A stretch of 64,000 nt of DNA. Source: Magnetococcales bacterium WMHbinv6 (GTDB lineage Bacteria > Pseudomonadota > Magnetococcia > Magnetococcales > Magnetaquicoccaceae). A program made the translations under genes and the position numbers. This document shows, piece after piece, positions 1 to 64,000 of this stretch. Numbering within the stretch: the stretch's first letter is position 1; each line of letters starts with the position of its first letter. Location of the stretch: positions 1-64,000 of the forward strand of contig PDZV01000012.1 in NCBI GenBank assembly GCA_002753135.1. The letters are read 5' to 3'. The notes beneath the pieces are model-generated. The model worked only from the letters and a program-made list of their open reading frames with translations. It made no database searches and had not been told where the DNA came from.

Positions 1-336
1 CCCGGAGAAGCGGTGATCACCACCGGCGGCTTGCTCCCCTCTGACTGGGTGATCCATACCGCAGGTCCGGTCTATCACAGTGACCCCGACCCACAGGGCC
101 ATCTGGCCAGTTGTTATCGGCGCTGTCTGGAGCTGGCCGTTGCCAAAGGTCTGCGCCGCATCGCCTTTCCCGGCATCAGCACCGGAGTCTACGGTTTTCC
201 CAAAGAGGAGGCAGCCCGGATTGCCGTGCAGACCATCCGCTCTTTTTTTGCCCACCATGGCGAGGCCGGTCTGCAGGTAACCCTGGTGGCTTTTTCGACT
301 GAAGATGAACAGATACTGCAACGATACCTGACATGA
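1..336 (+). CDS. Macrodomain (Appr-1''-p processing) protein, 5' end missing
   Basis: The gene is cut by the window start; 111 residues are visible and the frame is open from base 1. The first codons read PGEAVITTGG, followed by LPSDWVIHTAGPVYH. This is the ADP-ribose binding signature of stand-alone macrodomains (YmdB type). A second family motif, FPGISTGVYGFP, lies near visible residue 57 and normally contacts the distal ribose and phosphates. Such enzymes bind ADP-ribose or hydrolyse O-acetyl-ADP-ribose and ADP-ribosyl esters in the cytoplasm. The stop codon overlaps the next gene's ATG by four bases (ATGA), so the two are probably co-transcribed. The family is secure; the substrate is unknown. 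Confidence 0.9.
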   Translation, partial: PGEAVITTGGLLPSDWVIHTAGPVYHSDPDPQGHLASCYRRCLELAVAKGLRRIAFPGISTGVYGFPKEEAARIAVQTIRSFFAHHGEAGLQVTLVAFSTEDEQILQRYLT

Positions 337-1367
337 ACAGACGGCCTCTATACCCAATTCTGCTTTGCTTCGCCCTGCTGCTGACCAGCGGCTGTCAGAG
401 TCACCCCTTCTCCGCCCAACCCTCCCTGGAGATCAATTGGCAGGATGCAACCCCGCAAACCATCCGCGACACCCATACGGGTGCCCACCTGAGCTATCAG
501 GCGCTGCAGGCACGGGTGCAACAGGCCGAAGTGATCTATCTGGGCGAGGAACACGACAACCCGCACCACCACCGTCTGCAGTCAGCCATCGTGCAGCAGT
601 TGGTGCAACAGGGCAAACGCCCCATCCTGGGCTTTGAATTTTTCTCGCGTGATCAGACTGCCTGGCTGATGCAGTATAGCGTCGGCAAACCCTCACGCCT
701 GCCCACCCGGCAGGCTGCCGATCCGGCACAGCTGTTGCGGCAACGCCTGGGCTGGGAAAATCGGCCCGACTGGGAAAATTATTATCCGCTGCTGGCGCTG
801 GCCCGCCAGCATGGTCTGACCGTTTTTGGTGCCGATTTGTCGGAAGGGCTCCGGGTACGGCTGACCCGCGACGGCATGGAGGCCCTCACCCCGCTGGAAC
901 GGAGCTCCTGGAGACCATCCGCTTTTGTCCATGCCGATTATCAACAGTGGATGCGCGAAAGATTGGCCCATTCCCACTGCGGCATGGCCTCTGAATCGCT
1001 GCTTGAGCGTCTCTACAACACCTGGCTGGCCCGCAACGATGCCATGGCAGAAGCCATCGTCACCATGCAACCGCAGATCGACAGCCCGGTGCTGCTCATC
1101 GTCGGGGCCGGACACATCGCCCATAACATGGGAATCTACGAAAGGGTCGCGGCATTGCGACCCGAACTGCGCCAACTCAATCTGGGCATGAGCAGCTTTG
1201 AGACGGAATCCTTCTCCGCCACCGCCCCCTGGCCACCCCTGCAGGTCGGTGCCAGCCAATTTCCTCCGGTCCATGAGTTGCTGTGGCTGACCCCACCCTC
1301 CCCGGATGATTCCGACCCCTGTGCCGGTTGGTCAACGCCACCACCCGCCAATGCTCCTGAGCGTTGA
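333..1367 (+). CDS. ChaN-like lipoprotein (DUF399/Tiki-like fold)
   Basis: 344 residues. The N-terminus is a lipoprotein signal: charged MNRR, a hydrophobic core, then the lipobox LTSGC with Cys21 as the lipidated residue. There is no Asp after the Cys, so sorting to the outer membrane is likely. The body carries the ChaN signature YLGEEHDNPHHH near residue 70, then GFEFF near residue 98. A further conserved block, LLIVGAGHIAHNMG, lies near residue 253. ChaN-type proteins are haem-binding lipoproteins linked to iron uptake and belong to the Tiki/erythromycin-esterase-like superfamily, so a hydrolase role is also possible. Translationally coupled to the macrodomain gene. Function beyond family membership is not known. 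Confidence 0.85.
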   Translation: MNRRPLYPILLCFALLLTSGCQSHPFSAQPSLEINWQDATPQTIRDTHTGAHLSYQALQARVQQAEVIYLGEEHDNPHHHRLQSAIVQQLVQQGKRPILGFEFFSRDQTAWLMQYSVGKPSRLPTRQAADPAQLLRQRLGWENRPDWENYYPLLALARQHGLTVFGADLSEGLRVRLTRDGMEALTPLERSSWRPSAFVHADYQQWMRERLAHSHCGMASESLLERLYNTWLARNDAMAEAIVTMQPQIDSPVLLIVGAGHIAHNMGIYERVAALRPELRQLNLGMSSFETESFSATAPWPPLQVGASQFPPVHELLWLTPPSPDDSDPCAGWSTPPPANAPER

Positions 1368-1552
1368 GTACCCTTTCAGCAAAATCATCGCGTGGGCGCA
1401 ATGATCCACACTTGATATTTTGATGATTCTGGCGTATTCAGGAAATGGCGCAAATTGCCGTGTTTTCAGAAACCCTAAAACGTCATGCAACAGTCGGTCA
1501 CGCCTGCCCGCGTGCTGCAATTTTTGACTGTTGACGAAAAGGAGTGCAGGAA

Positions 1553-2530
1553 GTGGTACCACTTTCCTTAAATAAAACAAAGCGAATGCCTCCATGGATC
1601 CTGGCCGTTGCCAATCTGGCACTGCTGCTGTTGATCATTTTTGTTGGCTTTTTGTCGGCTTCGCGCATCGATGCCAGCCGATCGGGCATGATGGTTGCGT
1701 CCATTCAACGGGCTTTGGGAGTGCAAGGGGCGGCACCAGCACAGCCTCTTGGTGAAGCGGTGGATGACCCGATCGGCTTTCCACAAAAAATTGCCCTGCT
1801 GCATCAAATTACCCCCCTGGTCGATCGGCGTCAGGCCGATGTGGAGACCACCAAAGAGGGTTTTTTCATGAGCATGGAACTGGACACGGTCTTTGTACCC
1901 GGAACGGTACTGATACGCCCGGAAATTCGCCATCGTTTGCGTTCGATGGCATCTTTGCTGGCCAGTTTGGAAAATTTGATCCACGTCACCGGTTTTGTGG
2001 ATAGTGCGAGTGCCGCAGCCAGCAGTGCAAGCAGCAAGGGGGGTACCAGCCAGAGCGATGCCCGCGCAAGTCGTTCGGCAGGCAGTATGACCCTTTCCAC
2101 CCACTTGCAGCAAAGTTCCGCCTTTACGGTGCCGGTCGCGGCGGCCAGCAACACTCCAGCCGCCAACAGCCAGGCAACCGAGGGAAGCAATGCGCAAGCG
2201 CCCGCCGCAGCGGCAAAAGGCAGCGATAAATCGCAGGCCGCGGCGCTGTTGAGCAGCAACCCCTCCCTGGCCTATGCCGTGTCCATTGCCGACTATCTGG
2301 TGGCTGAAGGCACTATTCCCGCCTGGCGCATCCGTACCGAGGGCAAACCGGTCAGTGGCAACACCGGTACAGACAATAAAAGCAACGTGACCCCGGAAGC
2401 CCAGCCGGTCAAAAACAGCAATCTTGGCCATTCCCGGCGCATCGAAATTCGTATCGCCCGTGAAACTCTTTCTGCAGAGGTTGCTTCTCCGAAAGCAAAA
2501 ACGGAAAACAAAACCGAAGGCAAGCATTGA
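1553..2530 (+). CDS. MotB/OmpA-like membrane-anchored protein with large insertion
   Basis: 325 residues from GTG 1553, chosen because AAGGAG lies 9 bases upstream; GTG 1544 is in frame but touches that site. After a short basic N-terminus there is one membrane segment (about residues 13-32), as in MotB. The OmpA-like fold is recognisable in two halves. The first is VPGTVLIRPEIRHRLRSMA plus IHVTGFVDS, with an Asp where GHTD normally is. The second is SLAYAVSIADYLVAEGTIP plus SRRIEIRI. About 100 Ser/Ala-rich low-complexity residues separate them. The Arg of the usual LSxxRA motif, which binds peptidoglycan, is not visible. It heads the first chemotaxis operon, 36 bases before a receptor. It may be a receptor partner rather than a stator; no MotA is near. 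Confidence 0.65.
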   Translation: MVPLSLNKTKRMPPWILAVANLALLLLIIFVGFLSASRIDASRSGMMVASIQRALGVQGAAPAQPLGEAVDDPIGFPQKIALLHQITPLVDRRQADVETTKEGFFMSMELDTVFVPGTVLIRPEIRHRLRSMASLLASLENLIHVTGFVDSASAAASSASSKGGTSQSDARASRSAGSMTLSTHLQQSSAFTVPVAAASNTPAANSQATEGSNAQAPAAAAKGSDKSQAAALLSSNPSLAYAVSIADYLVAEGTIPAWRIRTEGKPVSGNTGTDNKSNVTPEAQPVKNSNLGHSRRIEIRIARETLSAEVASPKAKTENKTEGKH

Positions 2531-2566
2531 ATCAGTAGCGACAGATAACACAGTAGAGGAACCGAG

Positions 2567-4786
2567 ATGTTGGGCACAATGAGACTGAAATCGCAACTTT
2601 ATTTACTGGCTTCCGTTCTGTTGGCCATACTGGTCATTACCAGTCTGATTGGTATTTTCCGATCCGGGGGTAACAGCGATGAGTCATCCGGTATCATCGA
2701 TTCGGTTGCCGCATTGACAGAAACCTTGTCCACCGTGCGCGCCAATCAGATGGAACAAGCGGTGCATATCGAGCGCGCCGTGCGCACGGCGCGCAGCAGC
2801 AGCCCGATAAAATCCCGTGATGCGGCCTCGTCTCGTGCCGAGGAAGAGGGTCCGGGTCGTTTGTCGGCCAGCATGAAGGTGGAACGGGGTCTGAGCAAAC
2901 CAGCCGATGGCAGTCGGGATGATCGGCGTGACGGAGGCGACAGCAGCGCTGGATCCGATGCAGCACAGCGAGCTGAAGGGGAGTACAAACGGTTGGTCTC
3001 CCAAGTCAGTGACGGCTTGCGCAAAGCGCAGGACGGGGTTCGCGATGCGGTTACCCGTGCCGGACGCTCAGGTGATAAAAGCGCCCAGGAGTTGAACGCT
3101 CTGGCCGATCAACTGCGCACGATCGAAAAAGAGAGTTCCGAATACAGCAAACTGGGCAACTATGTCTTTGAGTTGTTGCGTGGCAATCGTTCCTCAGAAG
3201 CCATCGACCTGACGGAAAAATTGACCGGCAAAAGACGGGATTTGGATCGTCTGCTCGATCAGTCCGTCGCTGCCGTACGCAAGGCGCTTCAGCTGACCGC
3301 AGCCTCCGGACAGCAAAATCGTCCTTCGCTGTTGGGCTCTTTGTTGGTGCCCGGAGTTGGATTGTTGGTTGGCCTCCTTTTTTCCTTGCTGCTGATCAGC
3401 CGTATCTCTGGAAGCGGCGGCGGAGGTGATTCTTCAGAGATCCGCCACATCGCCGACTCGATTGCCGATGGCAATCTGACAGTGGCCTTCAGTCGCGGCA
3501 GCTCTACCGACAGCGGCGTCAATCGTTCCGTGCAAAGAATGGTGGAAAGCCTCAATGATATGTTCCGGGATATTGCCCAGGATGCCAACAAGTTGCGCCA
3601 GGCATCAACCGAGTTGGCCAACGCAGCGCGGGAGTTGACCAGCGGTGCCGATCAACTGAACCGGCAATCGGCCTCGACAACCGGTGTGGTCAGCGAAATG
3701 AGCAGCAGCATGCAGACCATTTTGTCCACCACGGAACGGATGTCCAGCAAAATGAAGACTGTTTCGGTTTCGGCGGAACAGATCAGCTCCAACATGAATA
3801 CCATCTCCTCAGCAGCCGAAGAGGCCAACATCAATCTGAGTTCCGTCGCCCAATCCAGCGAACGGGCCAGCCGCAACATGGAACAGGTGCGTGACGCCTC
3901 ACAACGGACCGGCCAATCGGTCAGCACGGTGGCCACCTCGGTGGAAGAGTTGACCGCTTCCATCGGTGAAGTGCGACTGCGCTGCGAAAGCGCCTCCAAA
4001 GAGGCGGAAGAGGCCAAACGCAACGCCCAGGATACTTTCGGGGTGATGCAGAAACTGGGCGTTTCGGCCCAGGAAATCGGCAAGGTGGTGGCTGTGATCA
4101 GCAACATTGCCGAACAGACCAACATTCTGGCTCTGAATGCCTCCATCGAGGCGGCAGGTGCCGGAGAAGCGGGTAAAGGGTTTGCTGTGGTGGCCAACGA
4201 GGTCAAAGAGTTGGCCCGGCAGACCAGTGAAGCCACCCGGATGATTTCGGAAAAAATTGCCCAAATTCAGGACACCACCAATGCCGCCGGTATCGCCACC
4301 CAACAGGTGGGTGAAATCATCAAACGGTTGAGCGGTGCCAACGGAGAGATTTTGCAGGCGGTGGACGAACAGAGTCGCACGGTATCAGAAATTTCCCATT
4401 CGATGGTGGAAGTGTCGGCAGAGACGGCAGCAGTCACCAAACGGGTGGTGGACTCTTCGACCGGCATTGGTGAGGTCTCGCGCAACGTACAGGAGATCTC
4501 CTCTGGTATCGATGAAGTGACCCGCAACGTGGTGGAAGCCTCATCTGGTGTCGATGGCATGTCGCAATCGATTATGGAGGTCTCTTCGGTGAGCGCAGAA
4601 ATTTCGCGCCATGTTGCCGAAACCGCCAAAGTGGCCGGATCGATGGAAAAAGGGATCATGGAAGTCAAACGCACTGTGGATACGATGGATCAAAAAAGTA
4701 AAACTGTTGGCAAACAGGTCGAAGCCATTACCGCCATTACGGCTGATTTGGACAAGACGTTGAGCCGGTTGAGAATCCAGGAGTAA
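2567..4786 (+). CDS. Methyl-accepting chemotaxis protein
   Basis: 739 residues. ATG 2567 follows AGAGGA at 6 bases. Membrane segments lie at about residues 8-27 and 256-279. The periplasmic part between them holds a charged Ser/Asp/Arg-rich low-complexity stretch (about residues 75-140), unlike any sensor domain I recognise. A HAMP-like region follows ([20 protein letters not shown]), then a long cytoplasmic coiled coil. The tip reads [20 protein letters not shown] then [18 protein letters not shown], the CheA/CheW-binding hairpin. No CheR-binding pentapeptide is present at the C-terminus. It lies between a MotB-like gene and a CheA hybrid gene, so it probably signals to that CheA. The ligand is unknown. 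Confidence 0.93.
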
Positions 4787-4989
4787 CAGCCTGTTGCTGC
4801 GCTGGCCGAATATTTTTCAGGTCTGCTGCTGCCGTTTTTGCACATGGGGGCAGTACCCGGTTAGCCGGTGAAGCGCCATAAATGCTGCGCCGCATGACCA
4901 GACCACATGGCGCTTTTTGTAACAGACTGGTAGAATCCGGGAGTTGCCTGTCCCGGATCTTCTTATGTTTCTGCTGATGGAGAAAGAGA

Positions 4990-7900
4990 ATGGCGGAAGA
5001 AGATGAAGAACTATTAGCGATGTTTGTCCAGGAGTCGACAGAACACCTGGAGAACATCGAACCCAATCTGCTAATCCTGGAAGAGCGGGGAGCCGCCACA
5101 GATCCGGAAATCATCAACAGTTTGTTCCGTGGCGTTCATTCCATCAAAGGTTCTGCTGGCTTCTTTGGTTTGACGGCCATTTCCAAACTGAGCCATACCA
5201 TGGAAAACCTCTTGGGTAAGGTGCGCGACAAGAGCATCGAGCCCACCTCTGAGGTCTCCGACAGCCTGTTGTCCGCCTTGGACAAGCTGAAAACGATGGT
5301 TCACGATGTCATCAACAGTGAAGCGGTGGATGCCTCGGCGGAAGTGGCAACCATTCTGGGTATTTTGGAACGCTCCGGGCATGCGGTGCCCAGCGCCCCA
5401 CCGCCACCCAAACCAGCGGAAGCGGCCCCCGCACCGGCGGCGGAAGCGACTCCGGCTGCGGCGGCAGCTCCCGCAGCGGCAGCAACGGCCCCGGCGGCGG
5501 CAACCGCCGTTGCACCGAGTGGGGCCAGCGATCCGTTCAACCTGGAAAATTTTGTTGGTGCCGTCACCGACGCCTTGAAGGAGAACCGCAAATTTTTTGA
5601 TGTGCGCCTGGAAGTAACACAAGAAGACGAAAAAGAGCGCAAAGAGTTTGTCAACCAGTTCTGCCAACTGGTTGAATCGGTCGGCTCGGTGATTGATTTC
5701 AAACCGCCCCTGGCTTCCGGGGGAGCGGTTCCCTCGCTGCCGGGTAATGCCTTGCGCCTTTTGGTCTCCACGGTTTTGACTGCCGATCTGCTGCAAGATA
5801 TTGTACAACTGAAACCACAGGCCATTCAGACGGTTGCCATACCATCGGCCTTGGTCAACAAACTGGCTCCACCCGTCCCGGTCAGCAAACCGACTGTAGC
5901 GGAGGTGGTGGAAGCAGAACCGACCCGAGCCGTTGCCAAACCCAAAGCCAACACCTATTCAGCCCGTCTGGTCAAACCACGAGCTGACGCCGGATCTGGC
6001 GGCAGCGCCGGTCGTACGGAAGATAAAGCCAAGGCAGGACAGCCCACCGTTGAAGAGACCCTGCGCGTCAGCGTGGCCTTGCTGGATGAACTGATCAACA
6101 TGGCCGGTGAGTTGGTGTTGACCCGCAACCAGTTGATCCGGGCCACCTCCAGTTTTGTTGCCCAATCACCGCATCTGGCCTCTCTGGTCCAGAGCATTGA
6201 CTCGGTCACCAGCCGCATTCACGGCAAGGTAATGCAGGCCCGCATGCAGCCTGTCAACGTGGTGTTCAACAAATTTCCTCGTATCGTGCGTGACCTGGCC
6301 CTGAAGCTGGGCAAAAAGATTGATCTGGAGGTGCGTGGCGGCGACGTGGAGTTGGACAAGTCGGTCATTGAGCATCTTTCCGACCCCTTGACGCACATGA
6401 TCCGCAACGTGGCCGACCACGCCATCGAATTGCCCAAAGACCGCGTGGCCATTGGCAAACCGGAGTCGGGCAAGGTGGAACTGGCCGCCTACCATGAAAA
6501 CGGCATGGTCAATATTGCCTTGATTGACGACGGTGCCGGTATCGATTCGGAAAGAATCAAAACCAAAGCCATTGAAAAGGGGTTGATCACCGAATCTCGC
6601 GCGGCAGAAATGAGCGAGGAGGAGTTGCTTGACCTGATTTTTGCCCCCGGCTTCTCCATGGCCAAAAAGGTTTCCGATGTTTCAGGCCGCGGCGTGGGTA
6701 TGGACGTGGTGCGTACCAACATTGAAAAATTGCGTGGTACGGTCCATATCGCCTCCAAAGTGGGCAAAGGCACCCGGATCATTCTCAAGCTGCCGCTGAC
6801 TCTGGCCATCATTCCGGCCATGATCGTCTCTGCTGGCAAACTGCGCTTTGCCATTCCGGAAATCGGCCTGATCGAAATCGTGCGGGTGGCCGAAACCGAT
6901 CTGGCCAAGCAGATTCAGATGGTCTGTGATGCCCCGGTACTCTCTTTGCGCCACACCTTGCTGCCGCTTGTCGATCTGGCCAGCACTCTGGGCATCGAAA
7001 CCCAAGACGGCGATGGCGGCATCCGCTGGATGGATGTCTGGCTGCGGCAACACACCCAACAACAAAAAACCAATGCGGCGGCCAATAACCAGTCGGTTCC
7101 CAAACGGACCTCTCGTCCACCTGGTCACTCGATCAGCCATTACAGTCAGGCCATTTATGTCATGGTGATCAACGTCAGCGGCAACACCTTCGGGTTGGTG
7201 GTGGATGATGTGCTGGACAGCGAAGAGATTGTGGTGAAACCCCTGCCCTCTTACGCCAAAGATACCACCTGCTTCTCTGCCGTGACCATTCTCGGCGACG
7301 GTAGCGTTGCCTCCATTATTGACTATGCGGGTATCGTGGAAAAGGCCAAGATCAATTTCAGCAGTCTGGAAGCAGCCAGCGCCGACATGGAAGAGGTAAC
7401 CCGTGCCGCCCTGCGCGAAAAACAGAACATCATCCTCCTGGAGACCCCCAGCGGCCTGGTGATGGGTATTGTCAACAACATGGTCAGCCGTGTCGAGGTG
7501 ATTCAACGCGGCAATTGCCGGATGGAAAACATCAACCATCAATCGTACATGCATTATAACGGCGTCAGCTTTCACATTCTCTATCCCGATCAGATTTTGG
7601 GTCTGGAAGGCAACGGCTATGGTGGTGAATCTTCTGGCGATGATGACACCTTCTGCATGGTGGTACCGGCCATTTCCGGCTTGCAGGTTGGCTTGATGTT
7701 TTCACGCATTGTCGACACCATGGAGGCCTATATCGATCTGGACACCCATGTCATCCAGGCCGATGGTTTGTTTGGCACGGCGCGTATCGATGGACGTCTG
7801 GTGCTGTTCCCGGATCTCAACCGGCTGTTCCAACTGGCGGACATCATGCCGGCCTCGGTGGATGCGCCGGTCGATTATGACGGCATGAAGGCTTTGGTGG

Positions 7901-8241
7901 TTGATGACACGCCGTTCCTGCGCATTGTCACCACCACCTATCTCAAACAAGCCGGCTTCCAGGTCGAACAGGCCGAAGACGGCATGATTGCCTCGCAACG
8001 TCTGAAAAATACGCCTTACGATCTGGTGGTGACCGATATCAATATGCCGGTGATGGATGGTCTTGAGCTTGCCAAGGAGATTCCCAGCACGCTCAATGCG
8101 GAGACACCGATCATTGCGACCACATCGTTTATCTCTTCCGATCTGGTCACCCGTTGCGTGCGGGCCGGCATGGTAGGGTGTGTGCCCTCAACCGACAAAT
8201 TCCGGCTACTGAACATGTTGGCAACCTTGAAGCGCGTGTAA
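4990..8241 (+). CDS. cheA: CheA histidine kinase with two CheW-like domains and a C-terminal receiver
   Basis: 1083 residues, far longer than the usual 650-700; GGAG lies 7 bases before the ATG. Domains in order: HPt (residues 1-105, phospho-acceptor His50 in RGVHSIKGSAGFFG); Ala/Pro-rich linker (about 130-180); a CheY-binding-like region; dimerisation helices (about 355-430); HATPase with N-box HMIRNVADHAIE, DDGAGID and GRGVGMDVV (to about 605). A CheW-like domain with an insertion follows (about 606-790), then a second degenerate CheW-like domain (about 800-960) and a receiver (966-1083). The receiver has VVDD, phospho-acceptor Asp1016 in TDINMP, and ATTS; the conserved Lys lies in an altered context (PSTDKF). 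It transfers phosphate to CheY and CheB and may damp itself through its receiver. First of the cheA-cheW-cheB-cheR genes. Confidence 0.96.
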   Translation: MAEEDEELLAMFVQESTEHLENIEPNLLILEERGAATDPEIINSLFRGVHSIKGSAGFFGLTAISKLSHTMENLLGKVRDKSIEPTSEVSDSLLSALDKLKTMVHDVINSEAVDASAEVATILGILERSGHAVPSAPPPPKPAEAAPAPAAEATPAAAAAPAAAATAPAAATAVAPSGASDPFNLENFVGAVTDALKENRKFFDVRLEVTQEDEKERKEFVNQFCQLVESVGSVIDFKPPLASGGAVPSLPGNALRLLVSTVLTADLLQDIVQLKPQAIQTVAIPSALVNKLAPPVPVSKPTVAEVVEAEPTRAVAKPKANTYSARLVKPRADAGSGGSAGRTEDKAKAGQPTVEETLRVSVALLDELINMAGELVLTRNQLIRATSSFVAQSPHLASLVQSIDSVTSRIHGKVMQARMQPVNVVFNKFPRIVRDLALKLGKKIDLEVRGGDVELDKSVIEHLSDPLTHMIRNVADHAIELPKDRVAIGKPESGKVELAAYHENGMVNIALIDDGAGIDSERIKTKAIEKGLITESRAAEMSEEELLDLIFAPGFSMAKKVSDVSGRGVGMDVVRTNIEKLRGTVHIASKVGKGTRIILKLPLTLAIIPAMIVSAGKLRFAIPEIGLIEIVRVAETDLAKQIQMVCDAPVLSLRHTLLPLVDLASTLGIETQDGDGGIRWMDVWLRQHTQQQKTNAAANNQSVPKRTSRPPGHSISHYSQAIYVMVINVSGNTFGLVVDDVLDSEEIVVKPLPSYAKDTTCFSAVTILGDGSVASIIDYAGIVEKAKINFSSLEAASADMEEVTRAALREKQNIILLETPSGLVMGIVNNMVSRVEVIQRGNCRMENINHQSYMHYNGVSFHILYPDQILGLEGNGYGGESSGDDDTFCMVVPAISGLQVGLMFSRIVDTMEAYIDLDTHVIQADGLFGTARIDGRLVLFPDLNRLFQLADIMPASVDAPVDYDGMKALVVDDTPFLRIVTTTYLKQAGFQVEQAEDGMIASQRLKNTPYDLVVTDINMPVMDGLELAKEIPSTLNAETPIIATTSFISSDLVTRCVRAGMVGCVPSTDKFRLLNMLATLKRV

Positions 8242-8280
8242 CCGCCTTGGTTTTGGCATATTGATGCGGAGAAATCACCC

Positions 8281-8799
8281 ATGCTGGTCAGTACCTTTCA
8301 CTTGGGCAACATCTATATCGGGGTCGATATTCTGCTGGTGCGAGAGATCAATCGATCGATGGAATACACCCCGATTCCGGGTTCACCGGATTATATTCGC
8401 GGAATGTTGAATATTCGCGGTCGAATCATCACCCTGTTCGACCTGAAAAGACGCTTTTCCTGGACACGGGAAGAGGTGGCTCGCCAGGAGGGGAAAGAGC
8501 CGCTGAAACAGTATAACGTGATCATGAAAACGCATCATGAGGTGATGCGGATCAGCCGTCGGCTGGCCGATACCCAATGCACCTGGGAGGATCCGGTAGG
8601 ATTGGTGGTTGATCGTCTGGGCGATGTACGCAACGTCCCGGATGATCATATTTTACCACCACCCGCCAACCTGAGGGGAATTTCCGCCCCCTTTATTCGC
8701 GGTGTGGTGCGCATCGAAAAAGAGTTGCTGGTCATTCTCAATATTGCCAAAATTTTCGGTGCCGATGAGCATCCCGGCGGATCTGCCGTTGATGGGTAA
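8281..8799 (+). CDS. cheW: CheW coupling protein
   Basis: 172 residues; GGAG lies 9 bases before the ATG and 39 bases separate it from cheA. It is a single CheW domain from the first residue. FHLGNIYIGVDILLVREI is strand one, and IPGSPDYIRGMLNIRGRIITLFDL is the classic CheW core with NxRG. VGLVVDRLGDVRNV and FIRGVVRIEKELLVILNI complete the second lobe. An insertion of about 30 residues (SWTREEVARQEGKEPLKQYN and on) sits between the lobes. It links receptors to the kinase P5 domain in the cytoplasmic array and, by position, serves the neighbouring CheA hybrid. Confidence 0.95.
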   Translation: MLVSTFHLGNIYIGVDILLVREINRSMEYTPIPGSPDYIRGMLNIRGRIITLFDLKRRFSWTREEVARQEGKEPLKQYNVIMKTHHEVMRISRRLADTQCTWEDPVGLVVDRLGDVRNVPDDHILPPPANLRGISAPFIRGVVRIEKELLVILNIAKIFGADEHPGGSAVDG

Positions 8800-8878
8800 T
8801 GAGGCAACAGGGTTGATGCAGTCATCTGACAGGCTGCCATTGACCAACAGGTAGCATATTTTTTCCACGGATTTGGAT

Positions 8879-10156
8879 ATGACCACACCCTCCCTCCGGG
8901 TCATGGTGGTAGATGATACCACGACCTATCGCATGATCGTCCGCCAATCCGCCGAGGCTGTTCCTGGGGTGGAGGTGGTCGATTTTGCTGCGAACGGGCG
9001 TATTGCGTTGGATAAGTTGGGCAGGATTCCTGTTGATGTGGTGCTGTTGGATGTGGAAATGCCGGAGATGAACGGTCTGGACACCCTGCATCATATTACC
9101 GCCCATTATCCGCATGTTACCGTGGTGATGGTCAGTGGGGCATCGCATACCAATGCCGATATTGTGGTGGAGTGTTTGAACTCTGGAGCCTTTGATTTTG
9201 TCACCAAGCCATTGGAAAACGACATGGATCGCTCCAAGGGGGCTTTGCTGGCCAGCCTGCGACCGATCTTGTCACTGCTCTCTCGCCGTGGTCGACGGGT
9301 ACCCGGTCAGGCGGCCCCACCACCACCGTTGCGACCCTCTGCTCCGGCAGCACCGGCACGCACCCCGGCACCTGCGGTCAGTGCCCCCCCCTCCTCGGCG
9401 ACAGGCGAGTTGCGTGATCGTGGCTGGCCCACCTTGCCACCGCTCAATCGCCCGCCGCCAACCTTTGCCGAACCGCACCGCACCTTGGCCCCCCTGCGCA
9501 GCCCGAGTGTCACGGCGGCGCGCCCCCTGCCGGAAAGAGATAGCCGCCCCGCAGCTGCCGCCGTCAGCGGTGGCTGGGACAAAAAGCCTGCTTTATTGTT
9601 GATTGGCTCTTCTACCGGTGGGCCAGCTGCTTTGACGCGCGTGTTAAGCGCTATCCCCCCAAAATTGCCGATTCCAGCGATGATCGTGCAACATATGCCA
9701 CCGATGTTTACCGTCTCACTGGCCGCGCAGCTCTCCCGTTCCACTGGTCATAATGTCGTGGAAGCGGGCCATGATCAGGAGGTAGAAGCGGGCAAAATTT
9801 TGTTGGCACCCGGAGGGCGTCATCTGTCGGTCAAACGGCATGGTGCTATCCTGAAAACGGTCTTGAACGATGGTCCGAAGGTCAATGGCTGTCGGCCGGC
9901 GGTTGATGTGTTGTTCATGTCGGTGATGGCCTCCTTTTCCGAGCCGGTTCTGGCGGTCATTCTGACCGGAATGGGTAACGATGGGGCCAACGGGGTCAAA
10001 GGGTTGAAACGGTCAGGGAAGACCTATTGCCTGACGCAATCGCGGGAAAGTTGTGTTGTCTACGGTATGCCTCGTGTCGTAGAAGAGATGGGATTGTCCG
10101 ACGAATCCATCTCGTTGGAGCAATTGGGTTCAAAAATTTCTGAATTGTGCCGATAA
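8879..10156 (+). CDS. cheB: CheB receptor methylesterase/deamidase (set 1)
   Basis: 425 residues from ATG 8879; an in-frame TTG six bases earlier has no better ribosome site. The N-terminal receiver (about 7-125) has VVDD and phospho-acceptor VLLDVEMPEMNG. A long Pro/Ala-rich linker follows (about 140-220). The C-terminal methylesterase carries the catalytic Ser in IGSSTGGPAA, the His in VQHMPPMFT and the Asp in LTGMGNDGANG. It removes methyl groups from receptor glutamates when phosphorylated by CheA, opposing CheR. It follows cheW by 79 bases and precedes cheR by 14. Confidence 0.96.
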   Translation: MTTPSLRVMVVDDTTTYRMIVRQSAEAVPGVEVVDFAANGRIALDKLGRIPVDVVLLDVEMPEMNGLDTLHHITAHYPHVTVVMVSGASHTNADIVVECLNSGAFDFVTKPLENDMDRSKGALLASLRPILSLLSRRGRRVPGQAAPPPPLRPSAPAAPARTPAPAVSAPPSSATGELRDRGWPTLPPLNRPPPTFAEPHRTLAPLRSPSVTAARPLPERDSRPAAAAVSGGWDKKPALLLIGSSTGGPAALTRVLSAIPPKLPIPAMIVQHMPPMFTVSLAAQLSRSTGHNVVEAGHDQEVEAGKILLAPGGRHLSVKRHGAILKTVLNDGPKVNGCRPAVDVLFMSVMASFSEPVLAVILTGMGNDGANGVKGLKRSGKTYCLTQSRESCVVYGMPRVVEEMGLSDESISLEQLGSKISELCR

Positions 10157-10170
10157 GGGAGGATCTGTCA

Positions 10171-11013
10171 TTGGGCGTTCTGACAGCTGTTTCTCCAGAT
10201 GAGTTTCAATGGATCAAGCAGTTCATGCGTGAGCATAGCGGCGTGGATTTGCAGGCCGGCAAAGAGTATTTTGTCGAAAATCGCCTGGCTCCTCTGCTGG
10301 CCCCGCATGGTTGCCAAAATTTCAGCCAGTTTATTCAAAAACTGGCGCGAGACAATGGCCCGCTGCGCACCAAGGTGGTAGATGCCTTGACCACGCACGA
10401 AACGCTATGGTTTCGTGATGACTCTTTTTTCTCGGCCCTGGCCGATGAAATTTTGCCCCGTTTGGCCAGCAAGTCACGGCAACAAAAAATCCGTATCTGG
10501 TCAGCCGCCGCAGCAACAGGGCAAGAGGCCTATTCGGTTGCCATGTTGCTGGATGCTGCCGGACGCAAACAGGATCCCAACTTTGACATCAGCAGAATGC
10601 AAATTTTGGGTACAGATATTTCCGCCTCATCCCTGGTCACCGCCCGGCAAGGTCGGTACAACCATCTGGCCATTTCGCGCGGCATGCGCCCCGGATTTTT
10701 GGAAACCTATTTCAAGCGCGAAGGCGACATCTATGAAGTCGCGCCGCACGTGCGCAGGGCGGTCAAGTTTGAACAATTCAATCTGAAAGATGATTTTGCC
10801 CCACTGGGCAAATTTGATCTGATTCTTTGTCGCAACGTGTTGATCTATTTTTCTGACGATTTGAAACGACAAATTTGTATTCGGATGCGTTCGGCGCTGA
10901 ACCGTCCGGAGGGCTATTTTGCCATTGGTGCCTCGGAATCCTTGATGGGCCTGGAGGCCGGCTTTAAACAAATTACCGTGGGACGGGCCGTGTTGTACCA
11001 GCCTATGCTGTGA
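10171..11013 (+). CDS. cheR: CheR receptor methyltransferase (set 1)
   Basis: 280 residues. The start is TTG 10171, preceded by GGGAGG at 8 bases; an in-frame GTG at 10147 lies inside cheB and has no such site. The N-terminal all-helical domain (about 10-80) is followed by the SAM-binding methyltransferase fold. IRIWSAAAATGQEAYSVAM is motif I, in a variant form (ATGQEAYS instead of STGEEPYS). LILCRNVLIYFS and YFAIGASESLMG are the later conserved blocks. It uses S-adenosylmethionine to methylate receptor glutamates. Last gene of the first tight operon; 149 non-coding bases follow. Confidence 0.95.
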   Translation: MGVLTAVSPDEFQWIKQFMREHSGVDLQAGKEYFVENRLAPLLAPHGCQNFSQFIQKLARDNGPLRTKVVDALTTHETLWFRDDSFFSALADEILPRLASKSRQQKIRIWSAAAATGQEAYSVAMLLDAAGRKQDPNFDISRMQILGTDISASSLVTARQGRYNHLAISRGMRPGFLETYFKREGDIYEVAPHVRRAVKFEQFNLKDDFAPLGKFDLILCRNVLIYFSDDLKRQICIRMRSALNRPEGYFAIGASESLMGLEAGFKQITVGRAVLYQPML

Positions 11014-11039
11014 TTGCTGGCTTTAATGTGGATTTTTTC

Positions 11040-11067
11040 TTGACTTGCCGGGTAAAAAGGTTACTCT
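11040..11067 (+). promoter_or_regulatory. Candidate sigma-70 promoter upstream of cheY
   Basis: TTGACT (11040-11045) matches the -35 consensus at five of six bases. It is followed after 16 bases by TACTCT, a weak -10. It lies in the 149-base gap after cheR, about 95 bases before the cheY ATG. This could give cheY its own transcript. It is a pattern match only. Confidence 0.3.
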
Positions 11068-11162
11068 GATTCGGTTTAGAAAGGGCATGCGAGCCTCGGA
11101 TGCCTGATGAGAGCCATAATCCGTCCCGCATGGACGTCTAACATGTTACGAAGGAGAAAGTA

Positions 11163-11537
11163 ATGCGTGTGCTGATTGTTGATGATTCCAGTGTAATGCG
11201 CAAAATTGTTGCTCGTGGTTTGCGCCAGGCCGGATTTGCCATCGATGACATCGTCGAAGCAGGTAACGGTCAAGAGGGAATGGATGTACTTAACAGCGGC
11301 GTTGTCGTAGACTTGATTCTTTCTGACTGGAACATGCCGATCATGGATGGCTTGACCTTTGTGAAAACGGTACGCAGCGGCCCGCATGCCATTCAGTCCA
11401 TTCCGATTGTCATGGTCACCACCGAAGGTGGCGAAAGCAAAGTGGAGGCCGCTGATCAGGCCGGTGCCAACGGGCATATCAAAAAGCCCTTCACATCGGA
11501 GATGTTGCAGGAAGTATTGACCAAGTTCATGAAATAA
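11163..11537 (+). CDS. cheY: CheY response regulator
   Basis: 124 residues, a stand-alone receiver; AAGGAG precedes the ATG. The acidic pair is Asp7-Asp8 (IVDDSS), the phospho-acceptor Asp55 (LSDWNMPIMDG), the switch Thr86 (MVTTEGG) and the conserved Lys108 (KKPF). The WNMP and KKPF forms are typical of flagellar CheY. Once phosphorylated by CheA it should bind the FliM switch. The next gene, 39 bases on, is a CheC-type candidate phosphatase, which fits CheY-P turnover. Confidence 0.95.
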   Translation: MRVLIVDDSSVMRKIVARGLRQAGFAIDDIVEAGNGQEGMDVLNSGVVVDLILSDWNMPIMDGLTFVKTVRSGPHAIQSIPIVMVTTEGGESKVEAADQAGANGHIKKPFTSEMLQEVLTKFMK

Positions 11538-11576
11538 GATCCACACAGATCGATCGCCCGAACAGGCAGAGAGAAC

Positions 11577-12746
11577 ATGGAAATTCCTGACCAGATTGCC
11601 AAAAAGGCCAGACAATTTTTCCTGAGCTTCTTCCAGAAGCTGTCTGACGATATGAATACCCTCGTCGATGCGCCGGTGGAATGCACTCTCACGGATGTGA
11701 GTATTATTCGCGGCGAAGACGATCTGGGTTTTCTCTTTGATTCAGAATTCAGCTCATCGTATGCACTTGAGGATGGTCTGCACTCTGGAGACATTCATTT
11801 ATTGATGGATGCACCTGCCGCCATCGCCTTGTCCGGCTTGATGATGATGTTGCCCAAGGCGGTGGTGCAGAAAAATGTCAAATCCAGGGAGTATACCGAG
11901 GAGATACAAGAGGGCTTCCATGAAATTGCCAACCAGATCATGGGTAGCCTCAACACCCGTGTCGAAGAAAAATTGGCAGGGGGTCATCTTTTTCTGGACT
12001 CCGTCGAACACCTGGCCAGTGGTGCCATTCCCTCTTCGGCCAAGGTGGGCAATACCTATCTGGATATCGGCATGGAGATCAAAGTCTCCGATTTCCGTGC
12101 CGCACCAGCGCATTGGTTGGTTTCGCGAGGCTTTGTCAACGCGCTGCTGAAGGTGGAAATGCCCGGCACACCAGAAGAACTGGCTGCCGATGCCCCCAAA
12201 GAGACCCAAGCTCCTGCTGCTCCCCCGACAGCGCCACCGGCCCGTGCGGTCGATGATTATGAATTTGATATCAGTGCTGCCGGTTTGTTGGCGCGCAGTG
12301 CGGCGGATGCCTTGCCCGCACCTGACGAACCGGGTGGCTTGCGGGTGGTCATGACCCTTCCCCCCTTCTTGCTCAACGAAAGCGCACCGATCAGCGATGC
12401 CGTCTCGGCCATGTTTCCTGATGGACAACGCATTCTGGGCGTGGAGAGTCAGGGTATTCTGGTGCGGGTCATCAGCCAGGGTGATGTCCGCCGGATGATG
12501 GGAGCTTTTCACGGCTCCAAAGCAGCGACACCACAAGAAAAAGCCATATTGAGCCAAGCCATCGGCAAACTCAACGAACGGCAAAAAATGGTGACTCTGG
12601 CAGCGCGTGGGACCATTGATCAGGCCGCAGACATGCTTAAACAGCATAACCTGTTCGCCTTGCCGATCATCACCGATGCGGGTGTTTTACGCGGCTTTGT
12701 TCCCGCCTATTCTTTGCTGGAATATTATCGCAAAAAAGCCAGTTGA
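11577..12746 (+). CDS. CheC/CheX-like protein fused to a CBS-domain pair
   Basis: 389 residues. The N-terminal part (about 1-195) resembles the CheC/CheX/FliY fold. FHEIANQIMGSL (about residue 113) matches the ExxN active-site helix that dephosphorylates CheY-P; I see only one such helix. A Pro/Ala-rich linker follows (about 200-225). The C-terminal half looks like a CBS pair: VVMTLPPFLLNESAPISDAV through ISQGDVRRMM, then TIDQAADMLKQHNLFALPII and VLRGFVPAYSLLEYY. CBS pairs bind adenosyl nucleotides. I infer a CheY-P phosphatase or CheY-binding protein tuned by nucleotide state. Placed 39 bases after cheY. Confidence 0.6.
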   Translation: MEIPDQIAKKARQFFLSFFQKLSDDMNTLVDAPVECTLTDVSIIRGEDDLGFLFDSEFSSSYALEDGLHSGDIHLLMDAPAAIALSGLMMMLPKAVVQKNVKSREYTEEIQEGFHEIANQIMGSLNTRVEEKLAGGHLFLDSVEHLASGAIPSSAKVGNTYLDIGMEIKVSDFRAAPAHWLVSRGFVNALLKVEMPGTPEELAADAPKETQAPAAPPTAPPARAVDDYEFDISAAGLLARSAADALPAPDEPGGLRVVMTLPPFLLNESAPISDAVSAMFPDGQRILGVESQGILVRVISQGDVRRMMGAFHGSKAATPQEKAILSQAIGKLNERQKMVTLAARGTIDQAADMLKQHNLFALPIITDAGVLRGFVPAYSLLEYYRKKAS

Positions 12747-12770
12747 TTTTTTTAGTCAGAGATCTCCAAA

Positions 12771-12813
12771 AGCAAAAGGCCGGCGCTTGTTTCGCTCCGG
12801 CCTTTTGCTTTTT
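12771..12813 (+). terminator. Rho-independent terminator after the CheC-like gene
   Basis: A 13-bp perfect stem (12771-12783 with 12797-12809), a 13-base loop and a following T run. It ends the cheY transcript just before the convergent cheR gene at 12831. Confidence 0.88.
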
Positions 12814-12830
12814 CTGCTGGTTTCCTGCGA

Positions 12831-13688
12831 TTATTTTTGCAACTGATAAATGGTCGGTGCCACCGAAACGACAGGAACGTTCAACTTATTGAGAGTTTCT
12901 GAGTGGCCGATAAAAAAATAGCCCCCCGGCAGCAAATGGCGGCACAGCTTGTTGACAATTTTTTCCGCCGTCGGTCGATCAAAGTAGATCAAACAGTTGC
13001 GGCAAAAAATAATATCCATCGGATTGCTGATCCGATATTCATTATCCATGAAATTCAAATGCTGAAACTGAACCATATCCCGCAACTCCGCCATCATCCG
13101 CACACGGGTGCGATCTTTGCTGCGCAACATATATTTTTGTTTGAGGGCCATGGGGACCGGATCGGCCTTTTCCATTTCATAGACGGCATTTTCGGCATGC
13201 TGCAAGGCACGGGTGGAAAGATCGGTGCCCAGAATAGATGCCTTGTATCCGGGGTTACGGCTGGCAAACTCCTTGATGACCATGGCCATGGTATAGGGCT
13301 CTTCCCCAGTCGAGCAGGGAGCGCTCCAAATGCGCACCGGTCGACTGACTCCGGCCCCTGACCTCATCAAGTCGGGCAGCGCCGTTTCTGTCATATAGGT
13401 AAAATGGTTCGGCTCACGAAAAAAATCGGTCTTATTGGTGGTGACGATATCCAGAAAATGGATCAACTCTTCGCTGGCATCACGCGGATCCAACACCAGA
13501 TCCACATACTCGGTAAAAGAGTGCATCCCCAACAGGCGCAATCGCTTTTGAATACGCGCCGTCAGCATGGATTTTTTCGACATCGGCATCTGAATGCCGC
13601 TGGTCGCTTCAATAAAGACGCTCAGCCGCTGAAAATCCTTATCGGATAGCGCAATACGATCTCCAGACTGCGCAAAGGCGTTGTCCAT
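12831..13688 (-). CDS. cheR: CheR receptor methyltransferase (second copy)
   Basis: 285 residues from ATG 13688; a TTG at 13706 is in frame but lacks a ribosome site. The N-terminal helical domain is followed by the SAM fold. VRIWSAPCSTGEEPYTMAM is motif I in its standard form, SILGTDLSTRALQHA is motif II, and IIFCRNCLIYFD plus GGYFFIGHSETLN complete it. It is clearly diverged from the CheR at 10171, so it probably serves a different receptor set. It stands alone on the minus strand, close to the divergent kinase-like gene and cheD, and may work with the CheA/CheB pair at 15428-18739. Confidence 0.95.
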   Translation of the reverse strand: MDNAFAQSGDRIALSDKDFQRLSVFIEATSGIQMPMSKKSMLTARIQKRLRLLGMHSFTEYVDLVLDPRDASEELIHFLDIVTTNKTDFFREPNHFTYMTETALPDLMRSGAGVSRPVRIWSAPCSTGEEPYTMAMVIKEFASRNPGYKASILGTDLSTRALQHAENAVYEMEKADPVPMALKQKYMLRSKDRTRVRMMAELRDMVQFQHLNFMDNEYRISNPMDIIFCRNCLIYFDRPTAEKIVNKLCRHLLPGGYFFIGHSETLNKLNVPVVSVAPTIYQLQK

Positions 13689-13937
13689 ATCCGCAGATAC
13701 TCTCAATCAAACGCAAACCAACGGCAGCCCCCATCCACGCCGCAACCAACTTGGCAAGATGCCTATATTCCCAGAAAATGTCAAACAGAAAATCGGCTCA
13801 TCGCCGCATAACGTCCTCTGACAAGGAAAAAATGACAACCTGGTAACAACTGGCCTGGAGAATACAGACAATAAACGGTATGCTGACGATTGCAGCTGGG
13901 ATGGATAGTGACCGACAACCGGAGGGAGAATAGTCCT

Positions 13938-14861
13938 GTGGCCGAACTGAGTGATGACGATCTGCTCAATGAACTGAAAGCCCGTTTCAATCATACCAAA
14001 CAGACACTGTATGATCTGAAAATTGTCAGTCGGCGGCTGGAAGAGGTCAATCGCAAATTGCAGATCTCCGAACAGGTGAAAAGCAATTTTGTCTCGCACA
14101 TGAAAAACGAGATCAACAATCCGCTTGCCTGTATCCTGGGTCTGGCTCAACAGCTCCGCTCCCACGAAGTGGATCGCGAAACCGTTGTCGGTATCGCCCA
14201 ATCGATTTTTGCTGAAGCCTTCAGCCTGGACTTTCAATTACGCAATATTTTTGCCGCTGCCGAACTGGAAGATGGGGCAACCATGCTGCAGTCGGGCACC
14301 ATCGATGGCCATTCGCTGATGATCCACGCCGTCAACGATTTTGCCCACCTCATTCTGGCCAAAGAGCTGAATGTCTATTTTCTCGGCAAAAAAATGAATG
14401 TCGCCTCAACTGCAAATTTTGAAGAAGAGAAGCTCTATTTTAAATCCGATTCGGAAAAGTTGGAGTTGGTCGTACAAAATCTGCTTTCCAACGCCATCGA
14501 ATTCAATAATCCCGGTGGCCGCATTGATTTGGATATCGGTGTGGTTGAAGATCGTTTGGTTTTATCGGTAACCGACACCGGGGTAGGACTCAATCCGGAA
14601 CAGATCGAACGTATATTTGATCGTTTCACCCAACTGGAGAGCGGTGTGCGCAAAGCGCACAAGGGGCATGGCCTGGGGCTGAGTATCACCAAAGCGGTTA
14701 TCGACATGATGGAGGGCAGCGTGCATGTCAGTGCCCAACCCGGCGAGGGGTGTACCGTCACCCTCTCGATTCCCTTTATCGAAACGGATAGCGAAGCAGA
14801 CACCTTCTCCGTGGACGGCAATGAGTTTTTCTTCAGCGATGATCAGTCCGAGTTGTTCTAA
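13938..14861 (+). CDS. Histidine-kinase-like protein with Asn in place of the phospho-acceptor His
   Basis: 307 residues. GTG 13938 follows GGAGGGAG at 9 bases; an in-frame TTG at 13890 has no site. Soluble, with no membrane segment. An N-terminal coiled coil (10-45) leads into FVSHMKNEINNPLACILG. Aligned on the EINNPL block of HisKA domains, the phospho-acceptor His becomes Asn57; a His lies three residues earlier. The ATPase domain looks intact (LLSNAIEFNNPGG, VTDTGVGL, GHGLGLSI). The C-terminus ends SDDQSELF. The stop is two bases from cheD, so the genes are surely coupled. It may be an ATP-binding scaffold or a phosphatase-type regulator rather than a kinase. Confidence 0.8.
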   Translation: MAELSDDDLLNELKARFNHTKQTLYDLKIVSRRLEEVNRKLQISEQVKSNFVSHMKNEINNPLACILGLAQQLRSHEVDRETVVGIAQSIFAEAFSLDFQLRNIFAAAELEDGATMLQSGTIDGHSLMIHAVNDFAHLILAKELNVYFLGKKMNVASTANFEEEKLYFKSDSEKLELVVQNLLSNAIEFNNPGGRIDLDIGVVEDRLVLSVTDTGVGLNPEQIERIFDRFTQLESGVRKAHKGHGLGLSITKAVIDMMEGSVHVSAQPGEGCTVTLSIPFIETDSEADTFSVDGNEFFFSDDQSELF

Positions 14862-14863
14862 AA

Positions 14864-15337
14864 ATGGCGGAAGATAACAAGCCCTTTCTTCTCCCTGGTG
14901 CTTTGTTCGCCAAAGATGGAGATTATATCATCACCACCGTGCTGGGCTCCTGCATTGCGGTCTGTTTGTGGGACCCCCGGCTGCGGCGTGGCGGCATGAA
15001 TCATTACAAGCTGCCCCTGTGGAACGGTGACGGCCTGCCTTCGCCGAAATTCGGCAACATTGCCATCGTCAAGCTGATTGAACATATGCTGGAAATGGGC
15101 AGCAATCAACGGGAATTGAAAGCCAAGGTCTTTGGTGGCGGGGCGGTGTTGCAAAGTTCATCCGGCTTCCTCAACGTCGGACAACGCAACATTGAAGTGG
15201 CACAAGAGTTTTTGGCACAAGCCAATATTCCGATCGTCGCCTCGGATATCGGCGGCGAGGTAAGCCGCAAAATTATCTTCAATACCCAGGATGGTGCCAT
15301 TTTGCTCAAACGGTCACAAGCGGGACAGTCTGCCTGA
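14864..15337 (+). CDS. cheD: CheD receptor glutamine deamidase
   Basis: 157 residues. The catalytic Cys30 is in TVLGSCIAVCLWD and His47 in GGMNHYKLP; the FGGGA loop follows. CheD converts specific receptor glutamines to glutamates and, in Bacillus-type systems, binds CheC and boosts its CheY-P phosphatase activity. A CheC-like protein is encoded about 2 kb upstream, so that partnership is possible here. It starts two bases after the kinase-like gene. Confidence 0.95.
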   Translation: MAEDNKPFLLPGALFAKDGDYIITTVLGSCIAVCLWDPRLRRGGMNHYKLPLWNGDGLPSPKFGNIAIVKLIEHMLEMGSNQRELKAKVFGGGAVLQSSSGFLNVGQRNIEVAQEFLAQANIPIVASDIGGEVSRKIIFNTQDGAILLKRSQAGQSA

Positions 15338-15379
15338 CAACTCCCGTTCCTGGCACATCCGCATCCCAGAACGCCCCAG

Positions 15380-15420
15380 AAAAACTCTCCCACCTTGGCA
15401 GGATTATTGCTGGTGGAGAG
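15380..15420 (-). terminator. Terminator of the minus-strand che operon
   Basis: Read on the minus strand: CTCTCCACC, a 17-base loop, GGTGGGAGAG (one bulged base), then TTTTT. It lies 8 bases past the cheB stop and between convergent cheD and cheB. Confidence 0.6.
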
Positions 15421-15427
15421 CTGTCAA

Positions 15428-16630
15428 TCAACTGCACAGACGGATCACCTCTGCGGCAATTTTATCCAGCGGTTTGATGATGTCGACACCACCGTATTTG
15501 ATCGCCTCTTTCGGCATGCCAAACACAACACAGCTCTGTTCATCCTGGGCAATGTTGGTTGCACCGGCCTGTTTCATCTCCAACATGCCGCGCGCACCGT
15601 CATCTCCCATACCGGTCATGATCACACCCACCACATTTTTGCCGCCATAGCGGGCAGCAGAACGGAACAACACATCCACGGACGGACGGTGCCGACTGAC
15701 CAAAGGCCCCTCTTTGACCTCGACCACATAACGGGCACCGCTGCGTTTGAGCAGGGTATGCTTGTTGCCGGGGGCAATCAACACCCGCCCGCGCACCACG
15801 GCATCTTCGTTGACTGCCTCCTTGACGGTGACCTGGCAGAGCGAGTTTAAACGGTTGGCAAAGGCGGAAGTAAACTGTTCCGGCATATGCTGCACGATGA
15901 CCATGCCCGGTGCATTGGCCGGCAAAGCCTCCAGAAAAACCCGCAACGCCTCTGTCCCCCCGGTAGAGGCACCGACAACCACAATTTTTTCTGTGGTTTG
16001 AATCATGGCCTTGGAATCTGGTGGCGGCAAAACGGCATCCGCCGTCAATTTAGGCGGCACCTTATAGCCCGCCTGCGTTGCCGCAACAATGCGATCATGA
16101 CCTGCCGCCGCACCACTGGAAGAGGTTGCCAGCGCCGGCGCAGTATGGTGGTGGGCGACCGGAGCCGCCACCCGGGCACCTTCGGCAGCTCGGGCCGCCT
16201 CCGCATGCCGAGGCACATAACGGGACAAACGGGCCATGGCCGCTGCTTTGACCGCATCACAGATATGGATCTGCGACTCTTCCAAAAAAGCTTTGGTACC
16301 CATTCTGGGCTTGGTGATAATATCCACGGCCCCATATTCCAACGCCTTCATCGCCGTATCGGAACCCTCTACGGTCAAGGAAGAACACATCACCACAGGT
16401 ATCGGATGTTGGGTCATGATTTTTTTCAGAAACGTCAACCCGTCCATGCGGGGCATTTCCACATCCAGAGTGATGACATCGGGCACTGTGCTGCGCAATT
16501 TTTCTGCTGCCACAAACGGATCCTGGGCGGTGCCGATCACCTCAATATCTTCGTCAGACTCTAATATTTGCGTCAACGTCTGGCGCACAACAGCAGAATC
16601 GTCAATCACCAAAACACGAATCTTGGCCAT
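15428..16630 (-). CDS. cheB: CheB receptor methylesterase (set 2)
   Basis: 400 residues from ATG 16630; an in-frame TTG at 16639 touches the cheA stop. The receiver has VIDDSAVV and phospho-acceptor [14 protein letters not shown] linker rich in Ala and His follows. The methylesterase domain carries the catalytic Ser in [10 protein letters not shown], the His in VQHMPEQFT and the Asp in [11 protein letters not shown]. It ends the STAS-cheY-cheA-cheB operon and is nearly contiguous with cheA. It is more canonical in sequence than the CheB at 8879. Confidence 0.96.
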
Positions 16631-16639
16631 TACTTGCAA

Positions 16640-18739
16640 CTAGCCCCCTGTCTCTTTGGTCTCCTGCAACTCGACATAGCGCACCATGCGGGCCAAGTCC
16701 AACAACAACGCAACCGTACCATCCCCTAAAATGGTCGCGCCGGAAAATTCATCGGAATATTGGAAGCTGTCTCCCAAATTTTTGATCACCGTCTGGTGCT
16801 GACCAACAACAGTATCCACACCGAAACCAACCCGACGACCATCCACATTGGCAATCACAATCTGCTCAATGACTGGGCGTTCTCCCTCCATGGCGAACCG
16901 TTCGCGAACGCGAATAAAGGGGACAATCTCGCCACGCACGTTGACAATCCGCCGTCCATGGGAGTTGGCAATATCTTGTGGCGAAAGCTCCACACACTCC
17001 TCAACAGCAGCCAAGGGCAAGACAAAATAGTCATGGTTGACACCAACCAGCAATCCTTCAATGATCGCCAGGGTCAAAGGCAACTTCAGGGTAATGGTGG
17101 TACCAATACCGAGTTGACTTTGCACATCGATGGTACCGCGCAAGCTCTCAATCGATTTACGCACCACATCCATGCCGACGCCACGACCGGAAACGTTGGT
17201 GATTTTTTCTGCGGTGGAAAAACCGGCACCGAAGATCAACATGAAGGCTTCTGGATCCGACAACACCGCATCCGGCGACAACAGCCCTTTTTCCACCGCC
17301 TTGCGACGCAACAGTTGTGGGTCCAACCCTTTGCCATCATCCTTGACCTGAATCAACACGCTGGTACCGGAGTGAACTGCCGACAGATGAATCTGTCCGA
17401 CCAACGGTTTGCCGGTTAATGCACGCACATCCGGCTTTTCAATACCGTGATCAATACTGTTGCGGATAATGTGGACCAAAGGATCGTTGAGCTGATCGAT
17501 GACCGTTTTATCCAGTTCGGTGTCAGCCCCGGCGGTGGTCAACTCAATCTGCTTGCCCAACTCGGTGGAGAGATCACGCACCAACCGCTTGAATTTGTTG
17601 AAGGTTGAACCGATCGCCAACATGCGGATACTCATGGTATTATCGCGCAGTTCGCCGGTCAGCCGTTCAATTTCTTCGGAAACCAACTGCAGATGCTGAT
17701 TGTTCAGACGACCGGAAATTTGATTCAACCGGGCCTGCACCGTCACCAACTCTCCCACCAGATTGACCAGCTTGTCCAATTTGGTAGAGGGCACCCGCAC
17801 CACCGCGTCGACCTCAGCCGCTTTGCTCTGCTGCTGTTTCTGTTCCTGCACCACCCGTTGTTCGGTCAAGGCGGCGCGCACTTTGTCAGCGGAGACCACA
17901 CCGGCATTGACCAAACGGTCTCCCAACGGGGTCAGCGCCTTGCCGAGGGCCTCCTCGTTGATATCACCGCGTTCCAGCAAAATTTCACCCAGTTTTTTCG
18001 GTTCGGCATCTTCCTGCGCTTCATCACGATCCAGCAGGCGCACGTTCAGAGTGCAATCATCTTCGACAAAAATGAAGACGTCGCGAATGGCATTTTCACC
18101 CTGGGTGGTGGTGAGAAAAATTTCCCATTGGGTATAACAGCGCTCTGGATCCAAATCTTCCAGACTGGGAAGAGCGTTGGTCAGGGCAACCACCCGGCAC
18201 TGTCCCATGTCGCGCAACTCGTTGAGCAGCAACAAAGGATTGGTTCCGGAAGAAAAAATTTCCGGTCTGGGCTCAAAGCGAACGCGAAAAACATGCGGTC
18301 CGTCGGTCTCTGCTTTCGGTGCTGCCGCTTTGCTTTCGACAGCAGCAGCCCCCCCTTTTTGCGGAGCCAACGCCCGCAACCCGGCAATAATCCGGTTGGC
18401 ATTATCCTGATTGGCGGGCGGACCGCCACGGGAGGCATCCAGAATGCTGCGTATTTGATCGCGCGCGGCCAGGGTCAGATCAATCAACGCCTTGGTCACC
18501 GGCAGGCTGCCGGAACGAGCCATATCAAAAACCGTCTCTACCTCGTGGGTAAACTTGGCCACTTCGTCAAAACCGAACATGGCCCCGGAACCTTTGATGG
18601 TATGCATCGCCCGGAAAACCCGGCTGATCAGCTCAATATCGGTTGGTCGCTCCTCCAACTCCAGAAGGGAATCTTCCAACTCTGAAAGCAGCTCGTAAGC
18701 CTCTTCCGTAAAGGCACTGGTATCAATCTCTACCGCCAT
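16640..18739 (-). CDS. cheA: CheA histidine kinase (set 2)
   Basis: 699 residues; GGAGG lies 8 bases before the ATG. The HPt domain carries His46 in RAMHTIKGSGAMFG. A middle region contains KKLGEILLERGDINEEALGKA and a related repeat (RLVNAGVVSADKVRAALTEQ), similar to the helical MshEN-type motifs seen in some CheA proteins. Dimerisation helices (LVNLVGELVTVQARLN) follow. The ATPase domain has HIIRNSIDHGIEKP, KDDGKGLD and GRGVGMDVV, and a standard CheW-like domain closes the protein. Unlike the CheA at 4990 it has no receiver. It should phosphorylate the CheY and CheB encoded beside it. Confidence 0.97.
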   Translation of the reverse strand: MAVEIDTSAFTEEAYELLSELEDSLLELEERPTDIELISRVFRAMHTIKGSGAMFGFDEVAKFTHEVETVFDMARSGSLPVTKALIDLTLAARDQIRSILDASRGGPPANQDNANRIIAGLRALAPQKGGAAAVESKAAAPKAETDGPHVFRVRFEPRPEIFSSGTNPLLLLNELRDMGQCRVVALTNALPSLEDLDPERCYTQWEIFLTTTQGENAIRDVFIFVEDDCTLNVRLLDRDEAQEDAEPKKLGEILLERGDINEEALGKALTPLGDRLVNAGVVSADKVRAALTEQRVVQEQKQQQSKAAEVDAVVRVPSTKLDKLVNLVGELVTVQARLNQISGRLNNQHLQLVSEEIERLTGELRDNTMSIRMLAIGSTFNKFKRLVRDLSTELGKQIELTTAGADTELDKTVIDQLNDPLVHIIRNSIDHGIEKPDVRALTGKPLVGQIHLSAVHSGTSVLIQVKDDGKGLDPQLLRRKAVEKGLLSPDAVLSDPEAFMLIFGAGFSTAEKITNVSGRGVGMDVVRKSIESLRGTIDVQSQLGIGTTITLKLPLTLAIIEGLLVGVNHDYFVLPLAAVEECVELSPQDIANSHGRRIVNVRGEIVPFIRVRERFAMEGERPVIEQIVIANVDGRRVGFGVDTVVGQHQTVIKNLGDSFQYSDEFSGATILGDGTVALLLDLARMVRYVELQETKETGG

Positions 18740-18904
18740 GGGGTCATCCTCCGATGGATTGTTCTGAGCTTCTTCAACAGCGTCATGATCATGCCGTCAT
18801 ACAGACCTGCTGCCACCCGCCACTGCGTACGGCAATGCTACCTCCAACTTCAGAGCGTGCGTTCCACTCCGTTGTAGCACCTGTGAGTGTTTATGCCGCT
18901 CACA

Positions 18905-19270
18905 CTAGCCGAGTACTTTTTTAATCACACCAATCAATTGCTCTGGTTTAAACGGTTTGACGATCCATCCCGTTGCACCGGCATCCTTGCCTTCCTGTTT
19001 GCGTTCCGCCTGCGATTCGGTGGTCAACATGACGATGGGCGTAAATTTGAATGCCGGTAACTTGCGCAACTCCCGAATCAAGGTGATGCCGTCCATATTC
19101 GGCATATTCAAATCGGTGATAACCATATCGATCGCAGCCCCGGAGACCTTGCCCAGGGCATCTTTGCCATCCACTGCTTCAACCACCTGATATCCTTCCC
19201 CTTTGAGTGTCAGGCCCACCATCTGCCGCACACTGGAAGAATCATCCACGGTCATGATTGTTTTTGCCAT
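18905..19270 (-). CDS. cheY: CheY-like response regulator (set 2)
   Basis: 121 residues from ATG 19270, which overlaps the upstream stop as TAATG. A stand-alone receiver: acidic pair Asp9-Asp10 (TVDDSS), phospho-acceptor Asp53 (VITDLNMPNMDG), Thr in MLTTES and Lys in VKPFKPEQL. This TVDDSSSVRQMV form is typical of CheY proteins encoded beside CheA-STAS clusters in environmental proteobacteria. A 165-base gap separates it from cheA downstream. It may be the motor regulator or a phosphate sink for the second CheA. Confidence 0.94.
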   Translation of the reverse strand: MAKTIMTVDDSSSVRQMVGLTLKGEGYQVVEAVDGKDALGKVSGAAIDMVITDLNMPNMDGITLIRELRKLPAFKFTPIVMLTTESQAERKQEGKDAGATGWIVKPFKPEQLIGVIKKVLG

Positions 19271-19608
19271 TAATTGCTTGCTCCCGTCCAAAGCCCGATC
19301 GCATCGTTACCAGCAGAGCAGCCGACAAAACCCGACTCCCGCACCACCCGGTTGACGATGTCTGGAACATTCCCCTCACGGGTGATCTTCTTGCCTGCCT
19401 TGATCCAATCCCGATGTGCCGCACAAAGCAGTTGCAAGGCGGTCAAATCCAACGAACTGACCTGATCCAGATTGATCACCACCTGTTTCACTTCCGACCC
19501 AGCCCGCACCAGCGCCTCTTTCAGGGCAAGAGCATGCTGGATGGTCAACGACCCTGACAGCAGTAATGTGCCGCTCGTGCCGCTCTCGTCCACTGAAAAA
19601 TCGATCAT
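19270..19608 (-). CDS. STAS-domain protein at the head of the set 2 che operon
   Basis: 112 residues from ATG 19608, with AGGAGG at 5 bases; an in-frame ATG at 19629 is less well placed. It is a single STAS domain (GTLLLSGSLTIQHALALKEA, VVINLDQVSSLDLTALQLLC). At the usual phosphorylated-serine motif (DSSG) it reads DLTA, so a Thr could replace the Ser. STAS proteins act as anti-anti-sigma factors or as adaptors in sensory operons. It is translationally coupled to cheY, and no anti-sigma kinase is nearby, so its partner is unknown. Confidence 0.85.
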   Translation of the reverse strand: MIDFSVDESGTSGTLLLSGSLTIQHALALKEALVRAGSEVKQVVINLDQVSSLDLTALQLLCAAHRDWIKAGKKITREGNVPDIVNRVVRESGFVGCSAGNDAIGLWTGASN

Positions 19609-19905
19609 CTCTTCCTCCTGGTGCCCCATGCAGGCCGATTCTCTTAATTAACGCAAGTTGGCTAAAATTTGTCCCACTTTTTAACCAGCTCAACCATGAC
19701 CTTCTACAGCAACTGACAAAAAAAATCAACCTTCTCGATAGCAAAATTGTCACAGATTCGGTAGACGAGATGATTTTCTTTGTGTAAACTCACGCCGAGA
19801 TGGGTGCCATAGAAAGGTGCAGAAAGCAGAACGAAAGATTTGGCAGGGCTTGCGGGCAGATCGCTCTGTTCCGCCCTCAACACTTCGAAGGAAAGGAATG
19901 CCATC

Positions 19906-21966
19906 GTGAAAGATTTAAAAATTGCCGTGAAACTGGCAATCGGCTTCGGCATGGTTCTTCTGCTGACAGCGCTGGTCGCCCTCAGTTCCTGGAATGGTCT
20001 GAGCAATGTTGGCAAACGGATGGACAATACCAGTGCGATGTCTTTTCTCGAGAGTCGGGTCACGGAAATGTTGCGTGCCGAACGCAACTTTCTTGCCAGC
20101 AAAGAGGCTGCTCACAAGGATAAAGGGCTCAAGGCCGTTGATGAGTTCAAACAGAAAGCTGCCGAGAGTCGTGACATTCGCTTCAAAGATCCATCCAACA
20201 AAAAGCAGATGGATGATTTGATCGGCGAGGCCGATGGCTATAGCGCCTCTTTTTCCGGCTTTGTTGATGCGGACAGGGCAGTTGTTGCCGCCGTCGGCAA
20301 AATTCGCGACGCGGCCCGTCTGGTCAAAAAGGAGGTAGATACTCTGGTTGCCGGCCAGTTAAGCAAACTCAAGACGGAACTGGAGACCGTCAGCCACGGG
20401 ATTGATGCTGCCAAAGGACCACAAGTTCGCGAACAACTGCTGGATCGCGCCGGCAAGCTGGATGGCGCTCAGGATATGTTTGCTGAATTTCAGACTGCCC
20501 GTCTGGGCGAAAAAGAGATCATCATCACCCGTGGCAAGGATGAGGCCCAGATCAAACGGGCCAAAGAGGGGGTTGCTGCGGCGCGCAAACAAGCCGAAGG
20601 GATGCTTGCGCAGTTTAAAGTGCCAGCAGACCAGGATATGATCAAGCAGGTTATCGCTGCTTTTGACATCTACCAGAAGGAGTTGGATGCAGTCATTGCT
20701 GCCTTCAACAAACAAACCCAACTGGAAAGTTCGATGATTCAGAACCGGCGCAAAGCGGACCAGTTGGTGGAGAGTGCCGTGCATGATCAAAAAAGCAAAA
20801 TGGAACATGAAATCCAGTCTGTAGAAGGGATGGTATTGGTCATCTCCATCGTTGCCATCCTGCTTGGCATTGCCGTTGCCTATCTGGTGGCCCGCATGAT
20901 TTCCACGGCTCTGATCAAGGGGGTTGCTTTCGCCCAGGCGGTGGCTACGGGTGATCTGACCGCCACCATCGATGTCGAGCAGAAAGACGAAATAGGACAA
21001 TTGGCGGCAGCCCTGCGCGGCATGGTGGAACGGTTGCGCTCGGTGGCAGCGGATATGCGCGATGCCGCCGACAATGTGGCTGCAGGCAGCAATCAACTCT
21101 CAGACGCCTCGCAAAGTCTCTCGCAGGGGACCACACAACAAGCGGCCTCCATTGAAGAGACCTCGTCAGCCATGGAAGAGATGTCTTCCAACATTCAACA
21201 AAACAGTGAGAACGCGCACACCACCCAATCCATCGCCACCAAAGCGGCTGCCGACGCCAAAGAGGGAGAGGCTTCCGTCTTGCAGGCGGTGTCAGCGATG
21301 AAAGAGATTGCCAATAAAATCTCCATCATTGAGGAGATTGCCCGACAGACCAACTTGCTGGCCCTCAATGCCGCCATCGAAGCGGCGCGGGCGGGCGAAC
21401 ACGGCAAAGGGTTTGCTGTGGTGGCTGCCGAAGTGCGTAAATTGGCAGAAAGAAGCCAGCATGCGGCGGCAGAAATCAGCCAGCTCTCCAGTTCCAGCGT
21501 TCAGGTTGCTGAAAAAACAGGGGAAATCATCAGTAAACTGGTGCCCGATATTCAGCGCACAGCCGAACTTGTTCAGGAAATTTCTGCTTCCAGCAGTGAG
21601 CAAAGCCAGGGAGCTTCGCAGATCAATCAGGCGATTCAGCAACTGGATCAGGTCATTCAGCAAAACGCCGGAGCCTCGGAAGAGATGGCCGCCACCGCAG
21701 AAGAGCTTTCCGCCCAAGCCGAAACCATGCAGCAAGCCGTCAGCTTTTTCAAAACCGGCCAGCAGAGTTCCCGTCGCAGCGCTCCCAAAGCGGCAGCGCG
21801 TCGGCCAACTCCCAGCCGCCATGGCTCAGAAAGCCCCTTGCCAGCTAAACAGAAAAAGGCCATTGTTGCGTCCAAAGCCGTCACATTGGCCCCAACCGCC
21901 AAAAAGGGGGGTGGAGCCGTCTTGGATATGGGCGCTGCAGACGATAATGAGTTTGAAAAATTTTGA
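19906..21966 (+). CDS. Methyl-accepting chemotaxis protein
   Basis: 686 residues. GTG 19906 is chosen because AAGGAAAGGA lies 8 bases upstream and the first membrane helix then begins at residue 12. A second helix lies at about 308-331. The long all-helical periplasmic domain between them ([18 protein letters not shown] near its start) resembles bimodular helical sensors such as HBM. HAMP covers about 332-390. The tip is [20 protein letters not shown] then [20 protein letters not shown] flexible basic tail ends DDNEFEKF, which could be a CheR/CheB or adaptor docking peptide. It lies divergent from the set 2 che operon, and its tip class matches the NIT receptor at 28752. Confidence 0.93.
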
Positions 21967-21997
21967 CCCCCAGCAGGTGTAGAACACCTGCTGGGGG
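21967..21997 (+). terminator. Strong hairpin after the receptor gene
   Basis: A 14-bp perfect stem (21967-21980 with 21984-21997) with a 3-base loop, starting directly at the stop codon. The following bases are only moderately T-rich, so it may be a terminator, an attenuator or an mRNA 3'-end stabiliser before cheW. Confidence 0.6.
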
Positions 21998-22037
21998 TGT
22001 TCTCCCGATTCAAACCTGAACAGGAGGAAGTCCGCCC

Positions 22038-22547
22038 ATGGCGACGAGCAGCATTACCGAAACCACCCAGTTTTTGACCTTCATTCTGGCCGACGAAGTT
22101 TTTGCCGTGGATATTGGTCGGGTAAAAGAGGTGCTTGAATATACACAGTTGACCAAAGTGCCAAGAACCCCTAAATTTATGTGTGGTGTTATCAATCTGC
22201 GTGGCAGTGTCGTACCGGTCATGGACATGCGCCTCAAATTCAACATGTCCCAGTTGGAGCGCACCGTCAACACCTGTATTATCATCATTGAGGTGACTGT
22301 CGGCGAAAACAAAACCGTCCTGGGTGCCATGGCTGATTCGGTCAAAGAGGTGATGAGTCTGGATCCCGATCAGATCGATCCACCACCAAAAATTGGTGCC
22401 AAGTTGCGTACCGATTTTATTCGCGGCATGGGTAAACAGGGTGACCATTTCATCATCATCCTGGATACCGATAAAGTTTTCTCCGCTGAAGAGTTGGAGC
22501 AGGTGATGGACATGCGCAACGGCGGCATGCCGGAAGCAGCGGCTTGA
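22038..22547 (+). CDS. cheW: CheW coupling protein
   Basis: 169 residues; AGGAGG lies 10 bases before the ATG. CheW core: FLTFILADEVFAVDIGRVKEV, VPRTPKFMCGVINLRGSVVP, VLGAMADSVKEVMSL and FIRGMGKQGDHFIIILDTDK. It follows the receptor at 19906 and precedes two soluble receptor-like genes, so it probably couples this local group to the second CheA. Confidence 0.96.
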   Translation: MATSSITETTQFLTFILADEVFAVDIGRVKEVLEYTQLTKVPRTPKFMCGVINLRGSVVPVMDMRLKFNMSQLERTVNTCIIIIEVTVGENKTVLGAMADSVKEVMSLDPDQIDPPPKIGAKLRTDFIRGMGKQGDHFIIILDTDKVFSAEELEQVMDMRNGGMPEAAA

Positions 22548-22607
22548 GCAACAACAGGAAATAGGGTCGGTAGGTAAAAAACATTTTCTGTCAGAATAGG
22601 ATATGCT

Positions 22608-23573
22608 GTGAACGACGCAACCGTACTCAATCGGGAAATTCAAACCGAGTTTGGCAAAGGTCTGGAAGATATTCGCTCTGCCAGCACCCAAATGCGTTCG
22701 CTGATCCGCGACACGGTCGTCAAGCTGGATAACAGCTTCAACAGCCTGCGCCGACAGGCCGAACAACAACAAGAACTGGTCATTGGCCTGGCGGCTGATC
22801 TGGATGAGGCACCAGCCGCTGACAAGGAAGGCAAAAAAAAGGAACACAGCAACTCTGCCAACATTCAGGAGTTCGTCAAGGCAACCGACGCTATCCTGCG
22901 CACTTTTGTCGACCGCATCGCACAAATCAGCCAGGAGAGCATGCGCATGGTCTATCGCATGGACGATGTGGCAGCCTATATGCTGCGGGTGCAGGAGCAT
23001 TTGAGTAAAATCAATACCGTGGTAGAATTGACCAAAGGGTTGGCCCTCAATGCCCGCATCGTTGCCGCCCGTGCAGGTCGTTCCGGCGAAGCCTTTACTT
23101 TCGTCGCTACCGAAATTCATCAATTGGCCTCCTCCTCGCGCCAGGTCAGCGATCAAATCAGTACCGCCGTGGAGGAGACCAACGCCAATATTCATTCGGT
23201 ACGGGATATTGTCAAAGAGATGGCCTCGAAGGACATGGGGTTTGCCATGAACGCCAAAGGCCAGGTGGATACCATGATGGCCGACATCAGTGCCATCAAT
23301 CAGTTCCGTGCCAAAACGTTGCGGCAGGTTTCCAGCATCACGGAAAATATTGATGATAAGGTCGATGTTGCCGTCAGCCTGCTTCGTTTCGAGGAGGCTG
23401 TGGTACCGGTGCTGAAACGTATTGAACGGAAAATTTCTGCCCTGGAACGTTTTGCCCGCATGGTGGACATGGAGATGATTCTCAATGAAAGCCAGCCGCG
23501 GCGGGAACGTCTGCTTAAATTGCAAAATGCCTTGTTGCAACAGCAACAATCTTTTGATTCGGCTTCGGTATAA
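22608..23573 (+). CDS. Soluble receptor-like chemotaxis protein, first of a tandem pair
   Basis: 321 residues; GTG 22608 follows AGG at 7 bases. No membrane segment. The centre (about 140-200) reads TKGLALNARIVAARAGRSGE then AFTFVATEIHQLASSSRQVS. This is a shortened relative of the chemoreceptor tip (LLALNAxIEAARAG...FAVVAxEVxxLA). Helices on both sides predict a coiled-coil rod. Near the C-terminus LLRFEEAVVPVLKRIERKI aligns with the DxxxQ helix of the next gene but has lost both key residues. It is a diverged duplicate of the next gene. A role as a cytoplasmic receptor or array modulator is inferred. Confidence 0.7.
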   Translation: MNDATVLNREIQTEFGKGLEDIRSASTQMRSLIRDTVVKLDNSFNSLRRQAEQQQELVIGLAADLDEAPAADKEGKKKEHSNSANIQEFVKATDAILRTFVDRIAQISQESMRMVYRMDDVAAYMLRVQEHLSKINTVVELTKGLALNARIVAARAGRSGEAFTFVATEIHQLASSSRQVSDQISTAVEETNANIHSVRDIVKEMASKDMGFAMNAKGQVDTMMADISAINQFRAKTLRQVSSITENIDDKVDVAVSLLRFEEAVVPVLKRIERKISALERFARMVDMEMILNESQPRRERLLKLQNALLQQQQSFDSASV

Positions 23574-23604
23574 TGGTGTGTTGCTTGGCGTCAGGTAAAC
23601 GACG

Positions 23605-24609
23605 ATGGATAAATTGGATCCTGTAAAACTCTCTCAAGACATTCGTGTTGAACTGCGGCGTGAACTGGCCAGCTTGCGTGCCGATGGTATGCACATTCGC
23701 AACCTGGTGCAGGAGTCGGTAGGCAAATTGAGCGAAAGTTTCAATATGCTGCGCGATTTGACTGCTGAACAAAATGATTTGGTTTCCAGTTTGGTGACCA
23801 GCCTGGGCAAACAGAGTGGTGGCAGCAAGGAAAAAAAGGGCAACATCACCATCGGTGAATTTGTCACCGCCACCGACGCCATCCTGCAAGCCTTTGTCGA
23901 ACATATTGTGGCGGTCAGTCAGCAAAGTATGGCCATGATGTATCGTATCGATGATGTTTCAGCAGAAATGTTGCAGGTGGAAGAGTCATTGGGCAAAATC
24001 AACGCCATTGCCGATTTGACCAAAGTGCTGGGCTTGAACGCCCGCATTGTTGCCGCCCGCGAAGGACAGGCCAGCGGAGCCTTCTCCGTGGTGGCTGCCG
24101 AGGTGCGTCGCCTGGCCATCGCCTCACGGGAAGTCAGCGGTTTGATCAGCGATGTGGTGGTGGAAACCAGCAATCATGTCGATACCGCCAAAGAGGTGGT
24201 CAAAGAGATGGCCTCCAAGGATATGAGCTTTTCCATGGAGTCCAAAAACAAAGTGGACGCCATGATGATGCAGATCAGTGAGAATGATCGTCTGACGGCA
24301 AAAATGTTGCAACAAGTGGCACAAATTACCGGTGAAATCCATAACAGTATCGGTATGGCCGTCCTCTCCCTGCAATTTGAAGATATGGTCACCCAACTGA
24401 CCCAGGGCATCGAAAAAAAGATCAACGTCATGGAAAAATGGGATGGCGTTTTTGACATGGAGTTGCAGTTCAACGAATCGATTTCCCGCCGTGATCGGGT
24501 TCTGCACGCGCAGCAAAGACTGCAGGAGCAAAAACATCTGATGCAGACCACCACCCATCGCCCAGTGATGCAAGCCAGTATGGATGAGGGTGATATTGAA
24601 CTGTTTTAG
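23605..24609 (+). CDS. Soluble receptor-like protein with CheZ-type DxxxQ helix
   Basis: 334 residues; paralogue of the preceding protein, 31 bases downstream. A shortened receptor tip lies at about 135-185 (TKVLGLNARIVAAREGQASG, AFSVVAAEVRRLAIASREVS). Near residue 255 the helix LQFEDMVTQLTQGIEKKI carries Asp260 and Gln264, the spacing of the catalytic Asp/Gln of CheZ (DxxxQ). The C-terminus is acidic and ends GDIELF, reminiscent of the CheY-binding tail of CheZ. I infer a CheY-P phosphatase or a receptor-phosphatase hybrid; no canonical cheZ gene is in the window. An ordinary soluble receptor is the alternative. Confidence 0.65.
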   Translation: MDKLDPVKLSQDIRVELRRELASLRADGMHIRNLVQESVGKLSESFNMLRDLTAEQNDLVSSLVTSLGKQSGGSKEKKGNITIGEFVTATDAILQAFVEHIVAVSQQSMAMMYRIDDVSAEMLQVEESLGKINAIADLTKVLGLNARIVAAREGQASGAFSVVAAEVRRLAIASREVSGLISDVVVETSNHVDTAKEVVKEMASKDMSFSMESKNKVDAMMMQISENDRLTAKMLQQVAQITGEIHNSIGMAVLSLQFEDMVTQLTQGIEKKINVMEKWDGVFDMELQFNESISRRDRVLHAQQRLQEQKHLMQTTTHRPVMQASMDEGDIELF

Positions 24610-24667
24610 TTGGGGCGCTCTTTTTACCAACGGTACGGAGGCCTGACTGCGGGCAGCAGATGTTGGG

Positions 24668-24703
24668 AAAACCAGGGGAGAGACTCTCCCCTGGTTTTTT
24701 TTG
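24668..24703. terminator. Bidirectional terminator between convergent genes
   Basis: An 11-bp stem (24671-24681 with 24685-24695) is flanked by an A run on the left and eight Ts on the right. It can stop both the plus-strand receptor-like gene and minus-strand cheV. Confidence 0.9.
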
Positions 24704-24711
24704 GACCGGAT

Positions 24712-25677
24712 CTATTTTGCCGTATCGGGCACCACACGCGGCTTGCCGGCGTTGGCAATTTGTTTGAGAAGCACCTCGGCAAAACGGTCGGGGGAAAATT
24801 TTGGTACAAATTCGTCGGCACCCATCTGATGCGCCTTTTCCCAGTTTGACTTATTGCTCAAGGAGCTGTGTACTGCCAGGCGGACATTATTCAACTCCGG
24901 CATTTCACGCACTTTGCGCGTGAAGGAAAAACCATCCATGCCCGGCATTTCCAAATCGGTAAAGATGAGGGTAAACGGACATTTGCCATTGTTGGCTTTC
25001 AGCTCTTGCCGCAAATGATCCAACGCATCCTGGGCGCTGTTCATCACCACATGGGTGACGCCCAACTGATCCAACGCCGCTGATAACATGTTGCAGGCGG
25101 CTTTGGAGTCATCAACCACCAGCACCTTATGCTGATCGACGGACATCAATTTTCCCTGCTCCAGCAGTTCATCAGAGACCGAAGTGTCGATACCCAAAAT
25201 ATCGACCAACAATTTTTCCACATCCAAAATTTGGATAGGAACATTGTTGTGGTAGGTGATGGCGGTCAAGTAGCTGCGATCGTAGAGGGTACCCTCTGGT
25301 TTGACAATGTCACTCCAGCTTTTATTGATCAACATGTTGGGACGGGAGACGAGAAAACCCTGAATCGTGCCGCTGTATTCACAGACCAGGATATAACTCA
25401 GGCTGTTGCGGTAGTCGATTGATGGTAACCCCAACCCTTCCGCCAGATCGAAGAGAGAGATCGGATGGCCACGAAAGTCGATGTTGCCTTTGACGACCGG
25501 GTGTGAATAGGGCGTTTTGGTCACCACCTTGGGACATTCCATGATTTCAATGATTTTGAAAACATTGATCCCGTACAGCTGATCATCGGTCAGATAGAAG
25601 GTCAACATTTCCATCTCATTGCTGAACGCGAGATTCGCACGCTGATACGCTTCATCCAGTACAGAATCTTTCTCCAT
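24712..25677 (-). CDS. cheV: CheV (CheW-receiver fusion)
   Basis: 321 residues from ATG 25677, which has AAGGGG at 8 bases; the open frame extends upstream without a better start. The N-terminal CheW domain has MLTFYLTDDQLYGINVFKII and VVKGNIDFRGHPISLFDLAE. The C-terminal receiver (about 190-310) has VLVVDDSKAA, phospho-acceptor FTDLEMPGMDG, and FVPKFSP in place of the usual KPF loop. CheV proteins couple receptors to CheA and adapt by taking phosphate from it. Monocistronic by position. Confidence 0.95.
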   Translation of the reverse strand: MEKDSVLDEAYQRANLAFSNEMEMLTFYLTDDQLYGINVFKIIEIMECPKVVTKTPYSHPVVKGNIDFRGHPISLFDLAEGLGLPSIDYRNSLSYILVCEYSGTIQGFLVSRPNMLINKSWSDIVKPEGTLYDRSYLTAITYHNNVPIQILDVEKLLVDILGIDTSVSDELLEQGKLMSVDQHKVLVVDDSKAACNMLSAALDQLGVTHVVMNSAQDALDHLRQELKANNGKCPFTLIFTDLEMPGMDGFSFTRKVREMPELNNVRLAVHSSLSNKSNWEKAHQMGADEFVPKFSPDRFAEVLLKQIANAGKPRVVPDTAK

Positions 25678-26025
25678 TCCGAATCCCCTTTCGCCGAGAG
25701 TCACCCAGCAGGCCTGCTGATCCAGGTCTGTCATTTGTTGCATAATGCCACAGAATGCGTTTTTTTGCTATGGTTTTCATCATTACCTCGTTAGAATGGG
25801 AAACTTTCGCGATACGATTGGCCGAGAAATCTGGCCAATCGACTGCAGAGAGCAGTCGGGGAAAACTTTGCAGCGGTCATCCGTATAATGGGCAACAGTG
25901 GCACGCAGGAGGCTCCCTGTTTACGTGCAGGATTGACTTTGCCGCAGACAACCCGGCGATGTCCGGGTAAAGAAAATCATTTTCAACAGGTTGTCATGGT
26001 TTGCCGGTCCGCACGAGGGGAGAGC
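25678..26025. other. Divergent intergenic region with tandem hairpins
   Basis: 348 bases between divergent cheV and the CheW-like gene at 26026; it must hold both promoters. Two perfect inverted repeats sit back to back: a 9-bp stem (25815-25823 with 25833-25841) and a 7-bp stem with loop AGAGA (25840-25846 with 25852-25858). TATAAT occurs at 25884-25889 without a clear -35. No convincing open frame is seen. Confidence 0.5.
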
Positions 26026-28536
26026 ATGAAAGTATTGACGCTGCAATTGGACGAGGATATTTATGCCGTTGACCTGATGTATGTTCGCGAGGTCATCGAA
26101 TTGATGTTGGAAAGCGGAACCGCATCACGTACGACACAGATTACCCCTGTCCCCTTGTCCAGTTCTGATGTGTGGGGTGTGTTCAACCTGCGGGGTTATG
26201 TGATTCCCGTCAGCGATTTGCGGCAAAAGTTGGGCATGCAGCGCAGCAAAGCAACGGTGCAATCGCGCATTGTCATTTTGGATGGTTCCTACCGGACTGA
26301 CAGGGAGCGTGACGATGTTGCCACCTGGATGGGTGTGGTGGTTGACTCCGTCCATGAGGTGATCGATCTGAGCGAAGACGAGATCAATCCTCCCCCCCGC
26401 TCCGGTCTGCAACACAACCGACTGCAAGGGATCAGTCAGCACAATGATAGCACGGTGTTGATCCTGGATGTGGCCGCTCTTTTCCAGGCACAGCCGAGCG
26501 AACCCAAACGGGTGGAGAGCAAACGCATTGTTCCGGCAGCGGCCAGCAGCCCATCTGCAGCAGACAGGAACAAAAATCTCTCTGCAACAGCAGAGGGAAA
26601 AACGACCTCCCAGCCTGCTGCCACCGCCCCGGCACCGACAGCCGCCCCCACGCCAGCGCCGATACCTGCCCCTACTCCGCCACCGACACCTGCCCCCACT
26701 TTAGCGCCGACGCCACCGCCCGCTGCAGAAGAGGCAGAGCCTGTTGCTCTTGCAACTGCTGCAGAGGAGAGGCTTGCAGATGACGCCGTCAACCCAGAGC
26801 AGGCAGAAGAAGAGAGAGAGGCAGAGTCTGTTGCGCCCTCGGCTGAGGAAACAGTGACGGTTGTAAGCGAACCTGTCGACCCAGTCCAGGCAACGGAACT
26901 GGATGAAGAAAACGGGCAGGATGCCCCGACAACGGCAGAGGAAGCGCTGCACGATACTGCCCATGAGCAGTCGGAAAGCGAGGAGACTGCGGCAGCTGGT
27001 GATGCTGCCGAGGAGAGAGAGCCTCTGACCACAGAGGCAGAGGCAGCCGCAGAGGCAACTGAGCAAGCCGATCAGGCTGCAGATCCATTGGACTCAGCCG
27101 TAACGGATCCACAACCGGCAAGTATGAGTACCGACACCGTTGCCTTAAGCGCAGCAGATTCCGAACAAAACCTCTCATCGGATCCTCTGACTGCAGGGGA
27201 GCCGTTGCCGGCAGTTGAGGCGGGTATCAACATCGATTTGGAGGCAAGCGTTGCCGAAGAAGAGAGCAATGATGAAAGCACGATCATTTTGCCTGAAGAG
27301 AGAGATCTCTCCCCGGTAGTGGACGAAGAAGCCGCCGAGGAAGTAGCGGGTGCGGTCGATTCTGCCACATCAGAGCCAGAGCAGTTGGCAGCTGCTGTTG
27401 TTGATTGTGTCACACCCGAACAAAACGAAGAGGAGAGTTCGCCTCCTGAGACTGTTGCCCCGCTTGAGTATGGTCTCGACCATGAAGCCAAGCTCCTCAT
27501 CCTCCCGGAAACAGCGCCGGTCGTTGCAGAAGAGCCTGCATCGGTCACTGAAGTGGGTGGCGAAGAAGAGAACGGCACCGAACTGACGGGTGAAACGGAG
27601 CCTCAAAAAACAGACGAGATCGTCGTCGAACAACAGGGCGACACAGTCGTTCAAGAGGCGGAAGAGACGAGCGCCGAAGCCGAGGACGAAGCAAACGGGC
27701 AAGAGGCGGAAGAGACGAGCGCCGAAGTAGAGGACGAAGCAAGCGGGCAGGAGGCGGAAGAGAGGGTCACCGGAGCCGAGAACGAAGCAGGCGGGCAAGA
27801 GGCGGAAAAGAGGGTCGCTGAAGTCGAGGACGAAGCAAACGGGCAAGAGATGGAAGAGACGAGCGCCGAAGCGGAGAGTGAAGCAAACGGGCAGGAGGCG
27901 GAAGAGAGGGTTGCCGAAGCCGTTGCAGAACCAGAGGCGGTACCGCTTGCTGCCGAGGAAGTGCGCATCGCGCAAAAGGTTGCCGAAGAGGTGAGCATCG
28001 CCGCTCAAGAAAGCGCAACAACCGCGCATGAAGGGGAAGCCTTGGTCGTTGAGACAGTGGAGAGTACGCCGATTGTGGCAGAGAGAGAGAGAATCGGTGT
28101 ACCGACACCGGAACTCGTTGCGGAAGAAGAAGCAGCGGTGGCGGTAAGTCAAAAGGCTGTCGATGTCGCAGAGCCCACGGCAGACGACCTTGAACAGCAT
28201 GCGACGGCAGTGGATCCACTCAAAGTTGCGCCTGATCAACAGGAGCAAACAGTGGCAGAGCCTGGGCAAACCACATCGTTGGTCGGCAGCGATGCAGCAA
28301 GTAGCAACGACACAGAGAAGGATGTGTCAGAGCAGGAGGTGCAGGAAGCAGAAGCCTTTCTCGCTGAAATGGCCGCTGTACAACCGGCACCGCGCAACAT
28401 TGTTACTGATTTTCAATCCATTTTCCGTGATTTGTTGCCACTGACCTCGTTGAACCGGGAAACAACGGCCTGGGGCGGTGACAGGGCAAGCGATAAACAG
28501 AAGGCAGACAAAAACAAAAAAGGCAAGAAAAAATAG
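26026..28536 (+). CDS. CheW-domain protein with a very long acidic disordered tail
   Basis: 836 residues from ATG 26026, preceded by GAGGGGAG; the open frame runs further upstream but no domain does. Residues 1-150 form a CheW domain (LTLQLDEDIYAVDLMYVREV, VWGVFNLRGYVIPVSDLRQK, VVDSVHEVIDLSEDEI). A Pro/Thr/Ala-rich stretch follows (about 160-235). Then come roughly 550 residues dominated by Glu and Ala, including tandem 16-residue repeats at 27652-27921. The end is a short helical segment (VTDFQSIFRDLLPLTSL) and a Lys-rich tail. The N-terminal domain should dock into a CheA array. The tail may act as a spacer, scaffold or localisation element. It was probably expanded by repeat slippage. Confidence 0.85.
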   Translation: MKVLTLQLDEDIYAVDLMYVREVIELMLESGTASRTTQITPVPLSSSDVWGVFNLRGYVIPVSDLRQKLGMQRSKATVQSRIVILDGSYRTDRERDDVATWMGVVVDSVHEVIDLSEDEINPPPRSGLQHNRLQGISQHNDSTVLILDVAALFQAQPSEPKRVESKRIVPAAASSPSAADRNKNLSATAEGKTTSQPAATAPAPTAAPTPAPIPAPTPPPTPAPTLAPTPPPAAEEAEPVALATAAEERLADDAVNPEQAEEEREAESVAPSAEETVTVVSEPVDPVQATELDEENGQDAPTTAEEALHDTAHEQSESEETAAAGDAAEEREPLTTEAEAAAEATEQADQAADPLDSAVTDPQPASMSTDTVALSAADSEQNLSSDPLTAGEPLPAVEAGINIDLEASVAEEESNDESTIILPEERDLSPVVDEEAAEEVAGAVDSATSEPEQLAAAVVDCVTPEQNEEESSPPETVAPLEYGLDHEAKLLILPETAPVVAEEPASVTEVGGEEENGTELTGETEPQKTDEIVVEQQGDTVVQEAEETSAEAEDEANGQEAEETSAEVEDEASGQEAEERVTGAENEAGGQEAEKRVAEVEDEANGQEMEETSAEAESEANGQEAEERVAEAVAEPEAVPLAAEEVRIAQKVAEEVSIAAQESATTAHEGEALVVETVESTPIVAERERIGVPTPELVAEEEAAVAVSQKAVDVAEPTADDLEQHATAVDPLKVAPDQQEQTVAEPGQTTSLVGSDAASSNDTEKDVSEQEVQEAEAFLAEMAAVQPAPRNIVTDFQSIFRDLLPLTSLNRETTAWGGDRASDKQKADKNKKGKKK
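27652..27921 (+). repeat. In-frame 48-bp tandem repeats in the CheW-like gene
   Basis: Five full 48-bp units start at 27652, 27700, 27748, 27796 and 27844, with a partial sixth at 27892. Each encodes a variant of QEAEETSAEAEDEANG. The exact multiple of three keeps the frame, and the variation among units suggests an old array still able to change length. Confidence 0.9.
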
Positions 28537-28644
28537 GTTGTTCGATCTTTTTATGGCCTGTTACCATGCCAGGTCAAAAACCATTCAGACAAGTCGGCGG
28601 ACCCGCAAGTCGTGCCGCATACGACGTGCAGGTGCGCAGTGATC

Positions 28645-28690
28645 GACCCCGCAACACAGTATCTAAGGGGGTTTGGGCCGAATGAGAACA
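28645..28690 (+). repeat. Intergenic repeat element, copy A
   Basis: 46 bases starting GACCCCGCAACACAGTATCT and including AAGGGGGTTTGGGCCGA. It matches 36183-36227 at about 39 positions with one gap; weaker similarity extends some 30 bases upstream. It lies about 60 bases before the NIT receptor ATG. In this copy TTTGGGCCG (28672-28680) can pair with CGGCCCAAA (28709-28717). Confidence 0.6.
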
Positions 28691-28751
28691 CTCCCCGGAT
28701 GACAAATACGGCCCAAAGTATATTTATCAATTTTTTTACAGGAAAAAAACA

Positions 28752-31052
28752 ATGATCTCTTGGCTGGAGTCGTTGTCTTTGCGGGCAAAATTTATTCTCA
28801 TGCTGTTTTTGCCAATGTTTGGTTTGATCCTTTTCGGCGTGCAGGGTGTCCTGAATAAACAGGCATTGATGAATCAGATGGATGCCATGAATGCCGTCTC
28901 CAAACTGGCGGTCTTGAGCAGCACCCTGGTGCATGAGTCGCAAAAAGAGCGGGGCATGACCGCTGGTTTTTTGGGCAGCAAAGGACAAAAATTTCGTGAA
29001 GAACTCCTGCAACAGCGGGGAGAGACCAATAAACGGATACAAATCCTGCGCGACACCATAAAACAGACCAAGAGTGAACATCTTGGCCACGGTTTGTCGG
29101 CACAAATGGATCGGGCCAAACAACTAATGGATGGATTAGGCGATATTCGCGGACGGGTGGACAATTTATCGATTGTTGCCAAAGAGGCGATTGCCCACTA
29201 TACCAACCTCAACCGTGAACTGCTGGAAGGGATCGGTATCCTGGCCAAATTATCGGCTACGGTAGAGATGGCGTCGCTCAGCACCTCCTACGCCAACTTT
29301 TTGCTCGGCAAGGAACGGGTGGGTATCGAACGGGCCGTCTTGACCAATACCTTTGCGCAAAATCGTTTTGCCCCCGGCACTTATGTGGATTTTGCCAAGC
29401 TCGTAGCAGAACAGTCGACCTATTTCCTGCGTTTTCAAAGCCTTGCCTTGCCGGAACAAGTCGACTTTTACACCCAAACACTGCGCGCTCCAGAAGTTGC
29501 CGAAGTGGAAAAAATGCGTGAAATTGCCTTCAAAGCGGGTGCAGCCTCCCCATTGTATGTCTATCTTGGCGAACTTTACCAAAATCTGGCCTTGCGCGGC
29601 GTCTACCATACGGCAAAAAATCTGCTGATCCGTGGTGCAACCTATGCACCGAACGGCAGCCAACCGCAAACCGATGTTCAAGAAAAATACAAGCAACAGT
29701 TTGCGGAAGTCTATCAAACCGTCAAACAGATCATGCAATCGATTCACGCCCTGCCTGCCGACCTGCTCAGCGAGGAACAACGCAAGGATATTGACATTGT
29801 TTGGCACAACATTGAAGCCTATCACAAGAGCATTGACAGCATCATTGCCCTGCAAAAACAGGGAAAATCGTTACAAGAAATCGATTCAGACAGCAAATCC
29901 GGGGTAAAAATTGATGACGATCCCGCCGATCAGGCCATTCGCCGCCTGATGAAAGCCACTGCCATCGGTCAGTTCGGAGTGGATCCCACCGTCTGGTTCA
30001 ACACCATCACCGGTAAAATCAATCTGCTGAAAAAGGTGGAGGACCGTTTGTCGCAAGATTTGGATGCCCGCACGCAACAATTGGCCGATGAAGCGCAGAA
30101 GGCCTTCACCGGTTATCTGTTGTTCACCTCTCTGGTGGTGGCAATCAGTGTGTTGTTGAGCATCTGGTTGGCCCGCAACATGTTGCAACAGGTGGGTGGT
30201 GAGCCGAAGATGGTTATGGATATCGCTCTGCGCCTGGCAGAAGGGGATTTGAACATTGCCTTTGACAGCAGCCAACCTGCTGTCGGCATCTATGGTGCGG
30301 TGCGTCATATGGTGGAAAATCTCAACAAAACCGTCAGCGTTATTATCGATGTCGGCGGGCGGGTGATCAGTGAAAGCAATGCTGTCAACGACGGGGCGCA
30401 CACCGTCTCACAAGGCGCGGTGCAGCAAGCGGCTGCCGTCGAAGAGACCTCGTCGGCCATGGAGCAAATGACGGCCAATATTCAGCAAAATACCGAAAAC
30501 GCCCAGGTCACCGAAAAAATGGCCCGTCAGGCGGCGCAAGATGCGGGCGAAAGCGGTTCGGCGGTAGAGCAAGCGGTTGGTGCCATGCGGGAGATTGCCA
30601 ACAAAATTTCCATCATTGATGAAATTGCCCGTCAGACCAATCTGTTGGCCCTGAACGCGGCCATTGAGGCGGCACGGGCCGGAGAGCATGGCAAAGGGTT
30701 TGCCGTGGTTGCGGCGGAGGTGCGCAAATTGGCGGAACGAAGCCAGGTCGCTGCGGGTGAAATCGGTCAACTCTCCTCGAAAACGCTGCAGATTTCCGAA
30801 AAGGCGGGTCTGTTGCTGACCTCTCTGGTGCCCAACATCATGAAGACCGCGCAACTGGTGCAGGAGATTGCCAGCGGCTCGCAGGAGCAGGCCGAAGGGT
30901 CCGCGCAAGTCAACCAGGCGATTCAACAACTGGACCAGGTGATTCAAAAAAATGCCGGCATGGCTGAAGAGATGTCCGCTTCTGCCGAAGATCTCACTGA
31001 ACAGGCCGAACGACTGCAGGAGGCCATCTCCTTCTTCAAGGTTGCCAGCTGA
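28752..31052 (+). CDS. NIT-domain methyl-accepting chemotaxis protein
   Basis: 766 residues; AGGA lies about 8 bases before the ATG. Membrane helices lie at about 14-33 and 454-474. The large periplasmic domain begins [20 protein letters not shown], the signature of the NIT domain (nitrate/nitrite-type helical sensor). A HAMP-like region is followed by the signalling domain with tip [20 protein letters not shown] then [19 protein letters not shown], almost identical to the receptor at 19906. There is no C-terminal docking peptide. NIT receptors have been linked to nitrate or nitrite sensing, which would suit a microaerophilic denitrifier. The ligand is inferred from the family only. Confidence 0.93.
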
Positions 31053-31081
31053 TCGCCAACAGCTTGCCTTGCGTCGCTGCC

Positions 31082-31123
31082 CAGGCCTTGGCCATCCAAC
31101 CGTTACCGGATGGTCAAGGCCTG
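31082..31123. terminator. Bidirectional terminator-like hairpin
   Basis: A 16-bp stem with one G-T pair (31082-31097 with 31108-31123) and a 10-base loop lies between the convergent receptor gene and Hsp70-like gene. The T tract is poor, so termination efficiency is uncertain. Confidence 0.6.
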
Positions 31124-31136
31124 TGGCCGAAAATCT

Positions 31137-34085
31137 TTATACCAACTCCAGCACCTGCAACGCCTGTATTTCGCTGGGATCCTGATGGAGCTGCTCCAGA
31201 GAGTCGGCAAGGCAGATTTCTACCGTCGTCGGGGCGATTGCACGGATAAACAGGTGTTTTTTTTCGCTTCCCATGGGGAAGGTCAAATTTTTCTCCTCCA
31301 ATTCGGCCAGACCACGGGCCAACTGACCAAAAACAGCTCGTGGTGAAATCGAATAGATCAACGGAAAAGCCCGACGGGTGGGCACCCCCAGTTCATGCCA
31401 TTCGCCATAGGGATCGTTCTGCAGCAAAACCGGTTTGAACAAACCGTTGACCAGGCCACCGACAAAAAGACGGAAGGGTGACTCCTGCAGCGCTTCCACC
31501 ACCGGTTGCAGACCCTCTCCCTCTGTGTCGCTGCTCTTACTGCGCTGGCGGCTGGTGGTGGTATGAATGGCCAGCACCCTTTCGCCGGGAATCAGGCGCA
31601 ACAAACCAATGGCCACCCCGGTTTTGGCGGTGGGGCGATAGAGTTCCTTGGGGCTGCCCTCCGGGGGACGATGCACGATGAAGGTGACCCCGTTCTGCGG
31701 ATCAAACAGTGGCAGTGTCCGGCGCACCTCCTCCATGACCGGATTGCGCCTCTCCTCCCCCTGCACCGGGGTCCAGCGATACATATTCTCTTGCAGAATC
31801 ATGGCATAAAGCGCCTGCACCAACAGGGCACGGCTGGAGTTGCCTGCCTGCAGAATGCGGATCTCTTTGGGCAGAGGACCACGGCGGGCAAAAGCCTGCT
31901 GCATGGCAATAAAAAACTGGTAAATACCCCTGCCAACCCGTTTGACCAAAAACTGATTGATGGCATTGCGGTCTACCAGCAGCTTCAGAGGCACCTTTTC
32001 CCGTTTGCGATTCAACAGATCGATCGTTATGCTCAGGTGATTCTCCTCCTCACTGAAACAGGGAATCGCCGGATCAAGATTGAAATCGGTATCGAGAATG
32101 GCGCGGTGCAAAATATCGCTGATGGCGTCAGAACGGCGGCGACTGGCCCCGCCTTGTCCCACCCGTCCCTCGCCTTCGGCGGTCGGCCACTGAAAATTTT
32201 CCCAGAGAGGACGCACTTTGGCAATCAGCAACGCCATATTGGTCTGGGCGGTCTGCGAACCGTCCACACAGAGTTCATGACCGGGAAACAGTTCCGCTTC
32301 TGGCGGCATGGTAAAGGAGATCTGCGCGGTACGACACACATCCAGATTTTGCACAAAGGTGAGAAAAGCGATGTGGTGAACCAGATTTTCGCCCCCAAGA
32401 TACATATCGCCGCTGGCACCAAAATGTTCGATCACCTGTTCATAGCCCTGTTCCGCCTCTCTGGCACGGGCCTGGCGATAGATGCCGAAATCAAAATCGG
32501 TGGTACCCCCACCAAAATCAAAAACGGCAAAGGCGGTCCCCTCTTCGCTGGCCGGAATCTGCAACTCTGCCAAAGCGCAGGCGGCATAGGCAGTCGGTTC
32601 GGAAGCCTCTTCGCGCACGGAAAATTGTTGCAGCTGGGGTGAATCCAACAGCGAAGGGGGCAGACTGCGCATCAAACCACGGGCAAAAGAGGAGAGAATC
32701 CGTTTTTTGACTTTGCGCGGGTAAGTGACCGGAAAGGTCATATAATATTCCAAAAACAGGCCGTTGGTGCGGCTGTTGATGAACAGACCCAGGTAATAGG
32801 CATACAGTTCAATCGGATCGAGAGGATCGCTGCTCGAGACGGAAATACGCTGACCGTGAGCCGGCATCTGTGCGGTCGAGACACAAATTTCCCGTTCGCT
32901 GCCGGTGGCCTGATCCAGAACGCGCAAGGGACCCTGCTGTTTTTTTTCCAACAGCGGCAATTGTTTGATGTTGGTCAAAATACTGCCGACAATGCGTTGA
33001 TCGCCCTCATTTTGCCGATAACTGGCCAATGCGGTATGGGAAAAATGAAAATCATCCCAACGCACCATGGGGCGATAGGCTTCGGTATTCCAGGCGGCCA
33101 TCAGATTGGGTAGATGGATCCATTCGATCACCGTAGGATTTTGATAATCCTCGGCGGTTGGTTTGCGAAAAAAATCGGTGATGCCGACCCGCAACAGACT
33201 GGTTTTGCCCTGTTCCCGACAGGCCACCACTGTCGAACTGGTGCCGAAGTCGATGGCCACCACCCCTTTGCGCAGGTCACGCTCTGGATTTCTTGCCTCC
33301 CACGGTTCCGGCAGCACCATTTCCAACCAATCTTTACCCAGAGGCGGCTTGGTCTGATACAACTCCCACAGCCCCTTTTTCGGATCCTGCAAATAGCCCT
33401 CTTCCAGAATTGGCAGACGCGCGCGCAAATAGTCTCCTTCCAATAAATACTGTTGCAAGTCGGCAATGGAAGGGGGTTGCGGTTCCTGCTGTGGGGTGTG
33501 CAGTTGCATTGTCAACTGATACAAGGTGCTTAATTTTTCCTGCAAACCCGGCACCCCGGTCATGAACAGCGAAGAGGAGACGATAAACGAAAAAATGCCT
33601 CGCTGTGATACCCGATGAATGGGAATCAACAAACCACCGCCCGCCGCTGCCCCCTCCTCCCCGGCAACTGCTCCACCCAGCATCCCCACCTGGGTATCCA
33701 GGGGATCATGACCGGCATTGGCCACATAGACAGGTTTGTTGCTTAAGCGCGGATGTTTGCTGATCAACGGCTCCCGCAACAAGGAACGGGCCTCTTCAAT
33801 GCTGGGCAACTCCCAATTGTGGAAGGCATCCACCTTCAGGCCCGCCAACTGGTTGTAGATCTCGTTGACGGCCACCTGCGGTCCTTGCAACCACCACAAA
33901 CAGTTCAACAGGTTGTCAAAGATCAATACCGGATATTTCAGGAAGGAGACAAAACGACCCCGCAACAATAATCCGGCAATCTCCTGGCGCAAACTCCGTT
34001 GCTTTTGTATCAGCTCCTCTTCGTCCCGATTCGGCATCGTGTTGGTCAGGTGGGCGTGACGTACCCAAACGGATTGCACTTTCAT
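31137..34085 (-). CDS. Large Hsp70/actin-fold ATPase with an unrecognised N-terminal region
   Basis: 982 residues. The first ~275 residues match no family I know. They include LKYPVLIFDNLLNCLWWLQG and a segment rich in Gly and Ala. The actin-like ATPase core follows: phosphate-1 motif GVVAIDFGTSSTVVA (about 278) and phosphate-2 motif FAVFDFGGGTTDFDFGIY (about 525). A probable adenosine motif is EIRILQAGNSSRALLVQALY. There is no DnaK-type substrate-binding domain; the C-terminus (TAKTGVAIGLLRLIPGERVL and on) has a different make-up. It is divergent from a CheZ-like gene inside the chemotaxis island. It could be an assembly or unfolding factor for sensory or surface complexes, but that is a guess. 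SrfB-type proteins are of similar size and are a possible relative. Confidence 0.7.
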   Translation of the reverse strand: MKVQSVWVRHAHLTNTMPNRDEEELIQKQRSLRQEIAGLLLRGRFVSFLKYPVLIFDNLLNCLWWLQGPQVAVNEIYNQLAGLKVDAFHNWELPSIEEARSLLREPLISKHPRLSNKPVYVANAGHDPLDTQVGMLGGAVAGEEGAAAGGGLLIPIHRVSQRGIFSFIVSSSLFMTGVPGLQEKLSTLYQLTMQLHTPQQEPQPPSIADLQQYLLEGDYLRARLPILEEGYLQDPKKGLWELYQTKPPLGKDWLEMVLPEPWEARNPERDLRKGVVAIDFGTSSTVVACREQGKTSLLRVGITDFFRKPTAEDYQNPTVIEWIHLPNLMAAWNTEAYRPMVRWDDFHFSHTALASYRQNEGDQRIVGSILTNIKQLPLLEKKQQGPLRVLDQATGSEREICVSTAQMPAHGQRISVSSSDPLDPIELYAYYLGLFINSRTNGLFLEYYMTFPVTYPRKVKKRILSSFARGLMRSLPPSLLDSPQLQQFSVREEASEPTAYAACALAELQIPASEEGTAFAVFDFGGGTTDFDFGIYRQARAREAEQGYEQVIEHFGASGDMYLGGENLVHHIAFLTFVQNLDVCRTAQISFTMPPEAELFPGHELCVDGSQTAQTNMALLIAKVRPLWENFQWPTAEGEGRVGQGGASRRRSDAISDILHRAILDTDFNLDPAIPCFSEEENHLSITIDLLNRKREKVPLKLLVDRNAINQFLVKRVGRGIYQFFIAMQQAFARRGPLPKEIRILQAGNSSRALLVQALYAMILQENMYRWTPVQGEERRNPVMEEVRRTLPLFDPQNGVTFIVHRPPEGSPKELYRPTAKTGVAIGLLRLIPGERVLAIHTTTSRQRSKSSDTEGEGLQPVVEALQESPFRLFVGGLVNGLFKPVLLQNDPYGEWHELGVPTRRAFPLIYSISPRAVFGQLARGLAELEEKNLTFPMGSEKKHLFIRAIAPTTVEICLADSLEQLHQDPSEIQALQVLELV

Positions 34086-34333
34086 GGTCTTCTTTCCCCG
34101 TCCTGTTAACGGTCATTAGCATAACTTCTGGCGCAGTGTACACCATCATCCCTTTGGATTGAAGAGTAAACCAACCACACCAGCGTGGCCATAAATGAGA
34201 TTTTTCCCATTTCGGTACCCTGTTGCACAGAATGCAGCTTTACTCACGACAATGAACACGTTAGAGTTTCCTGTTCAGGTCCAATACAAAAAAACCAGAT
34301 TGTCATCCTTTGCTGCGCACAAGGAGATTGCTC

Positions 34334-36046
34334 ATGACGACCCAGGAAGCCACACCAAGTCCCTTAGCCCGTTTTCGCAAACAAAAACATTTGCTGGAAA
34401 AAGTCCAGGGAATCAGTAAGGCCGGTTTTTCCCAGATTACCGAACAGATGGGCCATCTTTCCGTCGGTTTCGCTTCGGCAACCAACCGAGCTTTTTCGGT
34501 GCAGGAGCGACTTTCTCCCAATGACAACATTCTGGGCATCCGCCAACTGCAGGATGATTATCGCCGTATCGACCTGGAAACAAAAAATATGCTGCAAGGA
34601 ATCACCAGCCTGGTCGATCAACAAAGCTCGATTCTGGAGCGGTTGCGCACCGTCACTGCCTGGGCACTGGATATTGAACAGGAATCCATGCTCCCCTCCA
34701 TGTCCGAACAGGTCAAAATGCAGAGTGGCTGCGAACTGGAACGGCAAACGCTGGGCACCATTGTCGACAGTTTGATGGCGCAAATGCGCACCTTGATCCG
34801 GGAAGTGGTCCTCTCCAGCCAGGAATCGGCTGCGCTGCTGCGCAATATCACCCGTCGCCTTACCTCCGACCTGGGCAACTCGGAACACGATTTTCTGACT
34901 CTGAAAGCCCGCTCTACCACCTTGATGCAGCAGATGACCGACCGGGTCCGCGCCATGAGCAACAGCTGCAACGCACTGGAAACACAAACCAATCAGGCAA
35001 ACCGCATCATGTTTGAGATGATGCAGAACATTCAGTTCGATGACATTACCAGCCAGCGTATGGAACATGTAATCACTACCATGGAGCGCATCGAACAGCG
35101 GATCTCCGTTGTCAAGCTCAAAAGCATCGATAAACGCTGGTCAGCCATCGCCGCACGCATCTGCAGTGAGCAACTGACTGATCTCTCGGCGGAATTGCTC
35201 AACGCCGTGCAGGCGTTGCAGCTCAATCTGGATCATATCAAAGCGGTGGCCCTGGAGCGCAAAAACAGCATCATTGCCGCCCATGACAACGCGATGACCT
35301 TTCAGGATGAAATTGCTGACCTCTCCTACCAATTGAGTTCCCTGTTGCGTCTCGGCGTTTTTGACGACAATTTTTCCACCGATCTGCTGCGCAATTTTTC
35401 CAAAACGGAAAATGCCCTCTTTCAAGCCAAACGGGCCTTGGAAATGTTGGTACTGACTGCGGCCAGACTGGAAAATCTGCTCTCTTCCATGGAGTGCAAA
35501 AACAGCCCCCGTGTTGCTGCCCTGGTCACGATCATGGGTCAATTGAGCAAACGTATCCAGGCAGACGGGGTAATCCAAACCCGACAACTGCTGGACGCCA
35601 CCAATCAACTGCAGGAGGTGGGACTCGACTACTCGGAACACTCCACACCCAGAATCATGCGGGTGATCACCCTGCTGCGCCGCGTCCCGCTGCGGGCGCA
35701 ACAGATGGATGCCGATCATGGCGATGTGTTGACCACCTTCAACGATATTATCAGCGAAACCCAATCCATCATTGTGCAAATCGAACTGCTGCTGGCCGGC
35801 ATGGACTTTCAGGATCCCTTCAAGAAGGGTATCGATCATGTCTTGAGCCGCATTGATTTGTTGCTGCCGGAGATCATTCAAATCGATCCGGCAAGCGTTG
35901 TCACTGGCGATCTGATCACCATGGCCAATGAATTTGATGACTTGGCCAGCCTCTATACCATGGCACGCGAACGGAAAATGCACAGCAATGTCCTGGGCGG
36001 GGAGAACGCCGAAGAGGGCGACGGTGACAACTTTGAACTCTTTTAA
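34334..36046 (+). CDS. Large soluble helical protein with CheZ-like DxxxQ motif
   Basis: 570 residues. ATG 34334 follows AAGGAG at 7 bases; an in-frame start at 34310 has none. No membrane segment, almost wholly helical. Near residue 230, MQNIQFDDITSQRMEHVITT carries Asp237 and Gln241 with CheZ catalytic spacing (DxxxQ). A related helix near the C-terminus, LLAGMDFQDPFKKGIDHVLS, lacks the Gln, which suggests an internal duplication. The protein ends GDGDNFELF, like the shorter protein at 23605 (GDIELF). A receiver gene and a PilZ gene follow. I infer a CheY-P phosphatase or receiver-binding adaptor; without a structure this is tentative. Confidence 0.6.
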   Translation: MTTQEATPSPLARFRKQKHLLEKVQGISKAGFSQITEQMGHLSVGFASATNRAFSVQERLSPNDNILGIRQLQDDYRRIDLETKNMLQGITSLVDQQSSILERLRTVTAWALDIEQESMLPSMSEQVKMQSGCELERQTLGTIVDSLMAQMRTLIREVVLSSQESAALLRNITRRLTSDLGNSEHDFLTLKARSTTLMQQMTDRVRAMSNSCNALETQTNQANRIMFEMMQNIQFDDITSQRMEHVITTMERIEQRISVVKLKSIDKRWSAIAARICSEQLTDLSAELLNAVQALQLNLDHIKAVALERKNSIIAAHDNAMTFQDEIADLSYQLSSLLRLGVFDDNFSTDLLRNFSKTENALFQAKRALEMLVLTAARLENLLSSMECKNSPRVAALVTIMGQLSKRIQADGVIQTRQLLDATNQLQEVGLDYSEHSTPRIMRVITLLRRVPLRAQQMDADHGDVLTTFNDIISETQSIIVQIELLLAGMDFQDPFKKGIDHVLSRIDLLLPEIIQIDPASVVTGDLITMANEFDDLASLYTMARERKMHSNVLGGENAEEGDGDNFELF

Positions 36047-36182
36047 TATTGAGGACACCCTGCTCTTTTTTCCGGCAGACACAATGATTCTGGCCGGGGC
36101 CAGTTTTCGTTCGCGGCCAAAGGCCCTACAGTCAAGGCGCTGGGTCGAGCGGCGCAGCGCGACGGTATATGAGCAGCGGAGA

Positions 36183-36227
36183 GACCCAGCAACGCCGTAT
36201 CAAGGGGGTTTGGGCCGAGCAAGAACA
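36183..36227 (+). repeat. Intergenic repeat element, copy B
   Basis: Matches copy A (28645-28690) at about 39 of 46 aligned positions with one gap, including AAGGGGGTTTGGGCCGA. It lies about 40 bases before the ATG of the receiver gene at 36265. Here the left part can fold: GGCG plus CTGGGTC (from 36136) pairs with GACCCAG plus CGCC (to 36196). Confidence 0.6.
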
Positions 36228-36264
36228 GCCCTGGCGAACATGACTCAGAAAAAGGGAAATCGCA

Positions 36265-36687
36265 ATGCGTATCTTGATCGTGGATGATGAACCGCACAAT
36301 CGGACTCTGTTGCAACATATGCTCAAAGCACTCGGTGAATGCGATCTGGCCGTAGATGGCCGGGAGGCGGTGGAAGCCTTTGCCATGGCCTTTGAAGATC
36401 AACGCCCCTATGATCTGGTACTTCTGGATATCATGATGCCAGAGATGAACGGCCAGGATGCCCTGAAAAGCATCCGCGCCTTCGAACAGGAAAAAGGGTT
36501 GTCGGGCAATCAGGAGGCGGTGGTCTTTATGGTCTCTGCCCTCGACACCGAAACCCAGGTGGTTGAGGCCTTCTTCAAAGGCCACTGTACCGATTATGTC
36601 ACCAAACCCATCAATCGGGACGGGCTGTTTGCCAAACTGCAGGAGTATGGCACTCGCCTTGGTCTGGACCAGAACCCTCTGGCCTAA
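36265..36687 (+). CDS. Single-domain response regulator
   Basis: 140 residues, a stand-alone receiver. Acidic pair in LIVDDEPHNR, phospho-acceptor Asp in LLDIMMPEMNG, Ser in MVSALD and Lys in YVTKPINRDGL. The YDLVLLDIMMP form differs from motor-type CheY, so it more likely relays signals from a hybrid kinase or serves a two-component branch. It follows the CheZ-like gene and precedes a PilZ gene by 62 bases, which hints at a link to c-di-GMP-dependent motility control. Confidence 0.92.
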   Translation: MRILIVDDEPHNRTLLQHMLKALGECDLAVDGREAVEAFAMAFEDQRPYDLVLLDIMMPEMNGQDALKSIRAFEQEKGLSGNQEAVVFMVSALDTETQVVEAFFKGHCTDYVTKPINRDGLFAKLQEYGTRLGLDQNPLA

Positions 36688-36749
36688 CTTTTTATTTTTG
36701 TAGCGCAGGGCAATCAGCAATGAAGCAACAAAATTCCGAGGGATACCCC

Positions 36750-37091
36750 ATGAGCGACTATCGAGAGAAGGAACGCTACACCCATAACAAGAATCTACGG
36801 CTGCAACTTTCCGATGATCGAACCTACTATGGCTCGTCAAAGGATGTCTCGTTGACCGGCCTCTTTTTTGTGCCAGAACGGCATGATGTGGAGGCGATGA
36901 TCGGTGAGCGGGGAACGCTCTATCTGCGTTCCGGTGAAGAAACCCACTCCTTCGCCTGTCAGATCGTGCGCAAAACGCTGGATGGATTGGCCATTCAAAT
37001 CACCGACAACCCGGCAAAATTTGGCATGGCCATCTCCCATGATGTCTTTCACTCGATGCTGAACCGGATGCGGGATAAAGAAAAAGAATAA
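36750..37091 (+). CDS. PilZ-domain c-di-GMP receptor
   Basis: 113 residues from ATG 36750, which follows GAGGGA at 6 bases; ATG 36720 is an in-frame alternative adding ten residues. A single PilZ domain: the N-terminal Arg-rich loop is REKERYTHN and the second motif is DVSLTGLFF (D/NxSxxG). In alignment the second Arg of RxxxR may be missing or shifted, so c-di-GMP affinity is uncertain. PilZ proteins slow or brake flagellar motors or act on pili, and its position at the end of a receiver gene pair fits that. Confidence 0.85.
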   Translation: MSDYREKERYTHNKNLRLQLSDDRTYYGSSKDVSLTGLFFVPERHDVEAMIGERGTLYLRSGEETHSFACQIVRKTLDGLAIQITDNPAKFGMAISHDVFHSMLNRMRDKEKE

Positions 37092-37187
37092 CTGCCAGGA
37101 AAAATCGGAGTGGCCTGGGATGCGGGGCTACCCCAGACCAATCCGATGCAAGGCAAGAGAAAAGGAGAGCCCTTTCCGGCTCAAGGC

Positions 37188-39542
37188 TCAGCGAATGCCC
37201 TTTTCCTTTAAATAGGGGGTATAGGCCATATCCGAGTGCATGATGTGGCTGACCAACCAGGATTTCAACGCTGCCATCAAGTCGATGACGATGGCAAAGT
37301 CCCCTTCGTCGTAGCGTTTGATAAAATCGACAGCCAAATCGACCAGCTTTTTGTGTTCCGCCCTGTGCGGCGTCCGTTCCGGGTAAGAGGTACGTTCAAA
37401 ATAGTCCTCCTCCCGTTTGAAGTGAAAGACCGTGTAGTCGGCCAGTTTTTTCAGAATCTCCAGCACACTCTCTTTGCTGGCCCCCTTCTTCATCGCCAGG
37501 TGCAGTTGATTGATCATATCCATCAACTTGCGGTGATCGCTGTCAATATCCCGCAGACCGGTGTTCAGTTGTTCGCTCCATACCATAAACGGTTTCGGCT
37601 TGGCATTGGGTTCAGTCACTCCTTCATAGGCCAACTCAAGCAGGATGAACAAGCGCTGCCGCGCCTCAATATATTCCATGAGTTGTGCTTCCAACTGCTC
37701 TGCACTGGCCCCTTTTTTCTCCTGCAGGGTGTTGACCAACTGGCGAATCAGGCCATGCACGACATCCCGCTCTTTCATCACTGCCTGACACACTGCCGAC
37801 CCTGAACAGGATTTTCGACTGTTGTTCAGTAACCATTGGCTGAATTCGGAACGGTCAATCTGCTCCACATCGCTCTGACTCAATTGCAACCGCCCGGCAA
37901 CCGCCTGTTCCAACCTGCTCTGCCAATCCAGATACAACCCCTTGGCGGCACGCACATTGAATACCGGTGCGCCAATATCCACCTCCATCTGCGTGGCATA
38001 CAAAGCCCCACTCATGCTCTGCAGCACCATCCCCATGCGATCAAATTGCCGTGCCGAAGCCCGCATGGCCCGGGCCGTATATTCGGCCTCCCCCATCTGC
38101 TTTTCCACCGCGCGGGAAACTTCAAAGGTTTTTTCTGCCGACTGGGCCACGCTTCCGGCTTGGGCCAAGGCCCGTTTGCTGTCATCCGCCACCGATGAAG
38201 CGGCAACGGCAACCGAGGAGGCGGCACGGGCCACCTCTGCCGTACCAATCGCCGCCTCTGCCGCCGACCGGGAGACATTCTGTGCCGCCTCACCCAACTC
38301 ATGGGCATTGCGGGTCACCTGTTCGGCACCATCGGCCACCTTGTTCATCGATTCGGCAATGCCGTTGATCGCCGAGGTCTGTTCGTCCACCGCATAGGCA
38401 ATGATCTGATTGGCCTGGTTGATGCTGTTGACGCTGGCAATAATCTCTTTGTTGGCCATCGCCACAGAGGCGGCAATCGTGGTGATATCTTCGGTCTTTT
38501 CCCGAATCATCCAGGTTGCCTTTTCGGTCTGGCGCGAGAGTTCTTTCACTTCATTGGCGACGACGGCAAAACTTTTGCCTGCTTCCCCGGCACCAGCCGC
38601 TTCGATGGATGCGTTGAGTGCCAACAGGCTGGTTTGATCGGCAATATTTTTGATAATTTTAACAAATTTACCAATTTCATTGGCCGCCGTAGACAATTTT
38701 TCCATGGTCGCCTGGGTATCACGCACCCGTTTATCGGTTTGTGCCGAGGCTTCGCTGGCTGCCTGGCAGCGCTCACGCACTTCACCAAGTGCCGAGGTCA
38801 TATCACGAACTGCCACCGCCACATGCCTGACCGCAGTGTCAACCCCGCCCAAATTGCGATTAACATCGGTAATATTGGTATTGATCTGCTCGGCAGCAGC
38901 AGCCATTGCCCCAATATTGATGCTGGCCTCTTCCGTTCCCGAAGCGATATGGGAAATATTGTCGGCAACCTCCATGGAGGCGTGCGAGATACTTTCAATA
39001 TTGCGTGAGGCCATGGCAATGGCCCCCTTGACCCCTTCAATCTCTTTGGCCAAGACCCGATTCTGACCGGTGACCTCCTCCACCACATGCAACGAATTGC
39101 GCGCATCATCCCGGACCAGATCGCGAATTTTCATAATCTCCCCGGCACAGGCCACCACACCGCCAGAGTGGAGCGTGACCACATTCATCACCCCGGAGAC
39201 CTTGCTGGCCATGATGTTCAACTGTACCCCCAACTGCACAATTTCATCGCGGGTCTGTTCATCATGCCCAAACGGTATCGCCACCCGTCCGGTAAAATCG
39301 CCACCGGCCATCCGCTGCACAACTTTTTGAATTTGCAACAGAGAGCCCAAGGCAAAGCGAATGAATAACACGGCCATCGCCAGCATCCAGAGACCGATAC
39401 CGAACTGCAACCACAGAAAAATTATCTCCATGGCACGATCCTGCACCGTCATGGCAAGCGCGGACATACACAACAAAAGAACGCCGGGCAATAACATTGC
39501 CAACATCATCTTTGTGCGAATACCCATCATTAAAATACGCAT
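37188..39542 (-). CDS. Chemoreceptor with C-terminal CZB-like and hemerythrin domains
   Basis: 784 residues. Two close membrane helices (about 10-31 and 40-62) leave almost no periplasmic domain, so sensing is intracellular. HAMP covers about 63-115. The signalling tip near residue 300 reads [20 protein letters not shown], the class seen at 2567 and 43877. A CZB-like segment (about 537-615) keeps the Trp landmarks LDWQSRL and FSQWL but lacks most zinc ligands. The last ~130 residues are a bacteriohemerythrin: DSDH, HFKRE, HRAEH and HIMHSD supply the diiron ligands. This is an oxygen (or NO) sensor for aerotaxis. Monocistronic, divergent from a hybrid kinase. Confidence 0.93.
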
Positions 39543-39806
39543 TTTCCTTCTCTTTCACTTTGTTCCGCAGTGATGTATAGCTAAGAATGGCCGAGGCCTA
39601 CTCACTGGCAAATTCTACATGAGGAGCATCGAGCAAACCAGAAACAATCTTGCTATAACCCCCATCTCTGGAACAATAAAATGGTGTCTTCCACCGAAAA
39701 ATGGTTCATCAATAAATTATTCTTGCAACTCTTGCAACAATATAAAACAATCTACCGGTGAATTCTGGCGATACAGCCGCCTCTGCTGCCATATGAGTCT
39801 ATCTTG

Positions 39807-42800
39807 ATGAGTCTGCCGATCCCCCCCCCTGTTGCCCTGTCGCCGGTTGGTCTGCTGGGCGGTCAGATCGATTATGTCTACTTCATTTACGGGTTAAGCT
39901 TTCTGGTACTCGGCTCCGTCTGTCTGCTGATGCCTCGCACGCTGCGGGCACCATTGCGCTGGCAATGGCTGGGCGGCTTTGCCCTGCTGCACGGTATCAG
40001 TGAATGGTTGGAATTGATGGAAATGGTCACGGGTGATTCGCCACTGTTTCAAAGAACTCGTCTGATTATCCACATTTTCTCTTTTCTGCTGCTGGCCGAA
40101 TTTGCCTTGCTGGGCTGGGCCGGCAAACAACAACGCAGCACAATCCCTGGTCTCTCCCTGCTCTGGCTGGTCTCCATCTTGTTGATCAGCGACCTCTTTG
40201 GCATGCACACTCTGCCAGCCATGGTGCGTTATCTGCTGGCCTTTCCAGCCTGTACACTGAGCGCCTGGCTGCTCTGGCATGAGTCCAGACAAAGCAATCA
40301 CCAGGCCAAACCGTGGTTGCAATTGGGGGCGCTGGCTTTTCTCGGCTACGGTATCGCCAGCGGCGTCTTTGTGCCTGCCGTCGATCTGTTCCCTGCCAAC
40401 CTCCTCAACAGTGAACTGTTTTTGCAAGCAACCGGTATACCGATTCAACTGCTGCGCTCGTTGGCGGCCATCCTGTTGTCCATCGCCATTTGGGGAACCA
40501 GCTATTACCACTCGGAAAATGTTTCCAAAGAACAGCAGGATCGCTATTTTTTCTTTTTCTTAACGGGTGTTACCCTCCTGCTTGGCTGCGGCTGGTTTTT
40601 GACCGATCAGCTGGGCAAACTCTATCAAGCGGATCAGGCCAGCGAACTGCAGGTCCATCTGGATGCGGTGGTCAACCGCCTCAATCGGGAAATTTCCGCC
40701 GCCGATACCGGCGTTGACGCCTTGGCTGGTATCAGCCGCAACCTGCTTGAAGAGAATATGTCTGGCAGCCAACGGCTGGATGCCATTCATCTGGTTGTCG
40801 ATCATCTGGCGGCCAGCGTCGGCGGTGTTGCCTATCTGCTCGATCAGGAGGGGAACACGTTTGCTGCCTCCAATCGTGCCACCAGCGCCAGTTTTCTGGG
40901 CAAAAATTATCGTTTCCGCCCCTATTTTCAACAGGCAATGATCGGCAAGCACGGCCACTATTTTGCCTACGGTGTCACCACCAACGAACCCGGCTATTAT
41001 GCCAGCGCCCCCATCTATGGCAAAGGCGAACAACGACTGCTTGCCGTGGCCGTGATCAAAAAAGTTCTGGTTCCCAGTGAACTTGGCCTGCAACCACTGT
41101 CGGAACTCTTTTTGCTCAGTCCAGATGGCGTAGCCCTGCTCTCCAGCCAGCAGCCTTTTCTGCCCCAACCACTCTGGCCCATCGCGATGGAAAAACGCGA
41201 ACAACTGGAACAAAGCAAACAGTTCGGCAGCCTGCCAACTACCGCCACCCGTTTTAACAAACCGCTCAACCATAATGATCGCCTGTTCCGGGGCCATCGA
41301 CCCTACCTGATCGGCAGAGTCGACATTGATCCGGAAGGGTGGTCCATTATGATGCTCAAACAGGAACAAAACAGTCAACTCAGCCGCATGCTCGGCATTG
41401 CCATCACCCTGTTGGTCAGTCTGTTGATGTTGACTTATTACCTGGTGTTGCACCGCGAAACCGCCGTCCTGATCACCGCCCGACAAATGGCGGAAAGCGC
41501 CAACCAAACCAAATCCACCTTTCTGGCCAATATGAGCCATGAAATCCGTACCCCGATGAATGCCATTCTGGGCATGGTCTATCTGGCCAGCCAAACGGAA
41601 CTCACCTCCGTGCAGCGCCACTATCTCTCCCGCATCGAGCAGGCGGGCCGATCTTTGCTGCACATCATCAACGATATTCTCGATTTTTCCAAAATTGAGG
41701 CCAACAGACTGGTGATGGAATCCATCCCCTTTGCCATCGACAAAGTGGCCGATCAGGTGGCTGCCATGGTGGCAACCAAACTGGAACAAAAACCTCTGGA
41801 ACTGCTCGTCTCCCTCGACCCGCATATTCCACAGCGGCTGATTGGTGATCCGTTCCGCCTGGGGCAAATTTTGCTGAACCTGGTCAGCAATGCCGTCAAG
41901 TTTACCGAAAGGGGGGAAATTCTCTTTTCCATTCAACTGCTGGATGTCAGCGAGCAGCATGCCACTCTCCTGTTTCAGGTACAAGACACCGGCATCGGCA
42001 TGAGTGAAGAGCAGATTGACCGTCTGTTCAATGCCTTCAGCCAGGCAGACGCCTCGACCACCCGTCGTTATGGCGGTACTGGTCTGGGCTTGGCCATCAG
42101 CCGCCATCTGGTGGAACGAATGGGGGGAACGCTGCAATTGGTCAGCGAACCGGGCAAGGGCAGCCGTTTTCATTTTCAACTGAAATTGCCACGGGTCAGC
42201 GCCGCAACCCCCCCGGAACCCGAACAACAACCCCTGCAACTGGTCGGCCTGCACATTCTGATTACCGACGATCATCCACTGGCCCGCCGCATCTGCAGCG
42301 AAATATTGGCCCCCTATCAGTGTCGCGTCGAAGAGGCGACCACCGGCGAACAGGCCCTGACCCGTCTGTTGCAAGCGGTGCAACAACGGGATCCCTTTGA
42401 CCTGGTGCTGATGGATTGGCGCATGCCCGGGATGAACGGTCTGGCCACCATCCACAGCATGCGGCGCGAATTGGGGGATCAGGCACCGGCTGCCATTTTG
42501 ATCACCGCCTACGGTCGCGATGAAATTCTCGAACCACATGCCATGCCCGATCCGCCCCATTTTCTGATGAAGCCGGTTACCGCCTCTTCGCTGCTGCAAA
42601 CCATTGCCCAGGCGTTGGGGGGAAGCAGTGCGGCGCAACCAGCCAGTACCGCACCGATCATTTCCCTGCAAGGCCGGGTGTTGTTGGTGGAAGATAATGA
42701 AATCAATCAAGAGGTTGCCCAAGGTTTGCTGAAACGGTACGGTCTGCTGGTCACCTCGGCCCACACCGGTGCAGAGGCCCTGCGCCTTCTGGAAGAGCAG

Positions 42801-43712
42801 ACCTTTGATCTGCTGCTGATGGATGTGCAAATGCCGGTGATGGACGGCTATGAAGCCACACGACGCATCCGGCAAAACAGCCAGTGGTCGCATGTGCCGA
42901 TTATTGCCATGACCGCAAACGCCATGTCCGGTGATCGGGAACATTGCCTGGCGGCGGGAATGAATGATTATCTGGCCAAACCCATCGATCCGCCTTCGCT
43001 GCAAGGAATGCTGCTGAAATGGTTGCCCGCCTCTTCCCCTCCACTGCCGACTGTTTCCCCGCTTGGTGAGCCACCCCCTGCCCCCTTGCCCCTGTTGCCG
43101 GGCATCAACACCCAGGCCGGATTGCATAATGTGGGGGGAAACATCCAACTCTATCGGCAGATTGTCGGAAAATTTTATCGCAATCAACAAGAGACGGCAG
43201 CCAGTCTGCTGGCTTTTCTGCAACAGTCCGATTGGCCCAACCTGTTGCGCGGCATCCACACTCTGAAAGGTTTGGCAGCAACCATCGGTGCCCAACCATT
43301 AAGCCAGGCTGCTCTGGAGGTTGAACAGGCCCTGCGCAAGGCACCCAACCCATCCCGTCTGCAACCGATGCTCGAACAGATCGGGCAAACCTTGGCCGAT
43401 CTGCTGCAGGCAATCGAAAATTCTGGACTGCTGATCGCGGAAGCCGTTCCGGCAACCAACGAGGGCGAGACCGATTTCCAGGCCTTGCTGCCCCTGATCC
43501 AGGAAGCCTCACTGTTGCTGCAGGAGTATAACTCCGATGTCGATACCGTTTTTGCCCAGATGACCGACCTGGTCCAGGATCAGGCCACTCGCCACCAGTT
43601 ACAGATTCTGCAGCAATATCTGGAAAATTATGAATATGAAAAATGCCTGGCAGAGTTGCATGCCTGGGCAGAACGTGCTGGCTGGCGATTGCCCACAGGT
43701 ACGGTCAACTGA
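39807..43712 (+). CDS. Hybrid sensor histidine kinase with two receivers and an HPt domain
   Basis: 1301 residues from ATG 39807; a TTG directly upstream is the alternative and neither has a clear ribosome site. The N-terminal ~240 residues form about seven membrane helices (MASE-like). Another helix leads to a periplasmic double-Cache-like sensor (about 285-530) similar to DctB types, and then a closing helix. The kinase core has His578 in [12 protein letters not shown] and an intact ATPase domain ([27 protein letters not shown]). Receiver 1 has Asp870 and receiver 2 Asp1006. An HPt domain carries His1151 in [13 protein letters not shown]. It can run a full phosphorelay; the output partner may be the free receiver at 36265. 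Confidence 0.95.
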
Positions 43713-43718
43713 TCTCTG

Positions 43719-43747
43719 GCCTCGCTGCAATCCGACGCAGGCGAGGC
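43719..43747 (+). terminator. Hairpin after the hybrid kinase gene
   Basis: A 7-bp stem GCCTCGC/GCGAGGC, extended by TGC/GCA across one bulge, starts 7 bases after the stop. No clear T tract follows, so it is a weak terminator candidate. Confidence 0.45.
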
Positions 43748-43876
43748 TGCTCCGCTTGTGCCTTGACAAGAGGATAACTTTCAGCGGAGAGTTACCGTTT
43801 TTGCTTTTTTGACGTTTGCCGCAGACGGCACATGTTGTTTGTATGTCCCACACCGCTTTTCTGTTCGAGTACGATC

Positions 43877-45940
43877 ATGTCACCTTCTTTGATAGCTTCC
43901 ATTTCGGTTCGTGCCAAACTGCGCCTGATTACCGCCCTTGCCTTGTTGGGTCTTTGTCTGCTGGGCGCTTTTGCCAGCTTCACTCTGCGCGATACCCTCT
44001 TTGAAGACCGGAAAGCAAAAACCAAAAATGTGGTCGAAACCGCCTTCAGCGTGCTGACCCATTTTGAAACGCTGGAACAAAATGGCCAGATGAGCCGTGA
44101 ACAAGCGCAGACATCTGCCCTTTCGGTTCTGAAATCCTTGCGTTACGACGGGGATAACTATTTTTGGGTCAATGATCTGCAACCGGTGATGATCATGCAC
44201 CCGATCAAACCGGAACTGGATGGCAAAGATCTGTCGCAAAGCAGGGATGCCAGCGGCAAGTTACTCTTTATCGCCTTCGTTGAACTGGCAATCAAACAGG
44301 GTGAAGGGTTTGTGGAATACCACTGGTCCAAACCCGGCATGGCCGAAGCAGTACGCAAAGTTTCCTATATCAAAGCGTTTGCCAATTGGGGCTGGATTGT
44401 CGGCTCAGGTATCTACCTTGATGATGTTGATCGCCTGTTCTGGCAGGCGGTCCGCTCGTTGTTGATCTTTATGGTCGTTTCGCTGCTTGCCTTGATGGCC
44501 ACCTCCCGACTGGTAGCCCGCAGCGTGGTGGTACCTCTTAACGCCTGCAAACGCATGTTTGCCCAAGTGGCCGAAGGCAATCTCAACGCCCACTATTCGG
44601 AACAGGCCGTCGACACCCGCGACAATCATCACGAGACATCCAAGAAGGAGCAGAAAAATGAAATCACCAGCATGGTGCAGTCGCTCAAAGAGATGATCTA
44701 CGCTCTCAAAGAGATGGTCCAGGGCGTTGCCAGCAAAGCGGATCAACTGGGCAACTCCTCGCAAGCACTCCATAGCGTTGCCGAACAACTGACAGAAAAT
44801 GCCAACGGTCTCAACCAGCAAGCCTGTCAGATCGACGTTGCCGCCGTACAGATGCAAAGCAATCTGGGCTCCATTTCCGGTACCGCCCGGCAGATGAGCG
44901 ACCGCATGCAGGAGGTCTCGGAAAATTCCGATGTGATGACCGGCGACATGCACACCATCTCCTCGGCAGCCGAACAGGTCAGCGTCAATTTAAGTGAAAT
45001 TGCCCGCTCTTCTTCGCTGGTCAACAAAAGCATGGACCGGGTGATGGAGTCGGCACAACGTTCCAGCAGCAATGTCAGCACCATTGCTGCCGCCGTCGAA
45101 GAGATGACCGCCTCCCTGTCGGGGGTGCGCAACCGTTGTCAGGCGGCCAAGCAGGAGGCTGAACAGGCGCAAGGAGGGGCCAATGCCACCTTGCAGGTGA
45201 TGGAACGGTTGGGCAATGCCACGCGAGAGATTGGGCGCGTGGTGGGTATCATCAATACTATTGCCAATCAAACCAACATGCTGGCCCTGAACGCCGCCAT
45301 TGAGGCGGCGGGTGCCGGAGAGGCAGGCAAAGGGTTTTCCGTGGTGGCCACCGAAGTGAAAAATTTGGCCAAACAGACCAGCGAAGCCCTGCAACTGGTC
45401 TCCAGTCAGGTGCAAACCATTCAGGGCAACACCCGTGAAGCCAGTTCCGCCACCCAACAGATCTCGGAACTGATCGAACGGTTGCGCCACAGCAACGTCG
45501 GCATTCTGCAGGCAGTCGACGATCAATCGCAGGCGCTGGACGAAATTTCCCGCTCAATGAGCGATGTCGCCCGCGAAACCGGACAGGTGACCGAAGAGGT
45601 ACAAGTGGCAGGAGAGGGTATCAAAGAGTTGACCCGCAACGTCAGCGAAATCACCCTGGGCGTGACCGACGTCACCCGCAGCGTGCTGGGGGCCAGCGTC
45701 AACATGAACAACTCCCGGGAAAATATGCGCGCCGTGGCCAACGGTGCCGGTCAGGTCAGCGGCGATGTGCAACAGGCCAATCAGGCCGCCCAGGAGATGG
45801 TCAACCATGCCCGCGAGGTGACCCAAAGCGCCGACGGCATGCAGCAGATCAGTCAGACGATGATGAAACAGGCCGCAGAGATGCGCCACGTTGCCCTGGC
45901 GTTGGACGAGGCCCTGCAACGCTTCACCACCCACGATTGA
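43877..45940 (+). CDS. sCache-domain methyl-accepting chemotaxis protein
   Basis: 687 residues from ATG 43877; an in-frame TTG at 43832 would add an unlikely hydrophobic leader. Membrane helices lie at about 16-35 and 195-215. The periplasmic single-Cache domain (about 40-185) has the landmarks [29 protein letters not shown] and [15 protein letters not shown], typical of sCache_2 receptors for small organic acids. HAMP and the signalling domain follow, with tip [20 protein letters not shown] then [18 protein letters not shown]. The tip class matches the receptors at 2567 and 37188. It is the last chemotaxis gene; cobU follows 13 bases later, perhaps by chance. Confidence 0.95.
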
Positions 45941-45953
45941 TGGCGAGACACGC

Positions 45954-46490
45954 ATGGCTGCCCCCGTTCTCGCCACACCGCACCTGATTCTTGGTGGTAG
46001 CCGTTCCGGCAAAAGCCGCTATGCCTGCCACCTGGCCGAAGCCAGTGCTTTGCCGGTCCATTTTATCGCCACGGCACAGGCGCACGATGCCGAAATGGCC
46101 GCCCGCATCCGCCAGCATCAGGCCGAACGCCCGCCCCATTGGCAACTGCACGAAGAACCTTTGGCTCTGGCAGAGAGGTTGCGCTCACTGCTGGACCCGC
46201 AGCGTGTGGTTCTGGTAGATTGTCTGACCCTCTGGTTGACCAATCTGTTGCTGGACCCGCAAGCGGATCGCCTGCAGGAAGAACGACAGGCACTGCTGGA
46301 AGTGGTCCGTGCCTGCCACACCCCTCTGCTGCTGGTCAGCAATGAAACCGGACTGGGCGTCACCCCGCTTGGGGAGTTGACTCGTCGTTTTGTGGACGAA
46401 AATGGCCGTATGAATCAGGAACTGGCCCAGATCTGCCCGCAGGTGAGCTGGGTGGTCGCCGGTCTGCCGCAACGTCTGAAAGGAGCATAG
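45954..46490 (+). CDS. cobU: CobU/CobP adenosylcobinamide kinase and guanylyltransferase
   Basis: 178 residues. P-loop LILGGSRSGKSRYA, then VHFIATAQAHDAEMAARI, HQAERPPHW (the guanylylated-His region) and VVLVDCLTLWLTNLL. It phosphorylates adenosylcobinamide and then forms adenosylcobinamide-GDP in the cytoplasm. First of a tight cobU-cobT-cobS set; cobT starts two bases after its stop. No cobalamin riboswitch is visible in the short gap upstream. Confidence 0.96.
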   Translation: MAAPVLATPHLILGGSRSGKSRYACHLAEASALPVHFIATAQAHDAEMAARIRQHQAERPPHWQLHEEPLALAERLRSLLDPQRVVLVDCLTLWLTNLLLDPQADRLQEERQALLEVVRACHTPLLLVSNETGLGVTPLGELTRRFVDENGRMNQELAQICPQVSWVVAGLPQRLKGA

Positions 46491-46491
46491 C

Positions 46492-47550
46492 ATGACCCGC
46501 TGTCAGTGGCTGTTTGACCCCATCGCGGCACCCAATCTGCAACAACACCAGGCCGCCGAACAACACCAGGCGCAATTGACCAAACCGCCCGGCTCCCTGG
46601 GTCGACTGGAAAGCGTGGCCATTCGCCTCGCCGCCCTGCTGGACACAGCGAAACCGCAAATCGATCCGGTCCGTTGCGTGGTCTTTGCTGCCGATCACGG
46701 GGTGGCTGCCGCTGGCGTCTCAGCCTTTCCGCAGGCGGTGACGGTGGAGATGATCCGCAATTTTTGTCGTGGTGGTGCCGCCATCACCGTGCTGGCCCGT
46801 CAGCTGGATGCCTCGCTGGAGGTGGTGGATGTGGGAGCCCTGCAGGATCCTGGCCCCCTGCCCCAGTTGGTTTCGCAACGGGTGGCCGCCGGAACCCGTG
46901 ATTTTCGCACAGAAGCGGCCATGACCCCAGAGGAACGGGATCAGGCCCTGGAGGCAGGACAACAGGCGGTGGCCCGGGCGGCAGCGGCGGGGTGTCGCCT
47001 GCTGATCGCTGGCGAAATGGGCATCGGCAACACCACCGCAGCCACCGCCGTTCTGGCCGCCTTGCTCGGCGACAGCCCGGGACAGTTGACCGGTCCCGGC
47101 ACCGGCCTCAACGCCAGCGGTATCGCCCACAAAGTCCGGGTGATCGAAACCGCCTTGCAGTTTCATCACCAGGTACTCATGGAACCTCTGTCGATTTTGT
47201 CTGCCGTCGGCGGTCTGGAAATTGTCGCCATGACCGGTTTTTATCTGGCGGCAGCACAACAGCGCCTACCGGTGCTGGTGGATGGTTTTATTGCCGGCGT
47301 CGCCGCTCTGGCCGCCTGGAAAATACAGGCAGAGGTGTTGCCCTGGATGTTTTTTGCCCACCGTTCCACCGAACCCGGCTTTCAGGCCTTGACCGCTGCC
47401 ATGGGTGTTGAACCCCTTCTGGATCTGAAAATGCGCCTCGGCGAAGGGAGCGGCGCGGCGGTGGCGCTGCCGATTTTGCGCCTGGCCTGTGCCCTGCATC
47501 GCGAGATGGCCACCTTTGCCGAGGCAGCCGTCTCGCCGGCCCATGCTTAG
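46492..47550 (+). CDS. cobT: CobT nicotinate-nucleotide--dimethylbenzimidazole phosphoribosyltransferase
   Basis: 352 residues, full length. Landmarks: KPPGSLGRLE, VVFAADHGVAAAGVSAFPQ, GEMGIGNTTAATAV and TGLNASGIAHK. The C-terminal EGSGAA block holds the catalytic glutamate region. It makes alpha-ribazole phosphate, which forms the lower ligand of cobalamin. cobS overlaps its 3' end by 8 bases, so the genes are translationally coupled. Confidence 0.97.
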   Translation: MTRCQWLFDPIAAPNLQQHQAAEQHQAQLTKPPGSLGRLESVAIRLAALLDTAKPQIDPVRCVVFAADHGVAAAGVSAFPQAVTVEMIRNFCRGGAAITVLARQLDASLEVVDVGALQDPGPLPQLVSQRVAAGTRDFRTEAAMTPEERDQALEAGQQAVARAAAAGCRLLIAGEMGIGNTTAATAVLAALLGDSPGQLTGPGTGLNASGIAHKVRVIETALQFHHQVLMEPLSILSAVGGLEIVAMTGFYLAAAQQRLPVLVDGFIAGVAALAAWKIQAEVLPWMFFAHRSTEPGFQALTAAMGVEPLLDLKMRLGEGSGAAVALPILRLACALHREMATFAEAAVSPAHA

Positions 47551-48238
47551 GGCCCTGCGCATCGCCCTGGGACTTCTGACCCGCTTTCCTCTGCCTTTGC
47601 TGCATCCGGCACCCAGCGACCAGGAGCTGGGTCACTCCGTGCTGGCCTATCCCCTGGTGGGTGCCCTGCTGGGGCTGTTGCTCACCCTGCTGGCCGGGCT
47701 GCCCTGGCTCTGGCCACCGCCGGTGCAAGCTGCCCTGTTGTTGAGCTTTTGGGTCTGGAGCAGCGGGGCTCTGCACCTGGACGGGCTGGCCGACAGCGCC
47801 GACGCCTGGGTCGGGGGTATCGGCAACCGGCAACGCACCCTGGATCTGCTCAAAGATCCGCACTGCGGCAGCATGGCCGTGGTTACCCTGATCCTGCTGC
47901 TGCTGCTCAAATGGAGCGCCCTGGCTGCCCTGCTCGCCGCTGCACAGGGTTCCCTGCTCTGGCTTGCCCCCCTGCTGGGCCGCTCTGCCCTGCTTCTGCT
48001 GCTGCTGACCACCCCCTATGTGCGCGCCAACGGCATGGGAGCCACCGCTGCCCGCCTGCTGCCCCGGCGCAGCGGCTGGCTGCTGACCGCCAGCCTGCCC
48101 CTGCTCTGTTGGCTGCTGGCAGGCACCATCGCTCTGCTGGCCATCCTGGCCACCCTGCTGCTTTTTGTCGTGCTGCGCCATGCCCTGCAACAACGGCTGG
48201 GTGGCACCACCGGCGATACCGCCGGTGCCCTCTGCTAA
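47543..48238 (+). CDS. cobS: CobS cobalamin synthase, apparently shortened by an in-frame stop
   Basis: 231 residues; about 250 is usual. ATG 47543 lies inside cobT. Multi-pass membrane protein with the family motifs LTRFPLP, GALHLDGLADSADAWVGG, LLKDPHCGSMAVV and TGDTAGAL. Directly after GALC comes TAA (48236-48238). The same frame then continues for 17 codons as LSETLTLLTLSATLPLH to TGA 48290-48292, which looks like the missing C-terminal helix. A single change such as CAA to TAA would explain it. CobS joins adenosylcobinamide-GDP to alpha-ribazole at the membrane. The product may be inactive, partly active, or the base may be a sequencing error. Confidence 0.85.
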   Translation: MLRALRIALGLLTRFPLPLLHPAPSDQELGHSVLAYPLVGALLGLLLTLLAGLPWLWPPPVQAALLLSFWVWSSGALHLDGLADSADAWVGGIGNRQRTLDLLKDPHCGSMAVVTLILLLLLKWSALAALLAAAQGSLLWLAPLLGRSALLLLLLTTPYVRANGMGATAARLLPRRSGWLLTASLPLLCWLLAGTIALLAILATLLLFVVLRHALQQRLGGTTGDTAGALC

Positions 48239-48357
48239 CTGAGCGAAACGCTCACCCTGTTGACCCTCAGCGCCACGCTGCCGTTACACTGATCAATTGC
48301 GCACTATTCTTGCATCGCAGCTGCCGTCCACCCCTTTATTGAATGACAGGATTCGTT

Positions 48358-49779
48358 ATGGTGCGCTATCGACGGCCCGCTTTACTCGACATTATCTCCC
48401 TTTTTGTGTTGATTTTGCTGCTGCCTGCGCGGCTGCAGGCCTTTTCGCTGGGCGAGTTGCAGGTCAAAAGCAGCTTTGGCGAACCGTTCCTGGCCACCAT
48501 TCCTTTGCACCTGGAGCCGGAGGAAGAGGCCTCAGGGGTGGAGAGCAGCCTGGCGGCCCAAAGCCATTATCAAAAGCTGCATCTGCCCTGGGATCCGATC
48601 GTCACCCAACTGCAGGTGCAAAGCCTGGGACGCGGCAAACAGCGGGAAATCCGCCTGCTAAGCAGCCAGCCGATCCGGGTTCCTGTTTTTAATATACTGC
48701 TGCAGAACAACAGCGGTGTTGGCAGCCATTTCCGCCATTTTCCGGTGGTGTTGGCGCTGGCACCAGGCAAAAGCACTCCCCGCCCTGCCGCCGATCCGCA
48801 ACATTACGGACCGGTAAAAAAAGGGGATACCCTGGCCAGCATCGCCCGGGAACGACTCCCAGCCGACCTGCCCTTGCGGCAACGCATGGTGGCACTGCAA
48901 AAGAGCAATCAAGGGCGTCATACTTTCGACAACATCCATACCCTGCCTGTCGGAATCTCGTTGCAACTGCCGACACGGGAGGAGATTCTTCGGGTCAGCG
49001 AGAGTGAAATTGCCCAGGCTTTCCCCGCCGCCCGCAGCGCGGTTAGCACAGCCAAACTGCCCGCCGCCAGTAAAACAACTGACAAAGCGGCCAAAGCAGC
49101 GGTCAACACGCCGGTCAACACCCAGGAGAGACTCGACCAGTTGGCCAGCAACCAACAACAGATCAGTGAACAACTGCAACACACCAACCACAAGGTGGAT
49201 CAGTTGAGCGATCAGGTGCAGACCATTCAGCAGCAGAAGCAGCAGCAGGATCAGCGCCTGGAACACTTAAGCAACCAACTGGCCGATACCGGCGGCAGGC
49301 TGCAAAAGCTGGAACAGCAGTCGCTGCAAACCGTTGCCCCGCCGCCGCCGCCGCCCGCACCGGTGGTGCGCAGCACGCCGGTCACCCCCCCACCACCGGT
49401 GCCGCCCGCTGCGGACGACACGGATTGGCAATGGCTGGCCTGGCTGGTGGCAGCCGTCGCCTCGCTCACCGCCTTGTTGAGCAAAGGGTGGCACTATTTC
49501 CAGGAACGTCGGCAACGCACCGCTGCCAACGGCCACGATGCCCCCACGCCGACCGAGGCACAACCCCTGATTCCCCTGACCGAGCCCGCCACCACCCTGG
49601 TGCCAGCCGTTGTAACGGCAGTTTCCCTTGCGGGCACCCAGCCTCCTGCCCTGCCGCGCACGGCACAAGCGGGGCATCACCTCTCCGGGCAACTGGAATG
49701 GCAGGAAGAGGAGGAGGAAGAGGAGTCCATCTTTAAAGCCCTGCTGGAAAATCCACCGACCAGCCCGGCACGCTCATGA
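48358..49779 (+). CDS. FimV/HubP-like polar landmark protein
   Basis: 473 residues from ATG 48358 (AGGA at 6 bases); ATG 48343 is in frame. A signal peptide (about 1-28) leads into FSLGELQVKSSFGEPFLATI, the FimV N-terminal domain. A LysM-like peptidoglycan-binding domain follows (YGPVKKGDTLASIARERLP, about 150-205), then a Gln-rich coiled coil (about 255-325), a Pro-rich hinge and one membrane helix (about 363-381). The short cytoplasmic part ends in a run of Glu. It lacks the TPR repeats and C-terminal domain of full FimV. Such proteins place flagella, pili and chemotaxis arrays at the pole. The downstream EcfT gene overlaps by four bases. Confidence 0.75.
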   Translation: MVRYRRPALLDIISLFVLILLLPARLQAFSLGELQVKSSFGEPFLATIPLHLEPEEEASGVESSLAAQSHYQKLHLPWDPIVTQLQVQSLGRGKQREIRLLSSQPIRVPVFNILLQNNSGVGSHFRHFPVVLALAPGKSTPRPAADPQHYGPVKKGDTLASIARERLPADLPLRQRMVALQKSNQGRHTFDNIHTLPVGISLQLPTREEILRVSESEIAQAFPAARSAVSTAKLPAASKTTDKAAKAAVNTPVNTQERLDQLASNQQQISEQLQHTNHKVDQLSDQVQTIQQQKQQQDQRLEHLSNQLADTGGRLQKLEQQSLQTVAPPPPPPAPVVRSTPVTPPPPVPPAADDTDWQWLAWLVAAVASLTALLSKGWHYFQERRQRTAANGHDAPTPTEAQPLIPLTEPATTLVPAVVTAVSLAGTQPPALPRTAQAGHHLSGQLEWQEEEEEEESIFKALLENPPTSPARS

Positions 49780-50570
49780 GTCAGGGACAGGCCGCCGCCG
49801 TGCCTGGTCTGGGAGAGACGTTCCTGCATCGGTGTGACCCGCGGGCCAAGCTGGCGGCGTTGGCACTGCTCGCCCCTTTGCTGTACCGGCAACCGATTTT
49901 TTCCTGGCTGTGGCTGGGAAGCACTCTTTTATTCCTCTTTGTGATTCATGACGCCCTGCTGCATTGGCTGCGCTCTTTGGGCCAGCAACTCTGGCGTCTG
50001 CGCTGGTTGTTTATCACCTTGCTGCTGCTGCACGCCCTGCTCACCCCTGGTGAGCCGCTATGGTCGCCGCTGCCCTGGTTGACCTGGCAGGGGTTGCGCG
50101 AAGGAACGCAACAGTTGTTGCGTCTGCTGCTGATGATTGCTTTTGCCTGGGTTTTGGTGCGCACCACCACCCCGATGCAGTGGGTGACCGGTTTTTATCG
50201 TCTGTTTGGGGTGTTGCAACCGTTGGGCTTGCCCGTGCAACAGGGGTGCGCCCTGCTGGCCTTCACTTTGGGCAGCATTCCGGCTCTGTTGCATGAGACA
50301 CGGCAGATTCGGGAAGAGAGTCTGCTGCGACGCCCCGTCTCTGCCAATCAAAGCTGGTCGCAGCGCATGCAAACCGTGGCCGATAACGGACGGGCGCTGC
50401 TGTTGCGTCTGTTGCAGCGGGCTGGCGCGCAGGAGGAGAGTCTCACCCTGCGCGGCTTTGCCCAGGGGTTGCCGTTTGTCATTCTGCACCAGAGCCGCTG
50501 GCATTGGCGGGATTGGCTGCTAACTGGCTGGCCGCTGCTGTTGTGGCTGCTGCATGGCTTTGTTCTGTGA
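49776..50570 (+). CDS. EcfT/CbiQ-type transmembrane protein of an ECF transporter
   Basis: 264 residues, several membrane helices. The N-terminus DPRAKLAALALLAPLLYRQP and the coupling-helix motif ESLTLRGFAQGLP (the xRG motif that contacts the ATPases) mark the EcfT/CbiQ family. No ATPase or substrate-binding subunit gene adjoins it. The cob genes nearby suggest cobalt or cobinamide uptake, but this is context only. It overlaps the FimV-like gene by ATGA and overlaps the convergent recN 3' end by 51 bases. Confidence 0.8.
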   Translation: MSQGQAAAVPGLGETFLHRCDPRAKLAALALLAPLLYRQPIFSWLWLGSTLLFLFVIHDALLHWLRSLGQQLWRLRWLFITLLLLHALLTPGEPLWSPLPWLTWQGLREGTQQLLRLLLMIAFAWVLVRTTTPMQWVTGFYRLFGVLQPLGLPVQQGCALLAFTLGSIPALLHETRQIREESLLRRPVSANQSWSQRMQTVADNGRALLLRLLQRAGAQEESLTLRGFAQGLPFVILHQSRWHWRDWLLTGWPLLLWLLHGFVL

Positions 50571-52259
50571 GGCTGCCTGGCAGTCGGCCAGCAGGGACTT
50601 GGCATGTTCGCGGGCGGCATCGGTCACCACCTCCCCCGCCAGCATGCGTGCCAACTCTTGCAAACGGGCCTCCGGGCTCAAGGTATGAACGCTGACCCTG
50701 GTAACCTGGCCGTCGCTCTCTTTTTCCACCTTCAGGTGGTGGGCACCCCAGGCCGCCACCTGCGGCAGATGGGTGACCGCCAGCACCTGACGAGAGCAGG
50801 CAATCGCCGCCATGCGGGCTCCGATGCTGGAGGCCACCCGACCCCCCACCCCCACATCCACCTCGTCAAAAAGCAGCGTACTCACTGGCAGCAGATGGGC
50901 CAGTGAACTTTTGAGCGCCAAAGTGATGCGCGATAATTCCCCCCCGGAGGCGATCAGATGCAACGGCTTGAGCGGCTCGCCCGGATTGGGACTGATCTGC
51001 AGTTGGGCCTCTTCCAGACCGCTGGCGCGGGGTTCCTGGCGGTTGCTGTGCAGTTGCACGGCAAAACGGGCCTGGGTCATGTACAGTTCCGCCAATTGGT
51101 CTTCGATGGCCTGCCCCAACCGCCCGGCAGCCTCTCGCCGCGAAACCGTCAAACGGGCTGCCGCCTGCTGGTAGATCTCGCGGGCGGCGGCATGGTTTTG
51201 CGCCAGAGTGTTTTCCCGCTCTTCCATGGAGTCGAGCTGTTGCAGCTCCTCTTGCCACTCCTGGCGCAAGGCGGGCAGTTGATCCACCTCCCGCCGATGC
51301 TTGCGGGCCAGACGACGCAACAGATCGAGTCGATCCTCAATCTGGGCCAACTCGCCCGGATCCAGCTCCAGGCCGTGCCAATAGTCACGCACCCGCTCGG
51401 CGGCATCCTCCAGTTCGTAGTGCAACGAACGCAGCCCCGTCGCCAGCGGCTGCAACGACTCATCCCAGGCGCAGGCGTTTTCCAGTTCGCTGGCGGCACG
51501 TCCGGTCAGGGAGGCGGCGGAAAAATTCTGTTCACGCAGCAGATGCAAGGCACTCTGCGCCGCCTGTGCCAGGCGATCGGCATGGGAGAGACGGGCCCGT
51601 TGTTGTTCCAGTTCGGCCATTTCCCCCACTTTCGGCTCGGCTGCATCCAGTTCCGCCAACTGAAAGGTGACAAAAGCCTGTCGATCAGCAGCATCCGCCT
51701 GTTTTTGCCGTAACAATTTTTGTTCTGCGACGATGGCATGCCATTTTTCGTAGGCCTGGCGCACCGTCTCTACCAGCTCCTGATGGGCGGCAAAGGCATC
51801 GAGAATGGCCAGATGGGTACCCGGATTGAGCAGCCGTTGGTGATCGTGTTGCCCATGAATATCGGCCAACAAGGCGGCCAATTCGGCCAAGGTGGCCAGA
51901 GGCACCGGAATTTCGTTGATAAAGGCACGGCTGCGCCCGTTGCGTGGCAGCACCCGGCGCAAAAACAGCTCCTCTTCGCCATCCCCCTCTTCGCTGCTGC
52001 TCAACAACGCTTTCTCTGCCAACCAGCCACGCACGGCATGACCGACTGGCAGATGAAAACAGGCCTGCACCGTCGCCTTGTCGCAACCGTTGCGGATCAG
52101 CGTACTATCGGCCCGTTCGCCCAAGACCAGGGACAAGGCATCGATCAGAATCGATTTTCCCGCCCCCGTCTCACCGGTCAACACAGTCAGCCCTTGCTGA
52201 AACGTCAGCTCCAGACGGACAATCAGGGCCACATTTTCCACGATCAGTTGGCGCAACAT
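50520..52259 (-). CDS. recN: RecN DNA repair ATPase
   Basis: 579 residues from ATG 52259, the position where RecN homology begins (MLRQLIVENVALI); the open frame runs upstream. SMC-like layout: Walker A GETGAGKSIL, two coiled-coil arms around a short hinge, the ABC signature ASGGELSRITLALK, and Walker B LLFDEVDVGVGG. It acts early in double-strand break repair, bringing DNA ends together. No LexA-type box is obvious in the ~125 bases upstream. Its last 17 codons overlap the opposite-strand EcfT gene. Confidence 0.97.
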   Translation of the reverse strand: MLRQLIVENVALIVRLELTFQQGLTVLTGETGAGKSILIDALSLVLGERADSTLIRNGCDKATVQACFHLPVGHAVRGWLAEKALLSSSEEGDGEEELFLRRVLPRNGRSRAFINEIPVPLATLAELAALLADIHGQHDHQRLLNPGTHLAILDAFAAHQELVETVRQAYEKWHAIVAEQKLLRQKQADAADRQAFVTFQLAELDAAEPKVGEMAELEQQRARLSHADRLAQAAQSALHLLREQNFSAASLTGRAASELENACAWDESLQPLATGLRSLHYELEDAAERVRDYWHGLELDPGELAQIEDRLDLLRRLARKHRREVDQLPALRQEWQEELQQLDSMEERENTLAQNHAAAREIYQQAAARLTVSRREAAGRLGQAIEDQLAELYMTQARFAVQLHSNRQEPRASGLEEAQLQISPNPGEPLKPLHLIASGGELSRITLALKSSLAHLLPVSTLLFDEVDVGVGGRVASSIGARMAAIACSRQVLAVTHLPQVAAWGAHHLKVEKESDGQVTRVSVHTLSPEARLQELARMLAGEVVTDAAREHAKSLLADCQAASQNKAMQQPQQQRPAS

Positions 52260-52341
52260 GCTCAAACCAGAAAGGCAAAAGGGATGTAAGCGCCTCAGTA
52301 TCGCCGGATGCGCGATTGTACGCAAGCAGCAAGATTGGGGG

Positions 52342-52370
52342 TTGACGCAAGCGGCGGAATTAGGTAAAAA
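52342..52370 (+). promoter_or_regulatory. Candidate promoter of tRNA-Thr
   Basis: TTGACG (52342-52347), a 17-base spacer, then TAAAAA (52365-52370), 15 bases before the mature tRNA. The -35 is strong and the -10 weak. Spacing and position fit a tRNA promoter. Confidence 0.5.
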
Positions 52371-52385
52371 GTGCAGGCACAGGAG

Positions 52386-52460
52386 GCCGCCTTAGCTCAG
52401 GGGCAGAGCAGCTCACTCGTAATGAGCAGGTCCTCGGTTCAATTCCGAGAGGCGGCTCCA
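52386..52460 (+). tRNA. tRNA-Thr (anticodon CGT)
   Basis: A complete cloverleaf with encoded CCA. Acceptor GCCGCCT/AGGCGGC, D stem GCTC/GAGC, anticodon stem GCTCA/TGAGC with loop CTCGTAA, T stem CTCGG/CCGAG with loop TTCAATT. Anticodon CGT reads ACG codons. An accessory two-gene module begins 228 bases downstream, so this tRNA may mark an integration site. I saw no repeat of its 3' end nearby. Confidence 0.95.
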
Positions 52461-52688
52461 GTACTGCAAAAACAGATGGTTTCAATTTTCTCAGAGAGAA
52501 AATATAATATAAGTTGTAACAGTCAACCCTTCTCTCGCTCACGATCACCCCCTATTACGCACAACCCGCCTGGACCCGTCGCTCTCGGCAACAAGATTTG
52601 CAGCCTGGATCTCTGTCTCTCTCTCTGGCGGGCGCAACAGAACGTAACCCCCTGAACAAGGAGAAGACAAACCGGATACAAATTATGG

Positions 52689-54896
52689 CTATGATGTAAC
52701 TTTGCCCCTCACGCGAACCTTAGCCTGAAGTTGCTGCTTGATCTGGGTGTAAAGACGGGCTTCCGCGTTTTCCCGATCACGAAAAGAAATCACCAAGGCG
52801 TACTCTTCCTCTTGATTGCAAACCTGTTCTCCCCATGGAAAATCGTTGCGCGTGATAACAGCAAACAGTTTTTCTTCTTTTAGTTTCGAGTCTTTATTAA
52901 ACTGCTTAAATTCCCATAAATCTGCCTGCACCGTTCCTTTGCTGCGCGCCGTTTGGCCAATCAATCCCTTTTTGAATTCTGGAATATTCTCGTAATTGGC
53001 TTTTTCAGTTGCCTTATTGAACATTGTGATGACTTGATCCAAACCAGGGGCTGCCACCAAACGAAAGTCAATACGGGTAGCGCGATATTTGATCCTGTTC
53101 GAGCGAACAGGAGGTGTGTAGGCCAGAGCCGCCGAGATTGCACGTAAGCGACGACTTTTGCCGGTCGTGAACGTCGTGGGAACTGGAATTTCGTAGAAAT
53201 GATGGCGTTTGTTGGCAATGGAAGCGCCAGCGAGAAGTGTCACCGCATCTTCCACTGAATAGAAAAGAGCAGAGGTATCAACCATCCCGTAACCGCAGAC
53301 CTGCCGGAAATCCTTGTTTTGTGTTATCAGCGCTTGGCTAGCCGCGGGCATGGCAGCATGGGCGCACAACAGGGCACGGATCTGGTTGTTGCTGGCACTG
53401 GGCAGTTCGCGAAGAACCAAAGCTGCCAGATGGGCTACCTGAGGCGCTGCCATGCTGGTTCCAGAATGGATGGCAAACAACCGACCTGTTGCATGCTCGT
53501 GCCCTGTGGAAACCACCCCCAATCCGCATCCCTTGTCCAATAACCAGTTTCCCGCACGGGTATTGATCGCCCAGTTGCCACCATAAGCAACCAGTTCCGG
53601 CTTGATAGCCCCATCGACAGAATTACCTCTGCAGGTAAAAGGCGAAGGCTGGTCCGGTTGGGCAATGGAAAGTTCGGATGGATCCAACGGATAGGACTGG
53701 CTGTTGAAGGTTTGGTTGCGATGTGCCAGACTGCCGACAGTAAGCACATTGAGTGCCGGAGCAGGTTCGATAATTCGCCAAGCATCTTGCAGCAGGTAGT
53801 CTGGATAGTTGCGTCTCCAGGCCAACCCTTTGGGTGAAACATCACTGAGCACGTGATTGCCAGCTGAAACCACAAACAACAGGTTCCGGTCCCGACTTAA
53901 TGAGTCCAGGATAAGAGAGAGGCCTCTCAAATGTCCACCCCGATAGGGTTTGTTAACATCACCGAAAGAGAGATTAAACACACGACAATTGTAATGTCTG
54001 CAGAAATAATCCACCGCCTCTATGATCTGATTTTCTACAAATCCTGAATTATTTTCGTTGTTTTCGTCAAGAATTCTGCCACTAAACAGTTTCAGTTTAG
54101 GGGTAAACGCACCAGATCGCAAACCAGCCTCAAAATCGCCATACAATGCCAGTCCGGCGACATGCGTGCCATGTCCGCATTCATCGGCGGACGTCTTACC
54201 CGACAGAAAACTTTGAACATCCCCAACAGCTGGATGCAGCAAAGGGTGACCTGAAATCAAACCGCTATCAAGAACAACGATTGCAGAAGCCTGTTCATCC
54301 GGCGCAGGAACGGGCGGAAATTGATTGATATCCTGCATAACAAGGGAGCGTTCCAAACCGATCTTGGGGGGAAGATCAACGGAACGTACATCCCGATGGC
54401 GCAAGAGCAAGCTGGCTTGAGAGGTGTTGCAACGAACGCGGTAGAGTGTCAAACCAGGTTGCTTGATTTGATCTTTCTTTTCAATCTGCTGTTGCTGCAT
54501 CCAGGTTTCAAAAGCATCCCTCTCCTTTTTCGCTTCTCTGTTATCCTCCAGTGGCCATAACTCCACATCCAACAGGAACAGCTCTTGGTCTGGCAAGCCC
54601 TGGTTTTTCAGTGCCCATCCCTTGCGATCTTCTGGGCTCCAGCGATCCACACTAAGCAAGGCGAAAAAGGCATTTTTATTTATTACCTCACCCTTATCCA
54701 CCAAGGTAGCGAGCCTAGCTTCAAAATTCGCCAGAGCCGCCTCACTGGCAAAACCAACAACAACGGAACTCTCTTCTTGACTGACAAAATCAATGTCGGG
54801 AGAAAGATGTCGCAGCTCAAAATAATCGAGCAAGGTTCCCTGTTGGACTGTAAAACGAAACAGGCGGCGCTCATCAAAGCCCCCTACATCTTGCAT
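52689..54896 (-). CDS. ietS: Subtilisin-like (S8) serine protease, IetS-like, N-terminus cut by a stop
   Basis: 735 residues from ATG 54896. Catalytic triad: Asp in IVVLDSGLISGHPL, His in ECGHGTHVAGLALY, Ser in IHSGTSMAAPQVAHLA; oxyanion Asn in VVSAGNHVL. No signal peptide, so it acts in the cytoplasm. It pairs with the AAA+ ATPase upstream, as in IetAS modules, where protease and ATPase act as toxin and antitoxin and have been reported in anti-phage screens. ATG 54896 has no ribosome site. Two codons upstream in the same frame is TAA (54900-54902), and the frame before it encodes a 49-residue IetS-like N-terminus, so the true gene probably starts at 55049 and is broken. The C-terminal ~200 residues are unrecognised. 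Confidence 0.85.
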   Translation of the reverse strand: MQDVGGFDERRLFRFTVQQGTLLDYFELRHLSPDIDFVSQEESSVVVGFASEAALANFEARLATLVDKGEVINKNAFFALLSVDRWSPEDRKGWALKNQGLPDQELFLLDVELWPLEDNREAKKERDAFETWMQQQQIEKKDQIKQPGLTLYRVRCNTSQASLLLRHRDVRSVDLPPKIGLERSLVMQDINQFPPVPAPDEQASAIVVLDSGLISGHPLLHPAVGDVQSFLSGKTSADECGHGTHVAGLALYGDFEAGLRSGAFTPKLKLFSGRILDENNENNSGFVENQIIEAVDYFCRHYNCRVFNLSFGDVNKPYRGGHLRGLSLILDSLSRDRNLLFVVSAGNHVLSDVSPKGLAWRRNYPDYLLQDAWRIIEPAPALNVLTVGSLAHRNQTFNSQSYPLDPSELSIAQPDQPSPFTCRGNSVDGAIKPELVAYGGNWAINTRAGNWLLDKGCGLGVVSTGHEHATGRLFAIHSGTSMAAPQVAHLAALVLRELPSASNNQIRALLCAHAAMPAASQALITQNKDFRQVCGYGMVDTSALFYSVEDAVTLLAGASIANKRHHFYEIPVPTTFTTGKSRRLRAISAALAYTPPVRSNRIKYRATRIDFRLVAAPGLDQVITMFNKATEKANYENIPEFKKGLIGQTARSKGTVQADLWEFKQFNKDSKLKEEKLFAVITRNDFPWGEQVCNQEEEYALVISFRDRENAEARLYTQIKQQLQAKVRVRGKVTS

Positions 54897-54899
54897 TAC

Positions 54900-55049
54900 T
54901 TATCGCTTGGCAATTTCAACCTTTTGTTGAAGAAGGCGACCATGCCTACGCATATTAGACGGTTCTTTAGGAGGATTGTAATTTTTTGCGCGTTTTTCAG
55001 GAACGGGCGACTCTTTTTGTAAAATCAAATGCGGGTGAAACTCTGCCAT
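54900..55049 (-). pseudogene. N-terminal fragment of the IetS-like protease (49 codons)
   Basis: ATG 55049 has GAGGA at 9 bases and lies 6 bases past the ATPase stop, the expected start for a coupled partner gene. It encodes MAEFHPHLILQKESPVPEKR and on to QQKVEIAKR, then TAA. The basic, Pro-rich opening resembles the N-terminus of IetS-type S8 proteases. The same frame continues into the protease after the TAA with one codon (GTA) before ATG 54896. It is best read as one gene with a nonsense codon; a genuine small protein is the alternative. Confidence 0.65.
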
Positions 55050-55055
55050 TGTCTG

Positions 55056-56051
55056 TTATCCTCGCTGCATACGATGACGTCTGGCATCCTCCCGGCGAAT
55101 GGCTGACTGAAGATGCCGTTCATTAAGAAATTCCTGGCCAGACAAAACCATCTCCTTGGCCGATCGGCGCAACACCCGTTCGACATCGGCATGGCTCATG
55201 CCTTTGAAGAGTTTGATGACATCATTACTCTCCACGTCAAACTCCCGGCGCAAACCACGCAGTTTGCAGGCGAGAAGTTTTTTCAGCTGCTCAAGATTGG
55301 GGGGTTCAAAGAGCAAAATCTCGTCGAACCTCCGCCATACGGCGGCATCCAGAATCGTTTCATGGTTGGTGGCAGCGACCAGGAGACTCCTGCCGTGATA
55401 GGCATCGAGAAGCTGCAAGAAGGCGTTGACCACTCTTTTCAACTCCCCGTGATCTGCAGCATCTGCTCGTTCCTTGGCCAAAGCGTCGAACTCATCAAAC
55501 AAGGCCACCATGGGTACAGAAGCGACAAAATCCAACACCTGTCGCAGATTGGCTGCCGTTTCGCCCAGATAGGAAGAGACCACGCTGTCGATCCGTACAA
55601 TGGCCAACGGCAAACCAAGCTCCGAGGCCAACACCTCTGCCGTCAGGGTTTTGCCACAACCCGGAGGCCCACAAAACAGCAGACGATCTGCTGGCGCAAG
55701 CCCATGAGTTTTCAACACCTCTTGACGATGGTGTTCCTGCAACACCTCCTCCAACAGAGAACGGTTGTCGTCGGATAAAACAAGATCTTCCATACGACGC
55801 AACGGTTCACGAATGTGAAGCAGCGGCAGGCCACGTTCTTTGTCGCTTGGAACACTCTTGACCAGTGAGACCAAGGGTTGGCTGGATACACTGGTACGAC
55901 CATACAAAATTTTTTCCAGGTCGCTGGCAAGCAGGTAGTGATGCTTCTCCCGCTCTTCCCGGATGACCTCCTCAGAAGCTTTTTTGAATGCCTCCAGATT
56001 GCCCTCAGCCCCTGAGCGAATGAGTTGTCGCAACAACTGTCCCGATGCCAT
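55056..56051 (-). CDS. ietA: AAA+ ATPase of an IetAS-like module
   Basis: 331 residues from ATG 56051, chosen because family members begin there (MASGQLLRQLIRSGAEGN) and GGGGA precedes it; the open frame extends to 56204 without domain support. An N-terminal helical region (1-100) is followed by the AAA module: Walker A FCGPPGCGKTLTAEV, Walker B MVALFDEFDAL, sensor-1 VAATNHE, and the Arg-finger region WRRFDEILLF. The C-terminal lid is GMSHADVERVLRRSAKEM. IetA is the partner of the S8 protease. The pair was first described as a plasmid-stabilising toxin-antitoxin system and later listed among defence systems. Confidence 0.88.
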   Translation of the reverse strand: MASGQLLRQLIRSGAEGNLEAFKKASEEVIREEREKHHYLLASDLEKILYGRTSVSSQPLVSLVKSVPSDKERGLPLLHIREPLRRMEDLVLSDDNRSLLEEVLQEHHRQEVLKTHGLAPADRLLFCGPPGCGKTLTAEVLASELGLPLAIVRIDSVVSSYLGETAANLRQVLDFVASVPMVALFDEFDALAKERADAADHGELKRVVNAFLQLLDAYHGRSLLVAATNHETILDAAVWRRFDEILLFEPPNLEQLKKLLACKLRGLRREFDVESNDVIKLFKGMSHADVERVLRRSAKEMVLSGQEFLNERHLQSAIRREDARRHRMQRG

Positions 56052-56378
56052 GTCAAATCCCCATTGTCCTCGCACTGTCCTGCCGGGAAACTCCGCAGGA
56101 ATGCCCAGTCGGTTATACCGATTGTAGCCATTCCGCTGCTTCACCTTCAAGCAGAAGTGTGACGAGGTTATGCGGATTTTTATTATCAAATGTTTGATAA
56201 TCAATAATTATCAAACATTTCGAGCACCAGCCGATCACATCAGGGTTTTATTGACAGGCCCTTCATTGCATTAACAATCATAAACACCTTAATCATGCTT
56301 GTCCAGAAAATTTTCAGACAATAACAGAAAAAATTGCCACACGCCCAGCAGAAGCGCAACAAAAGGAATCACCAGTCC
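56052..56378. other. Intergenic region upstream of the ATPase gene
   Basis: 327 bases between the ietA start and the nucleoside transporter stop, locally AT-rich around 56170-56330. It holds the palindrome cluster at 56182-56220, which is listed separately. On the minus strand TTGATT-16-TAAAAA overlaps that cluster and could be the ietA promoter. I see no gene in the rest. Confidence 0.5.
56182..56220 (-). promoter_or_regulatory. Triple half-site operator upstream of ietA
   Basis: The 9-mer ATTATCAAA occurs at 56182-56190, inverted at 56193-56201, and direct again at 56207-56215. The first two form a palindrome with a 2-base spacer. The last two lie within a 14-bp perfect inverted repeat with a 5-base spacer (56188-56201 with 56207-56220). 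This looks like binding sites for a dimeric repressor about 130-170 bases upstream of the ATPase start. Confidence 0.6.
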
Positions 56379-57617
56379 TCAATAATAAACTCCCACAATC
56401 GCCCCGGTCATCAATGTCGCCAGCGTACCGGCGATAATGGCGCGACCGCCCAGGGAAACCAGTTCGCTGTGGCGTTCTGGGACCATGCTGCCCAGGCCGC
56501 CCAACAAAATACCTAAGCTGCCGAAATTGGCAAAACCGCACAGGGCGTAGGTGAGCATCAGACGGGAACGCAAGCTTAAGGTCTCCTCCGGCAGACGGGC
56601 CAGATGGAGATAGGCGATAAACTCATTGAGTACCGTCTTTTCCCCCATCAACATACCCGCCACCTGCGCCTCGGACCAGGGAATGCCCATCAACCAGGTC
56701 AACGGGGCCAGCAGCCAGCCCAACAGGCGCTGCAACGTCACCGCCTCGCCACCCCAGGCCGGCAACCAGGCCAACAGGCTGTTGAGCAGGGCGACCAAGG
56801 CCACCAGAACAATCAAAAAGCTGATAATGTTGATCAACAAAGAGATTCCTTCCAGCGTGCCCCGGGTTATCGCGTCCATGGCGCTGCTGGCACTGTGCGG
56901 CGGATCCAGCATACCGGAGGTCGGCGGTTCAGGCTGCGGTACCATCAGCATGGCCACCGTCAACCCCGCCGGGGCGCTCAAAAGGGAGGCAATCATGATA
57001 TGACCCAAAGCATCTGGAATCACCGGACCTAAAATGGCGGCATAAATCACCATCATCGTCCCGGCAATGGTGGCCATGCCGGTGGCCATCACCGCAAACA
57101 GCTCGCCTCGGCTCATCTGCCGCAAATAGGGCCGGATCAATAACGGAGCCTCAACCATGCCGACAAAAATGGTCGAGGCCGCTGCCAGCCCCAACGCCCC
57201 GCCAATACCGAAACTTTTCTGCAACATCCAGGAAAAGCCCCGCACTATCCAAGGCAAAATACGCCAATAAAACAACAACGAAGCCAAGGCACTGATCACC
57301 AGAACCATCGGCAGAGCGCGAAAGGCCAACAGATAACTGCCCCCCGGTGCCGTTTCAGCAAAGGGCAACGGCCCACCGCCCAAATAACCAAACACAAAAG
57401 CGGTACCCTGCATCGTCGCCTGCTCGAGCAGCATCACCCCCTCGTTCAACAACAGAAAAAATTGCCGCACCATCGGCACCTTGAGCAACAACGCCCCCAG
57501 CAGCCACTGCAACAGAATGCCCGCCAGCACCGGACGCCAGACAATCCGCCGCCGATCTTCACTGAGCAACCAGGCCAGCCCCAGCAACAGAAAAAAACCT
57601 GCCAAACTTTGCCACAT
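56379..57617 (-). CDS. Concentrative nucleoside transporter (CNT/NupC family)
   Basis: 412 residues from ATG 57617 (GAGGA about 8 bases upstream), the usual CNT length. About nine to ten membrane helices. Family motifs: SFGIGGALGLAAASTIFVGM with VEAPLLIRPYL, VMATGMATIAGTMMVIYA, MLMGEKTVLNEFIAYLHL, and YALCGFANFGSLGILLGGLG. The last two contain the nucleoside and Na+/H+ binding residues. It imports nucleosides using the ion gradient. Monocistronic, probably divergent from the peroxiredoxin gene. Confidence 0.96.
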   Translation of the reverse strand: MWQSLAGFFLLLGLAWLLSEDRRRIVWRPVLAGILLQWLLGALLLKVPMVRQFFLLLNEGVMLLEQATMQGTAFVFGYLGGGPLPFAETAPGGSYLLAFRALPMVLVISALASLLFYWRILPWIVRGFSWMLQKSFGIGGALGLAAASTIFVGMVEAPLLIRPYLRQMSRGELFAVMATGMATIAGTMMVIYAAILGPVIPDALGHIMIASLLSAPAGLTVAMLMVPQPEPPTSGMLDPPHSASSAMDAITRGTLEGISLLINIISFLIVLVALVALLNSLLAWLPAWGGEAVTLQRLLGWLLAPLTWLMGIPWSEAQVAGMLMGEKTVLNEFIAYLHLARLPEETLSLRSRLMLTYALCGFANFGSLGILLGGLGSMVPERHSELVSLGGRAIIAGTLATLMTGAIVGVYY

Positions 57618-57742
57618 CGCATTATCCTCTCTTGCCAACAGCCACCAGAGCCACCCCTGCCGCTTCTCCTGCACTCCACCAGCAGGCCTGCTGGCGACGA
57701 CAAATGCACACAATTGTTAACCTCGACCCAAAGGTGATACGC

Positions 57743-58207
57743 ATGCTCGACATCGGACAACCCATCCCCGACCTGACTCTGCCCGATCAATCCGGTCAGA
57801 CACACCCCTTGCCGCAACTGCTCGGCAGCCAGGGGGCCATCTTCTATTTTTATCCAAAGGATAATACCCCAGGCTGCACCGTGGAAGCCAACGATTTCCA
57901 GGCATATCTGAGCGACTTTGCCGCCCTCGGCTATCGCGTCATCGGCCTGTCCAAAGATTCGGTCGCCTCGCATGAAAAATTTTGCCAGAAACAAAACCTG
58001 ACCTTTACCCTGTTGAGCGATGCCGACGGTGCCGCCTGTCTGGCTTTTGGCGTCTGGCAGGAAAAAAAGAACTACGGAAAGGTGAGCATGGGCATTGTCA
58101 GATCAACTTTTGTTGTTGATGCGCAGGGCATTGTTCGTCGGGTTTATCGCGCCGTGCGGGTCAATGGCCATGCGCAACAGCTGCTGGCCGATCTGCAAGC
58201 CCGGTGA
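57743..58207 (+). CDS. bcp: Bcp/PrxQ-type peroxiredoxin
   Basis: 154 residues from ATG 57743, with AAGGTG about 6 bases upstream. Thioredoxin fold with YFYPKDNTPGCTVEANDF. The peroxidatic Cys is in PGCT; the Cys five residues later found in E. coli Bcp is absent, and another candidate sits in EKFCQKQNL. KVSMGIVRSTFVVDAQG closes the core. It reduces hydroperoxides, probably with thioredoxin, which suits a microaerophile. Confidence 0.94.
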   Translation: MLDIGQPIPDLTLPDQSGQTHPLPQLLGSQGAIFYFYPKDNTPGCTVEANDFQAYLSDFAALGYRVIGLSKDSVASHEKFCQKQNLTFTLLSDADGAACLAFGVWQEKKNYGKVSMGIVRSTFVVDAQGIVRRVYRAVRVNGHAQQLLADLQAR

Positions 58208-58223
58208 TGCGGGCTATTTTCCC

Positions 58224-58255
58224 TTCCGTCTGCCTCCTGTTTGAGGCAGACGGAA
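58224..58255. terminator. Hairpin between convergent genes
   Basis: A 13-bp perfect stem (58224-58236 with 58243-58255) with a 6-base loop lies between the peroxiredoxin and hemerythrin stops. No T run on either side, so it is a terminator candidate only. Confidence 0.5.
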
Positions 58256-58268
58256 CAGGAGGAACTGC

Positions 58269-58715
58269 TTAACCTTTTTCGTCGTGATAGTACTGTTCGG
58301 CAATTTTTTGCACTTCCGGAGTATTCAGATAGGGCATGTATTGGCGATCTTCGCCGAGAATATGGCCGGTCAGCCAGTTGGTCAAAAAGAGTACCACTTC
58401 ATCGATCACCCCATGCCGTCCCTGCTCATCTTCGGCCTTGAGAAAACGGGAACGAAATTCACAGAGATTTTCCCGAATTTTGTCGTGCAGATTTTCATGC
58501 TCTTCAGTTGCGGGGTAGCCCCCTTTGCGCATCAAACGCTCTTCAAAACGAAAATGGCTGGTGACATAGCCACGCAGTTGCACAAATATTCTGTCGATCT
58601 CGTCAACTGCCTTGTTGTTGTGAATCGCCTCCATCATGCTGGCAAACAGTTGAAACAAACGTTGATGCTGGTCATCAATCGGGCCGACGCCGACACTGTA
58701 CTCCGCTTTCCACAT
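58269..58715 (-). CDS. Bacteriohemerythrin
   Basis: 148 residues from ATG 58715 (GAGG upstream); a GTG at 58724 is in frame but the family begins MWKAEYSVGV. Diiron ligands: His in IDDQHQRLF, His and Glu in HFRFE, His pair in HENLH, and His and Asp in HILGED. A soluble single-domain oxygen carrier or sensor. It probably delivers or buffers O2, and resembles the sensor domain fused to the receptor at 37188. Confidence 0.95.
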   Translation of the reverse strand: MWKAEYSVGVGPIDDQHQRLFQLFASMMEAIHNNKAVDEIDRIFVQLRGYVTSHFRFEERLMRKGGYPATEEHENLHDKIRENLCEFRSRFLKAEDEQGRHGVIDEVVLFLTNWLTGHILGEDRQYMPYLNTPEVQKIAEQYYHDEKG

Positions 58716-58953
58716 GAGCCTCACCTCGCTTCCTTAGGGTTGATCCGCCGTTGATGGCATTATTGCCTGCTCTGGCAACCCGTCTCAAGCATTATCGTCA
58801 AAAAGCAAAAATTTTTTTGGAACTTTTTGCGAAAAATTTGTAACAAACGTGATATTTGTCTATTTTATCCTGCGGGTGCTTGCTGCACCGAGGGGACATT
58901 TTGAAATAACCGTGCGATCTTATCCATTCCTTCCTGCAAAGTGAGGTTGAGCC

Positions 58954-60189
58954 GTGAGCGAACAACAGGAGAAAAAGCAAGCATTTGAACTGCATCCCAC
59001 CCCGATGCTGGACCATCTGGAAAGCGGTCCCTGGCCCAGCTTTATCAAGGGGTTTAAAGAGACGGTGACGCGGACGGAAAAAACCATGGTCCGTGGTGTC
59101 CTCGATCAGTTGAACTACTCTTACGAAACCAAAATGGGTTACTGGAAGGGGGGCGTGGTCGGCGTTCATGGCTATGGGGCCGGGGTTATTAGCCGCTACA
59201 GCATGATCAGCGACCAGTTTCCGGAAGCGACCGAATTTCATACCATGCGCGTGCAACCGGCTCCCGGCCTGCACTACAGCGCCAAAGCCCTGCGTGAAGT
59301 CTGCGATATTTGGGAAAAATATGGCTCCGGTCTGATGTCGATGCACGGACAAACCGGCAACCTGCAGCTGCAAGGCGTCAAAGCAGAAAATGTGCAGGCT
59401 CTCTTCGATGAACTCAATCAACGGGGTTGGGATCTGGGTGGAGCGGGGGCCACTGTCCGTACCGGTGCCTCCTGCGTCGGCCCGGCCCGTTGCGAACAGG
59501 CCTGCTACGACACCCTGGGTACGCATGGCAAAGTGTTGAGCTATTATGCCGACCTGACCCATCGCCCACAGCTGCCCTATAAAGCCAAATTCAAATTTTC
59601 CGGCTGTCCCAACGATTGCACCAACAGCATCCAACGGGCCGACTATGCGGTGATCGGCACCTGGAAAGATGATATGCAAGTCGATACTGCCGAAGTGGAA
59701 AATTTTATCGATAAAAAAGGGATCGATTATGTGGTCAACAACGTCATCAGCCGTTGCCCGACCCAGGCCATCACCTTGAAAGGCAAACAGCTGGAAATCG
59801 ACAACCGCAACTGCGTGCGCTGCATGCACTGCCTCAACGTCATGCCCAAAGCCCTTTCACCCGGCAAAGAGCGGGGGATTACCCTGCTGGTCGGTGGCAA
59901 GGGACATCTCAAAGTCGGCAACATGCTCGGCTCGGTGATGGTGCCCTTCATGAAAATGGAAACGGAAGAGGATATCGACGCCTTTATCGAACTGATCGAC
60001 AAAATGATCGATTACTGGTCGGAAAACGGCCTGGATCACGAACGGATCGGCGAAACCATCGAGCGGGTGGGTGTGCAGGAGTTTCTTGATGCCGTCGGCC
60101 TGGAAGCCAATATCGATATGGTGGCCCATCCACGGGACAATCCGTTTTTCAAAGCGGATCTGACCCACAGCCCGGAAGAAGCGGCCTGA
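58954..60189 (+). CDS. dsrA: DsrA, alpha subunit of dissimilatory sulfite reductase
   Basis: 411 residues; GTG 58954 with GAGG at 7 bases. Siroheme/[4Fe-4S] ligand Cys: CVGPARCEQAC and SGCPNDCTNSIQ. The inserted ferredoxin domain has SRCPTQAIT and NCVRCMHCLNVMPKAL. With DsrB it forms the alpha2-beta2 enzyme that interconverts sulfite and sulfide on DsrC. The company of dsrL and the apparent absence of dsrD next to dsrB favour the reverse (oxidative) direction. First gene of dsrA-dsrB-dsrL. Confidence 0.98.
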   Translation: MSEQQEKKQAFELHPTPMLDHLESGPWPSFIKGFKETVTRTEKTMVRGVLDQLNYSYETKMGYWKGGVVGVHGYGAGVISRYSMISDQFPEATEFHTMRVQPAPGLHYSAKALREVCDIWEKYGSGLMSMHGQTGNLQLQGVKAENVQALFDELNQRGWDLGGAGATVRTGASCVGPARCEQACYDTLGTHGKVLSYYADLTHRPQLPYKAKFKFSGCPNDCTNSIQRADYAVIGTWKDDMQVDTAEVENFIDKKGIDYVVNNVISRCPTQAITLKGKQLEIDNRNCVRCMHCLNVMPKALSPGKERGITLLVGGKGHLKVGNMLGSVMVPFMKMETEEDIDAFIELIDKMIDYWSENGLDHERIGETIERVGVQEFLDAVGLEANIDMVAHPRDNPFFKADLTHSPEEAA

Positions 60190-60243
60190 TCGCCAGTATT
60201 CTCTTGACCGAATCGATTCAACCTGTCTCAAGGAGTCTTATTG

Positions 60244-61317
60244 ATGGCCGAACGTACCTGGAAAACCATTGAAAATGGTCCCCATTCGCTCGATGATTTT
60301 TTGCACCCGATCAGCAAGAAAAATTATGGACAATGGCGTTATCACGAACGCCCCCGTCCTGGTGTGTTGAAACATGTCGCCTGGAGCGGTGACGTGCTTT
60401 TTACCGTCCGTGCGGCCACCCATCGCCAGGTGACGGTGGATATTGTCCGCCGCCTCTGCGATTTGGCCGATAAATATGCCGATGGCTACCTGCGCTGGAC
60501 CATCCGCAACAATGTCGAATTCATGACCCCCAACGAAGCCAACGTCGAACCTCTGATCCGTGATCTGGCAGCCATTGGTCACCCGGTTGGTGGTACCGGT
60601 CCTTCGGTCAGTGCCATCGCCCATACCCAAGGCTGGCTGCACTGCGACATTCCGGCCATCGACGCCTCCGGCGTGGCCAAAAGCATTATGGATGCCCTGT
60701 TCCATGATTTTGCCCACGAAGAGATGCCCAACCGGGTTCGTCTCTCCACCTCCTGCTGCGAAATCAACTGCGGCGGTCAGGCGGATATAGCCGTGGTGGT
60801 GCAACATACCCGCCCGCCGCGCATCAACCATGAAATTTTGGCCAACGTCTGCGAAATGCCCAGCACCGTGGCCCGCTGCCCGGTGGCGGCCATCCGTCCC
60901 ACCACCGTCAACGGCAAACCCTCCCTGATGGTGGTCGAAGAGAAGTGCATCTACTGCGGAGCCTGCTTTGGTGCCTGCCCGGCCATGGAGATCAACCATC
61001 CGGAACACTCCAAGCTGGCCGTCTGGGTCGGCGGCAAAAACTCCAACGCCCGCAGCAAACCCACCAACATGAAACTGGTGGCGCATGGCCTGCCCAACAA
61101 TCCGCCCCGCTGGCCAGAGGTGACCGACGTGCTGAAACGGATCCTGGGAGCCTACAAGGCCGGTGGTCGCGATTGGGAGCGTCTCGGCGAATGGATCGAG
61201 CGCATCGGTTGGCGTCGCTTCTTTGAAGAGACCGGCCTTGCCTTCGACAAATCGATGATCGACAACTATCGCCACGCCAGGGTGTCGCTCAACCAATCCG
61301 CGCAAATTCGTTTCTAG
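60244..61317 (+). CDS. dsrB: DsrB, beta subunit of dissimilatory sulfite reductase
   Basis: 357 residues; ATG 60244 has AAGGAG at 8 bases. Coupled siroheme-FeS Cys motif STSCCEINCGGQADIAVV; ferredoxin domain EEKCIYCGACFGACPAMEI. PTNMKLVAHGLPNNPPRWPE is a typical C-terminal DsrB block. It carries the catalytic siroheme site in characterised enzymes. It lies 54 bases after dsrA; dsrL starts 16 bases after its stop. Confidence 0.98.
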   Translation: MAERTWKTIENGPHSLDDFLHPISKKNYGQWRYHERPRPGVLKHVAWSGDVLFTVRAATHRQVTVDIVRRLCDLADKYADGYLRWTIRNNVEFMTPNEANVEPLIRDLAAIGHPVGGTGPSVSAIAHTQGWLHCDIPAIDASGVAKSIMDALFHDFAHEEMPNRVRLSTSCCEINCGGQADIAVVVQHTRPPRINHEILANVCEMPSTVARCPVAAIRPTTVNGKPSLMVVEEKCIYCGACFGACPAMEINHPEHSKLAVWVGGKNSNARSKPTNMKLVAHGLPNNPPRWPEVTDVLKRILGAYKAGGRDWERLGEWIERIGWRRFFEETGLAFDKSMIDNYRHARVSLNQSAQIRF

Positions 61318-61333
61318 GGGGGGGGTGAAACTC

Positions 61334-63064
61334 ATGGTACACGCCAACCCGATTCACCGTTCTGCCGTGGAATGGGAATTTCAGCCGCTGCTGCGCGAAT
61401 CCGGCCTGGATCGCATCGTCGCCTATGGCGACCGCAGCGGCAAATGCCCAACCTATGTCGAACGGGTTCCCCCCTGCAGTAACGCCTGTCCGGCAGGGGA
61501 AGATATTCGTGGCTATCACAATCTGATTCGCGGCACCCGCAAAGAGGGGGATGATCCGTGGGCAGCCGCTTTTTATCGTCTGACCCAGACCAATCCTTTT
61601 CCGGCGGTGATGGGCCGGGTCTGCCCTGCGCCATGCCAGGGGGCCTGCAACCGGCAGTTTCGCGATGAGACCATCCATATCAACGCCGTGGAACAGGCCA
61701 TCGGCGAATATGCCATCGAGAAAAAACTGGCCTTCCCGAAACCGACACAGCGCACCGGCAAAAAAATGGCGGTGGTCGGCTCCGGTCCGGGTGGTTTTTC
61801 CTGTGCCTATCATCTGGCCCGGCGTGGCCATACGGTGGTCATCTACGAAGCCCAGGATAAACCAGGCGGGATGATGCGTTACGGCATCATGGGCTACCGG
61901 GTCAGCCGTGCCGTTCTGGAGGCCGAATGTCAGCGTATTCTCGATCTGGGCGTCGAACTGCGTACCGGTATCCGGGTCGGGGTCGATGTCACGCTGCAAC
62001 AACTGAGCGATGAATACGATGCGGTTTTTGTGGCGGTCGGTGCGCAAAAAGGGCGGGCGTTGCCCATCCCCGGTGCCAACGGCCCCGGCGTGACCAACGC
62101 CATCGACTTTCTCAAAGATTTTGAAAAATTGGGCGAGATGATGCCGATCGGCAAACAGATAACCGTCATCGGCGATGGCGATGTGGCCATGGATGTGGCT
62201 CGTCTGGCTCTGCGTCTGGGATCCAAAGCCACGCTGGTCTCTGCCGTACCCCGTGAAGAGATGAAATGTTCCGGCTACGAGTTTGACGAAGCAGTGGCCG
62301 AAGGGACAGAAATGGTCTATCTGGCCGGAACAGTCTCCGTGCAACGAGACGGTGAGCAGGTTACCGGTCTGCAGTGCGTCAAAATGGTCAAAAAGAGCAA
62401 AGGTGAAGAGGGCTGGGACCATCCGATTCCTTTTTTCCGTTTCAAGGCACAGGCGGGAACCGAGTTTGTCCTGCCCTGCGATATGGTGGTAGCCTCCATC
62501 GGACAAAGCACCGACATGTCCGGCCTGGAAGCCTGTACCGCCGGTGGTCCGTGGCTGAAAGTGGACCACAACTATAAAATCGAAGGGATGAGCAACCTCT
62601 TCGGCGGTGGTGATGCGCTGCAGATCACCCTGTTGACCACCGCCATCGGCCACGGGCGCAAAGCCGCCGAGGCGATGGATCGACTGGTCAACGGCCTGCC
62701 TTTGCCACCGAAACCGGCCCGTCGCGATGTGGTCCGTTACGAAAAGTTGAAATCGGACTTTTTTGTTGCCACACCACAACAAAAACGGCGCCTCGAACAT
62801 CCAGAGGTGGTCAAAGGCTCCTGGAAAGAGGTGCTGGTGGCCCTCAACCGTGATCAGGCCAAACAGGAGTCCAGCCGCTGTATGAGCTGCGGCCTCTGTT
62901 TTGAGTGCAACCAGTGTATGCTCTTCTGTCCGCAGCACGCCATCACCCGTTTTTCTGGCAATCCAGAGGGTGAGGTGATGTTTACCTACTATGAAAAGTG
63001 TGTCGGCTGCCATATCTGCGCCGAAATCTGCCCGACCGGCTATATCGACATGGGTATGGATTGA
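61334..63064 (+). CDS. dsrL: DsrL iron-sulfur flavoprotein oxidoreductase
   Basis: 576 residues from ATG 61334; GTG 61325 is in frame but sits in the G-rich ribosome site. Layout like the small subunit of glutamate synthase: Cys cluster PPCSNACPAGEDI and CPAPCQGACNRQF; FAD Rossmann motif VVGSGPGGFSCAYHLARRG; second nucleotide motif VIGDGDVAMDVARLALRLG. A C-terminal ferredoxin part follows (RCMSCGLCFECNQCMLFCPQ, KCVGCHICAEICPTG). In sulfur oxidisers DsrL takes electrons from DsrAB and passes them to NAD(P)+. Direct linkage to dsrB, without dsrEFH between, resembles the green sulfur bacterial order. Confidence 0.94.
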   Translation: MVHANPIHRSAVEWEFQPLLRESGLDRIVAYGDRSGKCPTYVERVPPCSNACPAGEDIRGYHNLIRGTRKEGDDPWAAAFYRLTQTNPFPAVMGRVCPAPCQGACNRQFRDETIHINAVEQAIGEYAIEKKLAFPKPTQRTGKKMAVVGSGPGGFSCAYHLARRGHTVVIYEAQDKPGGMMRYGIMGYRVSRAVLEAECQRILDLGVELRTGIRVGVDVTLQQLSDEYDAVFVAVGAQKGRALPIPGANGPGVTNAIDFLKDFEKLGEMMPIGKQITVIGDGDVAMDVARLALRLGSKATLVSAVPREEMKCSGYEFDEAVAEGTEMVYLAGTVSVQRDGEQVTGLQCVKMVKKSKGEEGWDHPIPFFRFKAQAGTEFVLPCDMVVASIGQSTDMSGLEACTAGGPWLKVDHNYKIEGMSNLFGGGDALQITLLTTAIGHGRKAAEAMDRLVNGLPLPPKPARRDVVRYEKLKSDFFVATPQQKRRLEHPEVVKGSWKEVLVALNRDQAKQESSRCMSCGLCFECNQCMLFCPQHAITRFSGNPEGEVMFTYYEKCVGCHICAEICPTGYIDMGMD

Positions 63065-63078
63065 CAGGAGATCTGACA

Positions 63079-63444
63079 ATGGATAAGACAAAGATGGTAC
63101 AACTGTTGGATCAGGCCATCGCCGAGGCTCGCCGCTGGGCAGAAACCGGCTGGCCGATGACCTTTGGTCGCAACCTGGTGGCGGTCACTTCTCTGCCGAC
63201 GGCGGAACAACAATCCGACCGTTTCGTCAACAAACAAGAGGCTGTGGCCTACTGGCGCAGCGTCGCCGAAGCCGGTGAGGAGTCTGCCGTGCAAGGGGAA
63301 CGGGCTAAAGCGGCCCTGCTGCAAGGGGATCGCCGTATCGCCGAAGGGGCTCTCTATTTTGCCGCCTTCATCGAAAAACGGCTGAATCGGCCCAGTTCGT
63401 TGTGGGAGCCGTTGCTGGCCACCCTGCGCGCCCTGCCGAAATAG
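63079..63444 (+). CDS. Small protein of unknown function after dsrL
   Basis: 121 residues from ATG 63079, with CAGGAG 7 bases upstream and 14 bases after dsrL, so probably in the same operon. Mainly helical and soluble (QAIAEARRWAETGWPMTFGR, EAVAYWRSVAEAGEESAVQG); no Cys and no membrane segment. I do not recognise the family. Codon use and position support a real gene, perhaps an accessory factor for sulfur metabolism. Confidence 0.75.
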   Translation: MDKTKMVQLLDQAIAEARRWAETGWPMTFGRNLVAVTSLPTAEQQSDRFVNKQEAVAYWRSVAEAGEESAVQGERAKAALLQGDRRIAEGALYFAAFIEKRLNRPSSLWEPLLATLRALPK

Positions 63445-63452
63445 CTGCCTTT

Positions 63453-63490
63453 ACCACGGGAGCATGGAACTTACTGCCTGCTCCCGTGGT
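63453..63490. terminator. Hairpin after the dsr operon
   Basis: An 11-bp perfect stem (63453-63463 with 63480-63490) and a 16-base loop lie between convergent genes. No strong T tract follows; it is a probable end of the dsr transcript. Confidence 0.55.
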
Positions 63491-63507
63491 CTTCCACCGT
63501 ACCGTTT

Positions 63508-63738
63508 TCAGCGATTCGGACCCAAATGTTCCTGGCCACATTGCGGACAACGCCAAGCCCGGCCTCCCCCTTGCCACAGATCGTCATTTTTCTGCAAACA
63601 TTCGGTACACAAGGCAAAACCGCACGGGCATGCCCAGGTAAATCCTGGATCGGCATGACAGGCAACACAGGCTGGAAACTGTTTTCCCACCCGACGACGG
63701 GGTGGCTGACCGGTAACGGCACTCTCTGTCTTATCCAT
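63508..63738 (-). CDS. Small Cys-rich zinc-binding protein
   Basis: 76 residues; ATG 63738 with GAGGG at 6 bases. Four Cys pairs: CVAC, CPC, CTEC and CPQC, with extra His residues (ACHADPG, QEHLGP). The pattern resembles a RING-like or double zinc-ribbon fold. The N-terminal 20 residues are basic. It lies between the dsr genes and a divergent AAA+ ATPase gene. The good ribosome site and the Cys spacing argue that it is a real gene despite its size. Role unknown; it could be a protein-binding or redox-regulated adaptor. Confidence 0.65.
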
Positions 63739-63797
63739 GCTATCCCTCGTGGCTGCGCCGCTTTGGCCGCGTCGCGCTTGATCTGATTGGAGTCACT

Positions 63798-64000
63798 ATG
63801 TCACACGCAACCTCCCCCCTGGATCCCTATCGTATCACCGATGAACCCTATTATGAACCGGTGGGTCATGAGTGTGAACTCTTTTCTGCCGCCTGCAGCC
63901 ATCAACTGCCGTTGCTGCTCAAGGGACCGACCGGGTGCGGCAAAACACGCTTTGTCGAACACATGGCCTGGCGCATGCAACGCCCCCTGATCACCGTCTC
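63798..64000 (+). CDS. CbbQ/NirQ/NorQ-type MoxR AAA+ ATPase, 3' end missing
   Basis: The first 67 residues are visible; GGAG lies 5 bases before the ATG. The region [20 protein letters not shown] then [20 protein letters not shown] gives the Walker A motif in the form typical of CbbQ/NorQ/GvpN ATPases. These act with a VWA-domain partner to activate RubisCO, nitric oxide reductase or similar enzymes. The partner lies beyond the window, so the target is unknown; sulfur autotrophs often have cbbQ. Confidence 0.85.

Follow-up and report, generated by a model that had tools for sequence, protein, structure and literature searches.

How should an IetAS locus be read when a stop codon lies inside its protease gene: has the protease been lost, is it made in two pieces, does it begin downstream of the stop, or is the stop absent from the organism? 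The question is raised by a 64,000-nucleotide stretch of DNA from Magnetococcales bacterium WMHbinv6 (contig PDZV01000012.1, positions 1 to 64,000; hereafter the window), whose source assembly is metagenome-like (3.84 Mb in 80 contigs, 96% complete) and whose host is a magnetotactic-type bacterium. IetAS of PADLOC consists of an AAA+ ATPase gene followed on the same strand by an adjacent S8 protease gene, an arrangement that the window shares, except that there a stop follows codon 49 of the protease gene and splits it. Phage protection is attributed to other IetAS systems. The same types of protein are paired in sgiA/sgiT (S026/S025) of Salmonella Genomic Island 1 and in ietA/ietS of plasmid pTiC58; these pairs are intact and reside on mobile elements, whereas the pair in the window is chromosomal, lies by a tRNA and has a broken toxin gene. 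In the Salmonella pair, the sgiT protease is the toxin and the sgiA ATPase the antitoxin, as shown experimentally in E. coli (PMC5006074).

On the minus strand, the ATPase stop is followed by 6 bases, ATG 55049, 49 sense codons, TAA, GTA and ATG 54896 (Table 1). The coordinates given in the initial annotation hold on re-reading. The annotation had also placed a ribosome site 6 bases after the ATPase stop; this distance is correct for the start codon ATG 55049 but not for the ribosome site itself, as its AGGA and the end of the ATPase gene overlap. Near-palindromic repeats between a promoter-like site and ietA possibly form a putative operator; they are not present in the other IetAS loci that we fetched.

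Table 1. Features of the split IetAS locus and its surroundings, in window coordinates
Feature	Position	Strand	Description
ietA-like AAA+ ATPase gene	55056..56051	-	331 aa; ATG 56051; stop 55058-55056; ribosome site GGGGATTTGAC
49-codon ORF, detached IetS N terminus	54903..55049	-	ATG 55049; peptide MAEFHPHLILQKESPVPEKR...IAKR
In-frame TAA	54900..54902	-	Falls at codon 50 of the ancestral ietS reading frame
ietS-like S8 protease gene, remainder	52689..54896	-	735 aa; ATG 54896; stop at 52689
tRNA-Thr (CGT)	52386..52460	+	Found by ARAGORN; convergent with ietS; module lies 3' of the tRNA
Near-palindromic repeats ATTATCAAATGTTTGATAAT / ATTATCAAACATTT (near-palindrome ATTATCAAATGTTTGATAAT plus third half-site: 56182..56220)	56179-56220		Between promoter-like site and ietA
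Promoter-like site	56305-56277	-	Upstream of near-palindrome and ietA

PADLOC profiles name both members of the pair, in agreement with the assignment to IetAS made from the first reading. The ATPase is IetA (PDLC02196, E = 2e-97) and matches Pfam AAA (5.1e-28), with intact Walker A (K134) and Walker B (D186/E187) motifs and Arg 240/241 present; it shares 86-88% identity with its counterparts in five Magnetococcales relatives and ~80% with that of genome G035. The 735-aa ORF is IetS (PDLC02198, E = 5.6e-246, profile positions 64-788 of 795) and matches Pfam Peptidase_S8 (5.8e-41). Its catalytic triad, annotated earlier as intact, is indeed complete within this frame (D210, 54267-54269; H242, 54171-54173; S481, 53454-53456), and the oxyanion Asn is N347. 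The IetA-family ATPase lies directly upstream on the same strand, and the IetS-family protease has its Asp/His/Ser triad; a single uninterrupted protease frame that includes the N-terminal segment is not found. Because the TAA (54902-54900) interrupts this frame, we file the locus as IetAS with a broken protease gene and not as a complete system. The NCBIfam anti-phage equivalogs IteA and IteS (NF042959 and NF042956) also give significant matches, at 248 and 125 bits against curated cut-offs of 510 and 900 bits; with scores so far below the cut-offs, the pair belongs to the PDLC02198 subfamily and not to one that NCBI labels anti-phage. A search for a solved IetS structure returned generic subtilases only.

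Taken alone, the 735-aa ORF enters the IetS profile at position 64 (residue 16), so that about 48 profile positions are missing. In a six-frame profile search reading through stops, the match reaches back to position 5, a single TAA lying within it, and the score rises from 816 to 828 bits. With the 49 codons included, both PADLOC profiles are matched almost from end to end. These codons align with the N termini of 16 relatives and keep all 8 of the 8 invariant residues, which bears out the earlier proposal that they represent the missing protease N terminus; by alignment, they are homologous to it. The longer profile match and this alignment exceed what chance would give. The conserved segment follows the pattern xHLxLxRE...EKR or ...RRK and can be made out in almost all intact IetS proteins inspected, among them those of viral contigs and rhizobial plasmid proteins at ~30% identity. 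In the relatives compared (Magnetococcales, Pusillimonas, Marinobacter, Nitrosomonas, Methylomonas and others, at 50-70% identity), the frame has its start ~52 codons before the position that corresponds to ATG 54896 and is fused to the protease; the exception, L012, begins near a contig end and has unrelated sequence upstream.

These alignments bear on the idea that ATG 54896 is the true start of a protease that needs no N-terminal segment, which would make the upstream ORF irrelevant. The complete catalytic domain and triad would suit such an enzyme, but the segment that it would lack is conserved across the family even at the identity of the rhizobial proteins, and ATG 54896 has no ribosome site. 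Furthermore, a homologue starting at the equivalent of this ATG without an upstream extension, which the initial annotation had named as contrary evidence, does not occur among the relatives. A genuine start at ATG 54896 is largely refuted by the alignments, and we regard it as very unlikely.

The aligned place of the TAA is occupied by a sense codon in every relative aligned, and a stop at the same place is found in none of 40-odd relatives from Magnetococcales, gamma- and betaproteobacteria, rhizobial plasmids and viral contigs. An exact search for the split junction in viral contigs gave no match, and tblastn found no copies in phage records. The ATG two codons after the stop is also new in the window, the relatives having no ATG there. 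A split shared by relatives as a programmed feature is rejected, as none was seen in the other Magnetococcales, genomes, plasmids and viral contigs examined. Judged by its sequence, the locus is ordinary IetAS whose IetS has acquired a lineage-specific nonsense mutation.

A base unlike that of every relative could also be an artefact, in which case the gene would be intact in the organism and the stop would stem from a base-call, consensus or strain-mixture error in the metagenome-like assembly, whose 80 contigs and 96% completeness leave room for this explanation. The change is, however, a single substitution in non-repetitive sequence and no homopolymer indel, a context in which short-read consensus is rarely wrong, and the neighbouring genes are intact. 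We therefore consider an assembly error improbable.

The 735 codons hold no further stops or frameshifts, and pN/pS between the window and its relatives is low for both genes, although this test is weak because synonymous sites are saturated. The otherwise open frame and, for what the saturated comparison can say, the low pN/pS disfavour a long-dead pseudogene; together they imply that the stop is recent or that the remainder is still used. The ratio of IetS to IetA on the terminal branch of the window is 0.445/0.091 = 4.9, compared with about 2-3 in most lineages, and private changes at otherwise invariant columns are only slightly high (10 of 198 in IetS, 4 of 135 in IetA). The long IetS branch and the private changes appear to be a mild signal, confounded by recombination.

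Across the Magnetococcales loci L063-L067 (genomes G010, G045, G047, G039 and G040), IetA hardly varies, but IetS has a patchwork structure. L064 and L065 have 98.5% of their residues in common in IetA and 70% in IetS, and their ietS genes have blocks of 53-77% nucleotide identity (N terminus, catalytic domain and a C-terminal stretch) between blocks of 89-99%. This patchwork looks like recombinational exchange of protease segments, although it could also stem from chimeric assembly. Full-length IetS relatives are also present on contigs classed as viral in IMG/VR (L117-L130), most with an adjacent IetA-like ATPase; L121 has no same-strand upstream ATPase ORF in the stretch examined.

The two start codons of the split gene differ in their ribosome sites. 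ATG 55049 has a strong one, forming a duplex of -6.5 kcal/mol with the 16S tail; ATG 54896, 3 bases past the TAA, is essentially without one (-1.4 kcal/mol). Because ATG 54896 has no ribosome site of its own, any synthesis of the 735-aa chain probably relies on ribosomes that terminated at the TAA immediately before. Close spacing permits reinitiation: in E. coli, coupled translation at +2 nt is reduced by 5, 20 or 70% according to the gene pair, and the natural pairs in that study carry ribosome sites, unlike ATG 54896 (PMC10666635).

We infer, with a probability of roughly 0.64, that the window holds a chromosomal IetAS locus in which the toxin gene ietS was hit by a recent nonsense mutation at codon 50 and its product is now most likely inactive or strongly attenuated, while the antitoxin gene ietA is intact. 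The mutation would end production of the full-length protease. Ribosomes finishing the 49-codon peptide could reinitiate 3 bases downstream and give some 735-aa protease, lacking the conserved N-terminal tail and first helix, and the toxin would be inactive or strongly attenuated. Such a toxin could be tolerated because the antitoxin is still present. Against loss, the 735 codons carry no further lesion and the 49 codons keep their invariant residues, just as they would in a functional split gene, and an ATG has arisen two codons after the stop, where relatives have none.

These features raise the possibility of a functional split enzyme, in which termination-reinitiation couples translation of the 49-aa peptide to that of the 735-aa piece, and the two associate into a working or tunable IetS. 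The strong ribosome site of the 49-codon ORF, the ATG directly past its stop and the retained N-terminal residues agree with this arrangement, and genes lying close together frequently specify subunits of the same complex (PMC10666635). AlphaFold models the intact relative L064 (mean pLDDT 69) with a low-confidence tail (residues 1-22) and a confident helix (33-51) ahead of the first strand (62-68); the TAA maps to the end of this helix, and the linker preceding the strand is where the 735-aa piece starts, a predicted position of the cut that would suit two associating chains. However, the tail is the part modelled at low confidence, and the long IetS branch fits relaxation (or recombination) better than constraint. 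Furthermore, no second genome among the relatives seen shares the split, which leaves it with no evidence of having been selected over the long term. We consider a working split enzyme unlikely. Quite unlikely, in our estimate, is a two-chain coupled protease in which the 49-aa peptide is regulatory and the 735-aa chain catalytic, their ratio being set by termination-reinitiation; the conserved disordered tail plus helix in the peptide would then possibly be a handle gripped by the ATPase. If true, two-chain IetS would make the locus a naturally occurring split-toxin form of IetAS and would reveal the purpose of the N-terminal tail.

Broken proteases beside intact ATPases recur elsewhere. Among 24 genomes with a match to the IetS profile, the protease is intact in 21 and broken in three, all three in Magnetococcales (3 of 7): the window's own genome by a nonsense codon, and G040 and G035 by frameshifts. 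In G040 the frameshift lies near 4395-4358 of L067, in a run of seven A that is possibly a slippage or phase-variation site, with ietA intact; in G035 it lies near 3936 of L068, in the catalytic domain. The ATPase next to IetS is essentially intact in all 24 genomes, that of G035 losing its last two residues. Similarly, the ATPase is annotated as intact in all 16 finished plasmid loci, and the protease is broken in five of these, representing four lineages: by frameshifts in Pseudomonas pF076 and Agrobacterium pDG3-1g, by an inserted IS30 copy in Pseudomonas pF061_1, and by loss of the N-terminal third in R. ruizarguesonis TP42 and TA1, one of these strains having a further stop. These loci resemble the window in combining an interrupted protease with an intact ATPase; unlike the window, they carry different lesions at different places, none at codon 50. 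Independent lesions number seven in the protease and none in the ATPase, an excess that is not significant given the gene lengths, the protease being 2.4 times longer (0.704^7 = 0.086, by hand). Recurrent protease breaks with an intact ATPase fit tolerated loss of the toxin with retention of the antitoxin.

The surroundings of the module are housekeeping genes, with recN and tRNA-Thr on one side and a nucleoside-transporter gene on the other, and it does not lie in a defence island. Beyond the module, translations suggest hemerythrin- and peroxiredoxin-like ORFs at 57632-58724, as well as sulfite-reductase-like genes (dsrA/dsrB type) with an iron-sulfur oxidoreductase (dsrL type) at 58954-63064. 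The recN/tRNA-Thr neighbourhood is the same in G001 and G003, and a close copy of the module is absent from the six same-genus genomes searched. In the congener G001, this site holds a 7.5-kb integrated element (L088:3235-10738, G001:C144) encoding a P4-type tyrosine integrase, a primase/helicase-like protein and an Sf6-like small terminase, and flanked by direct repeats of 23 bases that match the tRNA 3' end exactly; the element sits at the same place, which would make the tRNA-Thr site a hotspot for integration within the genus. In the window, the tRNA 3' end occurs once, so no repeat surrounds the module, and no integrase flanks it. The adjacency to the tRNA noted in the initial annotation stands, at 228 bases from the protease stop, but without an att repeat or integrase around the module the link to the tRNA is circumstantial. 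The IetAS module may be the leftover of an integrative element at tRNA-Thr, or may have arrived with one.

Together, these observations describe a system of a kind already known, in which a real-looking nonsense mutation most likely silences or weakens the protease. The locus provides a clean example of IetAS in which the toxin is interrupted beside an intact antitoxin, and it points to the conserved, unexplained N-terminal segment of IetS. Furthermore, the recurrent lesions confined to the protease are an evolutionary readout consistent with the protease being the costly component of the system.
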